This document shows, one piece after another, positions 1 through 64,000 of a stretch of DNA of 64,000 nucleotides; positions within the stretch are counted from its first letter, which is position 1, and the number at the start of each line of letters is the position of its first letter. Source of the stretch: Planctomycetota bacterium (lineage in GTDB: Bacteria; Planctomycetota; Phycisphaerae; Sedimentisphaerales; Anaerobacaceae); the NCBI GenBank assembly GCA_013349615.1, contig DUZJ01000008.1, forward strand, positions 1-64,000. The letters are read 5' to 3'. A program made the position numbers and the translations under genes. Below the pieces are notes generated by a model. It saw only the letters and a program-made list of their open reading frames with translations, did not search any database and had not been told where the DNA came from.

Positions 1-60
1 AAATTGGGTTTGTTTTGCATAAAATGAGCGATTTGTAGTGCGCTCACTACAGTTGTAGAG
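1..60. repeat. 60-bp dispersed repeat, inverted exact copy at 39575-39634
   Basis: Bases 1-60 are identical to the reverse complement of 39575-39634 over all 60 positions by direct reading. The core contains a short palindrome, GTAGTG-CGCT-CACTAC. The repeat may continue left of the window. Exact identity suggests recent duplication or conversion. Function is not known. Confidence 0.9.
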
Positions 61-252
61 GGGAAATTAGTGAAAAGTGAGCTAAAGTGCCTAAAGTGAG
101 CTAAAGTTTGATTCTCGATGCTCGTGAGTAGTTCATTGTGCATAGTTCGTAGTTGATTGGTTATTGGCCCTGTGCTACGAGATACTCGATTCTCGTATAG
201 CGTATAGCGTATTTCACGGTTATTCACCATTTCCTTCATTTCGGCCTTCTGC

Positions 253-370
253 AAAAAAAAGAAGCGCCTCTATAATTGGGCGAATGTGCGCGTTTGATAC
301 GAAAAATGGCTTGTTTTTGACAGGATTTACAGGATTAAGTTATTGGTAACAAAGGAGTTAAAAAAAATTT
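253..370. repeat. About 118-bp dispersed repeat, inverted copy at about 39258-39374
   Basis: This block runs from an A-tract through AAGCGCCTCTATAA, then GTGCGCGTTTGAT, ACAGGATTTACAGGATTAAG and TTGGTAACAAAGGAGTTA to a second A-rich tract. The reverse complement is found at about 39258-39374 with scattered differences. Relative to the 60-bp repeat it has the same order and nearly the same distance at both sites, although the filler between is unrelated. Function is not known. Confidence 0.8.
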
Positions 371-667
371 ATTTTTTTGGGATTTTGGCGTTAGGTATGT
401 GCGTTTTTGGTTGGAAAAACACGAATTAAACGAATTTTTTAGACGCAGATTACGCTGATTTACGCGGTTTTTTGCCACGAAAAAGCTCAAAATGCACAAA
501 AAAATGACCAAAAAAGCGCTTTATAAGCACGTCTGCTCCTATATAATATGTAGTCATTGAGGGCTCCTTTCGTATAAGGGTTAATATTTACCGAATTATA
601 CTTGAGGATGCCCTCTCTTCATATCTTCACATAAATAGCACCGTCTTACAGGCAGCGGAAGACCCCA

Positions 668-702
668 GTGAGATAACGCTTCGCTATCTCACGGGGCAAG
701 CA
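668..702. repeat. REP-like palindrome (GAGATAACG...CGCTATCTC stem-loop)
   Basis: The sequence forms a near-perfect stem-loop in which TGAGATAACG pairs with CGCTATCTCA, with flanking CCC and GGGG also able to pair. Three related units occur in tandem at 31213-31302. No T-run follows on either strand, so it is better read as a REP-type palindromic repeat than as a terminator, although it lies downstream of the QueC-like gene. Confidence 0.6.
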
Positions 703-934
703 GATTAAAGAGAAATTGTTTTTGACGGGGATGGGGCTTTGGGGTCCGCCTGAAGCGGATAAATATTTTGGGGGGGCAAAGAAGAAGGCAACAGGGAATG
801 TTAACCACAGAGTTCACAGATTTAGGATGAAGGAGAAAGAGACGATAAATTTGTTGGCGGGGATTGAGAGAGCTTTTTTTTGTGTATTCAAAACCGCATG
901 GGCAATATACAGAGAGGTGCCTGGTGTTATCGAT

Positions 935-2797
935 TCACCTTATGATAAGTACTCTGTTGCGGCCTTTGCTCTCGATATCGGTGCGAAAAATCAGATCGCT
1001 TGCTATCATATGTTGGGGGTCATAGATGACGAACAAAATGAAAGCCTGAGAGGGGTACTTAGTCAAGTCCGCGGCAATACCTTCAGTGGCTTTTGACGGA
1101 GGGGTTCCGTCTCTGATGTATTTCGCCTCTAGTAGCAGGTCTGCGTCAAGACGAAGATGGTCAGGGACGACCTGTGCGCAAGCAAAGGAGGTCGTGGGAT
1201 GCTCACTTCGAATATCTTCCTCATGGCTTCGCAGCAAGGGTCCTAACTTGGCGTTTAAGTCAGGCTCGTCTTTAGGCTTATTCTTTGCAAACATTTCACC
1301 GATTGCTGGTTCAATAATAGCGGACAATGTCTCTGCGAGCCGAATCGGCTCAGGCTTTAAGTATTCTTTTTCAGAAATCATACCCAGAAGAGAATCTTTA
1401 TGAATCGGGCCAAAGACATCGTCGTGCAAAGAACGCATCCTTGATAGAGCCTGTTTGACGTGTGTGCCGTGTTGATTGAATAGGGTCCAGACCTTATCTA
1501 CCCTGTCGGTATCGGATTTGAGGTTCTGTGGCAGGTAGTCAAGAACCTGCGCGAGGTCGGCAAGATATTCATCTTGGAACTTGTCAACGGAGTCTCGCGA
1601 GAACGAGATGGCTTGCCTGATATAATCGAGGGCCGTTGTTCGTGCTTCACGGTCGTTTATAGGGTCAGCAATTATGTCGTATGTGTACAAACCTCTGTGA
1701 TCCCGTTTTTCGGCTCCGACAGAGTATGTAGCAATCCGACGATCAATGCACTGTACACAGCGACCGCAGTGGGTGGCCTCGCCCTCCACGTCGAACGTCC
1801 TAGTACAGGATACGGAGCTAGAGATCAGCTCTGGGGAATGAGATTTAATCTTTGCAACTATTTCAGCCTTCGTTTTGAACATATAGGGTAGAACTATCTT
1901 GAATTCTGTTTCGCCAATCAATGATAGAAAGGCTGCGATCTTTGCCATAGTTTGTGGATGAGTGGTTCGGCTGGCGCGTGCGTTGACAAGGTCTTCTCTT
2001 CGGTGAAGATTGATACTTGTGACGCCATTCTCGTATACGGAGAAGACATTCTGATTGTAGGCTGATGCAATCGCGTAAGCAATACTAGTGTATAGAAACG
2101 ATCGCGTTCTCTGTGTTTCCTCTCGAGCGCGCACATCTCGTAGGGTGCACTCGAAGCTGTAATGGAGTGCACGCCTAGGATATCGTTGTTTGAGTGCTTG
2201 AGCGAGAACGCGTTGTGTTTTGGTGGTCGCAGGTTTTGACTGATGGCTAACGAGGACGACTTTGCTATCTCCAGTGGAAAGAAGGTCAAGTGCTCCGGCG
2301 AGAGAGTCAAGGCCACCAGAGAATAGAGTGACCACGACTCCTGTCAGTCCGAGGTCAACTGAGAAACCGGGTCGATCAAAGAGACCTGTCGGAGGAGTTG
2401 AGTATCCCGGTTCAAAATGAAATGTGTGCTCAGCATCGCCGGTCAGGAAAGTTAACATGTCCGACAAAGCTTTTGTGACGGTTGGCTGGGTCCAGAACTC
2501 GTGGTCTCTAACTCGAATATGAAAGTCGATAAGACGCGACCAGGCGTGGTATTCAAGTGCGTCCTTTGGGCCGCGTGATAAGGACCGGTCTGCCGCGAAG
2601 ACGTAACCAGCAATCTCCAGAAGATCGAGGATGCGCGGCGGGAGGTGATAGACATCCTGCACAAATCGAGGAAGGCCAATTCGTAAACGTTGACCGGGCT
2701 GACCCTCGATGTAGTGAAGACGTAAAGACCCAGTGGTGTCCGGTGGGCCCGTAGCTCCGTTCGCGAGGACGAGATGTCGACGTCGTTCGGTGTTCAT
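935..2797 (-). CDS. QueC-like PP-loop ATPase fused to a DpnII/MboI-type PD-(D/E)XK nuclease domain
   Basis: The 620-residue protein has three parts. Residues 1-150 form a unique N-terminal region. Residues about 152-360 are a QueC-like PP-loop domain with the ATP-binding SGGLDS motif at 160-165 and an intact four-cysteine zinc site: C331, then C344-x2-C347-x2-C350 followed by DRR. The last 75 residues resemble the PD-(D/E)XK domain of DpnII/MboI-type nucleases, with D551/D553, E557-x-K559 and the VIYDP strand. Housekeeping QueC is only about 230 residues and lacks the nuclease part. QueC-like enzymes are known in the Qat and type IV CBASS antiphage systems, but I see no QatA, QatD or CD-NTase here. 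The start overlaps the upstream gene's stop by four bases (ATGA), implying translational coupling. A defence role is inferred; the domain calls rest on visible motifs. Confidence 0.85.
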   Translation of the reverse strand: MNTERRRHLVLANGATGPPDTTGSLRLHYIEGQPGQRLRIGLPRFVQDVYHLPPRILDLLEIAGYVFAADRSLSRGPKDALEYHAWSRLIDFHIRVRDHEFWTQPTVTKALSDMLTFLTGDAEHTFHFEPGYSTPPTGLFDRPGFSVDLGLTGVVVTLFSGGLDSLAGALDLLSTGDSKVVLVSHQSKPATTKTQRVLAQALKQRYPRRALHYSFECTLRDVRAREETQRTRSFLYTSIAYAIASAYNQNVFSVYENGVTSINLHRREDLVNARASRTTHPQTMAKIAAFLSLIGETEFKIVLPYMFKTKAEIVAKIKSHSPELISSSVSCTRTFDVEGEATHCGRCVQCIDRRIATYSVGAEKRDHRGLYTYDIIADPINDREARTTALDYIRQAISFSRDSVDKFQDEYLADLAQVLDYLPQNLKSDTDRVDKVWTLFNQHGTHVKQALSRMRSLHDDVFGPIHKDSLLGMISEKEYLKPEPIRLAETLSAIIEPAIGEMFAKNKPKDEPDLNAKLGPLLRSHEEDIRSEHPTTSFACAQVVPDHLRLDADLLLEAKYIRDGTPPSKATEGIAADLTKYPSQAFILFVIYDPQHMIASDLIFRTDIESKGRNRVLIIR

Positions 2798-3567
2798 TCT
2801 GCCGCCTCTCTCTGCATTTCCTCCTGTAGTTTGCCAAAAGCCGTCGCAAGAAAACCTCGGATTTCTGTGTCAGTAGGGCGTGACTCGCGCGCGTGATTGT
2901 TGAACCAACCAGCTGCAAAAGATTGCGTTATCTTGGAAGTCTCAAAGGCGTGCCTCGAAACTTCCTCTATGTGAACGTGAAGGCTTTTGGCAAAACTTTC
3001 ACGGGCTTCAAAGGAGGGCAATTGTGCTGACGCTTCACGTTCCAAGAAATAGCGTAAGTATCGCTCGGTGAAACGCGCGAAGAATGATCTAGCTACTTGG
3101 CAAAAGCCTTCAGCGTTGGCAGATTCTGACCATATGTCACTAGCTGAGACACGGGCATCAAAAAGGAGCCCTTGTGCACTGCGAGTCCTTGTCCAGTCAG
3201 CGATTGCATCTGCACCCGCACGGCATGCAACTTCAGCGTATTCCTGAGACAGTGCGTGGAGCCTAACCCATTCACTAAGATTCTTAGCAATCCGAGCGGG
3301 GGATGGATTTCCATCAAGTCCTGTTTCGGGAGAGCTAAGACCTGTGCTGCGCGGGAGAGCCGCCGTGGCCAGCGATACCAAGTACGCGAAAGCTGCCTGT
3401 ACTCCACTGTCTCTATGGAGGTTACTGAACCGGACTCGCACATTGTGTAGGGTCCTGTCTGCCAAGTCAGCGACTTTATCAGCGTGTCCTTTGGAAAGTG
3501 AAATATCATCGACAATTGTACGCCAGCGTCTCGTACGTGGTAATGAACCTAGTCTTTCATGCCCCAT
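2794..3567 (-). CDS. Helical partner protein of the QueC-nuclease fusion, unknown family
   Basis: This 257-residue protein is soluble and mostly alpha-helical, with no signal peptide, membrane segment or recognisable catalytic motif. It is the first gene of the pair and its stop overlaps the QueC-fusion start in ATGA, so the two are very likely co-translated. The first available start gives Met-Gly-His; the next methionine is far inside. An aromatic-rich patch (RSFFARFTERYLRYFLERE) lies in the second half. By position it corresponds to the partner slot of QueC-like enzymes in defence systems such as QatB beside QatC, but I cannot show homology by eye. No strong Shine-Dalgarno precedes the ATG; only a TTGGGG-like stretch is visible. 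The start is moderately certain and the function unknown. Confidence 0.75.
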   Translation of the reverse strand: MGHERLGSLPRTRRWRTIVDDISLSKGHADKVADLADRTLHNVRVRFSNLHRDSGVQAAFAYLVSLATAALPRSTGLSSPETGLDGNPSPARIAKNLSEWVRLHALSQEYAEVACRAGADAIADWTRTRSAQGLLFDARVSASDIWSESANAEGFCQVARSFFARFTERYLRYFLEREASAQLPSFEARESFAKSLHVHIEEVSRHAFETSKITQSFAAGWFNNHARESRPTDTEIRGFLATAFGKLQEEMQREAAE

Positions 3568-4098
3568 ATTAATGGCCCCAAGCTTATCTATGGGCGTTGG
3601 ACAGATCTAAGATCGGAGTACAGTTTTTATCTCTTTATTTTTGGATATTATGTGCAAAAAAACGGGGAAACAGCAAGAGGAAAAATGCAGAAAAAATAAA
3701 AAGAGAAGAATTGATGCGTTAATGAGAAGATGCATGGATGCGAGTAGGTTCATTTAAATCATTGGCCAGATTTCTCCACTCCGCAAAGCTTCGCATTGCT
3801 TCGGTCGAAATGACAACACAATGGATTCCTGCTTTCGCAGGAATGACAGAGTGAGATTAATTACATCCGGTGTCCAGATCCTTCACTTCGTTCAGGATGA
3901 CATAGATAATGTTGGGGCGAGCCCCCCAATTAGGTAGGGGCAGGCCCCACCCTACCGCTTCGGGGACTTGTCAAACCAAAAAAATGCAAAAGCAAAGTGG
4001 TGCGAAATATCGCACCCTACTGGGTCCCTGCCCCCTGCCTGAGACTTGCAGGGGCAGGCTAATACATGCAGGGATTCGGGCAGGCCAATTAGTCGGCC
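3568..4098. other. Intergenic region with dispersed repeats
   Basis: No gene is supported. It holds the upstream region of the two-gene minus-strand unit, a GGAATGACA-type hairpin at 3823-3848, and a GC-rich low-complexity segment at about 3913-4110 with repeated AGGGGCAGGC and GGCCCTACCGC phrases. The short plus-strand frame in this segment follows repeat sequence and has no ribosome-binding site. Confidence 0.6.
3823..3848. repeat. GGAATGACA-type palindromic repeat (intergenic copy)
   Basis: GATTCCTGC and GCAGGAAT pair around TTTC, followed by GACA. Related copies occur at 51214-51246 between genes, and at 21510-21536 and 52412-52436 inside coding sequence. It is a dispersed palindromic repeat type. 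Confidence 0.7.
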
Positions 4099-4356
4099 CT
4101 ACCGCTTTTGGTTTTTGGCGGTCCATCGCATCGCTATATACGGGATGAGAAAGCCCACAAACACAAGTATCTTGAGCAGTCCCATCCCGCAGTAATTCAT
4201 TACATCAAACTCGTGCCTGGTTATGTCAAACATCGCGCTGTGAAAATCATACATCCACGCACCTGCGGCCAAGAACAACACAAACCAAAAGAGTAACAAC
4301 ACAAAGCCATATATGAAGCATCTCAACAGCACACCTTCAACAAACTTCCTGTCCAT
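4099..4356 (-). CDS. Small two-helix inner-membrane protein, unknown function
   Basis: The 85-residue product has two strong hydrophobic segments at about residues 12-34 and 59-76, with a basic C-terminus (AKNQKR), so it should be an inner-membrane protein. A consensus ribosome-binding site, GGAGG, lies nine bases before the ATG, and a TATAAT-like -10 box sits at 4378-4383 on this strand. It is divergent from the GH127 gene. No family was recognised; the strong start signals are the main evidence that it is real. Confidence 0.65.
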   Translation of the reverse strand: MDRKFVEGVLLRCFIYGFVLLLFWFVLFLAAGAWMYDFHSAMFDITRHEFDVMNYCGMGLLKILVFVGFLIPYIAMRWTAKNQKR

Positions 4357-4507
4357 TTCTATATACCTCCAATTCTGATTATATTGTCGATTGGAACTAT
4401 TCGTGGCAGCTATTATATCACGAACAGGGATTTACCAAACTATATATTGGTAAACCGCCAAGAAAATTTTATTAAAAAAAGTTGGTGCGAACAGGTGCAA
4501 AATCAAG

Positions 4508-4536
4508 TTGCAAAAAAGACAATCAGCGGGTATCAT
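4508..4536 (+). promoter_or_regulatory. Candidate sigma70-type promoter for the GH127 gene
   Basis: TTGCAA (4508-4513) and TATCAT (4531-4536) are separated by 17 bases and lie about 40 bases before the start of the GH127 gene. The match to the -35/-10 consensus is four and five of six bases. Confidence 0.5.
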
Positions 4537-4577
4537 TGAGTGAGAAATAAAATGACATTTAATTGAGGATAATTCAA

Positions 4578-7016
4578 ATGGTAAATCAAAAACAAATACT
4601 TGCAGCCGTTCTTACAGTGCTTCTGACATCCGGGCTGTGCACGATGTTGTGCCCGGCGGAAGAGCAAAAGGTCCAATTGAGGCGTGACTACAACGTCAAG
4701 CCGATACCTTTTAACGAGGTCAGCGTCAACGATGATTTCTGGACGCCCCGGCTGGAGACAAGCCGTAAGATTACAATTCCCTATTGCTTCAAGAAATGTG
4801 AGGAGACCGGCAGGATAAGAAACTTCGAAAAGGCGGCGGGCCTGATGAAAGGCAAACACGAGGGCATCTACTTCAATGATTCGGACGTTTACAAAGTCAT
4901 GGAAGGCGCCGCCTATTCGCTGCAGGTACAACCCGATACGATGATGCGGCTGTACCTGGATAAGGTGGTCAAGATAATGGCCGCTGCCCAGTGGGAAGAC
5001 GGGTATTTGTTTACCTTTTACTCCGTACCCAAGAGGCAGCCTGAAAAACTCTGGACCAACGTCCAGTCGATTCACGAGCAGTACTGCGTCGGGCACATGT
5101 ACGAAGGCGCCGTCGCCCATTACCAGGTTACCGGTGACAAGCTCTTCCTAAACGTCGCCACCAAAAACGCGGACCTCATTTGCGACGTCTTCGGCGAAGG
5201 CAAACGCACCGACCCGCCCGGACATCAGGAAATCGAAATCGGGCTCTGCAAATTGTATCGTGTTACCGGCAACGAAAAGTACCTGGAGCAGGCGAAGTTC
5301 TTCCTGGACCAGCGTGGCCGCAAAGGCAACCGTGGGCCAAAGGGGGACCGCGGGCTTTACGGCTCGTACTCGCAGGACCACAAGCCCGTTACGGAGCAGA
5401 CCAGGGCCCTCGGCCATTCGGTGCGTGCCGCTTACCTGTATACCGGTATGGCCGATGTCGCGGCGCTGACCGGCAATATGGCATACGTCAAGGCGATTGA
5501 TACTATCTGGAAAGACGTTGTCGATTCCAAGCTCTACATCACGGGTGGTATCGGGGCGGCCGGCGGACATGAGGGTTTCGGCGGCGCCTATGAGCTGCCA
5601 AACATGACCGCCTACTGCGAGACCTGTGCCTCGATTGCAAACATCCTCTGGAACCATCGCATGTTCCTGATGCAGGCGCACGCCAAATATATCGATGTTT
5701 TGGAGCGTGTGTTGTACAACGCGGCGCTTTCGGGAATTTCGATGAAAGGCGACCGCTTCTTCTATCCGAACCCCCTGGAATCCACCGGTCAGCACGCCCG
5801 AAGTCCCTGGTTCGGCTGTGCATGCTGCCCTTCTAATATCGCCCGGTTCATTCCCTCGGTGCCGGGTTACGCCTATGCCTATAAGAACAAGGATGTATAT
5901 GTGAACCTCTTTATCAGCGGCGAGACCACGATTGAAACCATCAACAACAAGGTCAAACTGACTCAGCAAACCCGGTATCCGTGGAAGGGTTCAGTGAACA
6001 TCAGCGTCGAGCCGGAAAAAAGTGACACGTTTGCCATTTACGTTCGTGTCCCCGGCTGGGCCCAGAATCAACCCGTGCCCAGCAACCTCTACAAATTCCA
6101 CAAGGTTATGCGTGAGGAAGCTGCGCTAAAGGTCAATGGCAAGAGAATAAAACTGAACATTCAGAAAGGCTTTGCCTGTATCGAGCGCAAATGGCGGAAA
6201 GGCGACGCTATCGAGCTGGACCTGCCGATGCCGGTCCGCCGCGTCATCGCGCACCGAGAAGTTAAAGCCGACCGGGACAGGGTGGCCCTTCAGCGTGGAC
6301 CCCTCGTTTTCTGCCTCGAATGGCCCGACAACGACGGCAAAGTATTGAACCTGGTGGTCCCGGACGATGCGAAGCTCAAAACCGAATACAGGCCTGAGCT
6401 TTTGAATGGTGTCTTAGTGATTACCGGCACGGCGAGGCTGGCCAAACGCACGATGAACGGCGACATCATGCCGGCCGGGAAAAAACAATTCACCGCTATT
6501 CCGTATTATGCCTGGGCACATCGTGGCCGGGGCCGAATGACCGTGTGGCCCGCCCGAAAACCACAGGCCGCCCGGCCGGAACCCGCAGACACACTAACAT
6601 ACAGAAGCAAGACAACAGCGTCCTTCGTACACGTCTCTCTCGATGCCATCAAGGACCAGATTCTGCCGCAAAGCTCATCCGACTCGTCGGCGCTGCAGCT
6701 CGACTTCTGGCCTCATAAAGGCACAACCGAATGGCTCCAGTTTGAATGGGACGAAAAGCATGAAATCTCCAGCGTTAAAATCTACTGGTTCGACGACACG
6801 GGCAGAGGCGCGTGCCATCTGCCAAAATCCTGGAAAGTATTGTATCGCGACTCCGAAGGGAACTTCAAACCGGTAGAAAACAGCACTGCTTACCTCACAG
6901 AAAAGGACACCTTCAACAAGGTTTCTTTTGAGCCGGTGAAGACCGACGGCGTCAAAATCGAAATCGTGCTTCAGGGCCAATGGTCGGCCGGCGTGCAGGA
7001 AGTGGTGATTGAATAG
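4578..7016 (+). CDS. Secreted GH127 beta-L-arabinofuranosidase (DUF1680 family) with C-terminal F5/8-type domain
   Basis: The 812-residue protein starts with a signal peptide (hydrophobic stretch at about residues 5-25). The body is a GH127/DUF1680 (alpha/alpha)6 glycosidase. It keeps the family's metal and catalytic signature: a YCETCAS segment, which supplies a Glu and a Cys, and a CCPSN segment, which holds the paired cysteines including the catalytic thiolate. These enzymes remove terminal beta-L-arabinofuranosyl units from plant or algal glycans. The last about 150 residues look like an F5/8 type C (CBM32-like) sugar-binding fold. I chose ATG at 4578, with GAGG nine bases upstream, over a TTG 15 bases earlier. 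The exported location suggests use of external polysaccharide. Other sugars are possible substrates, as the family includes close relatives of mixed specificity. Confidence 0.88.
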   Translation: MVNQKQILAAVLTVLLTSGLCTMLCPAEEQKVQLRRDYNVKPIPFNEVSVNDDFWTPRLETSRKITIPYCFKKCEETGRIRNFEKAAGLMKGKHEGIYFNDSDVYKVMEGAAYSLQVQPDTMMRLYLDKVVKIMAAAQWEDGYLFTFYSVPKRQPEKLWTNVQSIHEQYCVGHMYEGAVAHYQVTGDKLFLNVATKNADLICDVFGEGKRTDPPGHQEIEIGLCKLYRVTGNEKYLEQAKFFLDQRGRKGNRGPKGDRGLYGSYSQDHKPVTEQTRALGHSVRAAYLYTGMADVAALTGNMAYVKAIDTIWKDVVDSKLYITGGIGAAGGHEGFGGAYELPNMTAYCETCASIANILWNHRMFLMQAHAKYIDVLERVLYNAALSGISMKGDRFFYPNPLESTGQHARSPWFGCACCPSNIARFIPSVPGYAYAYKNKDVYVNLFISGETTIETINNKVKLTQQTRYPWKGSVNISVEPEKSDTFAIYVRVPGWAQNQPVPSNLYKFHKVMREEAALKVNGKRIKLNIQKGFACIERKWRKGDAIELDLPMPVRRVIAHREVKADRDRVALQRGPLVFCLEWPDNDGKVLNLVVPDDAKLKTEYRPELLNGVLVITGTARLAKRTMNGDIMPAGKKQFTAIPYYAWAHRGRGRMTVWPARKPQAARPEPADTLTYRSKTTASFVHVSLDAIKDQILPQSSSDSSALQLDFWPHKGTTEWLQFEWDEKHEISSVKIYWFDDTGRGACHLPKSWKVLYRDSEGNFKPVENSTAYLTEKDTFNKVSFEPVKTDGVKIEIVLQGQWSAGVQEVVIE

Positions 7017-7065
7017 CTAAAGTTACCGGGGCTCGAAATACAGTAGGCCATAATCCGGTTTGTTT

Positions 7066-8325
7066 TCAGCGTACATTGTATGCATAAAGAAAATCGCCGT
7101 GGCGGATGTAGAACCTGCCGCCGCAGACGACGGGGTGGGCCCAACTGTTACCTTTTCCGCCTTTTGGAATCTCGAACGAGCTAATCAGCTCATACCTATC
7201 AGGATTCGGGCGAACAAGCCCTACGGCACGGTTTTCACTTAGCATGTACAGCATCCCGTCTGCATACGTCAGCGAGCCTTTGCCGATGCCCTTTTCCACA
7301 TACTTTTTCTCGCCGGTTTCCCAGTCCAGGCATATCCACTTGGGGCCGTTGTAGATACAGCTTGATGAATAGATGTAACCATCGATTAACAAGCCGCCAC
7401 CGTGGTGATTATCGAGCTGGTTTGAACGCCACAGCTCTTCGACGGAGGCCTTGCCGTCTTTGACGTTAATCTTCCACTTGACCGAACCTGCCTTAATAGT
7501 GCTGATAAACACTTGGCCGTTGTGAAAGATGGGAGTGAAGACATTCTCATCGGCATACGAAACGTGTTTGACGTGCCACAGAAGTTCGCCGGTGTCGGCA
7601 TTCACGCCTATCATGCCTTTGAGGGTAAGCGTGATGATAATTCGCAGTCCCTTATACTCAACGACAATCGGAGTGGCATAGCCGGCCCTCTCACCCGTGC
7701 TGTCCGCTTTCCAAACAACCGCTCCGGTATTTTTGTTCAGTGCAACCATGCAGGACTGCGGTCCTCCCGGACAACAGATAAGATTATCTCCATCGACCAG
7801 CAGCGATTCAGACAGGGCCCAAGTGATATTTTTGCTCTTGAACTTATCGAGGATATTCAGCCCCCAAATCTTCTTTCCTGTTTTGGCTTTAAGGCAGACA
7901 ACCTCCCCAAGTGGGCTTTCATGGTATAGGCGGTCGCCATCTATAGTTGGGGTCCCGCGAGTACCGGGAAGGTCTCTTGTCCAGCTTTTGCCGTTTTCCA
8001 CCTGCCACAAAACCTTGCCGTCCATATTCAGAGCGGTGACGACAGTCTCTTTTTCGATGTTACCGGCTGTATAAATCATTCCAGCCGCAATTGATACGGT
8101 GGAATATCCGTGGCCTAATCCCTGGCTTCTCCAGAGCAGCTCAGGCCCTTCCTCCGGCCACTTCTTCAAAAGACCTTTTTCAGTGGAAATGTTGTCTCGG
8201 TTCGGCCCATGAAATTGGGGCCAGAAGGCTTTTTGTTCAGCAGCGTATGCCGCAGTCGTTACGACAAGACCGCCGACTAATATGATAAAGATACATTTCC
8301 GCATTATGGCCTGTAACATGAACAT
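7066..8325 (-). CDS. Exported PQQ-like beta-propeller protein
   Basis: The 419-residue protein has an N-terminal signal peptide and is built from repeated WD-like strands of the PQQ/BamB propeller type, visible as recurring blocks such as ALNMDGKVLWQ, CLKAKTGKKIW, ALNKNTGAVVWKA, VNADTGELLWHV and CLDWETGEKK. Such proteins in planctomycetes are usually periplasmic scaffolds, or quinoprotein-like proteins without PQQ. No catalytic metal site typical of true alcohol dehydrogenases is apparent. AAAGGAG lies eight bases before the ATG, supporting this start. It converges on the GH127 gene with a gap of about 50 bases. Exact role unknown. Confidence 0.8.
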   Translation of the reverse strand: MFMLQAIMRKCIFIILVGGLVVTTAAYAAEQKAFWPQFHGPNRDNISTEKGLLKKWPEEGPELLWRSQGLGHGYSTVSIAAGMIYTAGNIEKETVVTALNMDGKVLWQVENGKSWTRDLPGTRGTPTIDGDRLYHESPLGEVVCLKAKTGKKIWGLNILDKFKSKNITWALSESLLVDGDNLICCPGGPQSCMVALNKNTGAVVWKADSTGERAGYATPIVVEYKGLRIIITLTLKGMIGVNADTGELLWHVKHVSYADENVFTPIFHNGQVFISTIKAGSVKWKINVKDGKASVEELWRSNQLDNHHGGGLLIDGYIYSSSCIYNGPKWICLDWETGEKKYVEKGIGKGSLTYADGMLYMLSENRAVGLVRPNPDRYELISSFEIPKGGKGNSWAHPVVCGGRFYIRHGDFLYAYNVR

Positions 8326-8348
8326 CTGTACCGCTCCTTTCTATCACA

Positions 8349-11300
8349 TTATTTTATCCAGTTTTCGGCAAATTTGGCAAAATCGGCGAAATTGACAATC
8401 CCATCATTGTTGAGGTCTTCCGGAATCGACCCTGCCGGGCCAACCCAAAGCCAGCGAGCGGCAATTTTCGCTAAAACCTTAAAGTCATGTGGAGTGCTGA
8501 CAGAAAAAAACCTGATGGTATCGGTGCCGTAGAAACATCGACCCGTGGTTAACTGGCCGACGACCTGCAATTCCACTATGCCATTATCGGGGACAGCCTC
8601 CATCAACTTGGCCTTATCAAAAAAAGCAAGAATGCTTGTCCGCTGAGCACCGCGTCTGCGAGACTGAATAACATATTGGTATATCGCTTCGACACCGCCG
8701 GGATAGAGCAGAAGCGGTTGTTCGCTGTCGACCTGGTTGCTGGTAACACCCTCGGGTAAACGAAGCATCGCTAATATTGTTGGTTGCCTGCTGTGTCGGT
8801 TTATTACCCGAGGAAATACCCACAACTGCGATTCCACTGGTTCAACGATGGTTATAACAACAGTATCCGGCTCAGAATCATCTATTCCATCATTGACAAC
8901 CAGCGTTATCACATACTCACCTGGGCATTCACCATCCAACGTGACGGCCGGCGTAGGCCCCTGTGCGGGACTCTCACGGAAAGGCCCGGTCCATGTATAT
9001 GTTAGAGCCGTGCCGTCGGCATCGCTTGACCTGCTGCCGTCCAATGTGATCTCTGTCCCCTGCTCCCTGACGCATGCACATTCGACAGTCTGGTCATCTC
9101 CGGCATCGGCAACCGGAGCCGTGTTCTCCGTTGCAAACGACCAGTCATTTCCATCGACCGCGCTGCAGCAGTTCTTCGCTACCACCTGCCAGTAGTACCT
9201 CGTACCTCGCTTCAGCACATCATTCGGCCCAGGAGTCGGGTCGCACATCGGTCCGTCCAGGTCCCGGCAGAGCAGCTCCAGTGCGTTCGGGTCCGTACCA
9301 AAGTAAACGTCCCAGGTCGCAGGACACGGCGGACGGTACGCGAACAGGACCGCCAAACCAGGATGCAGACCCGCCTGGTTGCACAGATAGTTCAATCCGC
9401 AATCACGGTCCCTCTGAATCCCCACCGTTGCAAACGAACCGGCTTCTAAGCTGGGATCAGCATACAGCAGAAGAATGTCACCATTCTCTTCGAATAGTTG
9501 CGCCTGACAGGTCACCCAGTCTTCCGAACCGAAGTAGTCATAGTGGCCCACGTTCTCCCATTGTACAACGAGAATACGATTAGGCTCATCACCAACAACC
9601 GCATAGTACACGTTGTCGTCGGCGCCGGGACTCGGATGGAGGTCATCCCAGTAAACCGCTATGAAAGGCTCGACGTCGTAATTAGAGCCGCACGGAATGC
9701 AGCAGTTATTAAAACCGAAGTATTTGTCCTCGAAGTAAATCGTTCCATTCGAGCTGACCGCCACCTGATTGTGGTCGCTCCCATAGAGAGGGAAACTAAA
9801 AGGCAGCTCGATGCCGAAGTAGTGTTCGTCGTCACCAAGGTTAAGATTGGTCCCCGTTCCAGCAATCTCTATCCAGTCGAAAGCAGGACCATTTGGCTCA
9901 TCGCTGTCGATGAAGATGTAATCACCGGCATCCGGCCCACCCTTGCTCATCTCGCCCACAAGTGCAGGCACAGCTTCCGGCGCCGCCGACTCTTTCACAT
10001 CGAGTTCAACACCGCTGGGGCCGTCTAACTCCACGTCCTTGTGCTGTATCAAATCTGAACCTTCTGGTTTAGGCCAGAGCTTAAAATTGCTATCGGTGCC
10101 GTTTGCGTCCTGATGCTCCCCACTGCCTGCTTCATCCGTACATCCACTCTCGTCCGGCGCTGTTGTATCCGGAAGCTCTCCCGGAGCCCTGATGTACGTC
10201 AGGTTGTCCAGCGCAAACCGTCCTGCCGAAGGATGAGAAAAGGTAATGGCGGCATGCGAGATGGGCGTCGTACTTGTACCGCTGTTCATCCCCTCGATAG
10301 TATCAGAACCTATAGGCCCGGCATCAGCCGAAAAACTGCCGAGCAGCCCGCCCGCACTGTCAAAGAAAACCATTGTGGTTGCGTTTGTCTGCGCCTCGTC
10401 GTCACTCAGTGCGAAGCCGTAGGAAACACTGAAAACCGGGATGGCAAGGTCAAAGTCGAGCGTCATAATCCCCTCACTTTCCCCCTCGATGCTCGGCTTC
10501 TTAATATATGTAGTATAACCTGGCCCTTCATAAGTAACAGTCGCATCATCAGAAGAGAAACCGAATGTTACGTCCTCGATTACCATACCGTCCACGACTG
10601 TTCCCGCAGGCACTTCGTCAAAAGTAATCGTCACCGGCGGCAATCCCCCCAGCTTCCATCTCAGCTCGGTATCGACCGGCACGTCAGCCGCGCCGTCGCG
10701 CGGCTCCGGATAGAGCGGCTCTCCGGGGAAGATGCAGAACAGCTCGAAGTCATCATCACTTACATCCGAGTATGTTCCGTCGGTCATCTCTATCCTGTAA
10801 TCCGAGCCTGCGGGCAAGCTTGCGGGTATCTCCCAGGCAAACCTGCCGGTGTCAGGAACATCTTCGGCCAACTGTGAGTAAATCTCTGTCCCTTTGAGCA
10901 GATAAATATCAACGACAGGGCCGCCGCCGATAGAGTACCATTGAATAACCTGGGTGGACACCAGTACCCAGCTCTGGCCACCGTTAGGACTTACGACCGT
11001 CACCCCCCTTGGCGCAGTTAAGGCATTATACGCATTAAGGCGGCGTCCGGAGATAGTTTTACCGTCTAATGCCGGTATCGCATCGCCCGTCCAGACCATC
11101 CTGTCCTTCAGCTCGTCCAGGGACATTGCCTGGTCACCGGATTCCGGCCCAGTCGAACCGGATGCACCCGGCGGACCGGGCAGATTAGCCAGCACAAGTG
11201 CCGCTGCTCCCGCCACGTGCGGCGCCGCCATCGATGTCCCACCCCACGAGTCATAGCGTTCGGCGTAGTTGTCGATACATTGAATATGGATATTATCTAT

Positions 11301-13046
11301 TTGGGCACCGAAGTAGTAGTTGTCCTCGTCGTCGGTAATCCAGCGGAACCTCACTTTCATCTCCTCGTTGCAATACGATTCCGTGATTTCAATCTTCCTC
11401 AACCGGTCAGTGTCTGTGGAAAAGACCGTATGCCACGTCTCACCGTCCCACACATCAACGTTCAGTTTATCGCCGCGTCCGACTTCGCAGCTGCACTCGA
11501 ACCCTAAAGTAAGCCCGCGCAGTTGGCGCGTGTCTATCGGAGGCGTCACAATGGAACCGTTACTGCCGGCAAGATAGGGCCGGCTGTTTTCCCAGTCGCC
11601 GCGGGCGGCAATATCCTCCGAGGCAGCCGCCGCCTCAACGCCGGCGCTGTTCTCTACTGGAGCACCCGGATGAGGAGGAAACGGCGGTCCCGGAACACTC
11701 ACTGTGCCCCAGCGGTTCATCGGCCCATCTAACAGCATTTGTGTGCCTTCAAAACCAGGCATCGTAGCGCCCTGAAAATCCTCAAAGAACACGGTTTTGT
11801 ATTTAGGCAGGCAGCTCAGAATGTTTACTCCCGGCGCTCCAACGTGCACCGACTCAGCGCCGTAGCAGGAAAAGCCGGCTAATGTATCTATATGGCTGGT
11901 GGCCGCCACTGAAATCACGTTGGAGAGCTTGTAGCTGGCAGGGTAGAACGGCTCTGCGTCATTGTTCCTCCTCTCATTACCTGCTGCCGCCACGAACAGA
12001 ACACCGTGGTCGCGGGCGTTAATAATCGCCGCTTTCAGAGACTCTGAGTATCCGTCGCCGCCCCAGCTACAGCTCAGAATCTTAGCGCCGTTATCCACCG
12101 CGTAGTTGATGGCCTCGATTGCATCTCCCAGGTTGCCGCCACCGCTCGCACCAATGAATCGAAGCCCCATCAGCTTACATTGCCAGTTGACGCCGGTTAC
12201 TCCAAGCTCGTTATCGCCGACGGCTCCGATTGTCCCTGCACAGTGTGTCCCATGCCCGTGAGTGTCACTGGGGTCACAATCGGCCTGGAAGAAATCATAG
12301 CCATACACATCATCGACATATCCATTCCCGTCGTCGTCGATATTGTTGCCGCCAATCTCTCCGGGATTGACCCACACATTCTCAGCCAAATCCGGGTGCA
12401 GGTAGTCGATACCGGTATCAATGACCGCCACTATTACATCTGACGTCTCTGGCACACCTGCAGCCACGTCCCAGGCCTCCGGAGCGTCGATATCTGCGTC
12501 TTCTGTTCCACCGGTTTGCCCGATGTTGTTCAGTCCCCACATTTGAGCGAAAAGCGGGTCGTCCGGGACTCCCGCTATACGCACACGGTAATTGGGTTCA
12601 ACCACTAATATTCGCCGGTCTCTCGCCCGCCAGTTCTCCGCTATTGCGGCCTTTACCGATTTTCCGGGCGGCAGTTTGACCCGAAGCACCCTCTGCCGCC
12701 GGGACAAAGCCATACGCCGCACAATTTTCCCACGCACCGCGGCTTCAGCGCCGGCAAAGTCCTCGTCTGCGCCCCGAACACCCTTTCTCTCAACGTCCGC
12801 CGACAGTAGTACCAGGACCTCTCCTGGAACATACGCCTCAACATCGGCATAGATGCCGCGCATTCCGGCAGCCGGTTGACCGGCCCGTCCACGTCCGGCT
12901 AAACCCTGCGGTGCAACCTTTGCAATCGCACAGGTCACTGCTGCCATTAGTGTTGCCGCACTGATAGCGAACAAGAACTTCGAGTTTCGGACTCTCCTGC
13001 AGACCTTCATTTTTTCTCTTTTTTCATCTTTCATCGTGGCGGTCAT
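8349..13046 (-). CDS. Large secreted subtilisin-like serine peptidase (S8) with accessory domains and dockerin-like tail
   Basis: The 1565-residue protein has a signal peptide (hydrophobic about 24-42), an I9-like propeptide (about 65-158) and an S8 catalytic domain with D210 (VIDTG), H265 (HGHGTHCAG) and S605 (GGTSMAAPH). About 170 residues between GAPGVNIL and GGTSMAAPH form an inserted jelly-roll-like domain, where subtilases normally have only about 20. Downstream are a Kre9/KNH-like Ig domain (about 685-770), beta-rich domains, a PKD domain near 1330-1430 and a C-terminal dockerin-like EF-hand (DLNNDGIVNFADFAKFAENW). It probably degrades extracellular protein, and the tail may anchor it. 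An internal ATG 12 codons in is an alternative start; neither has a clear ribosome-binding site. The PQQ-propeller gene lies 23 bases downstream on the same strand, so co-transcription is possible. Confidence 0.88.
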   Translation of the reverse strand: MTATMKDEKREKMKVCRRVRNSKFLFAISAATLMAAVTCAIAKVAPQGLAGRGRAGQPAAGMRGIYADVEAYVPGEVLVLLSADVERKGVRGADEDFAGAEAAVRGKIVRRMALSRRQRVLRVKLPPGKSVKAAIAENWRARDRRILVVEPNYRVRIAGVPDDPLFAQMWGLNNIGQTGGTEDADIDAPEAWDVAAGVPETSDVIVAVIDTGIDYLHPDLAENVWVNPGEIGGNNIDDDGNGYVDDVYGYDFFQADCDPSDTHGHGTHCAGTIGAVGDNELGVTGVNWQCKLMGLRFIGASGGGNLGDAIEAINYAVDNGAKILSCSWGGDGYSESLKAAIINARDHGVLFVAAAGNERRNNDAEPFYPASYKLSNVISVAATSHIDTLAGFSCYGAESVHVGAPGVNILSCLPKYKTVFFEDFQGATMPGFEGTQMLLDGPMNRWGTVSVPGPPFPPHPGAPVENSAGVEAAAASEDIAARGDWENSRPYLAGSNGSIVTPPIDTRQLRGLTLGFECSCEVGRGDKLNVDVWDGETWHTVFSTDTDRLRKIEITESYCNEEMKVRFRWITDDEDNYYFGAQIDNIHIQCIDNYAERYDSWGGTSMAAPHVAGAAALVLANLPGPPGASGSTGPESGDQAMSLDELKDRMVWTGDAIPALDGKTISGRRLNAYNALTAPRGVTVVSPNGGQSWVLVSTQVIQWYSIGGGPVVDIYLLKGTEIYSQLAEDVPDTGRFAWEIPASLPAGSDYRIEMTDGTYSDVSDDDFELFCIFPGEPLYPEPRDGAADVPVDTELRWKLGGLPPVTITFDEVPAGTVVDGMVIEDVTFGFSSDDATVTYEGPGYTTYIKKPSIEGESEGIMTLDFDLAIPVFSVSYGFALSDDEAQTNATTMVFFDSAGGLLGSFSADAGPIGSDTIEGMNSGTSTTPISHAAITFSHPSAGRFALDNLTYIRAPGELPDTTAPDESGCTDEAGSGEHQDANGTDSNFKLWPKPEGSDLIQHKDVELDGPSGVELDVKESAAPEAVPALVGEMSKGGPDAGDYIFIDSDEPNGPAFDWIEIAGTGTNLNLGDDEHYFGIELPFSFPLYGSDHNQVAVSSNGTIYFEDKYFGFNNCCIPCGSNYDVEPFIAVYWDDLHPSPGADDNVYYAVVGDEPNRILVVQWENVGHYDYFGSEDWVTCQAQLFEENGDILLLYADPSLEAGSFATVGIQRDRDCGLNYLCNQAGLHPGLAVLFAYRPPCPATWDVYFGTDPNALELLCRDLDGPMCDPTPGPNDVLKRGTRYYWQVVAKNCCSAVDGNDWSFATENTAPVADAGDDQTVECACVREQGTEITLDGSRSSDADGTALTYTWTGPFRESPAQGPTPAVTLDGECPGEYVITLVVNDGIDDSEPDTVVITIVEPVESQLWVFPRVINRHSRQPTILAMLRLPEGVTSNQVDSEQPLLLYPGGVEAIYQYVIQSRRRGAQRTSILAFFDKAKLMEAVPDNGIVELQVVGQLTTGRCFYGTDTIRFFSVSTPHDFKVLAKIAARWLWVGPAGSIPEDLNNDGIVNFADFAKFAENWIK

Positions 13047-13234
13047 TCGTACTGCTGGTTCTTATTTTCGGTAATATGTACTCTACAGTGCAATTATTAC
13101 GTTCAAATTCCGCTTTAAGACCTATAAACTTAAAAAGAAATGTATATTTTCTCCTGTTTTCAGTGCTTTGTTTTTTCATAGGAAACTCTTATGGCTATGG
13201 TATTTGCATTGGAAAACGACCACGTTTGTTGTGG

Positions 13235-13282
13235 AAGAAAGGGCGGCAGGAGGCGAAAAGAAGCCTTCTGGCCACCCTTCTT
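13235..13282. other. Long imperfect stem-loop upstream of the subtilase gene
   Basis: AGAAAGGGCGGCAGGAGGC at 13235 onward pairs with the sequence ending ACCCTTCTT near 13282, giving a stem of about 19 bp with a few mismatches and a GAAAAGAA loop. It could be a bidirectional terminator remnant or a leader structure of the minus-strand gene. No homologous RNA family was recognised. Confidence 0.4.
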
Positions 13283-13463
13283 TAGAAAATAGTATATCTG
13301 AATGAGAAAAAAATATCAAGGAAATTACAGCCCTTTATATATTCGGCCTCGGTAATTCAGGAAAAGTAATGGCAAAAGCCGGCCCCGGCTGCAATAAGAC
13401 AGAACAAAAAACACAAAAAAACACTTTTTCGCACACCCGCGGTTTTGTTCTCGTAAATTTCAC

Positions 13464-13492
13464 TTGACAAAGCGCACGCGTTCAATTATTTA
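13464..13492 (+). promoter_or_regulatory. Candidate sigma70-type promoter of rpmF-plsX-fab operon
   Basis: A perfect -35 box TTGACA (13464-13469) and a TATTTA -10 box (13487-13492) are 17 bases apart, about 70 bases before rpmF. Placement and spacing fit a housekeeping promoter. Confidence 0.6.
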
Positions 13493-13559
13493 GGCTGTTT
13501 TTAGTGTTTGTTCGTTAATATTTTTAGCAGTTTTGGAGACTTGTAGAAGATAGTTGACT

Positions 13560-13748
13560 ATGTTACCCAAAAAGAAAACATGTAAGAGCAAAACACGCAT
13601 GCGTCGCAGCCATCATCGGCTAAAGGCCACAAACTATGCCCTGTGCCCAAAGTGCGGCCAAGCCAGGCTGCCGCACGCTGCATGCACGAATTGTGGTTAT
13701 CTCAACCCAAAGATTACCCTGAAGCTCGGAAAAGAAGAAAGCAGCTAA
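13560..13748 (+). CDS. rpmF: 50S ribosomal protein L32
   Basis: The 62-residue product has the L32p signature: a basic N-terminus with PKKKTCKSKTRMRRSHH and two zinc-binding CxxC pairs (CPKC and CTNC). It is a structural component of the large ribosomal subunit. It sits two bases before plsX, the arrangement that links ribosome and membrane-lipid synthesis in many bacteria. ATG at 13560 is preferred; a TTG six bases earlier is possible, since the only GGAG is more than 20 bases upstream. Confidence 0.93.
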   Translation: MLPKKKTCKSKTRMRRSHHRLKATNYALCPKCGQARLPHAACTNCGYLNPKITLKLGKEESS

Positions 13749-13750
13749 GG

Positions 13751-14770
13751 ATGCGAATCGCAATTGACGCAATGGGAGGCGACAATGCGCCGGATGAAAT
13801 TATCGCCGGTGCACTGGAATCAATTGGGCTGCTCGGCGAAAATGATGAGCTGATAATTGTCGGACAACAGGAGGTGATAGAACCGCGATTACCCCCTTTG
13901 AAGTCGCGGGAAGGGACCATAAGCGTTGTTGATGCGCCCCAGGTCATTGGCATGGACGAACCGCCCGTAGAGAGTCTGAGAAAAAAACGCAAGAGCTCAA
14001 TTGCCGTTATGGCCAAAATGGCAAAACTCAACCAGGCTGATGCAGTAATCTCAGCCGGTAATACGGGAGCTTGTGTCGCCGCTTTCCAGATGAGGATGAG
14101 AAATCTCTCCGGTGTCAATCGGCCGGGCATAGCCGTTGTCTTTCCGACCTTTGAAGGACCTGTGACAATTTGTGACGTCGGCGCAAACATCGCATGCAAG
14201 CCGATAAATCTCTACCAATATGGCGCTATGGCAAGGACGTATGCAAAGCATCTACATGGAATTCAAAACCCAAGGGTGGGACTTATGAGCATCGGACAGG
14301 AAGACGCAAAGGGCAATGAAGTTATTAAAAAGGCAAGAGAGCTGATAAAATCCGATTCTAATATGAACTTCGTCGGAAACATTGAAGGAAGAGATATCTT
14401 CACAGGCGTCTGTGACGTCGCAGTGTGCGATGGCTTCGTCGGAAATGTAATCTTGAAGCTGACCGAAGGGCTTGTCAACGGCCTGTTTAAAGCCATAAAA
14501 CATGAGCTTTTGGGAGAGAAACTCAGACTCGCTATGAAGTTTAAGCCGGTAGTAGCAAGAATTTACAGGAAGTACGACTATAATGAATATGGCGGTGCTC
14601 TGTTATTGGGAATTAACGGAACAGCCCTAATCTGTCACGGTTCAAGCCGAAGCAGAACAATAAAAAATGCCATACTGGCCTCAAAAAAATTCTACACCGA
14701 AAAAATAAACGACAAGATAATTGAATATCTGTCACAAATCTCAATAAGGACGGATGATGAATCCCATTAG
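13751..14770 (+). CDS. plsX: Phosphate acyltransferase PlsX
   Basis: The 339-residue protein converts acyl-ACP and phosphate to acyl-phosphate, the acyl donor for PlsY in phospholipid synthesis. Family features include the N-terminal AIDAMGGDNAPDEI motif, an SAGNTGA segment, and a late CDGFVGNVILKLTEG segment. It is a peripheral cytoplasmic membrane enzyme. ATG at 13751 gives the usual family N-terminus; an in-frame start over 100 bases upstream would overlap rpmF in another frame and is rejected. The 3' end overlaps fabH by about 17 bases, consistent with a tightly coupled operon. Confidence 0.95.
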   Translation: MRIAIDAMGGDNAPDEIIAGALESIGLLGENDELIIVGQQEVIEPRLPPLKSREGTISVVDAPQVIGMDEPPVESLRKKRKSSIAVMAKMAKLNQADAVISAGNTGACVAAFQMRMRNLSGVNRPGIAVVFPTFEGPVTICDVGANIACKPINLYQYGAMARTYAKHLHGIQNPRVGLMSIGQEDAKGNEVIKKARELIKSDSNMNFVGNIEGRDIFTGVCDVAVCDGFVGNVILKLTEGLVNGLFKAIKHELLGEKLRLAMKFKPVVARIYRKYDYNEYGGALLLGINGTALICHGSSRSRTIKNAILASKKFYTEKINDKIIEYLSQISIRTDDESH

Positions 14771-15854
14771 ACATTCCCAAGATAAAAAAATATCTCCTTC
14801 CAAACAACAGAACAATAGCAAACATGCAAATATGTCTAACGGGATGAACAAGTCAATTAACGACCGCTCCACTTCCTATCGCGCAGCTATCACTGGTTGT
14901 GGCTCATTTGTGCCGGATAAAATATTGACCAATGAAGACCTCGCAAAGATGGTCGACACCACCGACGAATGGATTACCACCCGTACCGGCATCAAAGTTC
15001 GGCACATTACTACCGGCAGCGAAACCACCGCTTACCTAGCCACCGAAGCCGCAAAAAAGGCGTTGGCCAAAGCAAATCTTGACCCCGCCGAACTTGAGCT
15101 TATTATTGTCGCTACTATTACGCCGGAGATGGTTTTCCCTTCGACCGCATCCTTTGTGCAGCGCTCTCTACACGCCAAAAAAGCATGGGTGTTCGATTTA
15201 TGTGCCGCTTGCAGCGGTTTTGTATATGGCCTGTCAATCGTCCAGCAGTTCCTGGAGAGTGGACGGTTTAAGAACGCACTCGTAATTGGTGCCGAAACTT
15301 TGACTAAGATTACCGACTGGACGGACCGCACAAGCTGTATCCTTTTCGGCGACGGTGCCGGTGCCGTCGTACTTGAGCGGCAAAATACTGGGCGAGGTAT
15401 TTTATACAGCACTATGTCGTCGGATGGAGAGCGTTGGGAAGCATTGAACTGCCAGGCGTACGGCTCTCGATATCCAGCCGACAAAAAGTTGGACGACCCG
15501 AAAAAAATCTATATGCAAATCAAGGGAAGAGAGGTTTATCAGCAGGCCATTCGCCGGATAGTCGAAGCTGTTACCGAGTGTCTCCACGTTTGCGATTTGG
15601 GCCTGGACGACATTAAAATGATGATTTCACATCAGATGAATGGAAGGATTATTGAGTCTGCCGCCAGACGCTTGAAATTACCTGATGAAAAAGTCTTTAT
15701 AAATATCGCCGAGTACGGCAATACATCAGCCGCCTCTGTACCCATCGCCTTCGATGGGTGCGTAAAACAGGGCAAAATCAAGCAGGGTGATATTGTTATT
15801 TTCGTCGCCTTTGGCGCCGGGCTAACCTGGGGAGCAAGTGTAATTCAGCTTTAA
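14754..15854 (+). CDS. fabH: 3-oxoacyl-ACP synthase III (KAS III)
   Basis: The 366-residue enzyme starts fatty-acid elongation by condensing acetyl-CoA with malonyl-ACP. Catalytic residues are visible: C153 in AACSGF, the His of ISHQMN and the Asn of EYGNTSAAS. The first about 42 residues are a basic, polar extension not typical of FabH; ATGs at residues 27 and 31 could be the real start, but AAGGA lies directly before the tandem ATGATG at 14754, which favours the long form. The start overlaps plsX. It is a member of the plsX-fabH-fabD-fabG block and acts in the cytoplasm. Confidence 0.93.
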   Translation: MMNPIRHSQDKKISPSKQQNNSKHANMSNGMNKSINDRSTSYRAAITGCGSFVPDKILTNEDLAKMVDTTDEWITTRTGIKVRHITTGSETTAYLATEAAKKALAKANLDPAELELIIVATITPEMVFPSTASFVQRSLHAKKAWVFDLCAACSGFVYGLSIVQQFLESGRFKNALVIGAETLTKITDWTDRTSCILFGDGAGAVVLERQNTGRGILYSTMSSDGERWEALNCQAYGSRYPADKKLDDPKKIYMQIKGREVYQQAIRRIVEAVTECLHVCDLGLDDIKMMISHQMNGRIIESAARRLKLPDEKVFINIAEYGNTSAASVPIAFDGCVKQGKIKQGDIVIFVAFGAGLTWGASVIQL

Positions 15855-15912
15855 TTACCTTGGTTAGCCGCCGCCGGCACGGCGACATCATACGCAATAC
15901 GAGATACGAAAT

Positions 15913-16851
15913 ATGAAGACCGCTTTTTTATTTCCGGGACAGGGAGCTCAAACGGTAGGAATGGGCGCCGATTTTGCCCGCGATTTCCCAGCAGCCGCCC
16001 AGATTTTTGACAAGGCAAATAATATTCTTGGTTTCGATTTGAGCCGAATATGCTTTGAAGGCCCTGCCGATAAGCTGAATACCACAACGATTTCGCAGCC
16101 TGCAATTTTTGCAGCTTCCGCTGCCATTTTGGAAGTCCTCAGGACAAATCCTGAAACCAAAACAATAACCGCCGACGTAACAGCAGGCCTTAGCCTGGGC
16201 GAATATACCGCCCTCTACGCCGCCGGCGTCATTGGTTTTGAGGATGCTCTTATTCTCGTTCAAAAACGTGGCCAGGCAATGCAGGCCGCAGCCGATGCCA
16301 CCGAAGGCGCGATGGTCAGTATCATTGGCCTTGATGAAGAAAAAGTCCGCCAACTCTGTACAGAGGCAAGCCAGGGCGAGCTTTTGGCAGCCGTTAATTT
16401 CAACTGCCCGGGCCAAATCGTCCTGAGCGGCAGTAAAACTGCCTGCCGCCGCGCTGTGCAGTCGGCAGAAAAATATGGCGCCATAAAAGCTGTACCCCTG
16501 GAAGTGGCCGGCGCCTTCCACACCGAGATGATGGCAAGTGCAGCAGATGCCCTCAGCGAAGCGTTGCAACAAACGCGCATATCAGAACCTTCGGATATCA
16601 AGACTATTGCCAATATAGATGCCGACTATTACCAGAGCGCAGAAAAAATCCGCCAGGGTCTCACAAAGCAATTGACTTGTCCCATTCTCTGGCAAAAATG
16701 TATGGAAAGGCTTTTGGCCGATGGTGTCGAAAAGTTTTACGAGATTGGCCCCGGACGTGTTTTGACCGGCCTTATGAAGAGAATCAATAGAAAAACAAAG
16801 GTCGTCAATATAAGCAGTCTGCAAACATTTAACCAATTAACTGGAGATTAA
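15913..16851 (+). CDS. fabD: Malonyl-CoA:ACP transacylase
   Basis: The 312-residue enzyme loads malonyl groups from CoA onto acyl carrier protein. It shows the FPGQGAQ N-terminal motif, the nucleophile S94 in GLSLGEY, and the catalytic H203 in GAFHTEMM. Length is typical for FabD. It follows fabH by 58 bases and its stop lies immediately before fabG, inside the operon. The ribosome-binding site is weak, which suggests reading through from fabH. Confidence 0.95.
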   Translation: MKTAFLFPGQGAQTVGMGADFARDFPAAAQIFDKANNILGFDLSRICFEGPADKLNTTTISQPAIFAASAAILEVLRTNPETKTITADVTAGLSLGEYTALYAAGVIGFEDALILVQKRGQAMQAAADATEGAMVSIIGLDEEKVRQLCTEASQGELLAAVNFNCPGQIVLSGSKTACRRAVQSAEKYGAIKAVPLEVAGAFHTEMMASAADALSEALQQTRISEPSDIKTIANIDADYYQSAEKIRQGLTKQLTCPILWQKCMERLLADGVEKFYEIGPGRVLTGLMKRINRKTKVVNISSLQTFNQLTGD

Positions 16852-16855
16852 GTAG

Positions 16856-17593
16856 ATGTCGGAAAAAAGACTTTCCGTTGTAACCGGCGCCGCCAGAGGC
16901 ATAGGCCGTGCCATCGTTCTTGAACTTCTCAAGCAGGGCCGCATCGTCGCCGGCCTCGACATTATCGCTGACCAGCTCGCAGAGCTCGAAACGGTTGTAA
17001 AAGAAGCCGGCTTCAGCGTCATCACAAAATGTGTGGATATTACAGATACACCAAAGTTCACCGAGACGCTGGAAGCCCTGGCCGCCGAACACAACGGCAT
17101 CGGCATCCTGGTCAACAACGCCGGCATCACACGCGACAATCTGCTTCTTCGCATGAGCGACGAGGATTTCGATAAGGTTATCGAAGTCAATCTCCGCGCC
17201 GCCTTTGTCGCAGCCCGCACCGCCGCCAGGTCTATGGTCAGGAACAAGTTCGGACGCATCATCAGTATCAGCTCTGTCTCCGGCATTATGGGCAACGCAG
17301 GCCAGACTAACTACTCCGCAAGCAAAGCCGGCCTTATAGGTATGACCAAAACGATAGCCCGCGAGCTGGCCAAAAAGAACATAACGGCAAATTGCGTTGC
17401 GCCCGGCTTCATCGAGACCGAAATGACGAAAAAATTACCGGAGCTGGTCATAGAAGCTGCCAAGCAGCTTATACCACTGCGAAGGGTCGGCTCTGTTGAC
17501 GACGTAGCAAAAGCCGTTGCATTTCTCGCAAGCGACGATGCCGCCTACATCACAGGCCAGGTACTACCCGTCGACGGCGGTATGGCTATGTAA
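16856..17593 (+). CDS. fabG: 3-oxoacyl-ACP reductase
   Basis: The 245-residue short-chain dehydrogenase reduces 3-oxoacyl-ACP with NADPH. It has the TGAARGIGRA cofactor loop, the NNAG motif, and the YSASK active site (Y153, K157). GGAG at the end of fabD serves as its ribosome-binding site, and four bases separate the genes. It is the last uninterrupted gene of this block: acpP and fabF, normally next, lie 1.6 kb further on beyond an inverted DUF1080 gene. Confidence 0.94.
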   Translation: MSEKRLSVVTGAARGIGRAIVLELLKQGRIVAGLDIIADQLAELETVVKEAGFSVITKCVDITDTPKFTETLEALAAEHNGIGILVNNAGITRDNLLLRMSDEDFDKVIEVNLRAAFVAARTAARSMVRNKFGRIISISSVSGIMGNAGQTNYSASKAGLIGMTKTIARELAKKNITANCVAPGFIETEMTKKLPELVIEAAKQLIPLRRVGSVDDVAKAVAFLASDDAAYITGQVLPVDGGMAM

Positions 17594-17601
17594 AAAACCC
17601 A

Positions 17602-17694
17602 TGTCATTGCGAGGCCTGCTTTTTAGACCTCCCCAAGACGCCTGACGGTCGAAGCAATCTCGTCCCCAAATCTGAAATCTGAAATGTGAAATTC
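17602..17694. repeat. Direct repeat, copy 1 (flanks DUF1080 gene)
   Basis: TGTCATTGCGAGGCC, CCTGACGGTCGAAGCAA and AAATCTGAAATCTGAAA segments align with 18711-18826 in the same order and orientation; the other copy has about 24 extra bases in the middle. Together they bracket the inverted DUF1080 gene within the fab cluster. Confidence 0.75.
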
Positions 17695-17728
17695 TACCCT
17701 CACTAATTCACACCTCACGAGAAAAGCG

Positions 17729-18556
17729 TCATTCTTTCAATCGAAGGAGCTCCACTTTTCGGAATTCAACGGGATGGCTCTCGGACTGAAGGGATATATA
17801 GCCTTCGCTCAGCATCTTGTCGCCGTTCTTTATCAGCTTCCTGGCGTCGGCGTCCTTCTCGTCAAGCTGCGGCTTCTCGTACTCCAGCACCACTTGGCCG
17901 TTAACGATATGCTTGATGATGGAGTTGCCGTGCACCTCAACTTCCATTGTCACCCACTGGTCACCGTGATAAGTTTTTGAAGCCGATGGGATACAGTGCT
18001 GGGTAACGAGTTTGCCGTCCATCACGATATTCGTGCCCGGCGTGCAAACATTGCCCGTTGGACGCTTGTCCCTGCCGTTGCCGCCGAGAAGCTGCACCTC
18101 TATGGAAACCGGAAAACTCTGGTCCTTTCTCATGCTTTCGGGCCGCTGACAGTGCATCATTATCCCGCTGTTTCGAAAGGCCCATCCCGGACCTCCCGGA
18201 CTCTGCTCTCCAACGAACCGGTACTCCAAGCGGAGTTTGTAGTGTGAGAACTTGTCCTTGTAGAAAAGGTGCCCGAATTTCCCGTCGAACTTCTCGTACT
18301 CATCGTAACAGACCTTCAGGATTCCATCCTCCACCCGGAACGTGTTTCCATAATTGTCATTCAGCTTGTGGCCGGCTATCTTGACCTTCCAGCCTTCGAG
18401 GTTCTTACCGTTGAAGAGTTTAATCCACCGGCCCTTTTTCAATTTGTCCTGCTGCACTGCACAGCCACAAGGCGTGCTCGTAAGAGCCACACACAGGACA
18501 CACACGACGCTCACAACCAAGGCCGCGTGCCTGTTGAGAAATTGTCTCTTAGTCAT
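17729..18556 (-). CDS. Exported DUF1080 (3-keto-disaccharide hydrolase-type) protein
   Basis: The 275-residue protein has a signal peptide with two late cysteines (PCGC) that do not make a good lipobox. The mature part has the DUF1080 concanavalin-like fold signature: WIKLFNGKNLEGWKV near the start, NSGIMMHCQ in the middle and the closing EFRKVELL. DUF1080 proteins are abundant in planctomycetes and are linked to extracellular sugar processing, including 3-keto-glycoside hydrolysis. I chose ATG at 18556 because GGAG lies eight bases upstream; an earlier ATG 21 codons upstream would spoil the signal peptide. It is inverted relative to the surrounding fab genes and lies between direct repeats, suggesting insertion into the operon. 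Confidence 0.82.
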   Translation of the reverse strand: MTKRQFLNRHAALVVSVVCVLCVALTSTPCGCAVQQDKLKKGRWIKLFNGKNLEGWKVKIAGHKLNDNYGNTFRVEDGILKVCYDEYEKFDGKFGHLFYKDKFSHYKLRLEYRFVGEQSPGGPGWAFRNSGIMMHCQRPESMRKDQSFPVSIEVQLLGGNGRDKRPTGNVCTPGTNIVMDGKLVTQHCIPSASKTYHGDQWVTMEVEVHGNSIIKHIVNGQVVLEYEKPQLDEKDADARKLIKNGDKMLSEGYISLQSESHPVEFRKVELLRLKE

Positions 18557-18710
18557 TTTCAATTGCTCCTTATTAGTGTATTTGCTGTTTATGTTGAATA
18601 TAGAATAATCGTCCAGCACGAATAGTGCAACCCAAAACTGACCAACGAACTATAATCACATCCGTCATTATTTGTTTACCACTGCCTATAACGGCGACCC
18701 AATGTGATAA

Positions 18711-18826
18711 GTCATTGCCAGGCCTGCCTTTTAGGCCTCCCCAGTCCGTAAGGACTCCCAAGGAGGACACCTGACGGCGGAAGCAACCTCGTTGCCAAAT
18801 TTGAAATCTGAAACGTAAAATTGTCT
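18711..18826. repeat. Direct repeat, copy 2 (flanks DUF1080 gene)
   Basis: This segment aligns with 17602-17694 in the same orientation, with an extra CCGTAAGGACTCCCAAGGAGG-like insertion (about 24 bases). A piece of that insertion also recurs near 35787. It may mark the boundary of DNA inserted between fabG and acpP. Confidence 0.75.
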
Positions 18827-19095
18827 CCACACAAAATCCAACCACAAATTCTCTGTTTTTGATGTTTTTAATATATTTACGTTTTTTGCGTCTTTTCGTG
18901 ACCAATTAAAATCTGCATCTGACATTTCCTTGTGCCTTAGTGTATTAGTGGAATAAACCCTGTTATCCCGCCTACATAGCCTCTCTGCCCTCTGTGGCCG
19001 GAACAAAATCCAAAACCAAGGCCCTAAAAAACTCAAAACCAAGCCCAAAAACCTAAAAACTAATGGTTCTGTCCCAAAAAAATAAAAAAAAATTG

Positions 19096-19124
19096 TTGAC
19101 GAACGCTCTTACAGGTATTATTAC
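19096..19124 (+). promoter_or_regulatory. Candidate sigma70-type promoter for acpP-fabF
   Basis: TTGACG (19096-19101) and TATTAC (19119-19124) are 17 bases apart, about 100 bases before acpP. Having its own promoter fits the separation of acpP-fabF from the upstream fab genes. Confidence 0.55.
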
Positions 19125-19227
19125 GTGCCAAAATAGTAAATAATGTCGATAGTCGGCATTTGTTCCTGATAGAAACTGATTGTGAGGTTATGAAATAAAT
19201 TCCTTTTTGAACAGGGAGGAAAAACAA

Positions 19228-19500
19228 GTGAGTGCTGATGAGGTAGATGTGCAGGCAATTGAAAGCAAAGTGATTGACATAATAAGTGAGCAGATGGGCG
19301 CAGACAAGTCTGAAATAACACGGGAAACCTCATTTATTAACGATTTGAATGCCGACTCGCTGGATACTGTTGAGTTGGTGATGGAGTTTGAGGACGAGTT
19401 TGATATGAGTATCCCGGACGAAGAAGCAGAGAAAATCCAGACGGTCGGTGCCGCAATTGATTACATCATCAATGCCACACGTTCCAAGGACCAGCAGTAG
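19228..19500 (+). CDS. acpP: Acyl carrier protein
   Basis: The 90-residue acidic protein carries growing acyl chains on phosphopantetheine attached to S44 in the [10 protein letters not shown] motif. Helix pattern and charge are typical of ACP. The start is GTG at 19228, with GGGAGGA seven bases upstream; a TTG 21 bases earlier would include the ribosome-binding site in the coding region. fabF follows after 14 bases, the usual acpP-fabF pair. Confidence 0.95.
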
Positions 19501-19514
19501 CGAATAAATTCAAT

Positions 19515-20759
19515 ATGAGCAGACGGCGAGTTGTTATTACAGGTCTGGGGTGTGTCACCGCCCTGGCTGAATCTGCCGATACCCTTTTCACTGCGCTGTG
19601 CGAGGGAAAAAGCGGTGTCTCTTCCATAGAATCCTTTGACACCAGCGCATATCCGGTGAGGATCGGCGGAGAGATAAAGAATTTCGACATAACAAAATAC
19701 GTTGAACAGCGGGAAAGCAAACGGATGGACCGCTTCTCGCAGCTCGCAACGGCTGCGGCCAGCCAGGCTGTCGATGACTCCGCCCTTGATTTTTCCAAAG
19801 AGGACGTCTTTCGGGTCGGCGTCATCGTTGGAACAGGAATAGGCGGTATCAAGGAGATTGAAGACCAGCACCTAAGGCTGCTGAGTAAAGGCGTAAGGAA
19901 GCTGTCCCCTTTCACCGTCCCAAGGCTTATGGCTAACGCCGCAAGCGGAAATATTGCAATTCGTTACGGACTCCGGGGCCCAAATTTCTCTGTCGTAAGT
20001 GCCTGCGCTTCCGGCAGTCACGCCATCGGAGAAGCTTTTTGCAGCATCCTCGCCGACAGAAGTGACATTGTGATAACAGGCGGTTCCGAAGCTGCTCTTA
20101 CACGGATAGGCTTGGCCTCGTTCTGCGCCGCAAGGTCGCTCAGCACTCGAAACGATAATCCACGCGCGGCTTCAAGACCGTTTGATAAGGACAGAGACGG
20201 TTTTGTCCTTTCCGAGGGCGCCGGCGTCCTCATCCTCGAAGAAATCGGCCACGCCCAAAAACGCGGCGCACATATATATGCCGAGCTTCTCGGCTACAGT
20301 GCCACCGATGACGGTCATCACATTACAGCCCCCATGCCGAGCGGTGAAGGCGCAGCAATGGCAATGAAGCTCGCACTAACCGATGCCGGCCTCGAACCTC
20401 AAAATGTCGACTATATCAATGCTCACGGAACAGGAACCGAGCTAAATGACATCACCGAGAGTGCCGCCATCAAAACTGTTTTTGCCGACCATGCTTATAA
20501 CTTGCCTATCAGCTCCACCAAAGGCAGCCTCGGCCATTTACTCGGCGCCAGCGGAGCAGTTGAGCTTATAGTATGTGTAAAAGCAATCAACGAATCCACC
20601 ATCCCACCCACCACAAACTTAGATAACCAGGACGAACGCTGCGACCTGAAGATGGATTTTGTGCCGTTAAAAGCCCGTCAGGCGAATATCAATATCACGA
20701 TGAGCAACTCTTTCGGCTTCGGCGGCCACAACGCCTGCCTCATCGTCGGAAAGGTGTAG
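19515..20759 (+). CDS. fabF: 3-oxoacyl-ACP synthase II (KAS II)
   Basis: The 414-residue elongating condensing enzyme shows the Cys-His-His triad: C164 in VSACASG, the His of NAHGTGTELND and the His of GSLGHLLGASG. It extends acyl-ACP with malonyl-ACP in the cytoplasm. Length and motifs are standard. It is translated with acpP from a shared promoter region and closes the fatty-acid cluster. Confidence 0.95.
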   Translation: MSRRRVVITGLGCVTALAESADTLFTALCEGKSGVSSIESFDTSAYPVRIGGEIKNFDITKYVEQRESKRMDRFSQLATAAASQAVDDSALDFSKEDVFRVGVIVGTGIGGIKEIEDQHLRLLSKGVRKLSPFTVPRLMANAASGNIAIRYGLRGPNFSVVSACASGSHAIGEAFCSILADRSDIVITGGSEAALTRIGLASFCAARSLSTRNDNPRAASRPFDKDRDGFVLSEGAGVLILEEIGHAQKRGAHIYAELLGYSATDDGHHITAPMPSGEGAAMAMKLALTDAGLEPQNVDYINAHGTGTELNDITESAAIKTVFADHAYNLPISSTKGSLGHLLGASGAVELIVCVKAINESTIPPTTNLDNQDERCDLKMDFVPLKARQANINITMSNSFGFGGHNACLIVGKV

Positions 20760-21004
20760 CACATCCGGCATCTTGTTTAGAGACTCTAACAAAATCAAAT
20801 ATGCCTGTTAACAGCGTTTCTGCCAATATTCCATACTGACCATACTGATTCAATTTCTTATCCGATATTAAAACCTGCTGCTGAAAAACCGCTAAACGCG
20901 TAATATGCCGGCTCAGTTTTTTTCTTTGACGCAGACGAAGGTTTCGCATATTGTTCGTCTGATGGGAGAATTATACAATGATAGAACGCTAAGAGCTTGA
21001 AGAA

Positions 21005-22051
21005 ATGAACATAATCTGGGCTTGTTTATTATTGGCTGGGGGGCTTTTAGTTCTGTGGAAGTCCGCCGACCTGCTGGTCGCAGGAGCCATTGTACTGGCG
21101 CAGCACTTAGGCGTCAGCCCGCTTGTCGTCGGGCTAACGATCGTGGCTATGGGTACTTCGGCGCCTGAGGTAGCGGCCAGCATTGCAGCCGCTGCGCGAG
21201 GCGCCGGGGACATAGCTGTCGGCAATGTTTTCGGCTCCAACATCGCCAATCTTGCCCTCGTCGGCGGCCTGGCTGCGCTCATTCGGCCAATAAGTATACA
21301 AAGGCAAACCATGCGCCGCGAGATACCCGTGATGCTGCTCGTAGCGCTCCTCTTGTGGCCTATCCTCCACAATAAACATCTATGGCGAGGTGAAGGTATC
21401 GCACTGCTGGCCGTCTTTACAAGTCTGATTCTGCTCACCGTGCATCTGGCACGCAGAGAAGCAGCCGAAAATAAAACAAACACAGAGGACGCAGAGAAAA
21501 ATGAAAAAATGGATTCCCGCCTCCGCGGCAATGACATAAAAAACGAAAATGACATAAACGACAACACGAGTGCGAAAGAGCACGAGAGACGCGTCCTGAA
21601 GGGCTGTGTGCTGTTTATTGTCATAGGCCTGGCCGGATTGGCATTAGGAGCCGAGATGACCGTCCGTGGGGCCGTGGTAATCGGTAGAAGAATCGGTTTA
21701 AGCGAAGCGGTCATCGGCCTCACTTTCGTTGCTATCGGGACCTCTCTGCCGGAGCTTGCAACCTGTGTCGTGGCGTCCATAAAGGCACAGCACGATATCT
21801 CCATCGGCAACCTTGTCGGCTCAAACATCTTCAATACGCTGCTGGTTACCGGCACAGCGGGGACCATTTCCTCATTTGAGATCACAAGCCGCCTCGCAGC
21901 GGGAAGCGACTACTGGATTATGATTGCCGTCAGTGCCGCCTTCGCTGTGCTTGCGGTGCTCGGAAAGCGCGTTATCAGCCGACTTGCCGGCTCCATCCTG
22001 CTCTGCACATACATCGCATATATGATTTATCTATTTTTCTTCAGCGGATAG
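21005..22051 (+). CDS. CaCA-family sodium/calcium exchanger with repeat-derived loop
   Basis: The 348-residue inner-membrane protein has the two alpha-repeats of the calcium/cation antiporter family: GTSAPEVAAS followed by GNVFGSNIANL, and GTSLPELATC followed by GNLVGSNIFNT. About ten hydrophobic helices are apparent. It should exchange Ca2+ for Na+ or H+. The central cytoplasmic loop, about residues 157-195, is highly polar and is made of sequence matching dispersed intergenic repeats: ACACAGAGGACGCAGAG-type DNA and a GGAATGACA-type palindrome read as DSRLRGND. A decayed copy of the gene's 3' end lies at 23961-24054. GAAGAA precedes the ATG. Confidence 0.88.
   Translation: MNIIWACLLLAGGLLVLWKSADLLVAGAIVLAQHLGVSPLVVGLTIVAMGTSAPEVAASIAAAARGAGDIAVGNVFGSNIANLALVGGLAALIRPISIQRQTMRREIPVMLLVALLLWPILHNKHLWRGEGIALLAVFTSLILLTVHLARREAAENKTNTEDAEKNEKMDSRLRGNDIKNENDINDNTSAKEHERRVLKGCVLFIVIGLAGLALGAEMTVRGAVVIGRRIGLSEAVIGLTFVAIGTSLPELATCVVASIKAQHDISIGNLVGSNIFNTLLVTGTAGTISSFEITSRLAAGSDYWIMIAVSAAFAVLAVLGKRVISRLAGSILLCTYIAYMIYLFFFSG
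21510..21536. repeat. GGAATGACA-type palindromic repeat inside the exchanger gene
   Basis: ATTCCCGCCTCCGCGGCAATGACA reads in frame as part of the polar central loop. The palindrome is slightly degenerate compared with the copy at 52412-52436. It is preceded by CACAGAGGACGCAGAG, another dispersed repeat phrase. Confidence 0.75.
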
Positions 22052-22134
22052 CTTCTCTTTTTCAGCCGCCCGTTTATCTTTATGACTTTCACAACAGCCA
22101 AGTCCCTGTACATAACCTGTTGTTGTCCACAGCC

Positions 22135-22929
22135 TCACAGCTCTTTTACGAAGATGTTCTTAAACTGGAGTAGGCTTGGTGGTCCGGCCCATTTACCGTT
22201 CCGTTTGCCGCCATGGTGCTGGAGAGCTATCGGGCCGGTCGCGGCGATGCCGGGCAGTTGAGCGTTCTTGATGACCGTCTTGCCGTTCAGGACAACCGTT
22301 ACCCGGTCGCCCCGCATCGTTATCTCGAAGCGGTTCCACTGTCCGACGGGCTTGTCGGCCTGAGTTCGAGGCGTAACGCCGACACGGATATGCGGCGGCT
22401 GCCTCGCGTCAGTCCTGTAGCCGTAAAACTCGCCGGAGCCAATCGGCCAGCACCAGATGTTCACCTGGTTCTTGCCGGCACCACGCAGGAAAACCCCCGA
22501 ATCCGAATCCGGAAACTCCATCCGTATTTCCTTACCCTTGATGTCCCGCGCGTGTGTGCCGTCGGGAAGGATATAGGGGACCCGGGGATTCACAAAAGGT
22601 GTTTCCTTTATCCTCCAGTCGATTCTCAGTACGAAATCGCCGAACGCCCCTGCCGACCACAGGTTCTTATCACCCTTCGCCTCGCTTTGGGCATCGTAGT
22701 CTATCACGCCGTCAATGATTTTCCAGTGTCCGCCGTCGCCTTTGGGCACCTTCCAGCCTGTTAAGTCCCGGCCGTTAAACAGCGACTTGAACCCCGGAGG
22801 CGCTACGTTGTCCACCTCTTTGGCCGGCCTGATAGCAACACGCGGCCGCCCCGCAGCGTTCATTGAAGGGGCCATCTGGAGAACCATTAACAAAATAATC
22901 ATCCATCCCACAAAACTTCTCGAATTCAT
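22135..22929 (-). CDS. Exported DUF1080 protein (second copy)
   Basis: The 264-residue protein begins with a signal peptide and has the DUF1080 signature: FKSLFNGRDLTGWKVP near the start, DSGVFLRG in the middle, then HHGGKRNGKW and FKNIFVKEL at the end. It is only distantly similar to the copy at 17.7 kb, so it is not a recent duplicate. Likely role is periplasmic or extracellular carbohydrate processing. GGAGG lies five bases before the ATG, fixing the start. It converges on the exchanger gene. Confidence 0.85.
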   Translation of the reverse strand: MNSRSFVGWMIILLMVLQMAPSMNAAGRPRVAIRPAKEVDNVAPPGFKSLFNGRDLTGWKVPKGDGGHWKIIDGVIDYDAQSEAKGDKNLWSAGAFGDFVLRIDWRIKETPFVNPRVPYILPDGTHARDIKGKEIRMEFPDSDSGVFLRGAGKNQVNIWCWPIGSGEFYGYRTDARQPPHIRVGVTPRTQADKPVGQWNRFEITMRGDRVTVVLNGKTVIKNAQLPGIAATGPIALQHHGGKRNGKWAGPPSLLQFKNIFVKEL

Positions 22930-23263
22930 TTTTGCCTCCTAAAATCTTTTACCTAACATTCTGAGACGTTCTGTTGTCGAACCAAACAACAACATTGTGA
23001 TTTCCTATATATACCTGTTTAAGTAAGCATCATTTCCAACAGAATATCAGCTTTGTTGTGAAAACTCAAGCTTTTTGGTAGCGGAAGCGTTCAGCTTATA
23101 GCGTGCAGCGCGTCGCGGTTCTCTAATCGTTAACAAGGGACGGAAACGAAGCACGAACAACGAGTCGCGAGCGACGAAAAACCGGCAATGATAAAACCTT
23201 TGGGCTGCCGGCAAACGTGGTGGCAAATGCTGACTTGGCATCAAGGGATTGGATGGCGCAGGG
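22930..23263. other. Intergenic region with first copy of an approximately 90-bp direct repeat
   Basis: No gene is supported. The segment 23000-23088 is repeated at about 23878-23968, including CATTTCCAA-AGAATATC and TCAAGCTTTTTGG. Beyond it is mixed sequence with TCGCGAGCGACGAA-like phrases. Confidence 0.6.
23000..23088. repeat. Direct repeat flanking the LSFEP lipoprotein gene, copy 1
   Basis: Similar in order and orientation to 23878-23968: both contain a GATTT-CCTA/CCATA start, AAGCATCATTTCC or AAGCCTCATTTCC, GAATATC and TCAAGCTTTTTGG. The two copies bracket the lipoprotein gene. Confidence 0.6.
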
Positions 23264-23683
23264 CTAACGCCGGCTTATCGCTTCAAGAATTTCACTCTTG
23301 GTGGGTTCGAAGGACAGCCTGTCCAACTGCGTAAGAATCGCCTGCCGGCCCGCAGGACTGAAGCACGGATTTGAGATAAGCGCCATCAGCACGTCACGCT
23401 TAGAAGGCTCAAACGACAGGTTGTCAAAGACGGCGTTTACCAGATGCTCCTGTGCCGCATCGGACAGCCCGGGTCGCCTTGCAATTCTCTCGTAGGCATC
23501 CTTCCTGCTCGGCTCGAAAGAAAGTTTTCCCGCCGCATTTATCTCTTCGATAGTCCCGTCATCGGGAACACAAATCACGCCGGGCATCCGTGGGTGCCTT
23601 TTCTGCTCATGGACAATCACCGTACAACCGGTCAGCCAAAACACTGCCGGAACCATCATTGAGTATAAAAGTACCCGTCTCAT
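23264..23683 (-). CDS. Small lipoprotein with three LSFEP repeats
   Basis: The 139-residue protein has a lipoprotein signal (LTGC at about residues 17-20 from the chosen start) and then three related repeat units of about 32-35 residues, each beginning LSFEP(S/T)(R/K) and followed by a helix with DAYERIA, DVLMALI or EILEAIS. The spacers contain GLSDAAQEHLV and CFSPAGRQAIL, suggesting a small helical-repeat fold. ATG at 23683 has GGAG nine bases upstream and is preferred over a TTG five codons earlier. No known family was recognised. It lies between direct repeats. Confidence 0.75.
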   Translation of the reverse strand: MRRVLLYSMMVPAVFWLTGCTVIVHEQKRHPRMPGVICVPDDGTIEEINAAGKLSFEPSRKDAYERIARRPGLSDAAQEHLVNAVFDNLSFEPSKRDVLMALISNPCFSPAGRQAILTQLDRLSFEPTKSEILEAISRR

Positions 23684-24191
23684 TTCATTGTTCTCCAAAA
23701 CAGACTCAATACCCGTTCATAAAGGACGTTGCCGTCACCCCTAAAAGGCACAAAGATGACAGCAGGTAACGGCGGCACCGGCAAAAAAGCCCCCGCTCGC
23801 TCACCGGCGCCGACACGCTTAGCCGGCGCATCCGTGCTTTCCCTCGCCGGCAATGATAGAGCAAGTTAGCTTCATCCGGGATTTACCATAAATGCCCGCT
23901 CATCTAAGCCTCATTTCCAAAAGAATATCGAATTTGTCTTGAAAAATCAAGCTTTTTGGCTGCGGTGCTCGGCAGGTGCGTTATCAGCCGACTTGCCGGC
24001 TCAATCCTGCTCTGCACCTATATTGAATATATGATTTATCTACTTTTCTTCAGCTTGCAGCAAAAACTCCAACCGGTCAACGAGAATTATTTTTACCTAA
24101 AAATGAACCATCCGGGCCGATTTTAAGACTAATAGTGTAAAGGAAAGTAATTAGAAAGGAAGGCAATCGAATAACCAAAACAGATAAAACG
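23684..24191. other. Repeat region with decayed copy of exchanger 3' end
   Basis: The segment contains a GC-rich low-complexity stretch (about 23780-23870), the second direct-repeat copy (23878-23968), and the exchanger-like remnant at 23961-24054. No intact gene is supported. Confidence 0.65.
23961..24054 (+). pseudogene. Remnant of CaCA exchanger C-terminus
   Basis: These 94 bases match 21952-22046 of the exchanger gene with about nine differences by hand alignment, ending at the same TTTTCTTCAGC. The frame still reads ISRLAGSILLCTY, then EYMIYLLFFS, but the normal stop is replaced and nothing of the rest of the gene is present. The left edge abuts, and slightly overlaps, a direct-repeat unit, so the fragment may have been carried with that repeat. 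Confidence 0.8.
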
Positions 24192-24398
24192 ATGAAAAAT
24201 AACTGCTATCTAAAGCCGGCCTGGACACATAACGGTTCTATAAGAACTGACCTGCCGTTAACGGTAATCGGCAAAACAGAAAAGAAAAAAATTATTGAAA
24301 TGTTAAGGCCAGGCCAGCTCTGTTGTGTCGGCAAAGTCTACCTGAAAACCAACAACTGCTTAATAAGAATAAAACAGCAGGTTTTATTTCACAAATAA
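24192..24398 (+). CDS. Possible small protein, unknown
   Basis: A 68-codon open frame starting MKNNCYLKPAW and rich in Lys, Cys and Ile. There is no ribosome-binding site close to the ATG; AGGAAGG lies about 35 bases upstream. It lies 24 bases before the next small gene and could share a transcript with it. No family or motif recognised. It may be spurious. Confidence 0.3.
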   Translation: MKNNCYLKPAWTHNGSIRTDLPLTVIGKTEKKKIIEMLRPGQLCCVGKVYLKTNNCLIRIKQQVLFHK

Positions 24399-24422
24399 TC
24401 ATTATGTTAAGGAGATTATGAA

Positions 24423-24626
24423 ATGTGGATTTTAGAAGACATGACAAGGAGAGTGAAAAAGTTTGATATTTTCGACGTAAAACCGGCCCAGGTCGTTGCA
24501 ATGTTTTTTGCCCTTATCATAGCCAAACTGATACCCGACATAATGGATGTAAGCATCTGGTGGTTCGTGGCGGTACTGGTAATATGCGCAATAAAGCCGT
24601 TTTACGTGTTCTGGTTTAAGCAATAA
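24423..24626 (+). CDS. Small two-helix membrane protein
   Basis: The 67-residue protein has a short cytoplasmic start (MTRRVKKFDIFDVKPAQ) and two hydrophobic segments at about 25-40 and 45-62. AAGGAG lies eight bases before the ATG. Small KFDIxD-starting membrane proteins of this type are familiar in several phyla, but I cannot assign a function. It heads a short run of plus-strand membrane-protein genes. Confidence 0.65.
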   Translation: MWILEDMTRRVKKFDIFDVKPAQVVAMFFALIIAKLIPDIMDVSIWWFVAVLVICAIKPFYVFWFKQ

Positions 24627-24749
24627 CATTTTTTCTTCCGGCTTGATTTTCATTTTGAGAGCGTATAAACTGTTAACAACTCGAGCTGGCGTTACCGGGG
24701 GGCCGGGGACGAGCAACGGGCGGCCGGATTTTAACTGAGGGCACTATAA

Positions 24750-25073
24750 GTGAAAAATAAGGTGATTTTTCTGTTTGTGTTCGTACCTTGGCATTTCCTT
24801 TTGACGGTGATTTTGCTTCAGTACTATTGGTTCAATTATAATCCGAATGTCCATACCGGCCTGGGGGCGAAGTTTGCCCATGGTCTTGCCTTTGTGCTGG
24901 CCGTGCCGGTTCTTACGCCTTTTATTGTAACAGACCTGGGCGAGTATTGGCCGTTGGCGATTCAAATCTTTACTTTTCTTTTTAACAGTCTTGTATGGTC
25001 TGTTGTCGTGTTGGCAGTAATTGCCGGCATCAAGCACATTCGCGGAAAAAAAGGTAAGTCGCAAACACCTTAG
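24750..25073 (+). CDS. Membrane protein with three or four helices, unknown function
   Basis: The 107-residue protein starts at GTG with GAGGG about nine bases upstream. Hydrophobic segments are at about residues 5-28, 42-63 and 70-95, and the C-terminus is basic (HIRGKKGK). No family recognised. It is in the same orientation as the small membrane gene before and the TRIC gene after. Confidence 0.6.
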   Translation: MKNKVIFLFVFVPWHFLLTVILLQYYWFNYNPNVHTGLGAKFAHGLAFVLAVPVLTPFIVTDLGEYWPLAIQIFTFLFNSLVWSVVVLAVIAGIKHIRGKKGKSQTP

Positions 25074-25309
25074 CCCGGTCAATCTAATGTCTGAAGCGGA
25101 GCAATCGTAATTGCCAGTTGTTGATTAGTTATTTGGTGAGTCTGTCAAATGGACGCCGTATCTTCGATGGCGAGGGGTGAAGTTGGGGAAACGGCGAGAT
25201 TGGCATTATTCTATTGACGAGCGTTTTGATTTTGTGGATAGTATATATGTTGCGATAGGCGGTTTCGCCGGGCCGTGATGCGCGGCCGTTGGATTAACAA
25301 AACCACAAA

Positions 25310-25954
25310 ATGCAAACTCTGCTTCATATTTTAGACCTCTTTGGCGTTGCCGTTTTCGCAATTAGCGGGGCATTGGCCGCAGGCAAAAGGCGAATGGACC
25401 TGTTCGGTGTTGTTGTATTAGCATCTGTTACTGCTCTGGGAGGCGGCACGCTCCGGGACATGATTCTGGATGTCGGCCCCGTATTTTGGGTAACAGACCC
25501 AATCTACCTCATTGTGGTTGTGGCAGCAGCGGTCGCAACGTTTTTCACGGTTCGACTGTTTAGCCTGCCGCCGATGTTGCTTGCTGTTGCGGATGCTGTC
25601 GGATTGGCGGTGTTCACGGTTCTCGGAACTGAAAAAGCATTGTCTGTAGATATGCCCGGCAGCATTGCCGTTGTTATGGGAGTTGTTACTGGCGTCGTGG
25701 GTGGTATGATTCGGGACGTGTTATCCGGAGAAATTCCTCTGATTCTGCGCAGAGAGATTTACGCCACGGCTTCGCTGTGTGGTGCACTCGTACTAACACT
25801 CGCTATCACCCGAATACAGGTCCGGGAACTGGCTGTTTTCGCATCACTCGTCGTAACGCTCGGCTTACGTCTGTCTGCAATCAAATGGAAGATATCGCTG
25901 CCGCTTATGGCTCGGCATAACAATTTACCGAACAATAAAGGAAATGAAACATAA
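25310..25954 (+). CDS. TRIC/UPF0126 family cation channel
   Basis: The 214-residue inner-membrane protein has the duplicated three-helix layout of the bacterial TRIC (UPF0126) family, with conserved glycine-rich motifs: FAISGALAAG, GGGTLRDM in the first half and GGMIRDVLSGE in the second. Family members are trimeric monovalent-cation channels; in some bacteria the same fold has been linked to glycine transport. A TTGACG plus GATAGT pair lies about 70-95 bases upstream. Confidence 0.88.
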   Translation: MQTLLHILDLFGVAVFAISGALAAGKRRMDLFGVVVLASVTALGGGTLRDMILDVGPVFWVTDPIYLIVVVAAAVATFFTVRLFSLPPMLLAVADAVGLAVFTVLGTEKALSVDMPGSIAVVMGVVTGVVGGMIRDVLSGEIPLILRREIYATASLCGALVLTLAITRIQVRELAVFASLVVTLGLRLSAIKWKISLPLMARHNNLPNNKGNET

Positions 25955-26590
25955 CACGCAAGACAACGTCTAAATACCATCGACTGTCGGCGAAATAATA
26001 CCCGATCCCCCACCCCTAATGCGATAATCTCTACTAACGACTAAATACCATCAACTAACCACTCTCCGCTGCGCTCGTGGTTAGCCGTTAGTCGCAGGGC
26101 TGTTACAGTGTGCCGCGTTCTTGATACTGTCCGCGATGCCGTCTTTTGTAAATTGCTGCCATTTTAATTATAAGACTACAATGGACGCTATCAGCGCATA
26201 AAAAAATACAGGGCTGGGAGCGGAGGGAGAGGAGAAAGCGAGATAATCCCAACCCTGTAAAAATGCTTACAAGATAATATCAACACTCTCTAAACTATTA
26301 TACAAGATTTTACCATAAATTGCTCGTATGTAAAGAGGAAAATCCAAAAAAAAATAAATTTTTTTTCTCCCCCCTCAAAAAGCCCCTGCGTTCCCGCCTG
26401 ACCTGGCTTTTTCCCGCTCCTAACGCGTGTCCAGCCGCGTTTTAATCCCCTACAAATTACTATGCTTTGAACTGTACCGTCAAAAAAATTCTCCGCTTCC
26501 GGCCCGAATTAGTGTCAAATTTTTAGCTGATTCGGCTTCGCCCCAAAACGACCGTAACTGATTGCCTAATGGCCTGCCGTGGGGATTCTA
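25955..26590. other. Intergenic region with structured element
   Basis: No gene is supported. It contains CTAAATACCATC-type repeats (25970-26080), a palindrome around CCACTCTCCGCTGCGCTCGTGG, and a long stem with a purine-rich loop at 26208-26258, listed separately. Confidence 0.6.
26208..26258. other. Stem-loop with 27-nt purine-rich loop, possible structured RNA
   Basis: ACAGGGCTGGGA (26208-26219) pairs with TCCCAACCCTGT (26247-26258) over 12 positions with one mismatch. The loop is nearly all purines, with GGAG, GGAGAGGAG and AAAGCGAG. There is no T-run on the plus strand directly after it. It may be a small RNA, a protein-binding element or a repeat; no family was recognised. Confidence 0.4.
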
Positions 26591-26875
26591 TTAGTGCCCA
26601 TAGTCTTTTGTTTCCTTTTCCCGCAAGGTGTAGATAAGGACGACGGTTCCAGCAGCGGCAATAACCAACTGCACTACAAGCAGGCCGAACCTGATATTTT
26701 TATAGTCGCGAATGATAATACCGTAGCCGTGTGCCCTGCCGGTAACGGCAGAGCTTTCGGGTGCTCCCTCAACACCCTCTGAGACTACCTGCAACCGCCC
26801 TATCGGCGGAAAGATTATCATCAACTGAATAACAATCAGACCGGCCCAAAGCACAATTTCCTGTTTTCGGTTCAT
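26591..26875 (-). CDS. Small two-helix membrane protein
   Basis: The 94-residue protein starts MNRKQEIVLW and has hydrophobic segments at about 7-26 and 62-80, with a polar periplasmic loop between. The MN(R/K)KQ-start followed by a helix ending near FPP is a pattern I associate with small membrane proteins common in planctomycetes. There is no clear ribosome-binding site, so the start is less certain. Function unknown. Confidence 0.55.
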   Translation of the reverse strand: MNRKQEIVLWAGLIVIQLMIIFPPIGRLQVVSEGVEGAPESSAVTGRAHGYGIIIRDYKNIRFGLLVVQLVIAAAGTVVLIYTLREKETKDYGH

Positions 26876-26961
26876 AATACAAATAAGCCCGTAGTCACTT
26901 TCCTTAATAGTAGCCCAAACTCTCAGGTCTCGTCAAACAAATTCATCGCTCGTGGAACTAA

Positions 26962-27000
26962 AGGTGTCCGCCTGCACCCTCAGGTGATACATTTTTTTGG
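26962..27000. repeat. GGTGTCCGCCTGC element, copy 1
   Basis: AAAGGTGTCCGCCTGC, then CCCTCAGGTGATAC, then a T-run. A related unit with a perfect stem-loop lies directly after the restriction cassette at 38878-38930. It may be a dispersed terminator-like element. Confidence 0.45.
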
Positions 27001-27150
27001 TCTTCCTACCCACGTCCTGGCTACGCAGGGGCAGGCGTTTGGATGCTTACAATTGGCCGGTGAGGGCAAGAAGGGTAAAAGCAATTGCATTATTGAGGGC
27101 ATGCGAAACAGCCGTCACCCAGAAGGCGGTCCAGCGTGACTTAATCCGTG

Positions 27151-29181
27151 TTAATCGGCTTCCTTTTTCTTCGCGTATTGAGCGACGATTTGCTGCTGAA
27201 CATTCGGCGGGACCAGCTCATAATGGCTGAGCGACATCGAGTAGCTGCCGCGTCCGCCGGTAACGCTTTTGAGCTGGCTGTTATACTGCGCGACTTCCGC
27301 TAACGGCACCTGGGCCTTAATGACAATAATATTTCCAGCCAGCGTGTCCTGCCCGAGCACTCTTCCTCGCTTTGATGCCAGGTCGCCGGCGATATCGCCG
27401 ACGTTCTCTGCGGGTATCGTAACTTCGATATTGACAATCGGCTCAAGTAAAACCGGTTTTGCGTTTAGCACGCCGTCCTTAAACGCACCCTTGCCCGCCG
27501 CCCGAAATGCAACTTCTTTTGAATCGACCGGATGGTGTTTGCCGTCGTAGATCGAGACTGCGATATCTTGCATGGGGAAGCCGGCGATAATACCATTGAG
27601 CATTAACTCGTTTATACCCTTGGCGACAGCCGGCTCATACTGGCGGGGAATTGAACCGCCGAAGATGTCCCAACTGAACTGCAGGGGCGGGTCGGAATCA
27701 CGTTCGGCCGGTTCGACACGGAGATAGACTTCGCCGAATTGTCCTGCGCCGCCGGATTGCTTTTTGTGGCGGTAGTGCCCCTCTGCCTTTGCTGTAATTG
27801 TCTCGCGGTAGGGGATCTTCGGCTCCTTTGTGTTTACAGAGAGCTTTGAGCGGTTCTTCATCTTCTCAAGCATTACCCGCAGGTGCAGCTCGCCGAGCCC
27901 GCTGGCGACCAGCTCTTTTGTCTGCTGGTCCCGCCTAATCTTAAAGCAGGGGTCTTCCTCACATAATTTATCCAGGGCCGAGCTGATTTTTTGCTCATCA
28001 CCTCTCGTGGCCGGCTCAAGTGCCAGTGAATACATTGGTTCGGGCACAGGCGGCTGTTCAAAAACTCCACGGACTTTGCCGGTGTGTATAAGGTCGCCGG
28101 TTCTGAGCTCATCGACTTTGGCTAAGGTAATAATGTCGCCCGCTATACCGGTATCGGTTTCTTTGTTTTCGCCGCCCTGAGATTTCAGGATGTGGCCCGG
28201 GCGGACACTCTTCTTCTCGTCGTTGCGTTGTATGCTGGTGTCCGACTTTATTGTTCCGCTGAAGACCCGGATCGTGGAGTACTTCATATTTGAGCGCGGA
28301 TCGAAAGTGGTGCGAAAGACCAGTCCGGCCAGCGGGGCGGCGGGGTCGGCTTTTAGTTCTGTTACGGTCTCGCCGTCTTTAAGCGCGACGGGTTTTGCTT
28401 CGCCGGGTGCAGGCGTGAATTTTGTAATAATATCGAGAAGCTCGGTTACGCCGACTTCTTTGCGGGCGTTGGTGAAAACTATCGGGACAAGTGTGCCGGC
28501 CTTGAGGGCCTCTACGAATACGGAAGCAATTTTTTCGGTTGGGATTTCTTCGCCGCCGAGGTAACTTTCCATCAGGTCATCGTCGGCCTCTATAACGCTT
28601 TCGATTAGCTCGGTGTGGGCCTGTCCAACGTCCATCAGGGGTGAATCGCCGGTTTCGTTTTCGATTGCATCGATGACGGACGCCTTGTCGGCGGCGGGAA
28701 GATTGGCGCAGCGACATTGCGACCCGAAAGATTCCCGTATGTTTTTGAGCAGGCCGGGCAGGTCGATATTGTCTGCGTCAATTTTGTTGATGACGATGAT
28801 GCGGGGCATGTTGGCCTCTCCGGTTAGGGCCGAGAGCTTGCGCGTATTTGTCTCTATGCCCGCCGCGGCGCTGATTACGATGATGGCGGTTTCCGCTGCC
28901 GATATCGCTTGTATGGCCGGGCCTACGAAGTCCGGTGAGCCAGGCGTGTCGATGATGTTGAGCAGCTTGCCTGCGTGGTTGGCATGGACGACGGCAGAGC
29001 CTATAGAGTACTGATGCTCCTTTTCCTCGTCGTAGTAATCGCAGATGCTTGTTTTCTCATCAACGCTTCCGAGCCGATTCGTTGCGCCGGTTTTGTGCAG
29101 TATTGCCTCGGCCAGCGAGCTTTTGCCGCTGCCGGCGTGCCCTAAAAGAACAACATTGCGAATATTATTAGTATTAGCCAC
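27151..29181 (-). CDS. Elongation factor G-like GTPase (EF-G type 2)
   Basis: The 676-residue protein has the domain plan of EF-G: an N-terminal GTPase with GHAGSGKSSLAE (P-loop), DTPGSPDF and NKID motifs, followed by domains II to V. The G2 region lacks the usual RGITI signature and reads SICDYYDEEKEHQYSIG, typical of the divergent EF-G2/FusA-like branch, so it is probably not the main translocase. The start is GTG at 29181, giving VANTNNIRNVVLLGH; a start 48 codons upstream adds a Cys-rich, poorly conserved extension. GGGG serves as a weak ribosome-binding site. It stands alone, not in a str operon. Confidence 0.88.
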   Translation of the reverse strand: MANTNNIRNVVLLGHAGSGKSSLAEAILHKTGATNRLGSVDEKTSICDYYDEEKEHQYSIGSAVVHANHAGKLLNIIDTPGSPDFVGPAIQAISAAETAIIVISAAAGIETNTRKLSALTGEANMPRIIVINKIDADNIDLPGLLKNIRESFGSQCRCANLPAADKASVIDAIENETGDSPLMDVGQAHTELIESVIEADDDLMESYLGGEEIPTEKIASVFVEALKAGTLVPIVFTNARKEVGVTELLDIITKFTPAPGEAKPVALKDGETVTELKADPAAPLAGLVFRTTFDPRSNMKYSTIRVFSGTIKSDTSIQRNDEKKSVRPGHILKSQGGENKETDTGIAGDIITLAKVDELRTGDLIHTGKVRGVFEQPPVPEPMYSLALEPATRGDEQKISSALDKLCEEDPCFKIRRDQQTKELVASGLGELHLRVMLEKMKNRSKLSVNTKEPKIPYRETITAKAEGHYRHKKQSGGAGQFGEVYLRVEPAERDSDPPLQFSWDIFGGSIPRQYEPAVAKGINELMLNGIIAGFPMQDIAVSIYDGKHHPVDSKEVAFRAAGKGAFKDGVLNAKPVLLEPIVNIEVTIPAENVGDIAGDLASKRGRVLGQDTLAGNIIVIKAQVPLAEVAQYNSQLKSVTGGRGSYSMSLSHYELVPPNVQQQIVAQYAKKKEAD

Positions 29182-29418
29182 TTTTGAGCCCCTATAAAAG
29201 ACTGTTTCTGAAATTTCCGCTAAGATAACTTCAAGACCACGTATAGTACAGCACTTGGCGTATAAAGAACAAGGATTTTTTAGACGGGACAACAGGATTT
29301 TTTTGCCACTAAGGCACCAAGACACTTACAAGAGTTAATTATCTGCCACAGAGGACGTAGAGTTTTTTTGTACAGGATTGACGGTGATTTCCAATTGAGG
29401 ACGGTTTCTCTGCTCGGG

Positions 29419-30165
29419 TTATTTTACTCTCCTGCTTACCTTGCTCCATGAGGTCGTTATGAGAAAACTTTCCTCCATATTCTCAACCATCCTGACAAAC
29501 TTGTTCATCGGCACCGCAAATGTCAAAAGATTCTCCGGCACAAACGGACGTGCCGAGACATCGAACATTCCCAGAACTCCCCTCGGCCTGTCGTTGTCCT
29601 TCTCCAGATACGGATATTGAACGATGGAGCCGCAGCCGGCCGCGAACGGCGCAAATACCGCGTTCGCTTCGACCTCATCAAAGTTCGCAAGCGTAAACAG
29701 TCCCGACAGCACATCCGCAGGCGCGAAAAAGATGACCACCTCAGGCGCATCGGACTCCTCGAGCATGTCCCATCGCTTAAAGACGATAAACTTCGCCGGG
29801 GCTTTCGGCGACGGCAGCTTTTCCATCATCTCTTTTACCATCTCCGGCGTCTTTTTATAGCGCTCGCCCTCAAGCTGGCCCTCAATGCCGCACGAGAGAA
29901 AATATTCGAAGTTCGGCATGATATCATCGCTGAAGCCCAGATACCTTTTGCCGCCGAAACATCCGATTGATTCGGCCTCGAAGTAAAGAGACGTTCCCCT
30001 TACGACCTTTGCCAGGTCGCCCATGATGCACCTGTGGCCGGAGGCCGGCTTGGCCGGCTCGGCTCCTCGTACCTCGTCGGTGTAATAGAAGGTGATGGGA
30101 AGCTCCGCCTCATTAAAATACTTCTTCCACTTTTCTATAAATGTTTCTTTGAATTCCATATCCAT
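29419..30165 (-). CDS. DUF169 family protein
   Basis: The 248-residue cytoplasmic protein matches the DUF169 pattern: LPITFYYTDE near the start, a Cys in GHRCIMGDLAKV, SIGCFGGKRYLGF, and the KFIVFKRWDML and FAAGCGSIVQYP segments. Several conserved cysteines suggest metal or cofactor binding, but the role is not known. It lies upstream of the EF-G-like gene on the same strand with a repeat-containing gap. Confidence 0.8.
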   Translation of the reverse strand: MDMEFKETFIEKWKKYFNEAELPITFYYTDEVRGAEPAKPASGHRCIMGDLAKVVRGTSLYFEAESIGCFGGKRYLGFSDDIMPNFEYFLSCGIEGQLEGERYKKTPEMVKEMMEKLPSPKAPAKFIVFKRWDMLEESDAPEVVIFFAPADVLSGLFTLANFDEVEANAVFAPFAAGCGSIVQYPYLEKDNDRPRGVLGMFDVSARPFVPENLLTFAVPMNKFVRMVENMEESFLITTSWSKVSRRVK

Positions 30166-30229
30166 TCTATATTTTCCTTCAGCAATTCACTAAATACCGG
30201 CGACTAACGACTAAATACTATTATTTCCC

Positions 30230-31009
30230 TTATTTATGGCTTTGAATTTTGTCGTGGCACTCTTTGCAGACGATAAGCTTTCTGTTAATAACATACGGGG
30301 TCTCCAGCGATGTTATTACCCTGCCGCACAGGCCGCACTTTTCCACCTTGCCGCTGGCGAGGTTACTTTCTGCGGCGGCCCTTTCCTCGGCCATTTGACG
30401 CTGCCGGGGATGCAAAAAGGCACTAAGCGCATCGCCAAAGCTGGTCGAATATATAACACATATTGAAAACGTTATCGCCCAGTACAGCTTAAACACGAAC
30501 CGGCAAACCACGAAGATTCCCACTATAACGACAACGCCGGCCAATACTTCGAACCGGCTTGCCTTTTCATCGGATATATTCTTCTCGGTAAGCGCACCGG
30601 TGCGGTAGGAGGCAAGCAAAATTACGCAGTTGATAATGTTCCATATCGGTAATACGAGGAATACCGGATGCGCACCGGCCGATTTATCTATAATATGTCG
30701 GCTCGCAAGTATTCCACAGAAACCATTTGACATGACCACGAAGAAAAGCATCGCATGTTTTTCGATTCCGGTTATCTTCCGCTCCGCGAACACGCGATAC
30801 AGCGACAGAACAAGGCCCGCTGTAAAAAGCAGTAACAATATGGCAATCCTGGGCCTGGAATAAGGCGAATCCAGAAATTCAAACAATCCGCTTCTCAGCG
30901 TTTCGCTGAAGAAGAAGACCAGAAGAAATGACAGGCTCATCATAAACAGCGAAAGTGGGCTGAATATCGGCAGGAAAAAACGCTTTATTCTATCCCGCAG
31001 CAATTCCAT
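30230..31009 (-). CDS. Multi-helix membrane protein with C-terminal zinc ribbon
   Basis: The 259-residue protein has about six hydrophobic segments in its first 190 residues and ends in a soluble zinc-ribbon-like tail with CGLC and CKEC pairs (about 225-252). It may be an inner-membrane sensor or transporter-associated protein, but no family is recognised. A consensus -10 box TATAAT ends six bases before the ATG and no ribosome-binding site is present, so the transcript may be leaderless. Confidence 0.7.
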   Translation of the reverse strand: MELLRDRIKRFFLPIFSPLSLFMMSLSFLLVFFFSETLRSGLFEFLDSPYSRPRIAILLLLFTAGLVLSLYRVFAERKITGIEKHAMLFFVVMSNGFCGILASRHIIDKSAGAHPVFLVLPIWNIINCVILLASYRTGALTEKNISDEKASRFEVLAGVVVIVGIFVVCRFVFKLYWAITFSICVIYSTSFGDALSAFLHPRQRQMAEERAAAESNLASGKVEKCGLCGRVITSLETPYVINRKLIVCKECHDKIQSHK

Positions 31010-31015
31010 AGGATT

Positions 31016-31044
31016 ATTATACCATCTTTAAGCCCTTTGGTAAA
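31016..31044 (-). promoter_or_regulatory. Candidate promoter giving a leaderless transcript
   Basis: On the minus strand TTTACC (31044-31039) and TATAAT (31021-31016) are 17 bases apart. The expected transcription start is the A of the ATG at 31009, so the mRNA would have no 5' leader. Confidence 0.5.
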
Positions 31045-31064
31045 CCCCTAAAATCTCCAACTTC

Positions 31065-31195
31065 TGTCCTCCGACTTCTGTCCTCTGTCCTCTGTCTTCT
31101 GTCCTCTGTCCTCTGTCTTCTGACTTCTGTCCTCTGTCCTCTGTCTTCTGACTTCTGTCCTCTGTCTTCTGTCCTCTGTCTTCTGTCCTCTTCCA
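31065..31195. repeat. Low-complexity tandem block of CTCTGTCTTCTG units
   Basis: The stretch is a tandem array of TTCTGTCCTCTG and CTTCTGACTTC-like units. The same sequence type, inverted, occurs near 45325-45350 and, translated, within etfB near 49632. Confidence 0.85.
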
Positions 31196-31212
31196 AACCG
31201 TCCTCCAGCCTG

Positions 31213-31302
31213 CCCCATGAGATAGCGTAGCGTTATCTCATCGGGGTCAGATAGCGGAGCGTCATCTCATTAGGGTGAGATAACAAAGCGTTATCTAATG
31301 GG
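31213..31302. repeat. Three tandem REP-like palindromes
   Basis: Three imperfect palindromic units of about 30 bases share GAGATAGCG...CGTTATCTCA arms, CCCC/GGGG flanks and loops such as TAG. The first is nearly perfect. The single unit at 668-702 is the same type. Confidence 0.75.
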
Positions 31303-31318
31303 ATGTAATCCGCGATTA

Positions 31319-31726
31319 TTATTCCGCCGGAGCTTCCGCCTTTCCTTTTCTAAATGTCAATGCCACAGCTACAATGTTTACAATAGGTAATCCATAACCT
31401 AATAAGCCGATCAGCCACATAGCAAGGCCCTCAAGATGAACCTGGCCGATTGCCGTCACAGAAATAAGGACAGTCAGAAAAGAGGAATTTACAATAATAG
31501 CAATAATCCCGAGAACAAAAGCAAGAATTTCAAACTTTTTATGAAATGACAACGCAATAGTAATGAGCGTTATGGGAGGAAACGCAAACATAAATATGAA
31601 TCCCGCCCAGTCGCGAAGGCTTTCAGCGTGAGCGTCGAGCCTTATCAGGAAAAATATAAGACCAGCTAAGAAAATAGTGTTCAGGACAATAGCAATAATG
31701 TTGAGAGCATAAGTTAGGCCCTTCAT
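31319..31726 (-). CDS. Four-helix membrane protein, unknown function
   Basis: The 135-residue protein has four hydrophobic segments (about 5-27, 38-58, 62-85 and 95-118) and a basic, Glu/Ala-rich C-terminus. GGAG lies seven bases before ATG 31726, which fixes the start; the earlier ATG 14 codons upstream has no such signal. No family recognised. Confidence 0.65.
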   Translation of the reverse strand: MKGLTYALNIIAIVLNTIFLAGLIFFLIRLDAHAESLRDWAGFIFMFAFPPITLITIALSFHKKFEILAFVLGIIAIIVNSSFLTVLISVTAIGQVHLEGLAMWLIGLLGYGLPIVNIVAVALTFRKGKAEAPAE

Positions 31727-31919
31727 TATAAATCTCCAAAATTCCCATGAAAGCAGAGAATTTCCCACAGTTTTGCATCCACCTCGCAGCGGCCATAAAA
31801 TAGCTCAGAACTTGACAATGGTCAAGGGGAAAAAGTGCATAAGAGCATAAGGGCACAAGGCGGAAGACGGAAGGCAGAAGAGAGACGATGGAGGTCAGAA
31901 AGTGGAAGGCGGAGGCGAT

Positions 31920-33158
31920 TTATCGAAATATCATGTGGTAGAAGAGGACAATGGCCAGCAGGAGCGACACTGCCGCTACGGCAGATAAAAGCAGGATAGC
32001 CATTCGGTAACGCTGGTAAATCTCTTGTTTGAGCACATCTTCTTCGAGTACTACGACGTCGCCGTCTCCCAACTGCTTAAAGACCGAAACGTCAAACCTC
32101 TCGCGGGCCCGAATCGGCGGTTTACCATCCCGTATGGCCTCTAAATCCGTCAGCAGCTCCTCAATGTTCGTGTAGCGGTTTTTTTTGTTCTTGGCCATCA
32201 TAATTTCGATGACTTCGGATATCCCTGCCGACAGTGAGGTGTTTATATGGTCGGGCGGTACGAGCTTTTCCCGCAGGTGCTTTCTCATAACATCCGCGGG
32301 GTCGTCCGCCATAAAGGGCACGCGGCCTGTCACCATATGATAGAAGGTTGCGCCGAGGCCGTAGATGTCGGCCCTGCCGTCGATATCGATTTCTCCGCGG
32401 ATTTGTTCCGGCGCGATATAGTACGGCGTGCCGTAGGCTTTGCCGGCCTCACTTTCCGCAGCCTTGATGTCGGCGGTTTCACGGGCCAGACCCATATCAG
32501 CCAGCTTGACCTTGCCGGCCGTGCCTATCATTATATTCTTGGGCTTGACATCGCGGTGGATAAGGCCGCAGGCGTGGGCGTGGGCAAGTGCGTGAGCGAC
32601 CTGAACGACTATTTCGACTGCCTCTTTTTCCGGAAAGACCTTGCCGGCCGAAAGGTCATCGTATAAAGTCTTGCCCTCAACGTATTCCATCACAAAATAG
32701 TTGTACCCCCCTGCCTCGCCGACGTCGAAGGCCTGAACGATATTCGTATGGTTGAGCTTTGCCGCGGCCTGGCCTTCCTTGTAAAACCGCTCTACATATT
32801 CGGGATTTTCGCTGAAGCGCTTGGGCAGCACCTTTATCGCCACCATACGATTCAGACTGAGCTGGCGGGCCTTGTACACTATAGCCATGGCGCCGCTGCC
32901 GAGCTTGCCAAGTATCTTGTAGCCGGGAATACGGTGGGCAGCGTCCTTGTGCTCTTTTAGGCTGGCCTTTAACCTCTGAGCCTGGTTGTCAGTGATATAG
33001 TCTAAGTCGACCATAATATCCCTGAGCATCACAGGATTGACCTTGCGGCGAGATTTCAGCTCATCAAGTGAGGCACGCAGCTCCTCATCAGTGCAGAGAC
33101 CCTGCTCCACGGCCATCTTGCCGAATACCGTGTCATAGCTTGTTTCCTGCTGCGCCAT
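31920..33158 (-). CDS. Hanks-type Ser/Thr protein kinase with C-terminal membrane anchor
   Basis: The 412-residue protein has an N-terminal helical region (1-75) and a eukaryotic-like kinase domain (about 77-350). Motifs include the glycine loop GKLGSGAMAIVYKA, the lysine in VAIKVLPK, the catalytic HRDVKPKN, and ADMGLA in place of DFG, common in planctomycetes, then GTPYYIAPEQ. One hydrophobic helix close to the C-terminus anchors it, with almost nothing outside, so there is no sensor domain. ATG at 33158 has GAGGTG four bases upstream. A TTGACA lies at 33243-33248 on this strand. Confidence 0.9.
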   Translation of the reverse strand: MAQQETSYDTVFGKMAVEQGLCTDEELRASLDELKSRRKVNPVMLRDIMVDLDYITDNQAQRLKASLKEHKDAAHRIPGYKILGKLGSGAMAIVYKARQLSLNRMVAIKVLPKRFSENPEYVERFYKEGQAAAKLNHTNIVQAFDVGEAGGYNYFVMEYVEGKTLYDDLSAGKVFPEKEAVEIVVQVAHALAHAHACGLIHRDVKPKNIMIGTAGKVKLADMGLARETADIKAAESEAGKAYGTPYYIAPEQIRGEIDIDGRADIYGLGATFYHMVTGRVPFMADDPADVMRKHLREKLVPPDHINTSLSAGISEVIEIMMAKNKKNRYTNIEELLTDLEAIRDGKPPIRARERFDVSVFKQLGDGDVVVLEEDVLKQEIYQRYRMAILLLSAVAAVSLLLAIVLFYHMIFR

Positions 33159-33760
33159 CAATCACCTCATGGAGCCCAATCCCTCACCCATTCTCAGTAT
33201 CGCTTAAAAACTAACGCAATAGAGTATATAAAAGAAAACCATTGTCAAAGAAAAACTGTCGTATCCTACTATAAAAAGGGCATCTGCCCGAATTAAAATC
33301 GACCTTTTTAGTTTCCGGGTTTAGCCCTTTGTCTAAAACTGCTGTTACATTCCGATGCCCGGTACACTTTTCTTCCAATAAATTCTAAGGCTACAGCTTG
33401 TAGCGTAAATCCGGCGGTTGGTCAGTTTTCAGCGTGTACCTGATATGCGAAATTTCATACGGCAAAAACACAGATATCACTAAGAGGTCTTAACACAATG
33501 ACTGCACATCCGACCCGCTGCTTCGAGAGCAGCAAAGAACCCCGCTGCCTGCGGGCGATAAATAGATTCTTCACTTCGCTCAGAATGACATTTACCATAA
33601 ACTTTCAACAGAGCATTAGACGCTCTAAGTTTGCACGCCGTATCGTCCTGCGAAACTTGTCATCCATCAGTGTAATATTACCAACAACATATCCGCTGAA
33701 ATACTCAGTGCCGTCGGCAAAGAAAAAACAGCGATAGTCTTGTTACAGCTCGCCTTCTTA
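33159..33760. other. Intergenic region, no gene recognised
   Basis: The sequence holds the kinase upstream region, a small hairpin around GCTGCTTCGAGAGCAGC (33520s) and a CACTTCGCTCAGAATGACA-type repeat (33572-33592). A plus-strand frame of 79 codons overlaps these repeats, has no ribosome-binding site and is not supported. Confidence 0.6.
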
Positions 33761-35635
33761 TCATTCCTCGTCATCTTCGTCATCATCTTCGTCGTCATCA
33801 TCTTCGTCATCGGCATCTTCGTCGTCATCGTCGCCGTCATCTTCATCTTCGTCATCATCTTCGTCGTCGGCATCTTCGTCGTCGTCATCATCATCGTCGT
33901 CGGCATCTCCGTCTTCGTCGTCGTCGCCGTCTTCGTCATCATCATCGTCGTCGGCATCTTCATCTTCGTCATCGGCGTCGTCCCGGCCCTTGCAGGCTTC
34001 CTTTCGCTCTTTGCGTTCCTTCTCGCATTCGCCGTTGTTGTCGTCATCATCATCCTCGTCATCTTCGTCGTCGTCCCGGTCTTTCTTTCGTCGCCTCTGG
34101 TCTCTCTCCCGCTCCTCGGCATCGTCGCGTTCGGCGCGTTCTCTTGGCCGGCGGCGTTCTACTCGTTCCTTGCGGTCTCTCTCGCGTTCCTCAACTCTCT
34201 CGCGTCCTTCGCGTTGGCCCAAAATCCTTCTTCTTTCTTCGAGCTCTCTTCGTTCGCTAACTTGCCTTCCGCGTTCTTCTCTGAGCGACGGCCTCTGGTT
34301 CAACATTATCTTCAATTTCTCGTTCTCGGCGCGGAGTTCATCGAGATGCCTTTCCATCTGCTCCACACGTTCCTTGCGTTCCGCGAGCTCTCTTCGTTCG
34401 CGACCTTCCCGCTCACGCTCTCTTCCGACCTCCTGCCTTTCGCGCAACAGCCCCCCCAATTGCTCGTTCCGGACGTGGAGGCCGTGCAGGGCCTTCTCTA
34501 TTTCCTCGACGCGTTTCATAAGCCTTTCAAGCTCATGTGCCATCCGCTCCAGATGTTCAGCGACGGCTTCTTTGAGGTGCTTTTCCACTTGCTGTAGATG
34601 GTCCCCTAACGCTTCCTTGAGTTGTGCCCTAATAGTGTCAAGCTGCATTTCCATCTGCTGTGGTTGATGCGGCGGCAGTAGAAGCGGAGGCATATCCGGG
34701 TGACCTTCGGGCCGGGGCATTTTCATCCTGGGCTTCTCGAACTCACCTTTGATAACCCGCTCAAGCTTTTCAGCATGCGCCCAGAGATTTTTGGCCTTTT
34801 CCATCTGGCCTTTTTTCTTGGCCTCCTGGGCCAGCTCTTTTAGGTGAACAATTTGTTCCTTGAGCTGGGGCCCCTTTATTTGTTTATCCTGGCTTGCATG
34901 GGCCTTAATCTGTTTGGCAATCTTTTTTGCCTTTTCGATGAGCTGGTCTGCCTTGTCGTGTTGCCCTTCTCTTTCGGCGTGCTCAGCGGCCTCTTTGAGC
35001 TCCGCGATTTGGGCGCGCATCTTTTCCATTCGCGCAGCCATCTCGGGATGCTCACCTTTACGTTCCAACACTACTCTAACTTCTTTTCGCTCTGTCCTGC
35101 GTTCCTCACGCTCTGGACCACGAAGCTCACGCTCTATATTCTTGAGCTTCTCATTGACCTTGCGCAACTCGGCGTTAAGTTCACGTGCCTCATCGTCCTG
35201 GTCGTCTCGCAGGCGTTCAATCTGGCGTTTGATGTCACGCGTCAGTTTTTGGAGTTCACGGCGATGCCGGCTAAGCTCAAGACGATGGGCCTCAGCTTCA
35301 GGCGGCCGGCGTTTTTCAGTACGCCGCACGGCCTCTATCCGTTTGAGGTACTTCTGTCCCTCTTCGACCACGCAGCCAATTTCTACTTTGTCGCCTTTTT
35401 TCAGTTCGCGTGCCGCGTGCATAAAGTCCTCATTGCGAGGTACGAGCACAGTTACGTAGTCGTCGCTCTCGAAAGGCTTGACAACGACAGCGAGATATGC
35501 GCGTTCGCCGACCTGACGTTCGACCCGCTTTACAAAGACTCCACGTACAACCGGAGCTTTGGCTGCCAGCAGCATCGGGCTGAATAAGACTGCTGCAAGC
35601 AGGGCCAGCACTAAGATTTTGGATTGGTTTTTCAT
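33761..35635 (-). CDS. Secreted coiled-coil protein with extreme Asp/Glu-rich tail
   Basis: The 624-residue protein has a clear signal peptide (1-26, ending LLAAKA) and a short beta-rich domain (about 28-105). Then comes a long, highly charged helical region with heptad-like Arg/Glu/Lys/Leu repeats, predicted coiled coil, with a proline-rich break (RMKMPRPEGHPDMPPLLLPPH). The last about 80 residues are almost only Asp and Glu. GGAGGT lies eight bases before the ATG. The tail is encoded by a GAT/GAC/GAA triplet microsatellite. It could bind calcium or other cations, or act in cell-surface structure. No family recognised. Low-complexity sequence makes homology calls unreliable. Confidence 0.75.
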   Translation of the reverse strand: MKNQSKILVLALLAAVLFSPMLLAAKAPVVRGVFVKRVERQVGERAYLAVVVKPFESDDYVTVLVPRNEDFMHAARELKKGDKVEIGCVVEEGQKYLKRIEAVRRTEKRRPPEAEAHRLELSRHRRELQKLTRDIKRQIERLRDDQDDEARELNAELRKVNEKLKNIERELRGPEREERRTERKEVRVVLERKGEHPEMAARMEKMRAQIAELKEAAEHAEREGQHDKADQLIEKAKKIAKQIKAHASQDKQIKGPQLKEQIVHLKELAQEAKKKGQMEKAKNLWAHAEKLERVIKGEFEKPRMKMPRPEGHPDMPPLLLPPHQPQQMEMQLDTIRAQLKEALGDHLQQVEKHLKEAVAEHLERMAHELERLMKRVEEIEKALHGLHVRNEQLGGLLRERQEVGREREREGRERRELAERKERVEQMERHLDELRAENEKLKIMLNQRPSLREERGRQVSERRELEERRRILGQREGRERVEERERDRKERVERRRPRERAERDDAEERERDQRRRKKDRDDDEDDEDDDDDNNGECEKERKERKEACKGRDDADDEDEDADDDDDDEDGDDDEDGDADDDDDDDDEDADDEDDDEDEDDGDDDDEDADDEDDDDEDDDEDDEE

Positions 35636-36043
35636 AACATTTTACCTCCATTAAGATTTTTGAACAATCAGGCGCCCACGCCGCTCGCGGGCAATCACCA
35701 TTATTTACCAAATCCAGCCGGCAAAGTCAATAAAATTATCGGGCGTTTATAGGCTTTCAGGGGTTTTCAGTCATTATTCAGGACAGTCCTTGGGACTCCT
35801 TACGGAGGATAACAGGGTTTTTGGCCACGGAGGGCAAAATATAATTGTGTTTTCGCACTCTTGATTCTAATATTGTCGTAAATCTGCCTATGAAAAAGGA
35901 CATCTGGAGAACAGCAATATGGCGGAATTTCTTATTTTGACGGGAAGGGTGTTTTGGTTATTATGATTTTTATTTGACGTATTTTTTTTTAATTGGATAA
36001 TACTCTCAAAAATACATTTTTTTTGAGATTAGGGAATATCAAT
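35636..36043. other. Intergenic region before the restriction cassette
   Basis: The region holds a CCTTGGGACTCCTTACGGAGG repeat near 35787, which is similar in reverse to part of the repeat at 18.7 kb, then AT-rich DNA leading to the promoter at 35974-36001. No gene is supported. Confidence 0.6.
35974..36001 (+). promoter_or_regulatory. Candidate promoter of the restriction-modification cassette
   Basis: TTGACG (35974-35979) and GATAAT (35996-36001) are 16 bases apart and lie about 43 bases before the methylase start. Each box matches five of six consensus bases. The T-rich spacer is notable. Confidence 0.55.
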
Positions 36044-37129
36044 ATGAAAACCCAAGAGCAACCGAAAAGCAAACAGTATCTATTCAACGACTTTTCCTTC
36101 TCTCCCACTAACAGACATTTATTTATCAACAGAGCGAAGCTATTAGGCCTGATTGAGCAGATGAAACAACAAACAATCCTTTTGTCTCTAAGGAATTCAG
36201 TAGTTCATTTAGAAATTAATCTTAGAAACGTCAAAACTGATAAAATCGGTATCCTCAATATCGACTCAAATGGAGATACTATAGAGATTGGGCAGAGGTA
36301 TTTATTTGATCAACTAAACCAGATTGCAGAATCCCAAACACTCGAGCGGGCTAAATATTATGTTGACCGTCTTGAAAAAGCCCTTACACAAGTTAGAACA
36401 AACAAAATTAATGACATAAACCTGAACCGTTGGAAAGAGTATGATGACATTCGAACGGATAGTTTATGGATAATGGATAAACGGGACAGCACCGGCGTTC
36501 ACACTGCGGGATATTGGGGAAATTTCATTCCACAGATTCCCAATCAAATGCTGAAACGTTACACCAAAAAAGGTGACTGGGTGCTTGATACCTTTGCAGG
36601 CTGTGGAACTACTCTTATAGAAAGTCAACGACTCGGAAGAAATGGTATTGGAATAGAACTACAAGAAAAAGTTGCACAAAAAGCCAGAGAGCTAATTTCT
36701 TATGAACCTAACAAATATAGCGTTGTTACTGAAATCGTAACTGGTGATAGTATTGAAGTTGATTTCAAAGAAATTCTTGCGAAACATAAACAAAAAACTG
36801 TACAGTTTCTGATAATGCACCCCCCCTATTTCGACATTATTAAATTCAGCAACGACCCTCGCGATTTATCAAATGCAAAATCTATCAATGATTTTCTCGT
36901 AATGATAAACGAAGTTGTTTGTAAAGCCTCAAAAATTCTCGATAAGGGACGCTATTTGGCACTTGTGATTGGCGACAAATATAGCAAAGGCGAGTGGATA
37001 CCGCTTGGCTTTCTAACAATGCAGGAAATTCTCAAGAACGGCTTCACTCTTAAAAGCATAATCGTCAAGAACTTTGAGGAAACCTTCGGGAAACACAACC
37101 GAAAGGAATTATGCAAAAATGCAGCATAA
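36044..37129 (+). CDS. Site-specific DNA methyltransferase of restriction cassette
   Basis: The 361-residue protein has an N-terminal region (1-140) of unknown type and a Rossmann methylase domain with AdoMet motif I LDTFAGCGTT (181-190) and motif IV HPPY (259-262), a variant of the (D/N/S)PPY motif of N4-cytosine and N6-adenine methylases. Motif I precedes motif IV. ATG at 36044 follows AGGGA; a TTG 17 codons upstream is less likely. The C-terminus overlaps the next gene by 11 bases. The codon use is markedly AT-rich compared with the neighbours, suggesting transfer as a unit. Confidence 0.85.
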   Translation: MKTQEQPKSKQYLFNDFSFSPTNRHLFINRAKLLGLIEQMKQQTILLSLRNSVVHLEINLRNVKTDKIGILNIDSNGDTIEIGQRYLFDQLNQIAESQTLERAKYYVDRLEKALTQVRTNKINDINLNRWKEYDDIRTDSLWIMDKRDSTGVHTAGYWGNFIPQIPNQMLKRYTKKGDWVLDTFAGCGTTLIESQRLGRNGIGIELQEKVAQKARELISYEPNKYSVVTEIVTGDSIEVDFKEILAKHKQKTVQFLIMHPPYFDIIKFSNDPRDLSNAKSINDFLVMINEVVCKASKILDKGRYLALVIGDKYSKGEWIPLGFLTMQEILKNGFTLKSIIVKNFEETFGKHNRKELCKNAA

Positions 37130-37850
37130 TAAGGACTTAAGATATTCTGAAGCGATTGAACAAGTAATGTTACGCAATGGATATTTTGCGGCACTGAAAC
37201 TTATTTACAAAGAAATATGGAAGTATAAAGACAAATCAAAAGTAATTGGCAAGACCCCACATATGACAGTTCAAGAACGTGTTCAGAGAGATAAAAGATT
37301 TACAAGAATTGGACTGGGAGTTTATGCTTTAACAGAGTATCTTGACAAATTGCCAAAAATTACTCCACCAGAAACTGAATCAGGAAAGAAAGAACATTTA
37401 CATGCTAAAATTCAAGGGATGTTAATTGAAATAGGTAACAATAGAAATGAAGTTGAAAATACTTATACAAATGATAAAAAATTTATTTTTGATAATAAGA
37501 CACTTGGAAGCTTGACAACTCTTTCTAAAGTTCACCCTTTTACTTACGAACATGTCATAAATGAAACTGTTAGATTCTTTGATGTCATTTGGTTTAACCA
37601 AAGAGGTTACCCATTTAAAATATTTGAAGTAGAACATTCTACAGATTTCAGAAACTCATTCATTAAGTTTATGGAATTACAAGATTTTAGAACGATATTT
37701 TGTTGTGTATCTTTTGAAGAAAGAAGAGATAAATTTCAAAGGGAAATAAGAAAGACCGCTTTTGAACCACTAAAGGACAGATGTGAATTTGTCCTTTATG
37801 AACAAGTAGAAAATGATTACAAACTTGCTTTAACCGAAACGTATTTGTGA
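37119..37850 (+). CDS. Restriction endonuclease with HARE-HTH and PD-(D/E)XK domains
   Basis: The 243-residue protein begins with a HARE-HTH domain (about 8-75, AIEQVMLRNGYFAALKLIYK, then a wing ending GLGVYALTEYL), a fold common in restriction enzymes. The C-terminal half looks like a PD-(D/E)XK nuclease: D155 in FFDVIWF, then E170-V-E172 in FEVEHSTDF. The FEVE-H signature with ExE instead of ExK is seen in a subgroup of restriction-type nucleases. ATG at 37119 overlaps the methylase gene end. With the methylase it should form a type II-like restriction-modification system. Recognition site unknown. Confidence 0.8.
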   Translation: MQHNKDLRYSEAIEQVMLRNGYFAALKLIYKEIWKYKDKSKVIGKTPHMTVQERVQRDKRFTRIGLGVYALTEYLDKLPKITPPETESGKKEHLHAKIQGMLIEIGNNRNEVENTYTNDKKFIFDNKTLGSLTTLSKVHPFTYEHVINETVRFFDVIWFNQRGYPFKIFEVEHSTDFRNSFIKFMELQDFRTIFCCVSFEERRDKFQREIRKTAFEPLKDRCEFVLYEQVENDYKLALTETYL

Positions 37851-38119
37851 TGATTATTGACGGTTACAAAATAACTGCTTTTACAAAACTCAGAGAAGAA
37901 CTCTGTTTAAGAGTACTTGACATTGTCCAAAGAGAATTTGGCGAAATTGGAAGTTTTCTTATTGAAGACTACGAAGTTTCTTTTCGTGTTTACAGGTGGT
38001 ATTTTGAAAATGCACCCAAAATAATTACAGAAGACGGGCTAAAATTAAAATTAATTGATAAATTTGATTACTACTTTTCAGTTGCTTACGAAATAATTCT
38101 ACAAAAAAATGCAAAGTGA
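37850..38119 (+). CDS. Small protein of restriction cassette, unknown
   Basis: The 89-residue AT-rich gene starts at ATG 37850, using the last base of the upstream stop (TGATG), so translation is probably coupled. The product is acidic-aromatic with YEVSFRVYRWYF and DKFDYYFSVAYE segments and no known motif. It may be a modulator or an additional subunit. It is kept within the cassette, which supports it being functional. Confidence 0.6.
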   Translation: MIIDGYKITAFTKLREELCLRVLDIVQREFGEIGSFLIEDYEVSFRVYRWYFENAPKIITEDGLKLKLIDKFDYYFSVAYEIILQKNAK

Positions 38120-38199
38120 GATAAAAACACATTCAATCACCAAACCAAATGCTTTGGAGTTTGATATATAGAAAATTAAAGGGTAATCGCGGCAATACT

Positions 38200-38874
38200 A
38201 TGATAAGTATCTATGAATCAGAAAGGTTATGTCAGCTTATTAGGAACAAAAATAACGGGGCTACTCTGGATGTCCAGAATAATCTTTTATGCTTTAATGG
38301 CGATAGTCAAGAAATAGAAATTTCTGAAGATACAAAAAGAAATTATGAGGGCAGACAAGAAAACATTAATATCCTACCGAGATTGTTACGCAAATTTGAA
38401 GAAAACAAAGCCTTTGAAGTTCATTTGCAAGCATATATAACTAAAAATATCGGTACATCTTCTAATGAAAATATGAATAATCTTATTTTAAATGGTGCAA
38501 CTTTAGAATGGTTGGGAAATGAAGTATCCTGCAGTGTCGGAATGCAGAAAATAGATGTTTTACTGTCCGCTACACAAAATGAGCAAAAAACCTTGATACC
38601 CATCGAACTTAAATGTGTGCCTGCTGATGAAAGTAATCTGAAACAGTTCCAAAGGTATATCGAGTGGTTGAGGCAATATTATATACCAAATCGCCCTTGT
38701 GATATACAGCCTATATTGTTAACGAGAAAATCTAATAATCTCACCGATAGTCTCATAAACTTAATCAAGGACTTTAATGAAGATAATAAACACGATTGTA
38801 AAAATCTTAAATTTATAGTATTCGATGTGAGAAGCGATGACCTTCATTTCGAGGAACTGAAATTTGGGAGGTAA
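38200..38874 (+). CDS. PD-(D/E)XK nuclease-like protein (NucS/DUF91-like)
   Basis: The 224-residue protein has a nuclease core similar to NucS/DUF91: E73 in FEVHLQAYI, then D119 in GMQKIDVLLS, and E136-L-K138 in IPIELKCV, followed by a Gln/Tyr-rich helix (QFQRYIEWLRQYY). The set E...D...ExK fits an active metal-dependent nuclease. ATG at 38200 is favoured, as an upstream ATG 17 codons earlier gives a poor N-terminus. It is 80 bases after the small gene, on the same strand and equally AT-rich. It is unrelated in detail to the FEVE nuclease of the same cassette. Confidence 0.75.
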   Translation: MISIYESERLCQLIRNKNNGATLDVQNNLLCFNGDSQEIEISEDTKRNYEGRQENINILPRLLRKFEENKAFEVHLQAYITKNIGTSSNENMNNLILNGATLEWLGNEVSCSVGMQKIDVLLSATQNEQKTLIPIELKCVPADESNLKQFQRYIEWLRQYYIPNRPCDIQPILLTRKSNNLTDSLINLIKDFNEDNKHDCKNLKFIVFDVRSDDLHFEELKFGR

Positions 38875-38891
38875 TTAAAGGTGTCCGCCTG

Positions 38892-38930
38892 CCCCGCACT
38901 TACAGGGTTAGTGCGGGGGTACTTTTTTAT
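38892..38930 (+). terminator. Rho-independent terminator after the restriction cassette
   Basis: CCCCGCACT (38892-38900) pairs with AGTGCGGGG (38910-38918) around a nine-base loop, followed by GTAC and TTTTTT (38923-38928). It lies 18 bases after the last gene. The left side shares GGTGTCCGCCTGC with the element at 26962. Confidence 0.75.
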
Positions 38931-39257
38931 CTTCAGGCAGTGGCAAACTTCGCGGGGATGACCAAAAAAAGTTCGTTTTTGGTCATTTTTTTGTCCCTTT
39001 TGTGCATTTTGAGCCTTTTTGTGACCAATAAAACACACTTTTCGCCCATTTTGTTGGTTTAATCCTTTATGCTCTTATGCCCTTGTGCTCTTGTGCTCTT
39101 GTGCTCTTATGCACTTATACCTTCGTGCCGAAGCCTGTCCGGCGAAGCTGGCATCGCCCAGCGAAGACGGATGCCTTCTGTCATCTAATGTCGCGTTAAA
39201 ATAGGTAAAATGCGCGACCAAAAGCAGCCATAGTTAAAACTAAAAAGCGGAAAAAAT

Positions 39258-39374
39258 AAAAAATTTTTAACTCCTTTGTTACCAATAACTTAATCCTGTA
39301 AATCCTGTCAAAATAACACAAATTTTCGCATCAAACGCGCACATCCGTGCATTTATAGAGGCGCTTCTTTTTTG
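39258..39374. repeat. Inverted copy of 253-370 repeat
   Basis: Reverse complement of the block at 253-370 with scattered differences; includes AACTCCTTTGTTACCAATAA and CTTAATCCTGTAAATCCTGT. Confidence 0.8.
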
Positions 39375-39574
39375 TGTAGCCCTCATTTCGGGACCGTCCT
39401 CCCGAAGCTCTTGTTTTGAACATTTGAAATTAGGATTTTGATATTGTTTAGGATTTAGATATTAGGATTTAGGATTTAAGAACTACCCGATAACTCCTTA
39501 CCCAATATGATGATACAGTCAAAAACAAATAATCATTTATCAATTATCAATAATCATTGTGCCCTTGGCACCAC

Positions 39575-39634
39575 CTCTACAACTGTAGTGAGCGCACTAC
39601 AAATCGCTCATTTTATGCAAAACAAACCCAATTT
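39575..39634. repeat. Inverted exact copy of 1-60 repeat
   Basis: Identical over 60 bases to the reverse complement of the window's first 60 bases. Confidence 0.9.
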
Positions 39635-39830
39635 CCAAAAAGCCCAAATGAACGTAAATATCGTATTATCAAGGGATTACGAAGATAAGACACTTGGTGA
39701 ACGTGGGAAAAACAAACCCAATTCAAAGCCAATACAAACCCAATCAAACCCAATTAAAGCCAATAAAATGCCAAAACAAACCCAATACAAACCCAAAACA
39801 AACCCAATCAAACCCAATTTCACATTGCAA
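39621..39830. repeat. Cluster of ACAAACCCAAT units
   Basis: At least eight close copies of ACAAACCCAAT or CAAACCCAATT, partly tandem and with variable spacing, separated by units such as AAAGCCAAT. Low-complexity repeat cluster of unknown role. Confidence 0.75.
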
Positions 39831-39977
39831 ATTTCAGCCAAGTTAGAAAGTAAACAAGGCTTATGCGCCTTACTTCTAACGGGGCAAGGCCGAGGAGTAA
39901 GATGGCGGCGGGTTCGGAGTTCAGCTACAACTGTGCTCCATTGCGTTTCTCAAAGCGGCCTGGAACAAACGAGCACG

Positions 39978-41441
39978 TTACAGCATTGGGTCCCAGGGCG
40001 GAAGGAGAATAGCCGGCTCATCTTTAATTTTCAGAATCTCTTTGGGCACGTACTTTTTGTGCACGATGATGTTATAAACGTGCAGGTCAAACCAGTCGTC
40101 ATACATTGTCCAGTAGCCTTTGCTGCCTTTATCGGAGCCCCAACTGTTCTCGACCCACCACTTGACCGGCTTTGCGTCCTCAAGGTCAACGCCGATAAGC
40201 GCCATTCCATGATTGCGCACACTGCCACGATACAAGGCCCGTTCAGCCTTTGTCAGGCTGATTTCAATATTATAGATGGATTGATAATCATACAGGCCGT
40301 CAGCCATAATTCCATGTTCGCTGCTCTGGTCGTAACTGACGTCCGCGGCAAACAGCATCGGCGTCCCATCGGTGATGGAACGGATCGCGATATTCTTAAG
40401 TGTTTCGATGTCCACATTCACATAACTGATATCATGCCCATCGTAAAGATTTCGAGACATGCGTATCCGGTAATGTTTGTCGTAGTCCCTTGTCGTGTCG
40501 TTGAAAATATTTACATAGTCATTAAGATTTACGCCGACGAACTCGGCGAAAAAGCGTTTCGGCGTTGTAGTGATTTCGAGGGTTTCGTCACTATCAATAG
40601 TATCTTCCTTGTTGTCTTCGTCCCCATTGTTTTTCTTGTCCTCGTCTTTGTCTTCGGAGGAATCTTTCGTCTGGTATCTGAAGCTAAATTGTTTGGGCGG
40701 CTCGCTCAGGTTCATCACAAGAATGCGATATACTTCGGCAAGCATCTTTTCCTTTGCCCTGTTCAGCTCCAGAATGCTTTTGCCGGCCCGGTGCATTTTA
40801 TGGAGTTTGACCGCATCAGAACGAAGTTTCTGGTAGAGCACATTATTCATCGTTCTCGTATTGTCCGAGCTGTTCGTTTCCGGCATGACCTCTTTTGGAA
40901 CAAGGCCATATTTATTTATAAGGTCGGCAAAATTCTCCCAGTACCCGCCGTCACCGGGTTCTCCACGGAGTATAATTACCATCTTCCTGTCCATCAGGTC
41001 CATGCCCCGAAAATCTATCATATACTGAAGGAAGGTGTTTGCCTTTTCCATCTTGTCCCAGAAGGCCAAATAAATCTGTGAAAATTCAAATTCTTTGAGC
41101 TGATGTTTTGCGATGACTGCCGGCCTCAGGGAATTGAGTCCGGCAAACAACCAGCATCGGCCGCTGGATTTCTGGTTCGTAATGCCTTTGACTTTGACCT
41201 TGTTACTGAAGAATTCATTGTGTTGCCGAAGGATGTCCCTGTTCAGGGCCAGGTTTTTGACGTTGTTGTTTGTTATAGAGTTGTACATCGCCCGGATGTG
41301 AGGGGCCATTTCAAAATCCGACTGGATTTGCTCGATAAGCTTCGGTGAAAGGGCGCCATCTCCGCCATAAACCGAAACCGCAGCAAAAGAGAGCGCGAAT
41401 ATGGACAACCATAAAAACTTAATATTCAACGTGGATTTCAT
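39978..41441 (-). CDS. Exported C1B cysteine peptidase (bleomycin hydrolase-like)
   Basis: The 487-residue protein has a signal peptide (about 1-27) and the papain-like C1B fold of bleomycin hydrolase/PepC. Q90 and C96 are in TNQKSSGRCWLFAGLN, the His is in VRNHGMALIGVD (about residue 420), and the Asn is in WVENSWGSDKGSKGYW. A 30-residue acidic insert rich in Lys/Asp/Glu/Asn (EDKDEDKKNN and following) sits in the middle. Relatives are usually cytoplasmic aminopeptidases; the signal peptide makes this one periplasmic or secreted. The C-terminal PPWDPML resembles the family's carboxyl arm that enters the active site. Confidence 0.88.
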   Translation of the reverse strand: MKSTLNIKFLWLSIFALSFAAVSVYGGDGALSPKLIEQIQSDFEMAPHIRAMYNSITNNNVKNLALNRDILRQHNEFFSNKVKVKGITNQKSSGRCWLFAGLNSLRPAVIAKHQLKEFEFSQIYLAFWDKMEKANTFLQYMIDFRGMDLMDRKMVIILRGEPGDGGYWENFADLINKYGLVPKEVMPETNSSDNTRTMNNVLYQKLRSDAVKLHKMHRAGKSILELNRAKEKMLAEVYRILVMNLSEPPKQFSFRYQTKDSSEDKDEDKKNNGDEDNKEDTIDSDETLEITTTPKRFFAEFVGVNLNDYVNIFNDTTRDYDKHYRIRMSRNLYDGHDISYVNVDIETLKNIAIRSITDGTPMLFAADVSYDQSSEHGIMADGLYDYQSIYNIEISLTKAERALYRGSVRNHGMALIGVDLEDAKPVKWWVENSWGSDKGSKGYWTMYDDWFDLHVYNIIVHKKYVPKEILKIKDEPAILLPPWDPML

Positions 41442-41699
41442 TTCTTTTTCCCTTCATTGTAATGTGCTTTGGATATTTTCGGGATTTTACCTTTATCCCT
41501 GCTCAGTTACGCCGTTTATTTTCATTCAATATACTAAACCCGGCTTAACAAATCCAGCCAAAAAAGTACGGTCAAAATAATGTTTTCTCGATATCACCAA
41601 ATACGAAATATGACAATTTCTCTTTGGCGCAGCGGATTGATTTTGTTAGATTGGTCCTGTTAATAAGGAAACTAAAATTTTTTTGCAGGAGGTCAAGTA

Positions 41700-42701
41700 A
41701 TGGCTAAAGCAAATATCCGGTTTTACACGGCTTTGTTCCTATCGCTGGTGGTGTTAGCGGGATGCGGGCCGACGGCGTTTCGAATAGAATCCGTGCCTAC
41801 CCGTCAACAGCTTGAAGAGACCCAAATACAGCGAGATAAAGGTTTGTTTGTCCCTGATAAGATAGCTGTCATTGATGTTGACGGTTTGCTTATTAACAGA
41901 CGCAAGCGCGGATTTATGCGAGAGGGAGATAATCCGGTGAGTCTGTTCGTCGAAAAACTGGACAAGGCCGCGGAGGACCGACGTGTCAAGGCGGTAGTGC
42001 TTCGTTTAAATTCACCGGGCGGGACGGTTGCGGCAAGCGATATTATGTATCATAGTCTGCGAGAGTTTAAGCGAGAGACAGGAAAGCCCGTCGTGGCTTG
42101 CATCCTTGGATTAGGGTGCAGCGGGGCGTATTACTTAGCGTGCGGCAGTGACGGAATTGTGGCCCAGCCGGGCAGTGTCACCGGCAGTATCGGGACCATT
42201 ATGCAGACGTTCAGCGTGGCAGGGACGATGGAAAAAATCGGAGTTAAAGCAGTGGCCATCAAGAGTGGGGAATTAAAGGATTTAGGGTCACCGCTTCACG
42301 ATTTGCGAGCTGAAGAACGCAAAGTACTTGAAGGAATTATCAGTCAGTTTTTCGAGCAATTCCTGACGGTTGTACAGAAAGGTCGCAAAAAAATTCCAGA
42401 GCGTAAACTACGAGGGCTGGCAGATGGACGAGTGTTCACGGCCCAAGAAGCTTTGCAAGAAAAACTGATAGACAAAATTGGTTATCCGGAAGATGGAATC
42501 GAATGGGCCAAAGAGCTTACCGGGGTCCAGAAAGCACGTGTGGTTATCTATCACCGCCCGTTAGGTCATAAAGCGAATGTGTACAGCTCGGCAATGAGTG
42601 ACGACGGCGTTGTTGGGGCTTTGATAAATGTGGAACTACCAGACTGGCTGAGTTCCAATGGGGCGCAGTTTTTATATCTGTGGCAGCCATTTGTGGAATG
42701 A
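41700..42701 (+). CDS. sppA: SppA-like signal peptide peptidase (S49), lipoprotein
   Basis: The 333-residue protein is a short-form S49 peptidase anchored as a lipoprotein (VVLAGC, Cys 22). S141 in GLGCSGAYYLACG is the likely nucleophile and K193 in SGELKDLGSP the general base. The LNSPGGTV and GSIGTI segments are family hallmarks. Typical role is digestion of cleaved signal peptides at the membrane. AGGAGGT lies eight bases before ATG 41700. A weak promoter (TTGATT, 17 bases, TTAATA) is at 41637-41665. Confidence 0.88.
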   Translation: MAKANIRFYTALFLSLVVLAGCGPTAFRIESVPTRQQLEETQIQRDKGLFVPDKIAVIDVDGLLINRRKRGFMREGDNPVSLFVEKLDKAAEDRRVKAVVLRLNSPGGTVAASDIMYHSLREFKRETGKPVVACILGLGCSGAYYLACGSDGIVAQPGSVTGSIGTIMQTFSVAGTMEKIGVKAVAIKSGELKDLGSPLHDLRAEERKVLEGIISQFFEQFLTVVQKGRKKIPERKLRGLADGRVFTAQEALQEKLIDKIGYPEDGIEWAKELTGVQKARVVIYHRPLGHKANVYSSAMSDDGVVGALINVELPDWLSSNGAQFLYLWQPFVE

Positions 42702-42912
42702 GAACTGGGCTTTCTGAAAATATGCTATCTGACAGCTTTCAGGACGAGGTCGGCAAAAATCCCTCTGAGAGCTACTCTGGGAGATTCTGTGGGCAGGTTT
42801 AACAGCGTTTCCCCAACAGCACCGCACCGATGCCCCGTTAGAAGTCTACTCAGGGAATTTGCGCTTCACTTCTACCGGGGCAAGCCGAGTAGTAAGGGCG
42901 TGGTGCTGCTCT

Positions 42913-43800
42913 TCACAACAGTGCGGTGCTGAAGTATCTCTCTGCCCTGTCGGGCAGGACGGTGGCGATATTGCCTTTTATTCGTGAGCTAAGCTGCCGT
43001 GCCGCCCAGACATTTGCCCCGGAAGATATGCCGACCAGCATCCCATAGTCTCTGCCCAACTGCCTTGTGGTCTCAATCGCGTCTTCATCAGTAACCTCAA
43101 CTACATCGTCAACCAAAGACACATCGAGAATGGTAGGAACAAAACCATCGCCGATGCCCTGTATCTGATGCAGTCCAGGCTCATGTCCAAGCAGTGCGGA
43201 AACATCCTTCGGCTCAACAGCCATAATTTTAACGTCCGGCTTGTGCTCTTTGAGAAATTTGCCTACCCCCTGTAGTGTTCCGCCGCTGCCGACGCCGGCA
43301 ACGAAACAGTCGATATCGCCGGTCATCTGCCGCCACATTTCCGGCGCCGTCTGCTCATAATGGATACGCGGATTATCAGGATTCTCGAATTGCTGTGGAA
43401 CAAAAATTCGGCTGTCCTGTGCTGCCATTTCCTTCACTCTCTCTACAGCCCCTTTAATGCCGTCATCGCTTGGCGTCATCACAAGTTCGGCCCCTAATGC
43501 CCGTATCAGCTTTTTACGTTCTACACTCATATTTTCCGGCATAACAATCCGGACCTGGTATCCTTTTAGTCTGCCGACCAGTGCGACACCGATGCCGGTA
43601 TTGCCTGAAGTTGGTTCTACGATTATCGAGTCGGGCTTTAGCCTGCCGTCCCGTTCGGCGCCTTCCAGCATTGACAGCGCGACGCGGTCCTTTATACTTC
43701 CGCCGGGGTTTAAAAATTCAGCTTTGACGAAAATATTCTCGCCTTTCAAGCGAATCAACGGCGTATTCCCAATCAAATCCAGAATATTATCTGTTAGCAT
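42913..43800 (-). CDS. cysK: Cysteine synthase (O-acetylserine sulfhydrylase)
   Basis: The 295-residue PLP enzyme makes cysteine from O-acetylserine and sulfide. K37 in NPGGSIKDR binds PLP; TSGNTG and GVGSGGT form the substrate and phosphate loops, and GISSGAN is conserved near the end. NPGGS instead of NPGSS is a small deviation that is also seen in cystathionine-beta-synthase-like and CysM-type enzymes, so CysM is an alternative. AAGGAAAC is the ribosome-binding site. A small leader frame lies upstream. Confidence 0.88.
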   Translation of the reverse strand: MLTDNILDLIGNTPLIRLKGENIFVKAEFLNPGGSIKDRVALSMLEGAERDGRLKPDSIIVEPTSGNTGIGVALVGRLKGYQVRIVMPENMSVERKKLIRALGAELVMTPSDDGIKGAVERVKEMAAQDSRIFVPQQFENPDNPRIHYEQTAPEMWRQMTGDIDCFVAGVGSGGTLQGVGKFLKEHKPDVKIMAVEPKDVSALLGHEPGLHQIQGIGDGFVPTILDVSLVDDVVEVTDEDAIETTRQLGRDYGMLVGISSGANVWAARQLSSRIKGNIATVLPDRAERYFSTALL

Positions 43801-44436
43801 ATTGTTTCCTTTTTAGTTTTTTAAGAGCCTGATACAAACAAAATAACAATTTCCAAAACAAGAATCGATTTGCTTTTCATCTTCTCCTTTCAAAAAAGGT
43901 GCTTTTTAAAGCCCTTATAAAAGGGCACCGCTATATCGTGCCGTTTTAAGGCCCACAAGCTGTTGGCAGGAGTAGCGAGCGGCGCCCTTTATCAAGACTA
44001 AAGAAATATGGACTTATTGCTTTATAGATCACAATCCGTTTTCCTTGCATAACTTTTCTCCAGCGGTGAAAGCAGAATAATTATATTGCTCTATACGGAA
44101 AAAGTCAAGGGAAAATGGTAAAAAAATTGAGACTGTATTAACTTTAGAGAGCAAATAATACTTAATGTCTTTGAATATAATGAGTTACGCAAGGGTCAAG
44201 TTGACGAATCGCAGCTTCCGACCTATGGTTGTGGCAAATTCAAACGTCTAATTTGGATTTTGCCACGATTTAGCTGCAAACGATAATTGGCCACCAAGCA
44301 GCATAATGTGTAATCTTGCTACAGTCTTAAAAAATTTGCCTATTTACAAACTATCAGATAGACTTATATGTTACGCAAAAAGTGTAAGTCAAATAGGTCG
44401 GCTATTATAGACCTTTTGTTGAAAGAACAGCTATAA
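43801..44436. other. Divergent intergenic region between cysK and SANT-repeat gene
   Basis: It contains the possible cysK leader peptide (43821-43880), hairpin-rich sequence with AAGCCCTTATAAAAGGGC around 43909-43926, and AT-rich DNA with a TTGACG/TATGGT pair at 44201-44229 ahead of the SANT-repeat gene. A 22-codon frame at 44369-44436 ends immediately before that gene's ATG. Confidence 0.55.
43821..43880 (-). CDS. Possible cysK leader peptide (19 aa)
   Basis: A 19-codon frame with AAGGAG directly before ATG 43880 reads MKSKSILVLEIVILFVSGS and ends 20 bases before cysK. It is hydrophobic and has no cysteine, so classical cysteine attenuation is unlikely. Hairpins lie just upstream. It might be a chance frame. 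Confidence 0.3.
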   Translation of the reverse strand: MKSKSILVLEIVILFVSGS

Positions 44437-45204
44437 ATGGTAAAGAACAAGAAAAAAACGTCGGTTCTGTGGTCTGAAGAGGAAGTCAAGCTGCTCAGGA
44501 GACTTTTCCCAAGTGGAAGAGCAATGGAAATAGCTGAGCAAACTGGACGGTCTTTGGCAGCAGTGAAACAAAAAGCATGCGTCAAAGGGATTAAAACAGA
44601 GAAAGACCGTCCATGGTCAGACAATGAAGTCGAACTGCTCAAAAAGCTTTATAAGAAATTAAAAGCACGGGAAATCGCAGAACAACTCGGAAGGACGATA
44701 GGTGCATTGAGAGAAAAAGCCCGGAGATTAGGGCTACAAAAAAAGTCATTTATTCTCTGGTCAAGTAAAGAGCTCGATATTCTCAAAAGACTATATTTCA
44801 CTGAGAATTCGCAGCTCATAGCGGAGAAAATTGGACGGTCTATTGGTGCAGTTCGCTGTAAAGCGAATAAGATTGGCCTTAAAAAACAAAATGCACGGGT
44901 TCGCTGGTCAAAGCAGGAGGACACCCTGCTCAGAAAACTGTTCCCGGATAACACTGTGCGGGAGATAGCAGGCCAAATCGGGCGGTCTGTCTCGGGGGTA
45001 ACAGGCAGAGCATACGCATTAAGGCTTAAAAAAGAAGGCCTTTACCCTGTCTGGTCGAAGAAAGAGCTGAACCTGCTGAAGAAACTATATCCGAGTAGAA
45101 CGGCACAGGAAATAGCCGACCAAATCGGACGAGCTGTCTATGCCACAAGAGTGAGACTAGCCAAATTGGGCCTTAAGAAAAGAAAATCAAAGACCAAGAG
45201 CTAA
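44437..45204 (+). CDS. Protein of five tandem SANT/Myb-like repeats
   Basis: The 255-residue basic protein consists of five homologous helix-turn-helix units of 48-49 residues with tryptophans at 12, 60, 108, 157 and 206. Each unit has the pattern W-S-x2-E-x3-L(L)-x-L(F/Y), then EIA-x-Q-x-GR-(S/T), and closes with a KA/RA-x2-LGLKK helix, as in SANT/Myb-like DNA-binding domains. There is no other domain. Tandem Myb-like repeats of this number are unusual in bacteria. It probably binds DNA over a long site or bridges several sites. No strong ribosome-binding site; a 22-codon upstream frame ends in TAA just before the ATG, so coupling is possible. Confidence 0.8.
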   Translation: MVKNKKKTSVLWSEEEVKLLRRLFPSGRAMEIAEQTGRSLAAVKQKACVKGIKTEKDRPWSDNEVELLKKLYKKLKAREIAEQLGRTIGALREKARRLGLQKKSFILWSSKELDILKRLYFTENSQLIAEKIGRSIGAVRCKANKIGLKKQNARVRWSKQEDTLLRKLFPDNTVREIAGQIGRSVSGVTGRAYALRLKKEGLYPVWSKKELNLLKKLYPSRTAQEIADQIGRAVYATRVRLAKLGLKKRKSKTKS

Positions 45205-45778
45205 AGGTCCTGACGGCCGCGCTGCACAGGGGTACAAGAAAAAAAAGAGGAGCGGATTGATTAGGTTATCGGGTAATCAGGAAGTCAGGTTGCAGGATAC
45301 CAGGAATCAGGGGACGGCAGAAGACAGATAACGGAGGACAGAGAACAAACGACGTAAGAGGAAATGGACGGCTTTACAGGTGTTCTGAACGGTTGTTTCG
45401 GTTTCCTTAAGTAACTGGCGGGAGCCTACGATAAGCAGAACCTGTGAGAATGGACTTGAGACTGTTGCAATGCGGATAAGATTCTGGTATTTTTATGGTG
45501 TTGTCAGGGATGAGCGCGCAGCCAAGAATTTAATCCGGGAAAAGTCGGTTAAGAATATTTTACAGTGGTCCGTAACATGATAAATGCGTTGTGGTTACTG
45601 GAATTTGCTCCGAGCCATCCCCAAGGACATTCGGCTGCGCTCAGTCGAAGCCCTGCGTTTGAGGCTGCCGCTGGCTTGGGGACACCTTACGGTGCCATCA
45701 ATTGGATGTTACAGAATACCATGCTGTTAAGTGTTAAGTCTTAAATGAATTTTGGTAAGCCTTTGGAGGACAAGTCCT
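45205..45778. other. Intergenic region, repeats only
   Basis: It contains low-complexity GGCAGAAGACAGATAACGGAGGACAGAG (45325-45350), related in reverse to the CTCTGTCTTCTG block at 31.1 kb, and a TTCGGCTGCGCTCAGTCGAAGCC palindrome near 45635. No gene is supported. Confidence 0.6.
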
Positions 45779-47059
45779 ATGAAAAAGTCAAGCGATCTAT
45801 CTCGACGTGAATTCGTACGAACGGCATTGAGCACAGGTGTGGCCTTAAGCGCCCCCACCATCCTTGGAACAACAGCCAAGGGACAAGGCAAGAGCTTCAA
45901 AGTTGGACTCATCGGCTGTGGCGGCCGGGGTCGCGGCGCAGCAGCCGGCGCCCTCGAAGCCGGCAAGATTCTTGGCTTCGACGTTCGTGTCGTAGCTACA
46001 GCCGACTATTTCAAGGAGCGAGCACTTCGGGCAGGGAAACAATTTAACGTTCCGGATAACCGCTGCTTCGGCGGTTCCACCTGCTATCAGAAATTATTGG
46101 AGACGGACGTGGAGATTGTTCTGATGGCAACGGCACCGCTGTTTCGGCCGCTGCACGTCGAGGCGGCCGTCAAGGCCGGCAAGCACGTCTTTGTCGAAAA
46201 ACCCGTTGCCGTGGACCCGCCCGGCTGCCGACGTGTTATCGCCGCCGGGAAAGCGGCAGAAAGAAAGGGCTTGGTAATCACGGCCGGTACGGAGATGCGC
46301 CACGACTGGAACTATATCAAGACGCACCAGGCAGTCGCTGTCGAGAAGGCACTCGGCAGACTCTACGCGGGGCGCGTCTCGTTCTGTATGGGGCACATGT
46401 TCTGGAAAAAACCGATTAATCCGAAGACGGCTGAAGACCTTGTGCGGTCGTGGCAGAACTGGATAACGCTGTCGGGCGACCATCTGGTGGAACAGCATGT
46501 GCATAATATCGACGTGGCGAACTGGTTTTGTGGCGGGCCTCCGGTCAGCGCGGTGGGGTTTGGCGGTCGTGCACGTCGCAACGCCGGGGACATGTATGAC
46601 TTCTTCAGCGTGGACTACGACTACGGTGACGGCGTGCATATCCACTCGATGTGCCGCCAGGTCACCGGCTGCTGGAACTGGGTGGGACACGACTTCGTCT
46701 ACGAAAAGGGGCGGACGAGCGGCAATGACCACCCCAGGCCAAAGAAATCACCTATCCCCGCTGATTTGGCGAAGGGGCCGAGCAGTCATATTCAGGAGCA
46801 AATCGACACGCTCTATTACGTCAACAAGGGTCGGGGTGTTAACCAGGCACGTGCTGTAGCCGAGTCTACCGCGACGGCTATCATGGGTCGCATCTCCGCT
46901 TACACGGGCCAACAGGTCACCTGGAAAGAAATCATGGGCGATGCAAGAGCGAAGCCCGAGCTTTATAACCTGACGCTACGGCCGACAGCCGAGGACTTCG
47001 ATAAAGGGACAGTCGAGATACCTAAGGAAAATGTTGTACCCATCCCGGGCCGGTCATGA
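45779..47059 (+). CDS. Tat-exported Gfo/Idh/MocA family oxidoreductase
   Basis: The 426-residue protein has a twin-arginine signal (LSRREFVRTALS) followed by a Rossmann NAD(P)-binding domain (VGLIGCGGRGRGAA) and the EKP motif (VFVEKPVAVDP) of Gfo/Idh/MocA enzymes. The mid region WITLSGDHLVEQHVHNID carries the conserved His-x3-Asp type active-site motif. In planctomycetes these exported oxidoreductases act on sugars or glycosides, often with DUF1080 proteins, probably through 3-keto intermediates. GGAGGA is eight bases before ATG 45779. The next gene may be co-transcribed. Confidence 0.88.
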   Translation: MKKSSDLSRREFVRTALSTGVALSAPTILGTTAKGQGKSFKVGLIGCGGRGRGAAAGALEAGKILGFDVRVVATADYFKERALRAGKQFNVPDNRCFGGSTCYQKLLETDVEIVLMATAPLFRPLHVEAAVKAGKHVFVEKPVAVDPPGCRRVIAAGKAAERKGLVITAGTEMRHDWNYIKTHQAVAVEKALGRLYAGRVSFCMGHMFWKKPINPKTAEDLVRSWQNWITLSGDHLVEQHVHNIDVANWFCGGPPVSAVGFGGRARRNAGDMYDFFSVDYDYGDGVHIHSMCRQVTGCWNWVGHDFVYEKGRTSGNDHPRPKKSPIPADLAKGPSSHIQEQIDTLYYVNKGRGVNQARAVAESTATAIMGRISAYTGQQVTWKEIMGDARAKPELYNLTLRPTAEDFDKGTVEIPKENVVPIPGRS

Positions 47060-47240
47060 TGAACCGTGTTTTCCCGCCATCACGGCAGTCAAAGTCAGCT
47101 GTGTTGGTTTGGTTTATTCGGCGGCTCCGTTAGCGGTATCCTGAGAAGGCCGGTGATTGTCAATTCGACTGCGCCGGCCTTTGGATTGCCGGGATTTCAC
47201 CCGAATCAATATGAGAAATAATAAGGAGTTTAACGCAGAT

Positions 47241-48614
47241 ATGAACCGCATCATCTTTTGCCTGTTTGTACTTGCACTTGTCCTTGTTCCTTTCGGTAAA
47301 GTCCAGGCTGCCGGGGATTTGGATATCAAGCTGGATGAGCCGGTGTCACCGGAAGTGCTGAGCGAATTTAAGAAGCAAATGCAACAGGGGTACAACCTCC
47401 AGTATTTTGTCTTCGACCCTAAGCACACCCGCTATCTCCAAAAGCACGGCACATCCGGCGATGAGCTGATGGAGAAGATTGCAGAGGGAGGCTTTCCGGC
47501 GGACGAGAAGTGCCTGCACGTCGATTATATCTACGGGTGGTTCTGGCAGAATTGTAAACGTTACTATGTGATGTACCGGCTCAGCGGGGACACGTATTAC
47601 ATCGAGCAGTTGACCAAATACGTGGAGGCCATGGACTGGATTCTCGCCAAGCGAGCGCATATCCTGTATCCCAGGGAGCGACGGGCCAAGCTGGGCAAGG
47701 TCACAGTGGATATGATTCCCTGGGAACCGGCTGCGGCGTCGAACTTTACTGCGCACGTTTACGCCGGGCGTCTGGTGCTTGAGCGTGCCAGGCAGCCGGG
47801 TGCAGTCGTCAGCCGGGACCAGATTCAGCAGGCCAGGAAAAACCTTGCGACCACCATCCGTTATATGGAGTCACTTATTCAACGTAATAAGGGTCTTGAT
47901 TCGGAGATGAAAGTGCCTGCGGAGGCGGCCCGGATTATTCGGGAAATTCCCTGGAACCAGAACATGATGTACTTTGCGATGTTGGCTGGTACGGCGGCAG
48001 CGCTGGAGGATTTACAAAAGGTAGAACGGACAAGTCGGTACCAGGAAACCATCGAACTCTATACCGGTATCGTTATCGCCGGCATACGCTACTTCAACAA
48101 GGTCAGTGACGTCACTGAGCTCGAAGGCAGGCCTTATGTGTTTCACTCGCATACGCCCAAGGACCCGCTCATGCCAAGCAAAGATTATCCCGACGGGCGA
48201 ATCGACGGGCATCCGATTTTCCGTTATCCGGAAGACGTGCCTCACAGTCAGAGCACGGCGTGGAACCTCCTGTTCATCTGGGAGTTGGGCGAACGGTTTG
48301 GTGTCACTGACGACCTGCTGACGGGAGTGGTCAACACTCATGTGGATTACGTGCTGAAGCAGCCCAGGCGGTTCGAAGACCGGACTGTACCTCGGAACCA
48401 TATCATCTCGCCGTGGACGGAACGAGGACGACGTAAATCACATACTTGGGGGCCGATACGGCGTATCGGGCTGCCCTACATCTGTTATGCCACGTTCAAC
48501 AGCGAAGTTATTGCCGAGATGCAACGCTGGGCAAAAGGTGATGCAATCTCCGGCTTCAACCGTCTGTTTGTACTCTACGGCAAACACATCCATAGGGTAA
48601 GAAGCAAGCGATAA
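47241..48614 (+). CDS. Secreted alpha-helical protein, possibly carbohydrate-active, unknown
   Basis: The 457-residue protein has a signal peptide (about 3-24, ending VQAA). The body is helix-rich with aromatic clusters (WFWQNCKRYYVMYRL, PWNQNMMYF, SQSTAWNLLFIWELGERFG), resembling alpha/alpha-toroid folds found in glycan epimerases, lyases and glycosidases. I do not recognise a specific family. AAGGAG is 11-12 bases before ATG 47241; ATG 47211 is an alternative start. It follows the Gfo/Idh/MocA gene by 180 bases on the same strand, suggesting a shared sugar pathway. Confidence 0.65.
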   Translation: MNRIIFCLFVLALVLVPFGKVQAAGDLDIKLDEPVSPEVLSEFKKQMQQGYNLQYFVFDPKHTRYLQKHGTSGDELMEKIAEGGFPADEKCLHVDYIYGWFWQNCKRYYVMYRLSGDTYYIEQLTKYVEAMDWILAKRAHILYPRERRAKLGKVTVDMIPWEPAAASNFTAHVYAGRLVLERARQPGAVVSRDQIQQARKNLATTIRYMESLIQRNKGLDSEMKVPAEAARIIREIPWNQNMMYFAMLAGTAAALEDLQKVERTSRYQETIELYTGIVIAGIRYFNKVSDVTELEGRPYVFHSHTPKDPLMPSKDYPDGRIDGHPIFRYPEDVPHSQSTAWNLLFIWELGERFGVTDDLLTGVVNTHVDYVLKQPRRFEDRTVPRNHIISPWTERGRRKSHTWGPIRRIGLPYICYATFNSEVIAEMQRWAKGDAISGFNRLFVLYGKHIHRVRSKR

Positions 48615-48675
48615 TATCTTACCGGCGGTATCGCAGGATGCGCAAGAATATGGGAAAGCACGAAAGCGGATGTCA

Positions 48676-48855
48676 TTATTTTGCTTTTCCGCCCCAGAGC
48701 TTTGTCAGCAAATCAGGCGCGTTCGGGTCATACTGGTGTAACAGGACGGTTACGTAGAATGCAATTGTATTCGTATCAACACATCTAAAGGACAATGTCA
48801 GACGGTATATACTGCCTCCTCGACAGTAGTATTCTAAACAAAGAGGGCCGAACAT
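48676..48855 (-). CDS. Possible 59-aa protein or gene remnant
   Basis: This frame begins at ATG 48855, with AAGGA five bases upstream, and ends with TAA at 48676-48678. It reads MFGPLCLEYYCRGGSIYRL, then TLSFRCVDTNTIAFYVTVLL, and ends DLLTKLWGGKAK. The composition is protein-like and a stop codon lies immediately upstream. It could be an intact small protein or a C-terminal remnant of a longer gene. No family recognised. Confidence 0.45.
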   Translation of the reverse strand: MFGPLCLEYYCRGGSIYRLTLSFRCVDTNTIAFYVTVLLHQYDPNAPDLLTKLWGGKAK

Positions 48856-48917
48856 TCAAGTCCTTTTTCTAACCATGACTTGGGACAACTGTATTCTGAG
48901 GCAGCCCACTTTTAGGG

Positions 48918-48945
48918 TTGACTTGGTGTCAAAACCGGCTAAACT
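48918..48945 (+). promoter_or_regulatory. Weak candidate promoter for etfB
   Basis: TTGACT (48918-48923) and TAAACT (48940-48945) are 16 bases apart, about 57 bases before etfB. Confidence 0.35.
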
Positions 48946-49001
48946 GGTGAGCTTTTGAAGGTCAATATGGAATGAAGTAATGGCTAACAAGGAGGCGTTA
49001 A

Positions 49002-49913
49002 GTGGCGTATAAGTGTGTTGTTCTGATTAAGCAAGTACCTGATACCAAAAGGATTACAGGTGAGGCGATGAACGAGGACGGAACTGTGAACCGTTCGGCG
49101 CTGCCGGCGATTTTTAATCCGGAAGACCTGAACGCCCTTGAACTGGCCCTGCAGATTAAGGAAAAATTCGGCGGCCATATTACAGTTATCACGATGGGAC
49201 TGCCGGCGGCGAGCGTTGTTCTTCGCGATTCGCTTTTTAGAGGGGCTGACGATGCAATCCTGATAACCGACCGACGGTGTGCGGCAAGTGATACGTTGGC
49301 GACCAGCTACATCCTGAGCTGCGCGTTGAAAAAGATTGATTACGACATCGTTCTTTGCGGCAGGCAGGCGATTGACGGGGACACGGCGCAGGTCGGGCCG
49401 CAATTGGCAGAGAAATTAGGCGTTCCTCAGATAACCTACGTTGAAGAGCTTATAGAACTTGACGGCAAAAGTATAACGGCGAGGCGAAATATCGGGGCCG
49501 GCTGGCAGCAGGTCAAGACTGCCCTGCCGGTACTGCTGACGGTTACGGGTGACGCGAATGAGCCGAGGGTGGCCGCTGCGAAAAAAACGATGAAATACAA
49601 AAACGCGCGTACGCCAGTTGAAGTCGAAAAAGAGGTCAGAAGTCAGAAGACAGAAGACAGTGAAGCGAAAATTAACAAACTGGTTGAGGAAAAATGCGGT
49701 GAATTGAGTGACAAGGGTTTATTGATTAAACAGTGGGATTTGGATTTTATCGGCGCGGATTTGAACTGGTGCGGGCGAAGCGGCTCGCCGACGAAGGTCC
49801 ATCGTATTCAAAGTGTTGTCCTTGCCGCAAAGGAAAGTAAAGACGTTCCAGCCAACGAGAATGGAATCTCAGGTCTGATACACGAGCTGATTGAGGATAA
49901 GATAATAGCGTGA
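49002..49913 (+). CDS. etfB: Electron transfer flavoprotein beta subunit
   Basis: The 303-residue protein is the beta subunit of ETF, which takes electrons from acyl-CoA dehydrogenases. Features are the VLIKQVPDTKRI start, FNPEDLNALELAL, and the AMP-binding GRQAIDGDTAQVGPQLAEKLG. The family is about 250-270 residues; the extra length includes residues 211-220 (EVRSQKTEDS), where DNA of the AGTCAGAAGACAGAAG repeat type is read in frame. Start is GTG with AAGGAGG upstream. The etfA gene is 250 bases further on. Confidence 0.92.
   Translation: MAYKCVVLIKQVPDTKRITGEAMNEDGTVNRSALPAIFNPEDLNALELALQIKEKFGGHITVITMGLPAASVVLRDSLFRGADDAILITDRRCAASDTLATSYILSCALKKIDYDIVLCGRQAIDGDTAQVGPQLAEKLGVPQITYVEELIELDGKSITARRNIGAGWQQVKTALPVLLTVTGDANEPRVAAAKKTMKYKNARTPVEVEKEVRSQKTEDSEAKINKLVEEKCGELSDKGLLIKQWDLDFIGADLNWCGRSGSPTKVHRIQSVVLAAKESKDVPANENGISGLIHELIEDKIIA
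49632..49661. repeat. CTCTGTCTTCTG-type repeat inside etfB
   Basis: AGGTCAGAAGTCAGAAGACAG reads in frame within etfB. The same sequence type is arrayed at 31065-31195 in the opposite sense. Confidence 0.65.
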
Positions 49914-50162
49914 ACTACAGTGCCTGAAGTAAGCTAAAGTGTACTGGATGCTCAATGCTCGTGTGGGATACTTGATGCTTGACACAAGATATGAATATCG
50001 AATATCGAACAAGGAATATTGAATGTCGAAGTGAGATTGCTTCGGTTGCTTCGCTCCCTCGCAATGACGAATTAAAAAATAGATTCCTCAGCTGCGCTTG
50101 GAATGACGGTGGAGTAAGGTTGGGCTCGGAACGACAAGGGGATGTAATACGAGAGACGATTT
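49914..50162. repeat. Repeat-filled gap between etfB and etfA
   Basis: Normally etfB and etfA are adjacent. This gap contains AAGTAAGCTAAAGTG and GCTCAATGCTCGTG phrases like those at 70-125, an AATATCGAATATCGAA run, and a TTGCTTCGCTCCCTCGCAATGACG repeat. No gene is supported. Confidence 0.7.
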
Positions 50163-51194
50163 ATGATTAATGTAAACAGGCAAGGTGAGGTTTGGGTTTT
50201 TGGTGAGCAGCATGGCGGGCAATTGGAGGATACGCCGATTGAATTGATGAGCAAGGCCCGGCGGTTAGCTGATACATTAGGCGTCAAATTGGCTTCCATC
50301 CTTTTAGGGGACAGCGTCAAAGAACTGGCGACAAAGCTGATACACTACGGGGCCGACAAGGTATATCTTGTTGAGCATCCACTGCTGGGAACCTACCAGG
50401 CAAACAGCTATGCGAAAGTAATCTACGATTTGATTCACAAGTATGAGCCGCAGATTGTTCTTTACGGGGCGACTATCACCGGGCGGGGCCTGGCTCCCCG
50501 CATTGCAAGCGCGGCAAAGGCAGGGCTTACGGCTGACTGCACGGATTTGCAAATCGGCGACCACACAACAGCAGGCGACAAACAACTTCATAAAAACCTT
50601 ATGTTTCAGATAAGGCCTGCCTTCGGCGGTAATATAATCGCTACCATTATCAATTACGACCGGTGGCCGCAAATGGCGACGGTGCGCGAAGGTGTGATGC
50701 CGATGCCGGAACCGGACGCTGCACGGACAGGCGAAATTATCGAAGAGAAGGCAGAGGTTTCGCAACAGGATTTGCCGTTAGAGATTTTAGCTGAGCACAA
50801 ACGAGCGAAGAAGGTCAACCTCAAAGCCGCAAGGATAGTCGTCGCCGGTGGAGCGGGTGTCGGCAGTAAAGATAATTTCAAGCTCATCTGGGACCTGGCA
50901 AATTGTCTGGGCGGGGCGCCGGCAGCCAGCAGAGCGGCAGTCGACCTTGGCTTTATTGACCACGACCATCAGGTCGGACAGACGGGGACAACCATCCGGC
51001 CGAGCCTGTATATAGCTGTTGGAATAAGCGGCGCGATTCAGCATCAGGCAGGGATGTCGCAGAGCCAAAAAATCGTGGCCATCAATAATGACCCGGATGC
51101 GCCGATATTCCAGCTTGCACATTATAAGATAGTCGGAGATCTAAACGAAGTTGTGCCGAAGATAATTAAGGCTATCAAAGAAAAAACGCTTTAG
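50163..51194 (+). CDS. etfA: Electron transfer flavoprotein alpha subunit
   Basis: The 343-residue protein is the FAD-binding alpha subunit of ETF. Key segments are VLYGATITGRGLAPRIA, the VAGGAGVGS loop, and the FAD signature GQTGTTIRPSLYIAVGISGAIQHQAGM (residues about 275-302 in several parts) followed by AINNDPDAPIF. It pairs with EtfB to move electrons from the downstream acyl-CoA dehydrogenase to the quinone pool or another acceptor. The ribosome-binding site is weak. Confidence 0.92.
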   Translation: MINVNRQGEVWVFGEQHGGQLEDTPIELMSKARRLADTLGVKLASILLGDSVKELATKLIHYGADKVYLVEHPLLGTYQANSYAKVIYDLIHKYEPQIVLYGATITGRGLAPRIASAAKAGLTADCTDLQIGDHTTAGDKQLHKNLMFQIRPAFGGNIIATIINYDRWPQMATVREGVMPMPEPDAARTGEIIEEKAEVSQQDLPLEILAEHKRAKKVNLKAARIVVAGGAGVGSKDNFKLIWDLANCLGGAPAASRAAVDLGFIDHDHQVGQTGTTIRPSLYIAVGISGAIQHQAGMSQSQKIVAINNDPDAPIFQLAHYKIVGDLNEVVPKIIKAIKEKTL

Positions 51195-51213
51195 CCACAA
51201 AGAAATTAAAAGA

Positions 51214-51246
51214 ATGGATTCCTGCCCCTGCTTTCGCAGGGGTGAC
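51214..51246. repeat. GGAATGACA-type palindrome between etfA and the dehydrogenase gene
   Basis: GGATTCCTGCCCCTGCTTTCGC followed by AGGGGTGACA forms a stem like the copies at 3823, 21510 and 52412. Confidence 0.6.
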
Positions 51247-51307
51247 AACCTTGTGCAGGAACGACAGATTAGAATTTTGGTGTTTTTGTGGCAAAAGGGA
51301 ATAGCTT

Positions 51308-53131
51308 ATGGCGAATTTTTACAAAGATAACGACGATATACAGTTTTTGTTCAGGCATATAGACCTGGGCGAGTTGGCGGAAGTTTGCGAGGAGAAGTTT
51401 AAGTTCTCAAATGAATTCGACTATGCACCGGCTGACACTGATGAGGCGATGCAAAATTATGATATGGTGCTGGATTCGCTGGGGCAGTTGAGCGGCGAGT
51501 TTATCGCTGAACGGGCTGAAGACGTTGACCGCGAGGGTAATACGCTTAACGAGGACGGAACAGTCAGCTATGCAAAGGGGACGGCGGAGAATCTTGAGAA
51601 ACTTGCCCAGGCTGAAGTTATGGGCTTTACGCTGCCACATCGGTTCGGCGGTTTGAATTTTCCAAACGTTATTTACTCGATGGCGATAGAGATTGTCTCG
51701 CGGGCCGATGCTGCGCTTATGAATATATTCGGCTTACAGGGAATCGCTGAGACAATCAACGCGTTTGCATCTGAAGAAATCAAGCAAAAGTACCTACACG
51801 ATTTTTCGGCGGGCAAGGTAACCGGTGCGATGGTGTTGACCGAGCCTGACGCGGGCAGCGATTTGCAGGCGGTCAAGCTCCGGGCGTTTGAAAATAAAGA
51901 TGGCAAATGGTTTTTGCACGGAGTAAAACGATTTATAACAAATGGGTGCGGCGAGGTGCTGCTGGTATTGGCCCGCAGTGAGCCGGAGATAAGCGACGGC
52001 CGGGGACTTAGTCTGTTTGTCTGCGACAGAGGACCAACGGTGCATATTCGCCGGCTGGAAGATAAACTCGGTATCCACGGCTCACCAACGTGCGAGATAT
52101 TTTTTGACAATACGCCGTGCGAGATAATCGGAGACCGCCAGCGCGGGCTTATAACGTACGTTATGAGCCTGATGAACGGAGCCCGCGTCGGGATTGCGGC
52201 ACAATCGGTCGGTATTGCGGAAGCGGCATTCCGGGTTGCCCGCGATTACGCAGCCACAAGGAGACAATTCGCCGTGGCGATTGAAAAGCTGCCGGCTGTT
52301 CGCGATATGTTAATCGATATGAAAGTTGCCATCGAGGCCGGACGGACGCTTTTATATGAAACGTCGCGGATTGTGGATTTGTACGTTGGATGCACAAGAC
52401 GGTTCGAAGAAGATTCCCGCCTGCGCGGGAATGACAATAGGAATAAAGCAGAAGCAAAACAGTTAAAGAACGATTCGCGAAAATATAAAAGATACGCAGG
52501 GATGCTGACGCCGATGAGTAAATACTATTGCAGCGAGATGTGCAACAGGGTTGCTTACGATTCGATTCAGGTGCTCGGCGGCAGCGGCTATATGCGTGAC
52601 TATGCCTGTGAACGGCACGCCCGCGATGCCAGAATCACAACTATTTACGAGGGGACAAGCCAGTTGCAAGTTGTTGCTGCAGTTCGAGGTGTATGTAATG
52701 GTACAGCAGAGAAGATTATTGAAGAGCTGGCCGGTGAGCAGTTTGGGCCGGAGTTGAAAGATTTGCTTGAGAAACTGGCTGAAGGTACTGAAGAGCTGAA
52801 AAAGGCGATTGCGTTTATAAAAGAGCATGGCAACGAATATATGGACCTTTACGGCAGAGCGCTGGTCGATATTGCGATAGATTTGATTACGGGGTATCTA
52901 TTCTGCGGGCAGGCAAGTACAAAGATTGATATGGAAGTCGCAGCCGCGGAAAATGGGCGGACTGACAACGGTGAAACAATACAGATGAAGCAGCGCAAGG
53001 CGATGATTGCCCGAAGGTTCGTTACCAAAAACGCGCCAAAGATTACATCGCTTACAGAGTCGATTTGTACGGGTGATAAATCGACATTAACGGATTATGC
53101 AGCTTTGGTAGGCCCTGTGCCGACTGAGTAA
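51308..53131 (+). CDS. Acyl-CoA dehydrogenase (long form)
   Basis: The 607-residue flavoenzyme has the ACAD fold: MVLTEPDAGSDLQAVKLRA (FAD and substrate loop), KRFITNG, the DKLGIHGSPTCEI segment, YAATRRQF, and QVLGGSGYMRDYACERHARDARITTIYEGTSQ. The final about 130 residues form the C-terminal extension seen in longer ACADs. It donates electrons to EtfAB encoded just upstream, so the three genes make one beta-oxidation-type unit. Around residue 369 a loop reads EEDSRLRGND from an in-frame palindromic repeat. AAGGGA is the ribosome-binding site. Confidence 0.9.
   Translation: MANFYKDNDDIQFLFRHIDLGELAEVCEEKFKFSNEFDYAPADTDEAMQNYDMVLDSLGQLSGEFIAERAEDVDREGNTLNEDGTVSYAKGTAENLEKLAQAEVMGFTLPHRFGGLNFPNVIYSMAIEIVSRADAALMNIFGLQGIAETINAFASEEIKQKYLHDFSAGKVTGAMVLTEPDAGSDLQAVKLRAFENKDGKWFLHGVKRFITNGCGEVLLVLARSEPEISDGRGLSLFVCDRGPTVHIRRLEDKLGIHGSPTCEIFFDNTPCEIIGDRQRGLITYVMSLMNGARVGIAAQSVGIAEAAFRVARDYAATRRQFAVAIEKLPAVRDMLIDMKVAIEAGRTLLYETSRIVDLYVGCTRRFEEDSRLRGNDNRNKAEAKQLKNDSRKYKRYAGMLTPMSKYYCSEMCNRVAYDSIQVLGGSGYMRDYACERHARDARITTIYEGTSQLQVVAAVRGVCNGTAEKIIEELAGEQFGPELKDLLEKLAEGTEELKKAIAFIKEHGNEYMDLYGRALVDIAIDLITGYLFCGQASTKIDMEVAAAENGRTDNGETIQMKQRKAMIARRFVTKNAPKITSLTESICTGDKSTLTDYAALVGPVPTE
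52412..52436. repeat. GGAATGACA-type palindrome inside the dehydrogenase gene
   Basis: ATTCCCGC-CTGC-GCGGGAAT is a perfect palindrome with GACA following, read in frame as DSRLRGND. Confidence 0.8.
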
Positions 53132-53141
53132 GGAGGAGGTT

Positions 53142-53822
53142 GTGTTTCGAGCAGTTATATTTGACTTTGACGGGGTAATAACCGACTCGGAGATTCTGCA
53201 CCTTCGGGCTTTCAATGATGTGTTGGCTCAGTACGACATCGAGATAACAGAAGAGGACTACTACAAAGAATATCTCGGCTTTACCGACCGTGACTGCTTT
53301 GATTCAGTTGCCGGTAAAAACAAGCTCGGAGTTGATTCTGAGCAGATTGAAAATCTTATAAAGCAAAAAAACCGGATATTTGAAAAACTGGCAGCAACTG
53401 AAGCAACGATATACGAGGGTGTGCCGGAGTTTTTGCAGATGCTGACGGACAACAAAATCCGGCGGGCCATCTGCTCAGGGGCGCTGCTGGTGGATATTCA
53501 ACCGATAGTGGAAAAGAGCCAACTGGGTCCTTTCTTTGAGGTGATAGTTTCCGCTGAGCAGATAGCAAAGGGCAAACCGGACCCGGAGGGATTTCTGTTA
53601 GCTTTAACAAAACTTAACAAGGGGAGTCAAAATTCTATTGCAGCGAATGAATGTGTTGTGATAGAAGATTCACATTGGGGCCTTGAGGCCGGCAACACAG
53701 CAGGAATGCACACCGTCGCGATAACAAATACCTACGAGGCCGGGCAGTTATCTATGGCTGAAAAAATCATTACGCGACTGAGCGAGCTGAGCATAAGGGA
53801 TTTGCAAGAGCTTTGCGCTTGA
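53142..53822 (+). CDS. HAD-superfamily hydrolase, beta-phosphoglucomutase-like
   Basis: The 226-residue protein has HAD motif I DFDGVITDSE with the cap-domain pattern of beta-phosphoglucomutase/phosphatase subfamily members, ICSGAL (motif II), KGKPDPEGF (motif III) and VIEDSHWGLEAG (motif IV). It probably dephosphorylates or isomerises a sugar phosphate. The GTG start has a strong AAGGAGGAGG. It follows the dehydrogenase by ten bases and may be co-transcribed, though functional linkage is unclear. Confidence 0.85.
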   Translation: MFRAVIFDFDGVITDSEILHLRAFNDVLAQYDIEITEEDYYKEYLGFTDRDCFDSVAGKNKLGVDSEQIENLIKQKNRIFEKLAATEATIYEGVPEFLQMLTDNKIRRAICSGALLVDIQPIVEKSQLGPFFEVIVSAEQIAKGKPDPEGFLLALTKLNKGSQNSIAANECVVIEDSHWGLEAGNTAGMHTVAITNTYEAGQLSMAEKIITRLSELSIRDLQELCA

Positions 53823-53843
53823 CCATCTTTTCACACAGCTCAA

Positions 53844-56039
53844 TTATCTTTTCATCTGTAATGCGCCGGGGCCGACGATGTTTGCTTTGACTTTGCCGGT
53901 CTTTAAGTCATACTCAATTGCATCAACGAGAGCACCGTTGAAATAGCACGCCTGAAGCTCGTCGCCCTGAACGTCAACTTTAGATTTCTTTGCATCATAG
54001 AATAATTCGCTGCCTTCAAACTCAATATCCTCTTCTTCGTAAGTAACGCCGCCAGTGGCATGAAGTGTGGAAAGCTCTGTTTGGCCGGCAGCGGTTTCGT
54101 AAAGAAAAGCCTCTATGCGGTTCGCCTTAGCTGTAGCATATTGGCCGTACTTTACACCAACAGGAAAGTAGTCAACAACGACTCTACCACTTTCGGACTC
54201 AGCAATAATCCTATTTGTCTCGAAAAAATACTTCAATGTGTCAAATTTCTGCACGCGGGCATAGCATTGGCGGCTCAAGCTAAATCTGCCTGCATCGGCA
54301 TTTGGCTCCGATATTTTGGAATTATCCACCACTATTTTGCCCGGCCCGGTGGCTAAAAAAAACTGCTCAGTATCATTATAATCAATCCTGGTACATGTTA
54401 GCTCAATACCGCCTAATAATTTTTCTTTTGCGGTTTTCAGGATTAAGAGCTTAGCTTTCCCGCCGCCGGTGGTTAGATGTTCAATGTTAGCCACCGAAGA
54501 CGATGGTTGTTGAGCTTTATCGGCGGGTAAATCCACAGTAAGCACCGGCGCCAAAAGCGTGTACGTATTTTGGCAGTTGGCATCGGCCCGCAGCATCGTA
54601 CATACAGAATCTCCTTCGAAGACGGCCTGATTCAATGTCGGCAGAAACTTAGCCTGTTTGCGGGCGGTTATTGTGACGGGAACGATAATGTCGTTAGCAT
54701 CGGCACTCATCGGGTCACCCGTATAAAATGTAAGCTCCGACGGGCCGGTGGCAACGGTATCACTGGTAGCCGCGCAATAGTCAATTTTGTAAGCAACGAG
54801 TATTGTTCGGTCCCCTTCTTCTTTGAATTTTTTGACTCTCTCGTCGTCAGTTAAAACCAGTGCCTTATCACCGACCTTGCCGGAATCTGTATCGGGCGTG
54901 TTAGAATCCATCGGAGTAACCACAAAGCCGTTGCTGCAGGTGACAATAATATCGTTAGGCTCCCGTACTGCTTTTACTACCGAGTTTACAGAATCTGCTG
55001 GGTTTGGTTCCAATTCTTTTTGCACATTGTCTGCGTTCTCTGCGGTAGTTTTTTTTACCTGTTCAGCACCGTTGGGGTCAGCTTTATCGGATTGGGCGCC
55101 TGAGGTTTTTGGCCGGAAGATGTTGTTAATGGTAAGCTGCTCCTGAGCAAAAATCAACTGCTCGGGACTATCTATGAAAACATTCTTATTGAATACACAT
55201 CTGTAATGTTCGCCTTCTTTTTGTCCGGGCGCGTGAGTATTGGCGTCGGGTGAGATTTCAACTTTTGGAGGTTCATCAATGGCTACAGGCTTGTCCGGTT
55301 GTTCTGTCTGCATTTGACTGTTGGCATCGGCCGGCCTTCCGGTTTCCACGGTTGCTGTCGGAAACGAAGCAGCCTGGGTACTCTTCAGGCGCATACTCTC
55401 AAGATGAGCTATTTTAAGAAATTCAAGTCGCTCCAACCCGTCGTTATAGATGAGTTCGAGGCCGGTGCCGAGCATTTGAGCATCCTGTGAAACGTATTTG
55501 ACCGGCCCAGGTGTCGAAAAGTGTGATTTGTCGCTGATAAAAGTAATATCATCAAGATATATAAAGCTTTCTTTAACGTCGCTCGAGGTCTCCGGCAAGA
55601 TGTGGACAACTACGTTTCCGGTGAATTCGGCATCCTTCGGGCTGGGCCTGCCGGCAACGGTTTCAATGGTGGTCCTGCCTCTGTCAGCCGTAACGTAACA
55701 GCCCAAATCGCGGCGAAAAATGTTCATATACGGCTTTTCAATATCCCATTCGTTTCTTGTTTGGTGGAGAAGTTTCTCAAACCCAAATATGTTTTCCACT
55801 TCTTTGGTTTTTTTGTTACGAGTAATGAATTCAGCAACCTGAACCTTACCAACGCCAACGTCGCCAATCATACCCACCTTGCCGTCAGCGTTAGTAACAT
55901 TGCTGTCTGTAATAAAGTTTTCCGGTTCTCTATCAATCTCAATGCGAGGCGTTTTGCTTATGCGGCTGTAGAGCAGATATACGGCAAGGAGTGTTCCCAG
56001 CGAAATAAGACATAAACGGAATTTTCGTGAGTTATCCAT
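53844..56039 (-). CDS. Large LptC/LptA (OstA)-like envelope protein
   Basis: The 731-residue protein has one N-terminal membrane helix (about 8-25) followed by a long periplasmic beta-rich region. Segments such as SADRGRTTIE-like strands and FTGNVVVHI near the start, and LHATGGVTYEEEDIEFEGSELFYDAKKSKV near the end, resemble OstA/LptC jelly-roll repeats. It lies after kdsC and kdsD, the position of lptC in proteobacteria, but is about four times longer than LptC, so it may combine LptC and LptA functions. Proposed role is lipopolysaccharide transfer across the periplasm. Confidence 0.72.
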   Translation of the reverse strand: MDNSRKFRLCLISLGTLLAVYLLYSRISKTPRIEIDREPENFITDSNVTNADGKVGMIGDVGVGKVQVAEFITRNKKTKEVENIFGFEKLLHQTRNEWDIEKPYMNIFRRDLGCYVTADRGRTTIETVAGRPSPKDAEFTGNVVVHILPETSSDVKESFIYLDDITFISDKSHFSTPGPVKYVSQDAQMLGTGLELIYNDGLERLEFLKIAHLESMRLKSTQAASFPTATVETGRPADANSQMQTEQPDKPVAIDEPPKVEISPDANTHAPGQKEGEHYRCVFNKNVFIDSPEQLIFAQEQLTINNIFRPKTSGAQSDKADPNGAEQVKKTTAENADNVQKELEPNPADSVNSVVKAVREPNDIIVTCSNGFVVTPMDSNTPDTDSGKVGDKALVLTDDERVKKFKEEGDRTILVAYKIDYCAATSDTVATGPSELTFYTGDPMSADANDIIVPVTITARKQAKFLPTLNQAVFEGDSVCTMLRADANCQNTYTLLAPVLTVDLPADKAQQPSSSVANIEHLTTGGGKAKLLILKTAKEKLLGGIELTCTRIDYNDTEQFFLATGPGKIVVDNSKISEPNADAGRFSLSRQCYARVQKFDTLKYFFETNRIIAESESGRVVVDYFPVGVKYGQYATAKANRIEAFLYETAAGQTELSTLHATGGVTYEEEDIEFEGSELFYDAKKSKVDVQGDELQACYFNGALVDAIEYDLKTGKVKANIVGPGALQMKR

Positions 56040-56079
56040 AACAACCTCATTTCGTCCTTACATATCCCCCAAGCGCCCT

Positions 56080-56670
56080 TTATGTTGTTGGTGAAGGAGG
56101 TAAGTATCTGTTCATAAGCTGCTGCCACCTGCCGGTACTTTTCAGAATGTATTCTATTACTTCCCTCACAGCCCCGCTGCCGCCGGGGCGAGTGGTTACG
56201 TAATCAGCATATCGCTTGACTTCATCAACTGCGTTGGCAACAGCTACGCCAAACCCTGCATATCGAATTGAGGGCAGGTCCGTCAAATCGTCGCCAATGT
56301 AAGCTATTGCCTCTGCTGTAAGTCCGAGCTTTTCAGCCAGTTCTTTTAGCGCGGGCAGTTTATTATGACAATCCTGTATACAATGGTCAATTTCGAGCTG
56401 CTGTGCGCGGCGTTGTGTGGGCTCGGAACCTCTGCCGCTCAACAAAGCAACCTTCAGGCCTGCCCTTTGCCACATTCGAATACCGTGGCCGTCCAGCGAA
56501 TTGAAGCCCTTGCTTTCGCTGCCGTCGGCATTAATTACGAGTGTTCCATCCGTCAAAACGCCGTCAACGTCCATCACCAGTATTTGTATGTCCGCAAGAT
56601 TTATTGCAAGCTGGTTGGGTTGTTGGGGTTCTGACTCTCTCATAGTTTCACCATCGAATCGTTCCGTCAT
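56080..56670 (-). CDS. kdsC: 3-deoxy-D-manno-octulosonate 8-phosphate phosphatase
   Basis: The 196-residue C0-type HAD phosphatase makes KDO from KDO-8-phosphate. Motif I is VMDVDGVLTDG, followed by GFNSLDGHGIRMWQ, LLSGRGS (motif II) and AYIGDDLTDLPSI (motif IV). The ATG starts directly after the kdsD stop (TAAATG), so the two are coupled. KDO is the inner-core sugar of lipopolysaccharide, consistent with a Gram-negative outer membrane. Confidence 0.92.
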   Translation of the reverse strand: MTERFDGETMRESEPQQPNQLAINLADIQILVMDVDGVLTDGTLVINADGSESKGFNSLDGHGIRMWQRAGLKVALLSGRGSEPTQRRAQQLEIDHCIQDCHNKLPALKELAEKLGLTAEAIAYIGDDLTDLPSIRYAGFGVAVANAVDEVKRYADYVTTRPGGSGAVREVIEYILKSTGRWQQLMNRYLPPSPTT

Positions 56671-57648
56671 TTATCCGACCACCTTTATCGTTACAATATC
56701 CTGTACGTCGATTAGGCCGACAGGTTTGTTGTCGGCGTCAACAACGGGCAGGTCATCAATTCTGTATTTGTGGAAGATGGCCGTCGCCTGAGCAGCGAGG
56801 GCATCCACCCTTATATTTTTGCAATCGACGGTCATAATATCAGCGACTTTGAAGTCAAAAGCCTGCTGTCCGTGTTGTGTCATCAAACGTCGAAGGTCGG
56901 CATCAGTAATTATGCCGGCCAATTTGCCATCTTCATCGACGACCATTACAGCACCGTGGCGTTTTACGTCTCTGGTCTTTTCAAGTAATTGGCCAACTGT
57001 ATGCGTGATTTCTGCGATGGGTAATTTTTCTCCGGGCCTGAACATCATCGACTGCTCAACCGTCATCAACTTTGCACCAAGCGAACCGCCGGGATGGAAG
57101 CGTGCGTAATCTTCGACGCTGAAATTACGTGCCTTCATAACGGTAAATGCGAGCGCATCACCGATAGCCAGCATACAAGCGGTAGAAACACTCGGAGCAA
57201 CGCCGAGTGGACAGGCCTCAGACATTTGTCCCATACAAAGGACGACGTCGGCATACTTGCTCAGAGTCGATTCGCTGTCGCCTGTTATTGCTATCAGTTT
57301 AATCTCCAACTGCTTGACGAGATTTATGAGGCGAATAACTTCGTCAGTTTCGCCGCCGTAGCTTAGTACAATCACAATATCAACTTTGCGGAGCCTTCCG
57401 AGGTCGCCGTGAACGGCTTCGGCAGGATGGAGGAAATGGCTCGGCGTGCCGGTTGACGCCATAGTTGCGCTTATCTTTTGCCCAATTATGCCTGCCTTGC
57501 CGATACCGCTCACTATACAGGAGCCGGAGCAGTTATAGAGCATCCCGGCAGCCTCAGCAAAAGACGCATCGACAATCGGCGTAACAGAAGCTATAGCCTC
57601 GGCTTCTGCTTTGATTACCTTCCGTGCGTAGTCAAGGTCGAATTGCAC
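56671..57648 (-). CDS. kdsD: Arabinose-5-phosphate isomerase
   Basis: The 325-residue protein converts ribulose-5-phosphate to arabinose-5-phosphate for KDO synthesis. It has a SIS domain (about 30-170, with GIGKAGIIGQKI, STGTPSHFLHPAEAVHGDLG and LSYGGET) and two CBS domains (about 200-325). Start is GTG with GGAG ten bases upstream. It is the first gene of kdsD-kdsC-lptC-like. Confidence 0.93.
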   Translation of the reverse strand: MQFDLDYARKVIKAEAEAIASVTPIVDASFAEAAGMLYNCSGSCIVSGIGKAGIIGQKISATMASTGTPSHFLHPAEAVHGDLGRLRKVDIVIVLSYGGETDEVIRLINLVKQLEIKLIAITGDSESTLSKYADVVLCMGQMSEACPLGVAPSVSTACMLAIGDALAFTVMKARNFSVEDYARFHPGGSLGAKLMTVEQSMMFRPGEKLPIAEITHTVGQLLEKTRDVKRHGAVMVVDEDGKLAGIITDADLRRLMTQHGQQAFDFKVADIMTVDCKNIRVDALAAQATAIFHKYRIDDLPVVDADNKPVGLIDVQDIVTIKVVG

Positions 57649-57702
57649 TTGTCATTAGCTCCTCAGTCGACTGAATATTGAATTATCAGTCGACACTAAG
57701 GT

Positions 57703-59229
57703 TTATAATTTTACGACACTTCCCCGTTCATTATAACAGACCAATTCGTGTTTTTCTCCGGTATAATCGGGTGTGGAATGAATAGTGACCCGCTTTTCAC
57801 TAAGCTGCTCAATCTGTGCAATGGCGGCGCGTTTTTCATTCTGCAGATGGCCGGCAACCTCCGGGGAAACAAACAACTCGATGCGTTTTATCTGTTTTTT
57901 CGACGCCGAAAGATTCAACAGGCGAATAATCTCAATAGCTAATGATTCATGGCTTTTGACAAAACCCGTACCTGCACAATGCGGACAGGCAAGATAGGTG
58001 CTCGACTGCAGCGAAGGACGTACCCTCTGGCGTGTCAACTCTATGACACCAAACCTGCTCATCCGTAACATTCTCGAACGGGCACGGTCGGTCTTGACAG
58101 CCGTCCGGAAGACCTTCTCGACATCCCTGCGGTGTTTTTCACTACGCATATCAATAAAATCGCAGATTATTAGTCCGCCCATGTCTCGCAATCTAAGTTG
58201 TCTGGCAATTTCCACCGCCGCCTCCATATTTGTTTCGTAAGCGGTCTGTTCTGCGCTTTTAGGCTTACGGTGTCGACCACTATTAACATCTATGGAGACC
58301 ATTGCCTCGGTTTGCTCTATTACGATTGAACCACCGCCTTTAAGCCCTACCTCGCGGGACTGTACCTTATCGATTTCGCCCTCGATTCGGTATTTGTGAA
58401 AGAGCGGAACTTTGCTATCGTAATAAGTCGCCCTTCGCTTTAAGCGCGGTGTGGCAATAGCGAGAAAATCCTTGATTTTGTGAACCACATTTTCTGAATC
58501 GCATATTATTTTGCTTATCTTACTATTAAAAACATCCCTGATGGTCCTGATAACCAGGTCCGATTCCTGATATAGCTCACCTGGAGCCTTCTCAGTCTCT
58601 ATGCGTTTTTCAATAGCGGCCCACAACCGCTTAAGATACTTCAAATCATTTTGTATGTCCCTTTTGGAGCATCCCTGGCCTGCCGTTCTGATGATAAAGC
58701 CCGTACCCTTGGGCGGTTTACTCTGGGCAAGGATCTGACGCAGTCTCTTGCGCTCATCCTTGTCCTCAATCTTGTGCGAGACGCCGTGCTTTTGCATCCA
58801 GGGCATCATAACCAGGTACTTTCCGGGCAAAGCAAGATATGTGCTGAGGGTCGGCCCCTTGGTCTTTACTCCCTCTTTCGTTACCTGAACGACAAGTTCC
58901 TGCCCCTTACGAAGACAATCCTGGATGAGCGGCCGCTCCTTCAGCGATCTCCTGCGTCCAATGTTGTCGGAACGGCCACCGGCGGCACCGGACAAATAGC
59001 GTGGATGCAGGTCACTGACGTGAAGAAAACCATTTCTCCCTATTCCAAAGTCAATAAAGGCCGCCTGTATCCCGGCTTCAATATTTGCCACTCTTGCCTT
59101 ATAAACATTTCCGACGTGGCTGCCGAGGCTTGCCCTTTCGACGTACAACTCTTCGAGGGAACCTCCCTCAACCACCGCCACCCTGCACTCCTCGCTCTCA
59201 GCTACATTTATAAGCATTTCCCTTGCCAT
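57703..59229 (-). CDS. rng: Ribonuclease G/E family endoribonuclease
   Basis: The 508-residue protein has an S1 RNA-binding domain (about 36-130, including GNVYKARVANIEAG and AAFIDFG), the RNase E/G catalytic core with VSIDVNSGRHR and GLIICDFIDM, whose Asp residues bind Mg2+, and the zinc-link CPHCAGTG. It lacks the long degradosome tail of RNase E, so RNase G-like is the better name. It processes rRNA and mRNA 5' ends. Starts at ATG 59229 after AGGA. It follows the DUF2344 gene, a common pairing. Confidence 0.93.
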   Translation of the reverse strand: MAREMLINVAESEECRVAVVEGGSLEELYVERASLGSHVGNVYKARVANIEAGIQAAFIDFGIGRNGFLHVSDLHPRYLSGAAGGRSDNIGRRRSLKERPLIQDCLRKGQELVVQVTKEGVKTKGPTLSTYLALPGKYLVMMPWMQKHGVSHKIEDKDERKRLRQILAQSKPPKGTGFIIRTAGQGCSKRDIQNDLKYLKRLWAAIEKRIETEKAPGELYQESDLVIRTIRDVFNSKISKIICDSENVVHKIKDFLAIATPRLKRRATYYDSKVPLFHKYRIEGEIDKVQSREVGLKGGGSIVIEQTEAMVSIDVNSGRHRKPKSAEQTAYETNMEAAVEIARQLRLRDMGGLIICDFIDMRSEKHRRDVEKVFRTAVKTDRARSRMLRMSRFGVIELTRQRVRPSLQSSTYLACPHCAGTGFVKSHESLAIEIIRLLNLSASKKQIKRIELFVSPEVAGHLQNEKRAAIAQIEQLSEKRVTIHSTPDYTGEKHELVCYNERGSVVKL

Positions 59230-59320
59230 ATTCGTATCCTACCATATTTATTATTTTGTATTGACTATTCACTATTGTCTGCGGAGGCCAACTCCGTTTC
59301 CAACAGTCAATATTCATTTG

Positions 59321-59992
59321 TCAATTGCTTTGCCATTGCACGTTGGTACGTCTGACCGGTGCCGCCAGCTTCTCCATATCAAGCTGCAGCAGTTTTAGAA
59401 TCTCATCCACGCGTATCGAACCGGCTGAACTGATTCTGCATTCGACGACTATCACCCCATTATCCAGTTCAATGTTTTTCAAAAAGCCGCGGACGTCCAG
59501 GTCCTTGAATTTAGTTTTTTTCGTATATATGGTACGCTTCAGAATAATACATTCACTTGCCAACACATCTTTTATTCGGGTCCTAAGCTTCTCGTTGAGA
59601 TAGTCTGGTTTTATCTTCAACACATAGGTGGCTAAACAAGGTCGAAATGCTTCATTCGCTTTGGCAATAGTTACCGAAACCAGCACCAAATCTTCAGGGA
59701 GCTGACTGGAAAGCATTGTCCTGACTCGTGACTCGTAATCCGTGCTCCGCAGCTCACTCGGGTCACGATTTACCCGAAGACAAAGCAAATCATCGTCCGA
59801 CTCAACGGCGACACTTCTCGGCAGCGGCAGCGACAGCTTCGGACGAGGATTGAAACCGCGACTGTATTGTACTTTTATACCCGCACGAACACAGGCCCGC
59901 TGAAAAACCTTGACCGTTTCAGCATGGGACAGGAACCGCAGGCTCCCTCCTATTTTGAACTTTATCACCAGCAGGATAGTTTCGTTCGACAC
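59321..59992 (-). CDS. DUF2344 (radical SAM-associated) protein
   Basis: The 223-residue protein matches DUF2344: LRFLSHAETVKVFQRA, GIKVQYSRGFNPRPKLSLPLP and VAVESDDDLL. This domain usually follows, or is fused to, a large radical SAM protein and precedes RNase E/G. Here the RNase G gene is adjacent, but no radical SAM gene lies upstream. The start is GTG at 59992. Role in RNA or ribosome maturation is suspected from context only. Confidence 0.82.
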   Translation of the reverse strand: MSNETILLVIKFKIGGSLRFLSHAETVKVFQRACVRAGIKVQYSRGFNPRPKLSLPLPRSVAVESDDDLLCLRVNRDPSELRSTDYESRVRTMLSSQLPEDLVLVSVTIAKANEAFRPCLATYVLKIKPDYLNEKLRTRIKDVLASECIILKRTIYTKKTKFKDLDVRGFLKNIELDNGVIVVECRISSAGSIRVDEILKLLQLDMEKLAAPVRRTNVQWQSN

Positions 59993-60239
59993 TGTAATGT
60001 GCCTATCTCGTTTAAGAAAACTGAAAAGTCAAATCTAAAAATCAAAAACTCTACTCTAACATAAATCTCTTTGTGCTTTCCAGCATTATGCCTAACTTCG
60101 CATTAAAGACAAGCATTTTTTCGCAATCCTTCGTTTTTGGCGTTTTTCTGAGTTTTGCCGCGATATTGTGCATCGGCTTTAGCAGGGCTTGTAGATGAAT
60201 TTGCTTTTGCTTTTTCCTCTTTTGCTTTAGAATTAGTTA

Positions 60240-60755
60240 ATGGTCTATCTTTCGTTAATTATACTGCTTGTGCTGAACGCTCTTTGCCTGGTGCTGGTGC
60301 TTTTCGCACTGCCGGGCAACTGGCTCATCGTCATATTGACCTGCCTGTTCGCGTGGTGGCGTTGGGATGATGGAGTCTTCTCTGTCTATACGCTGATAGG
60401 CATAGGGATTCTGGCGACGCTTGGCGAATTGGTCGAATTCTTCGGCGGAATGGGCGGTGCGAAAAAAGCCGGGGCCCGCTGGTTTGGAGCTTTTGGTGCA
60501 CTTTTAGGCGCTATCATAGGTGCGGTTGTCTGCACTTTTCTGATTCCAATTCTTATGCTGGGAACTGTTATTGGTGCCTGCGTCGGAGCAGGTATCGGGG
60601 CCTGGTTATTTGAACTGGCTGGCGGAAGGCAAATAAAAGAATCGGCCCGCTCGGGCCTTGGCGCCGGATTAGGCGAACTGCTGGGCATCACTATAAAAGT
60701 CAGCCTCGGTTTGGCAATCTGGCTGATTGTCACTGTCGCCGCCTTCTGGCCATAA
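60240..60755 (+). CDS. DUF456 family membrane protein
   Basis: The 171-residue protein has four or five hydrophobic helices and the DUF456 pattern: ALPGNWLIVI, GELVEFFGGMGGAKKAGAR and glycine-rich helices such as GAFGALLGAIIGAVV and ACVGAGIGAWLFE. It is an inner-membrane protein without known function. The start at ATG 60240 has no strong ribosome-binding site. Confidence 0.82.
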   Translation: MVYLSLIILLVLNALCLVLVLFALPGNWLIVILTCLFAWWRWDDGVFSVYTLIGIGILATLGELVEFFGGMGGAKKAGARWFGAFGALLGAIIGAVVCTFLIPILMLGTVIGACVGAGIGAWLFELAGGRQIKESARSGLGAGLGELLGITIKVSLGLAIWLIVTVAAFWP

Positions 60756-61251
60756 AAAAAAGGCATTTATTGCCAGATTGATACTTTTCTCCAAGCCTTG
60801 AAAAGATTGAAATCCCGTAAAGTACCAAAAAGCCTAAATCTATACATTTCAATCCTTCACTCGGTAATAGGTGAAAAAGCTATCTATTCTCGCGGCATCG
60901 ACAGCCCAAATTCGACAACCTGTTATAAGAAACACTTATATCAGTTATCATTATAATTTCCTTTTCATTTGAAAACAAGAGGCTATCATTAATTGCTCCT
61001 GGATAAGGGGAGGAATGGTGCCAATTCAGGCCCCTGTATGAAACTCAATCGAGTGAGGATGTGCGCTTTGTATAGAAAGCTTAGAACAACAAGGTTTCAG
61101 GGAAGAGGTGCGCTTTGTATAGAAAGCTTAGGACAACAAGGTTTTGAGGAAAGGAGGTAGCAGGAAATTTGAACGACAGCACCGGGTAAGAGTTTTTTAG
61201 TTTCAGAAGAATTTTGATATTGTTTTTATAACTTTTTTGGAGGTATGTAAA
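60756..61251. other. Intergenic region with 37-bp tandem direct repeat
   Basis: No gene is supported. The two direct repeats at 61061-61097 and 61108-61144 are listed separately. AGGAAAGGAGGTAG follows the second copy but there is no start codon near it. Confidence 0.65.
61061..61144. repeat. Two direct repeats of 37 bp, period 47
   Basis: GTGCGCTTTGTATAGAAAGC followed by TTAGAACAACAAGGTTT (61061-61097) recurs at 61108-61144 with one difference (AGAACA versus AGGACA). They lie about 110-190 bases upstream of the DUF6345 gene and could be operators or a small RNA cassette. Confidence 0.85.
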
Positions 61252-63285
61252 ATGTCTGATTTTAGAAAATCCTTAATGGTCTGCTTTGTGGTGGCGAGTT
61301 TTTTAGTAGCCCCGCTTCAAACATTTGCCTGGGAAGCATCCGGCTGTGGAGGCTGTAATGGCTCATATTTTGAGACTTGTGCCGATAGATTCTGCGATAA
61401 GGTTGATAGCTTCCCGGGATGGAGTCAAGTATTTTCTCTGGGCTGCAGCTCCTGCAGCGAAGACTATTACAAAAGTTCTGCTTATGGAGGCAGCGAGAAC
61501 TCCTGGGTTGATGGCACTGATATTCACTTTCGCAATAGTCACTGTGGCACGGCTTGGGATTCATACTGGGGTAAGTATCTCAGTTCGATACCGTTTACCG
61601 ACGGCTCTGTGACTCCGGGCGAGGCCCGGCGGGCATGGGGTGACTATGACCTGGAATGGATGGCAAGTAAGTGCTGCAGTTTATTGCGTGATGACTCTCG
61701 TGCTTATTGGTACACCACCTTTGATGGGCTGCACTTGATGTTAGGGTTTAAGACCAGCAGCTATGGGGCCACTAATTTCGGCAGGAAATGGGCCGAAAGG
61801 ATGAAAAAGACAACAATACACATTTTGTGGTGGACATGGACCATTCCCGGCCAGACCGTTACGCAGGCGTGGTTTAATACGACCGACGAGACTCAGCCGA
61901 GCGGGACAACAGCGAGGGTTCTTGCAGAAGTACATAATAACTATAACGACCATCTTTGGGGCAATGGTTATGTTTCGTCAGACCCTACTTACAACGGCTG
62001 GTACTGGTATTGGGACCATGTGGCTGGCAGCCCTCCCTATCTGCCCGTCAACAATCTCACCATGATGAATGTATACAAGATTGTCCCACGCAATGTGGAC
62101 GAGAAATACGTTCAGGATATTGGAAGAGCGTTTGGGTTGACAGGCGAAGTAGGCGATACGTGTAACTCTTTAGTGATGGCCGATCTTAGCGATGAGAAAA
62201 ATCCTAAAGTTTTGAAAGTATCCAAATCCAGCGGCCAATTTTATTTTCAGAACCAGGGCAAACTCTTCGCTGCTAATCAGCAGGCAGGACAATTCCCTCC
62301 GGAGCAGGCAGAGAGAGAAGCGCGTAATTTCTTGAGCGAGTACGGCCTTCTTCCACAGGATGCAGGAGATTTCACTGTAGAATTTGATACTTTAGTGGAG
62401 GAAAGCGATAAGGGCGAAGAAAGGCAGCGTCTTCATCAGAATACTAACGTCGTTTATGCCCGGCAGCTTCCGGGAGGCCCAACAGGAGGACAAATGGTGT
62501 CAGTGGCCGGTGCTGGTGCGAGGCTGAAGGTCTATCTCTATGGTGACCCCCAAAACGCCGAGGTTATGGGCGCTATGGGCAACTGGCGAAATGTCGAACC
62601 AATGGGCTCAATTCCGGTTAATGATGACAAGACAACCTGGTCTTTCTTTGATAGATATGGAGAGGCTATTTCCCCTGTAAAAGCTCAAGTGCAATACGAC
62701 GAGGCGATACCAAATTATGAGACCGCCACACAGGGCTATTATGAGCATTCAGGTCGGGACTTCCAGCAGGAGCTTATACCATGCTGGATTTTTGAAGTGG
62801 AGTACTACCAAGAGGGCGAATTGGTTACGACAGCGGACACTTTCATACCGGCAGCGGTGAGTTATTTCCCTCCTGTTGTAACGATAATCAGACCGAAAAA
62901 TGGAGACACTTTTAGCTCTGGAGAGACCATCAGTTTTGACTGCCAGGTAGTGGACGGATTTGGAACCAAACCTTACAGCTTCAGTTGGGAATCCAGCGTA
63001 GATGGTATGCTGTCCACGCAGCAAACCTTCCAGACTTCCTTGCTGAGTGTACACTGCCCGGACATGTCTTGTGACTGCAGCCCCCTGCCTCACACGATCA
63101 CCTTGACTGTAACCGATGATAAGGGATTGGAATCGTCCGATTCGGTGCAGATAACGGTCGAAGGACCTTGCGACGAATGTACAAACTGCGCCGATTTGAA
63201 CCGCAACACCATAGTAGATTTGGAAGACCTTGCAATCTATGCTGACCGCTACCTAACTCAAACAGGTCACACGGGTCCAAGGTGA
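61252..63285 (+). CDS. Secreted DUF6345 protein with Ig-like/PKD domain and dockerin-like tail
   Basis: The 677-residue protein has a signal peptide (about 5-27, ending TFA) and a Cys-rich DUF6345 domain (about 30-270), with HCGTAWDSYWG, the YDLEWMASKCCSLL motif and GLHLMLGFKTSSYG, where His, Cys and Trp pairs resemble a hidden peptidase-like fold of unknown activity. A middle region (about 300-540) follows, then an Ig/PKD-like domain, and a dockerin-like EF-hand (CADLNRNTIVDLEDLAIYADRYL). GGAGG lies nine bases before ATG 61252. Likely an extracellular or surface protein. Confidence 0.82.
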   Translation: MSDFRKSLMVCFVVASFLVAPLQTFAWEASGCGGCNGSYFETCADRFCDKVDSFPGWSQVFSLGCSSCSEDYYKSSAYGGSENSWVDGTDIHFRNSHCGTAWDSYWGKYLSSIPFTDGSVTPGEARRAWGDYDLEWMASKCCSLLRDDSRAYWYTTFDGLHLMLGFKTSSYGATNFGRKWAERMKKTTIHILWWTWTIPGQTVTQAWFNTTDETQPSGTTARVLAEVHNNYNDHLWGNGYVSSDPTYNGWYWYWDHVAGSPPYLPVNNLTMMNVYKIVPRNVDEKYVQDIGRAFGLTGEVGDTCNSLVMADLSDEKNPKVLKVSKSSGQFYFQNQGKLFAANQQAGQFPPEQAEREARNFLSEYGLLPQDAGDFTVEFDTLVEESDKGEERQRLHQNTNVVYARQLPGGPTGGQMVSVAGAGARLKVYLYGDPQNAEVMGAMGNWRNVEPMGSIPVNDDKTTWSFFDRYGEAISPVKAQVQYDEAIPNYETATQGYYEHSGRDFQQELIPCWIFEVEYYQEGELVTTADTFIPAAVSYFPPVVTIIRPKNGDTFSSGETISFDCQVVDGFGTKPYSFSWESSVDGMLSTQQTFQTSLLSVHCPDMSCDCSPLPHTITLTVTDDKGLESSDSVQITVEGPCDECTNCADLNRNTIVDLEDLAIYADRYLTQTGHTGPR

Positions 63286-63310
63286 TAGTAAGATTCCTGA
63301 AGTTTAAGTT

Positions 63311-63343
63311 GCCGTTCCCGCTATTAGCGGGAACGGCTTTTTT
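63311..63343 (+). terminator. Rho-independent terminator
   Basis: GCCGTTCCCGCT and AGCGGGAACGGC form a 12-bp perfect stem around ATT, followed by TTTTTT at 63338-63343. It lies 26 bases after the DUF6345 gene. Confidence 0.88.
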
Positions 63344-63375
63344 GTTGGTGTGCACTTGAGGAAACGCGGGGGCGG

Positions 63376-64000
63376 TCAAAAGGCCTCGGGCAGAATCTTT
63401 CTTGTGGCGTCACGTAGATAGTTTGAAATCTGCCTTTCAGAGTTCATACCAAGTACTGTTCTGGCCAGGTTGTTGCAATCCTCTATCGTAACAGAGCGAA
63501 TAATCTGCTTTATCTCCGGTATCATCGGTGGAGCCAGTGACATCGTTCTGATGCCGAGGCCCAGCAGTAACATAATGTACTCCGGCTCGGAAGCCATCTC
63601 CCCGCAAACGCTAACGTCTATCTGTGCTTTGTACGCATCCTGGATAACGGTCCTGATAAGGCGCAATACAGCAGGGTCTACGGCCGAGTATAAAGCAGAA
63701 ACCAGCTCGTTTCCCCTGTCAACGGCGAGAGTATATTGAATAAGGTCGTTTGTTCCAATACTGAGAAAATCAGCGTCTCTTGCCAGTGTAGATGCCGTCA
63801 AAGCCGCCGAAGGCGTCTCAACCATAATGCCCACCTCAATGTCCTTATTGTACTTTACAGATTCCTCATCAAGGTCCTCCATAACATCCCGCAAAAGCAT
63901 CCTGGCCTGCTTCATTTCCTGCAGATTGCTAATCAACGGAAACATTATCTTTACCTGCCCGAGGACCGACGCACGCAAAATTGCGTGCAACTGGGTTTTG
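63376..64000 (-). CDS. ptsI: PTS enzyme I (phosphoenolpyruvate-protein phosphotransferase), C-terminal part
   Basis: Only the last about 208 residues are in the window; the gene continues beyond its right edge, where the frame reads KTQLHAILRAS. The segment has the PEP-binding TIM-barrel features of enzyme I: IMFPLISNLQEM, GIMVETPSAAL, DFLSIGTNDLIQYTLAVDRGNE and the active-site cysteine in VCGEMASEPEY. Enzyme I starts the PEP:sugar phosphotransferase cascade or, in many bacteria lacking sugar permeases, a regulatory PTS. It is convergent with the DUF6345 gene. Confidence 0.93.
   Translation of the reverse strand, partial: KTQLHAILRASVLGQVKIMFPLISNLQEMKQARMLLRDVMEDLDEESVKYNKDIEVGIMVETPSAALTASTLARDADFLSIGTNDLIQYTLAVDRGNELVSALYSAVDPAVLRLIRTVIQDAYKAQIDVSVCGEMASEPEYIMLLLGLGIRTMSLAPPMIPEIKQIIRSVTIEDCNNLARTVLGMNSERQISNYLRDATRKILPEAF

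Follow-up and report, generated by a model that had tools for sequence, protein, structure and literature searches.

The window, meaning the whole 64,000 nucleotide stretch of DNA analysed here, carries a two-gene unit on the negative strand, less than 1 kb from the end of the contig. In brief, gene B encodes a helical partner of 257 amino acids and gene A, directly downstream, an enzyme of 620 amino acids fused to a predicted nuclease domain. Both frames, and the ATGA coupling between them, were found at exactly the positions claimed in a preliminary description of this DNA. The features of the locus are:

935-2797, negative strand: gene A, 620 amino acid QatC-like/PD-(D/E)XK nuclease fusion (open reading frame, profiles, model)
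2794-3567, negative strand: gene B, 257 amino acid QatB-like, all-helical partner (open reading frame, model, profile match)
2794-2797, negative strand: ATGA overlap of the B stop and the A start (relatives have overlapping genes too)
3523-3567, negative strand: N-terminal tail of B, MGHERLGSLPRTRRW, the putative substrate end, with Gly2 exposed after Met removal
1370-2782, negative strand: predicted QatC-like region of gene A (residues 6-476), both terminal extensions included (Z 34.2)
2303-2320, negative strand: SGGLDS pyrophosphate-binding motif, residues 160-165 of A (invariance in the alignment)
1955-1972, negative strand: SRTTHP, QatC-type substrate loop, residues 276-281 of A (alignment)
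1748-1807, negative strand: zinc site region of A with C331, C344, C347 and C350 (alignment)
938-1351, negative strand: DpnII/MboI-like nuclease domain, residues 483-620 of A (PF18742, invariant residues)

A sample of 392 Planctomycetota genomes, together with a Leptospira noguchii plasmid, yielded full-length relatives at 47% that are coupled to the same partner. A single-protein search of genome contigs returned no relatives; an alignment-based scan found 278 in genome contigs and 153 in viral contigs, and we read the loci of the best 79 and the best 80 of these, respectively. In nearly all loci the enzyme gene begins within the partner gene, and 150 of 160 loci have an overlap of 4, 8, 11 or 14 nt. 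Since dozens of species show the two domains, the two genes and their overlap, the arrangement is not due to chance.

A QatC-like enzyme and a QatB-like partner

The product of gene A had been described as a QueC-type PP-loop enzyme with an SGGLDS motif and a four-Cys zinc site. This holds, as residues 284-356 match the QueC Pfam family (29 bits against a cut-off of 22) and none of 41 nuclease-type homologues departs from S160, G161, G162, D164 or the four Cys. The nearest family is QatC in both PADLOC (E 3e-54) and NCBIfam (E 1e-58), and two QatC proteins were the only relatives found when the PDB sequences were searched with A. It should be noted that A scores 199 bits with the NCBIfam QatC equivalog, which is below its cut-off of 280 bits. 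Serpin and sigma-factor matches to A were below the cut-offs and were taken as chance.

The AlphaFold2 model of A (41 sequences, mean pLDDT 88.4; one plasmid-derived row was excluded from the alignments used for folding) predicts a full-length QatC fold for residues 6-476, with Z 34.2 over 405 residues to 9y01_B, compared with Z 13.9 for Cap9 and 13.8 for QueC. The predicted fold includes the N- and C-terminal extensions, i.e. those that bind QatB. Residue D58, which aligns with D63 of QatC, called catalytic (PMC13329287), and the HP motif show no variation in the 41 sequences. The substrate loop is SRTTHP in A and ATRTTHP in aligned HTH-type relatives; in QatC, such a Ser/Thr loop (S/T-R-T-T-H-P) replaces the Tyr/Asp residues of QueC and Cap9 (PMC13279940). 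A has the QatC set of features, namely the Ser/Thr loop, SGGxDS and the four Cys, and as modelled it is QatC-like over its first 476 residues.

The sequence of B gave no match in Pfam, PADLOC, NCBIfam or the PDB, and PADLOC matches of other members of the B family, weak and scattered over unrelated families, were rejected. The model of B (pLDDT 86.5) is all helical with the first helix at residue 15, in line with the helical protein described earlier. The best PDB match of this model among 999 chains aligned is QatB (9y01_A), with Z 11.3 over 190 residues; the next fold has Z 7.5. Foldseek alone ranks QatB third with a probability of 0.84, far above its neighbours in that column. A Z of 11.3 is modest for a helical protein and below the level advised for helical bundles, and sequence profiles were therefore used as an independent test. 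The profile of 81 partners matched that of 10 canonical QatB proteins with 71% probability (E 3.6e-5), whereas the reversed profile gave 0.3% and 40 column shuffles at most 0.8%. By fold match and controlled profile match, B is QatB-like, and it is in this respect that "uncharacterised" no longer describes it.

Glycine occupies position 2 in all 152 full-length partners, mostly as MGH followed by LP and W, with H3, P10 and W15 nearly invariant. The start codon that gives Gly2 is mechanically the first one in 116 of the 152 and lies in frame further in for 30; two of the remaining partners begin with MGQ or MGN and four apparently have a non-ATG start. Only three columns, M1, G2 and K246, show no variation in the 81 partner sequences. 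K246 (2830-2832 in the window) is near the C-terminus of B. QatB has MGTS and a long disordered tail; B has MGH, with Gly2 kept. The glycine of MGTS is essential in QatB and, by analogy with Cap9, points to an N-terminal modification (PMC13279940). By the same kind of analogy, the MGH...LP...W tail of B appears to be the counterpart of the essential MGTS tail of QatB.

The preliminary description had proposed base- or protein-modifying chemistry. Of these, protein modification is more likely and base modification less so. Membership in the QueC family together with a restriction-enzyme-like domain could suggest restriction-like DNA modification, in which host DNA or tRNA would receive a 7-deazaguanine made by the QueC-like part, with the nuclease directed at unmodified DNA. 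We regard this as very improbable: A has the Ser/Thr loop of QatC where QueC and Cap9 have Tyr/Asp substrate residues, in published work QatC fails to substitute for QueC (PMC13329287), B is QatB-like, and the recurrent neighbour clusters are recombinases and replication genes, with queD and queE absent from them.

The predicted nuclease domain and the exchangeable C-terminal slot

The C-terminal part of A matches the DpnII-MboI Pfam family at residues 510-615 (E 2.7e-9, 37 bits against a cut-off of 27), and E511, E532, D546, E557 and K559 are invariant across the 41 nuclease-type sequences. The DpnII/MboI-type domain with D and ExK proposed earlier is thereby borne out by profile, although its size is about 138 residues (483-620) and not 75. 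PF18742 was found in 42 of 44 members scanned, and the remaining two are TIR-tailed. The model of A is weak at residues 543-548, and the whole-chain fold search listed no restriction nuclease because QatC and PP-loop folds occupy the list.

By their tails, the QatC-like cores sort into a nuclease class of 49 loci (assigned by profile), two further large classes with 52 and 38 loci, and several small ones. In the largest class an HTH is suggested by weak Pfam matches and by reading of the sequence, one small class has a clear Trans_reg_C match (E 1e-9), and the one member scanned of the 38-locus class gave no Pfam match. In two Poribacteria, TIR replaces the nuclease (L058:7980-9926 and L063:1623-3575); the gene next to the first of these encodes a Type ISP restriction-modification enzyme. 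When the cores were placed in a tree, the MGH-type enzymes separated with full support from ten canonical QatC proteins, and the TIR, c3 and singleton tails were nested in the main nuclease clade, from which it follows that tail replacement has occurred repeatedly. The tree is a quick one and its branches are long; its split from QatC is firm, its deep order is not. The C-terminus of the core is an exchangeable slot for a nuclease, a TIR or a helix-turn-helix.

Two overlapping genes, one with a nuclease, the tight pairing of A and B and the copy on the Leptospira plasmid would also suit a toxin-antitoxin-like or stability module. In brief, the nuclease fusion would be a toxin that B, or the N-terminal modification of B, keeps inactive, and its role would be maintenance of a mobile element, or abortive infection when B is lost. 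This is unlikely, as a large conserved ATP-dependent enzyme core is unusual in a simple toxin, the partner shows the predicted QatB fold and keeps its Gly2 tail conserved, and the tail of A varies among nuclease, TIR and HTH.

Distribution and genomic context

Going by record titles, about 17 phyla have nuclease-type pairs, a spread that would be expected of a system moved horizontally. No third gene recurs among their neighbours, which include type I, II and III restriction-modification, AbiEii and other candidates. At 1e-10, 149 neighbour proteins match 381 PADLOC families, against 11 families for 144 proteins from arbitrary Planctomycetota regions; PADLOC families are redundant and the control comes from one phylum, so these figures are a contrast and not a rate. 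In Larkinella punicea, a complete qatA-qatB(MGTS)-qatC-qatD set begins 76 bases after a nuclease-tailed MGH-type pair, showing that the two coexist as separate units. Pair and set together span 7208-14903 of that locus (L079). The homologues of the pair thus lie in defence-rich regions with no sign of a queuosine operon, the outcome of the neighbourhood check that had been proposed.

The HTH-tailed pairs lie near large serine recombinases, DUF2924, D5_N primase and AAA_24 genes of mobile elements (examples are loci L028, L095 and L132, among others). HTH-tailed relatives are common in viral contigs, near serine recombinase, primase and ATPase genes, and this might point to regulation of mobile elements or competition between them: the core would modify B, the C-terminal domain would steer the complex to DNA, and the nuclease form would act against rival elements. 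We find this quite unlikely for the pair. The nuclease cluster holds 51 of the best 79 genome loci (two of them TIR-tailed) whereas none of the best 80 viral loci is nuclease-tailed, the neighbours of nuclease-type pairs are defence genes, and TIR is not a DNA-binding domain. The HTH-tailed relatives in mobile elements nevertheless mean that the family need not be immune as a whole.

Beside A and B in the window we found no defence genes, except for a subtilase-type match in a large secreted-type protein. This protein (8349-13046, 1565 amino acids) has a translation that ends in a dockerin-like stretch. The source genome, which is 80% complete, has one QueD-family match and gave no match to QatA, to SMODS (for a CD-NTase) or to a separate canonical QueC, and none above the cut-off to QueE. 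Its single TatD match is on another contig. The statement that QatA, QatD and a CD-NTase do not accompany the pair agrees with these searches, and the QatA ATPase and QatD TatD nuclease of a qatABCD operon are not present at the locus.

Proposed function and comparison with known systems

With A QatC-like and B QatB-like, the two form a core of the QatBC type to which a nuclease is fused. The earlier placement of the locus outside the Qat world must therefore be given up. That A and B would work like QatBC is well supported. The pair does not belong to qatABCD, having neither QatA nor QatD nor MGTS. We suggest that it is probably a stand-alone QatBC-type anti-phage module with a built-in nuclease effector. 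This is the best explanation of the QatC and QatB folds, the conserved catalytic and tail residues, the pairing, the exchangeable slot and the defence-rich context. The compact defence system proposed earlier stands as regards the QueC-type/nuclease fusion, the coupled partner and the defence-rich relatives, with phage defence itself as a probable role. An antiviral function would agree with the finding that some phages are held off by QatBC alone (PMC13279940). Counted against this reading are the short tail of B (about 14 residues, against 30-90 in QatB) for reaching the active site, the lack of a QueE match above cut-off in the 80% complete genome for deazaguanine supply, and the window's own neighbours, which are not defence genes.

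In the proposed mechanism, the start Met of B would be removed to expose Gly2, and B would dock on the QatC-like part of A in a presumed complex. The tail of B, GHERLG..LP..W, may then thread into the active site of the ATP-pyrophosphatase, in which a small carboxylate activated by ATP, possibly 7-carboxy-7-deazaguanine or a related molecule, would become attached to the amine of Gly2. Such a modification, or interference with it during infection, may control the fused PD-(D/E)XK nuclease, which would then cut DNA as its presumed target. The action of QatC on QatB, and how the phage is stopped, is a stated open question (PMC13279940).

Going further, we speculate that the pairs form a widespread, undescribed immune class, with a QatBC-type modification switch, an MGH-tailed substrate and interchangeable in-chain effectors such as a PD-(D/E)XK nuclease, a TIR or DNA-binding domains, which works without QatA and QatD and may have an N-terminal modification of its own; we put the chances of this at about even. 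No description of an effector-fused two-gene Qat was found in the literature searched, the coverage of which is incomplete, so that absence there is no proof. The QatBC core is fused in nature to recognisable effectors, which makes its output measurable, as DNA cleavage or NAD loss would report the switch, and could help to show how Qat immunity works. Such fusions also suggest that protein modification of QueC origin is a general module that can be combined with different effectors. In the QatC cluster, about 34% of the genes have qatA beside them (PMC13329287), and effector-fused pairs may explain why many QatC-like genes have no adjacent qatA.

Among known systems, canonical QueC (PF06508 cluster 1) shares the PP-loop fold and zinc site with A, which departs from it in extensions, substrate residues, partner and context, having neither the Tyr/Asp nucleobase residues nor queD/queE as neighbours. 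The C-terminal domain resembles DpnII/MboI-like PD-(D/E)XK nucleases (PF18742) by profile and by the invariant D and ExK, but is fused to a QatC-like enzyme in a two-gene unit without a methyltransferase. Type IV CBASS Cap9-CdnD (PDB 9nto) likewise has a QueC-family enzyme expected to act on the N-terminal glycine of its partner; A lacks the Tyr/Asp nucleobase residues, B has the predicted QatB fold instead of being a CD-NTase, and there is no CBASS effector operon. With the QatB-QatC core of qatABCD (PMC13279940; PDB 9y01, 9y02), A shares the modelled QatC fold over residues 6-476, the Ser/Thr loop and the zinc site, and the pair a helical QatB-like partner directly upstream, overlapping genes and an N-terminal Met-Gly tail. 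The pair differs in its fused C-terminal nuclease, in having neither QatA nor QatD alongside, in the tail of B before the first helix (about 14 residues with MGH..LP..W, compared with MGTS and 30-90 residues in QatB), and in that A falls in its own clade, separate from canonical QatC.
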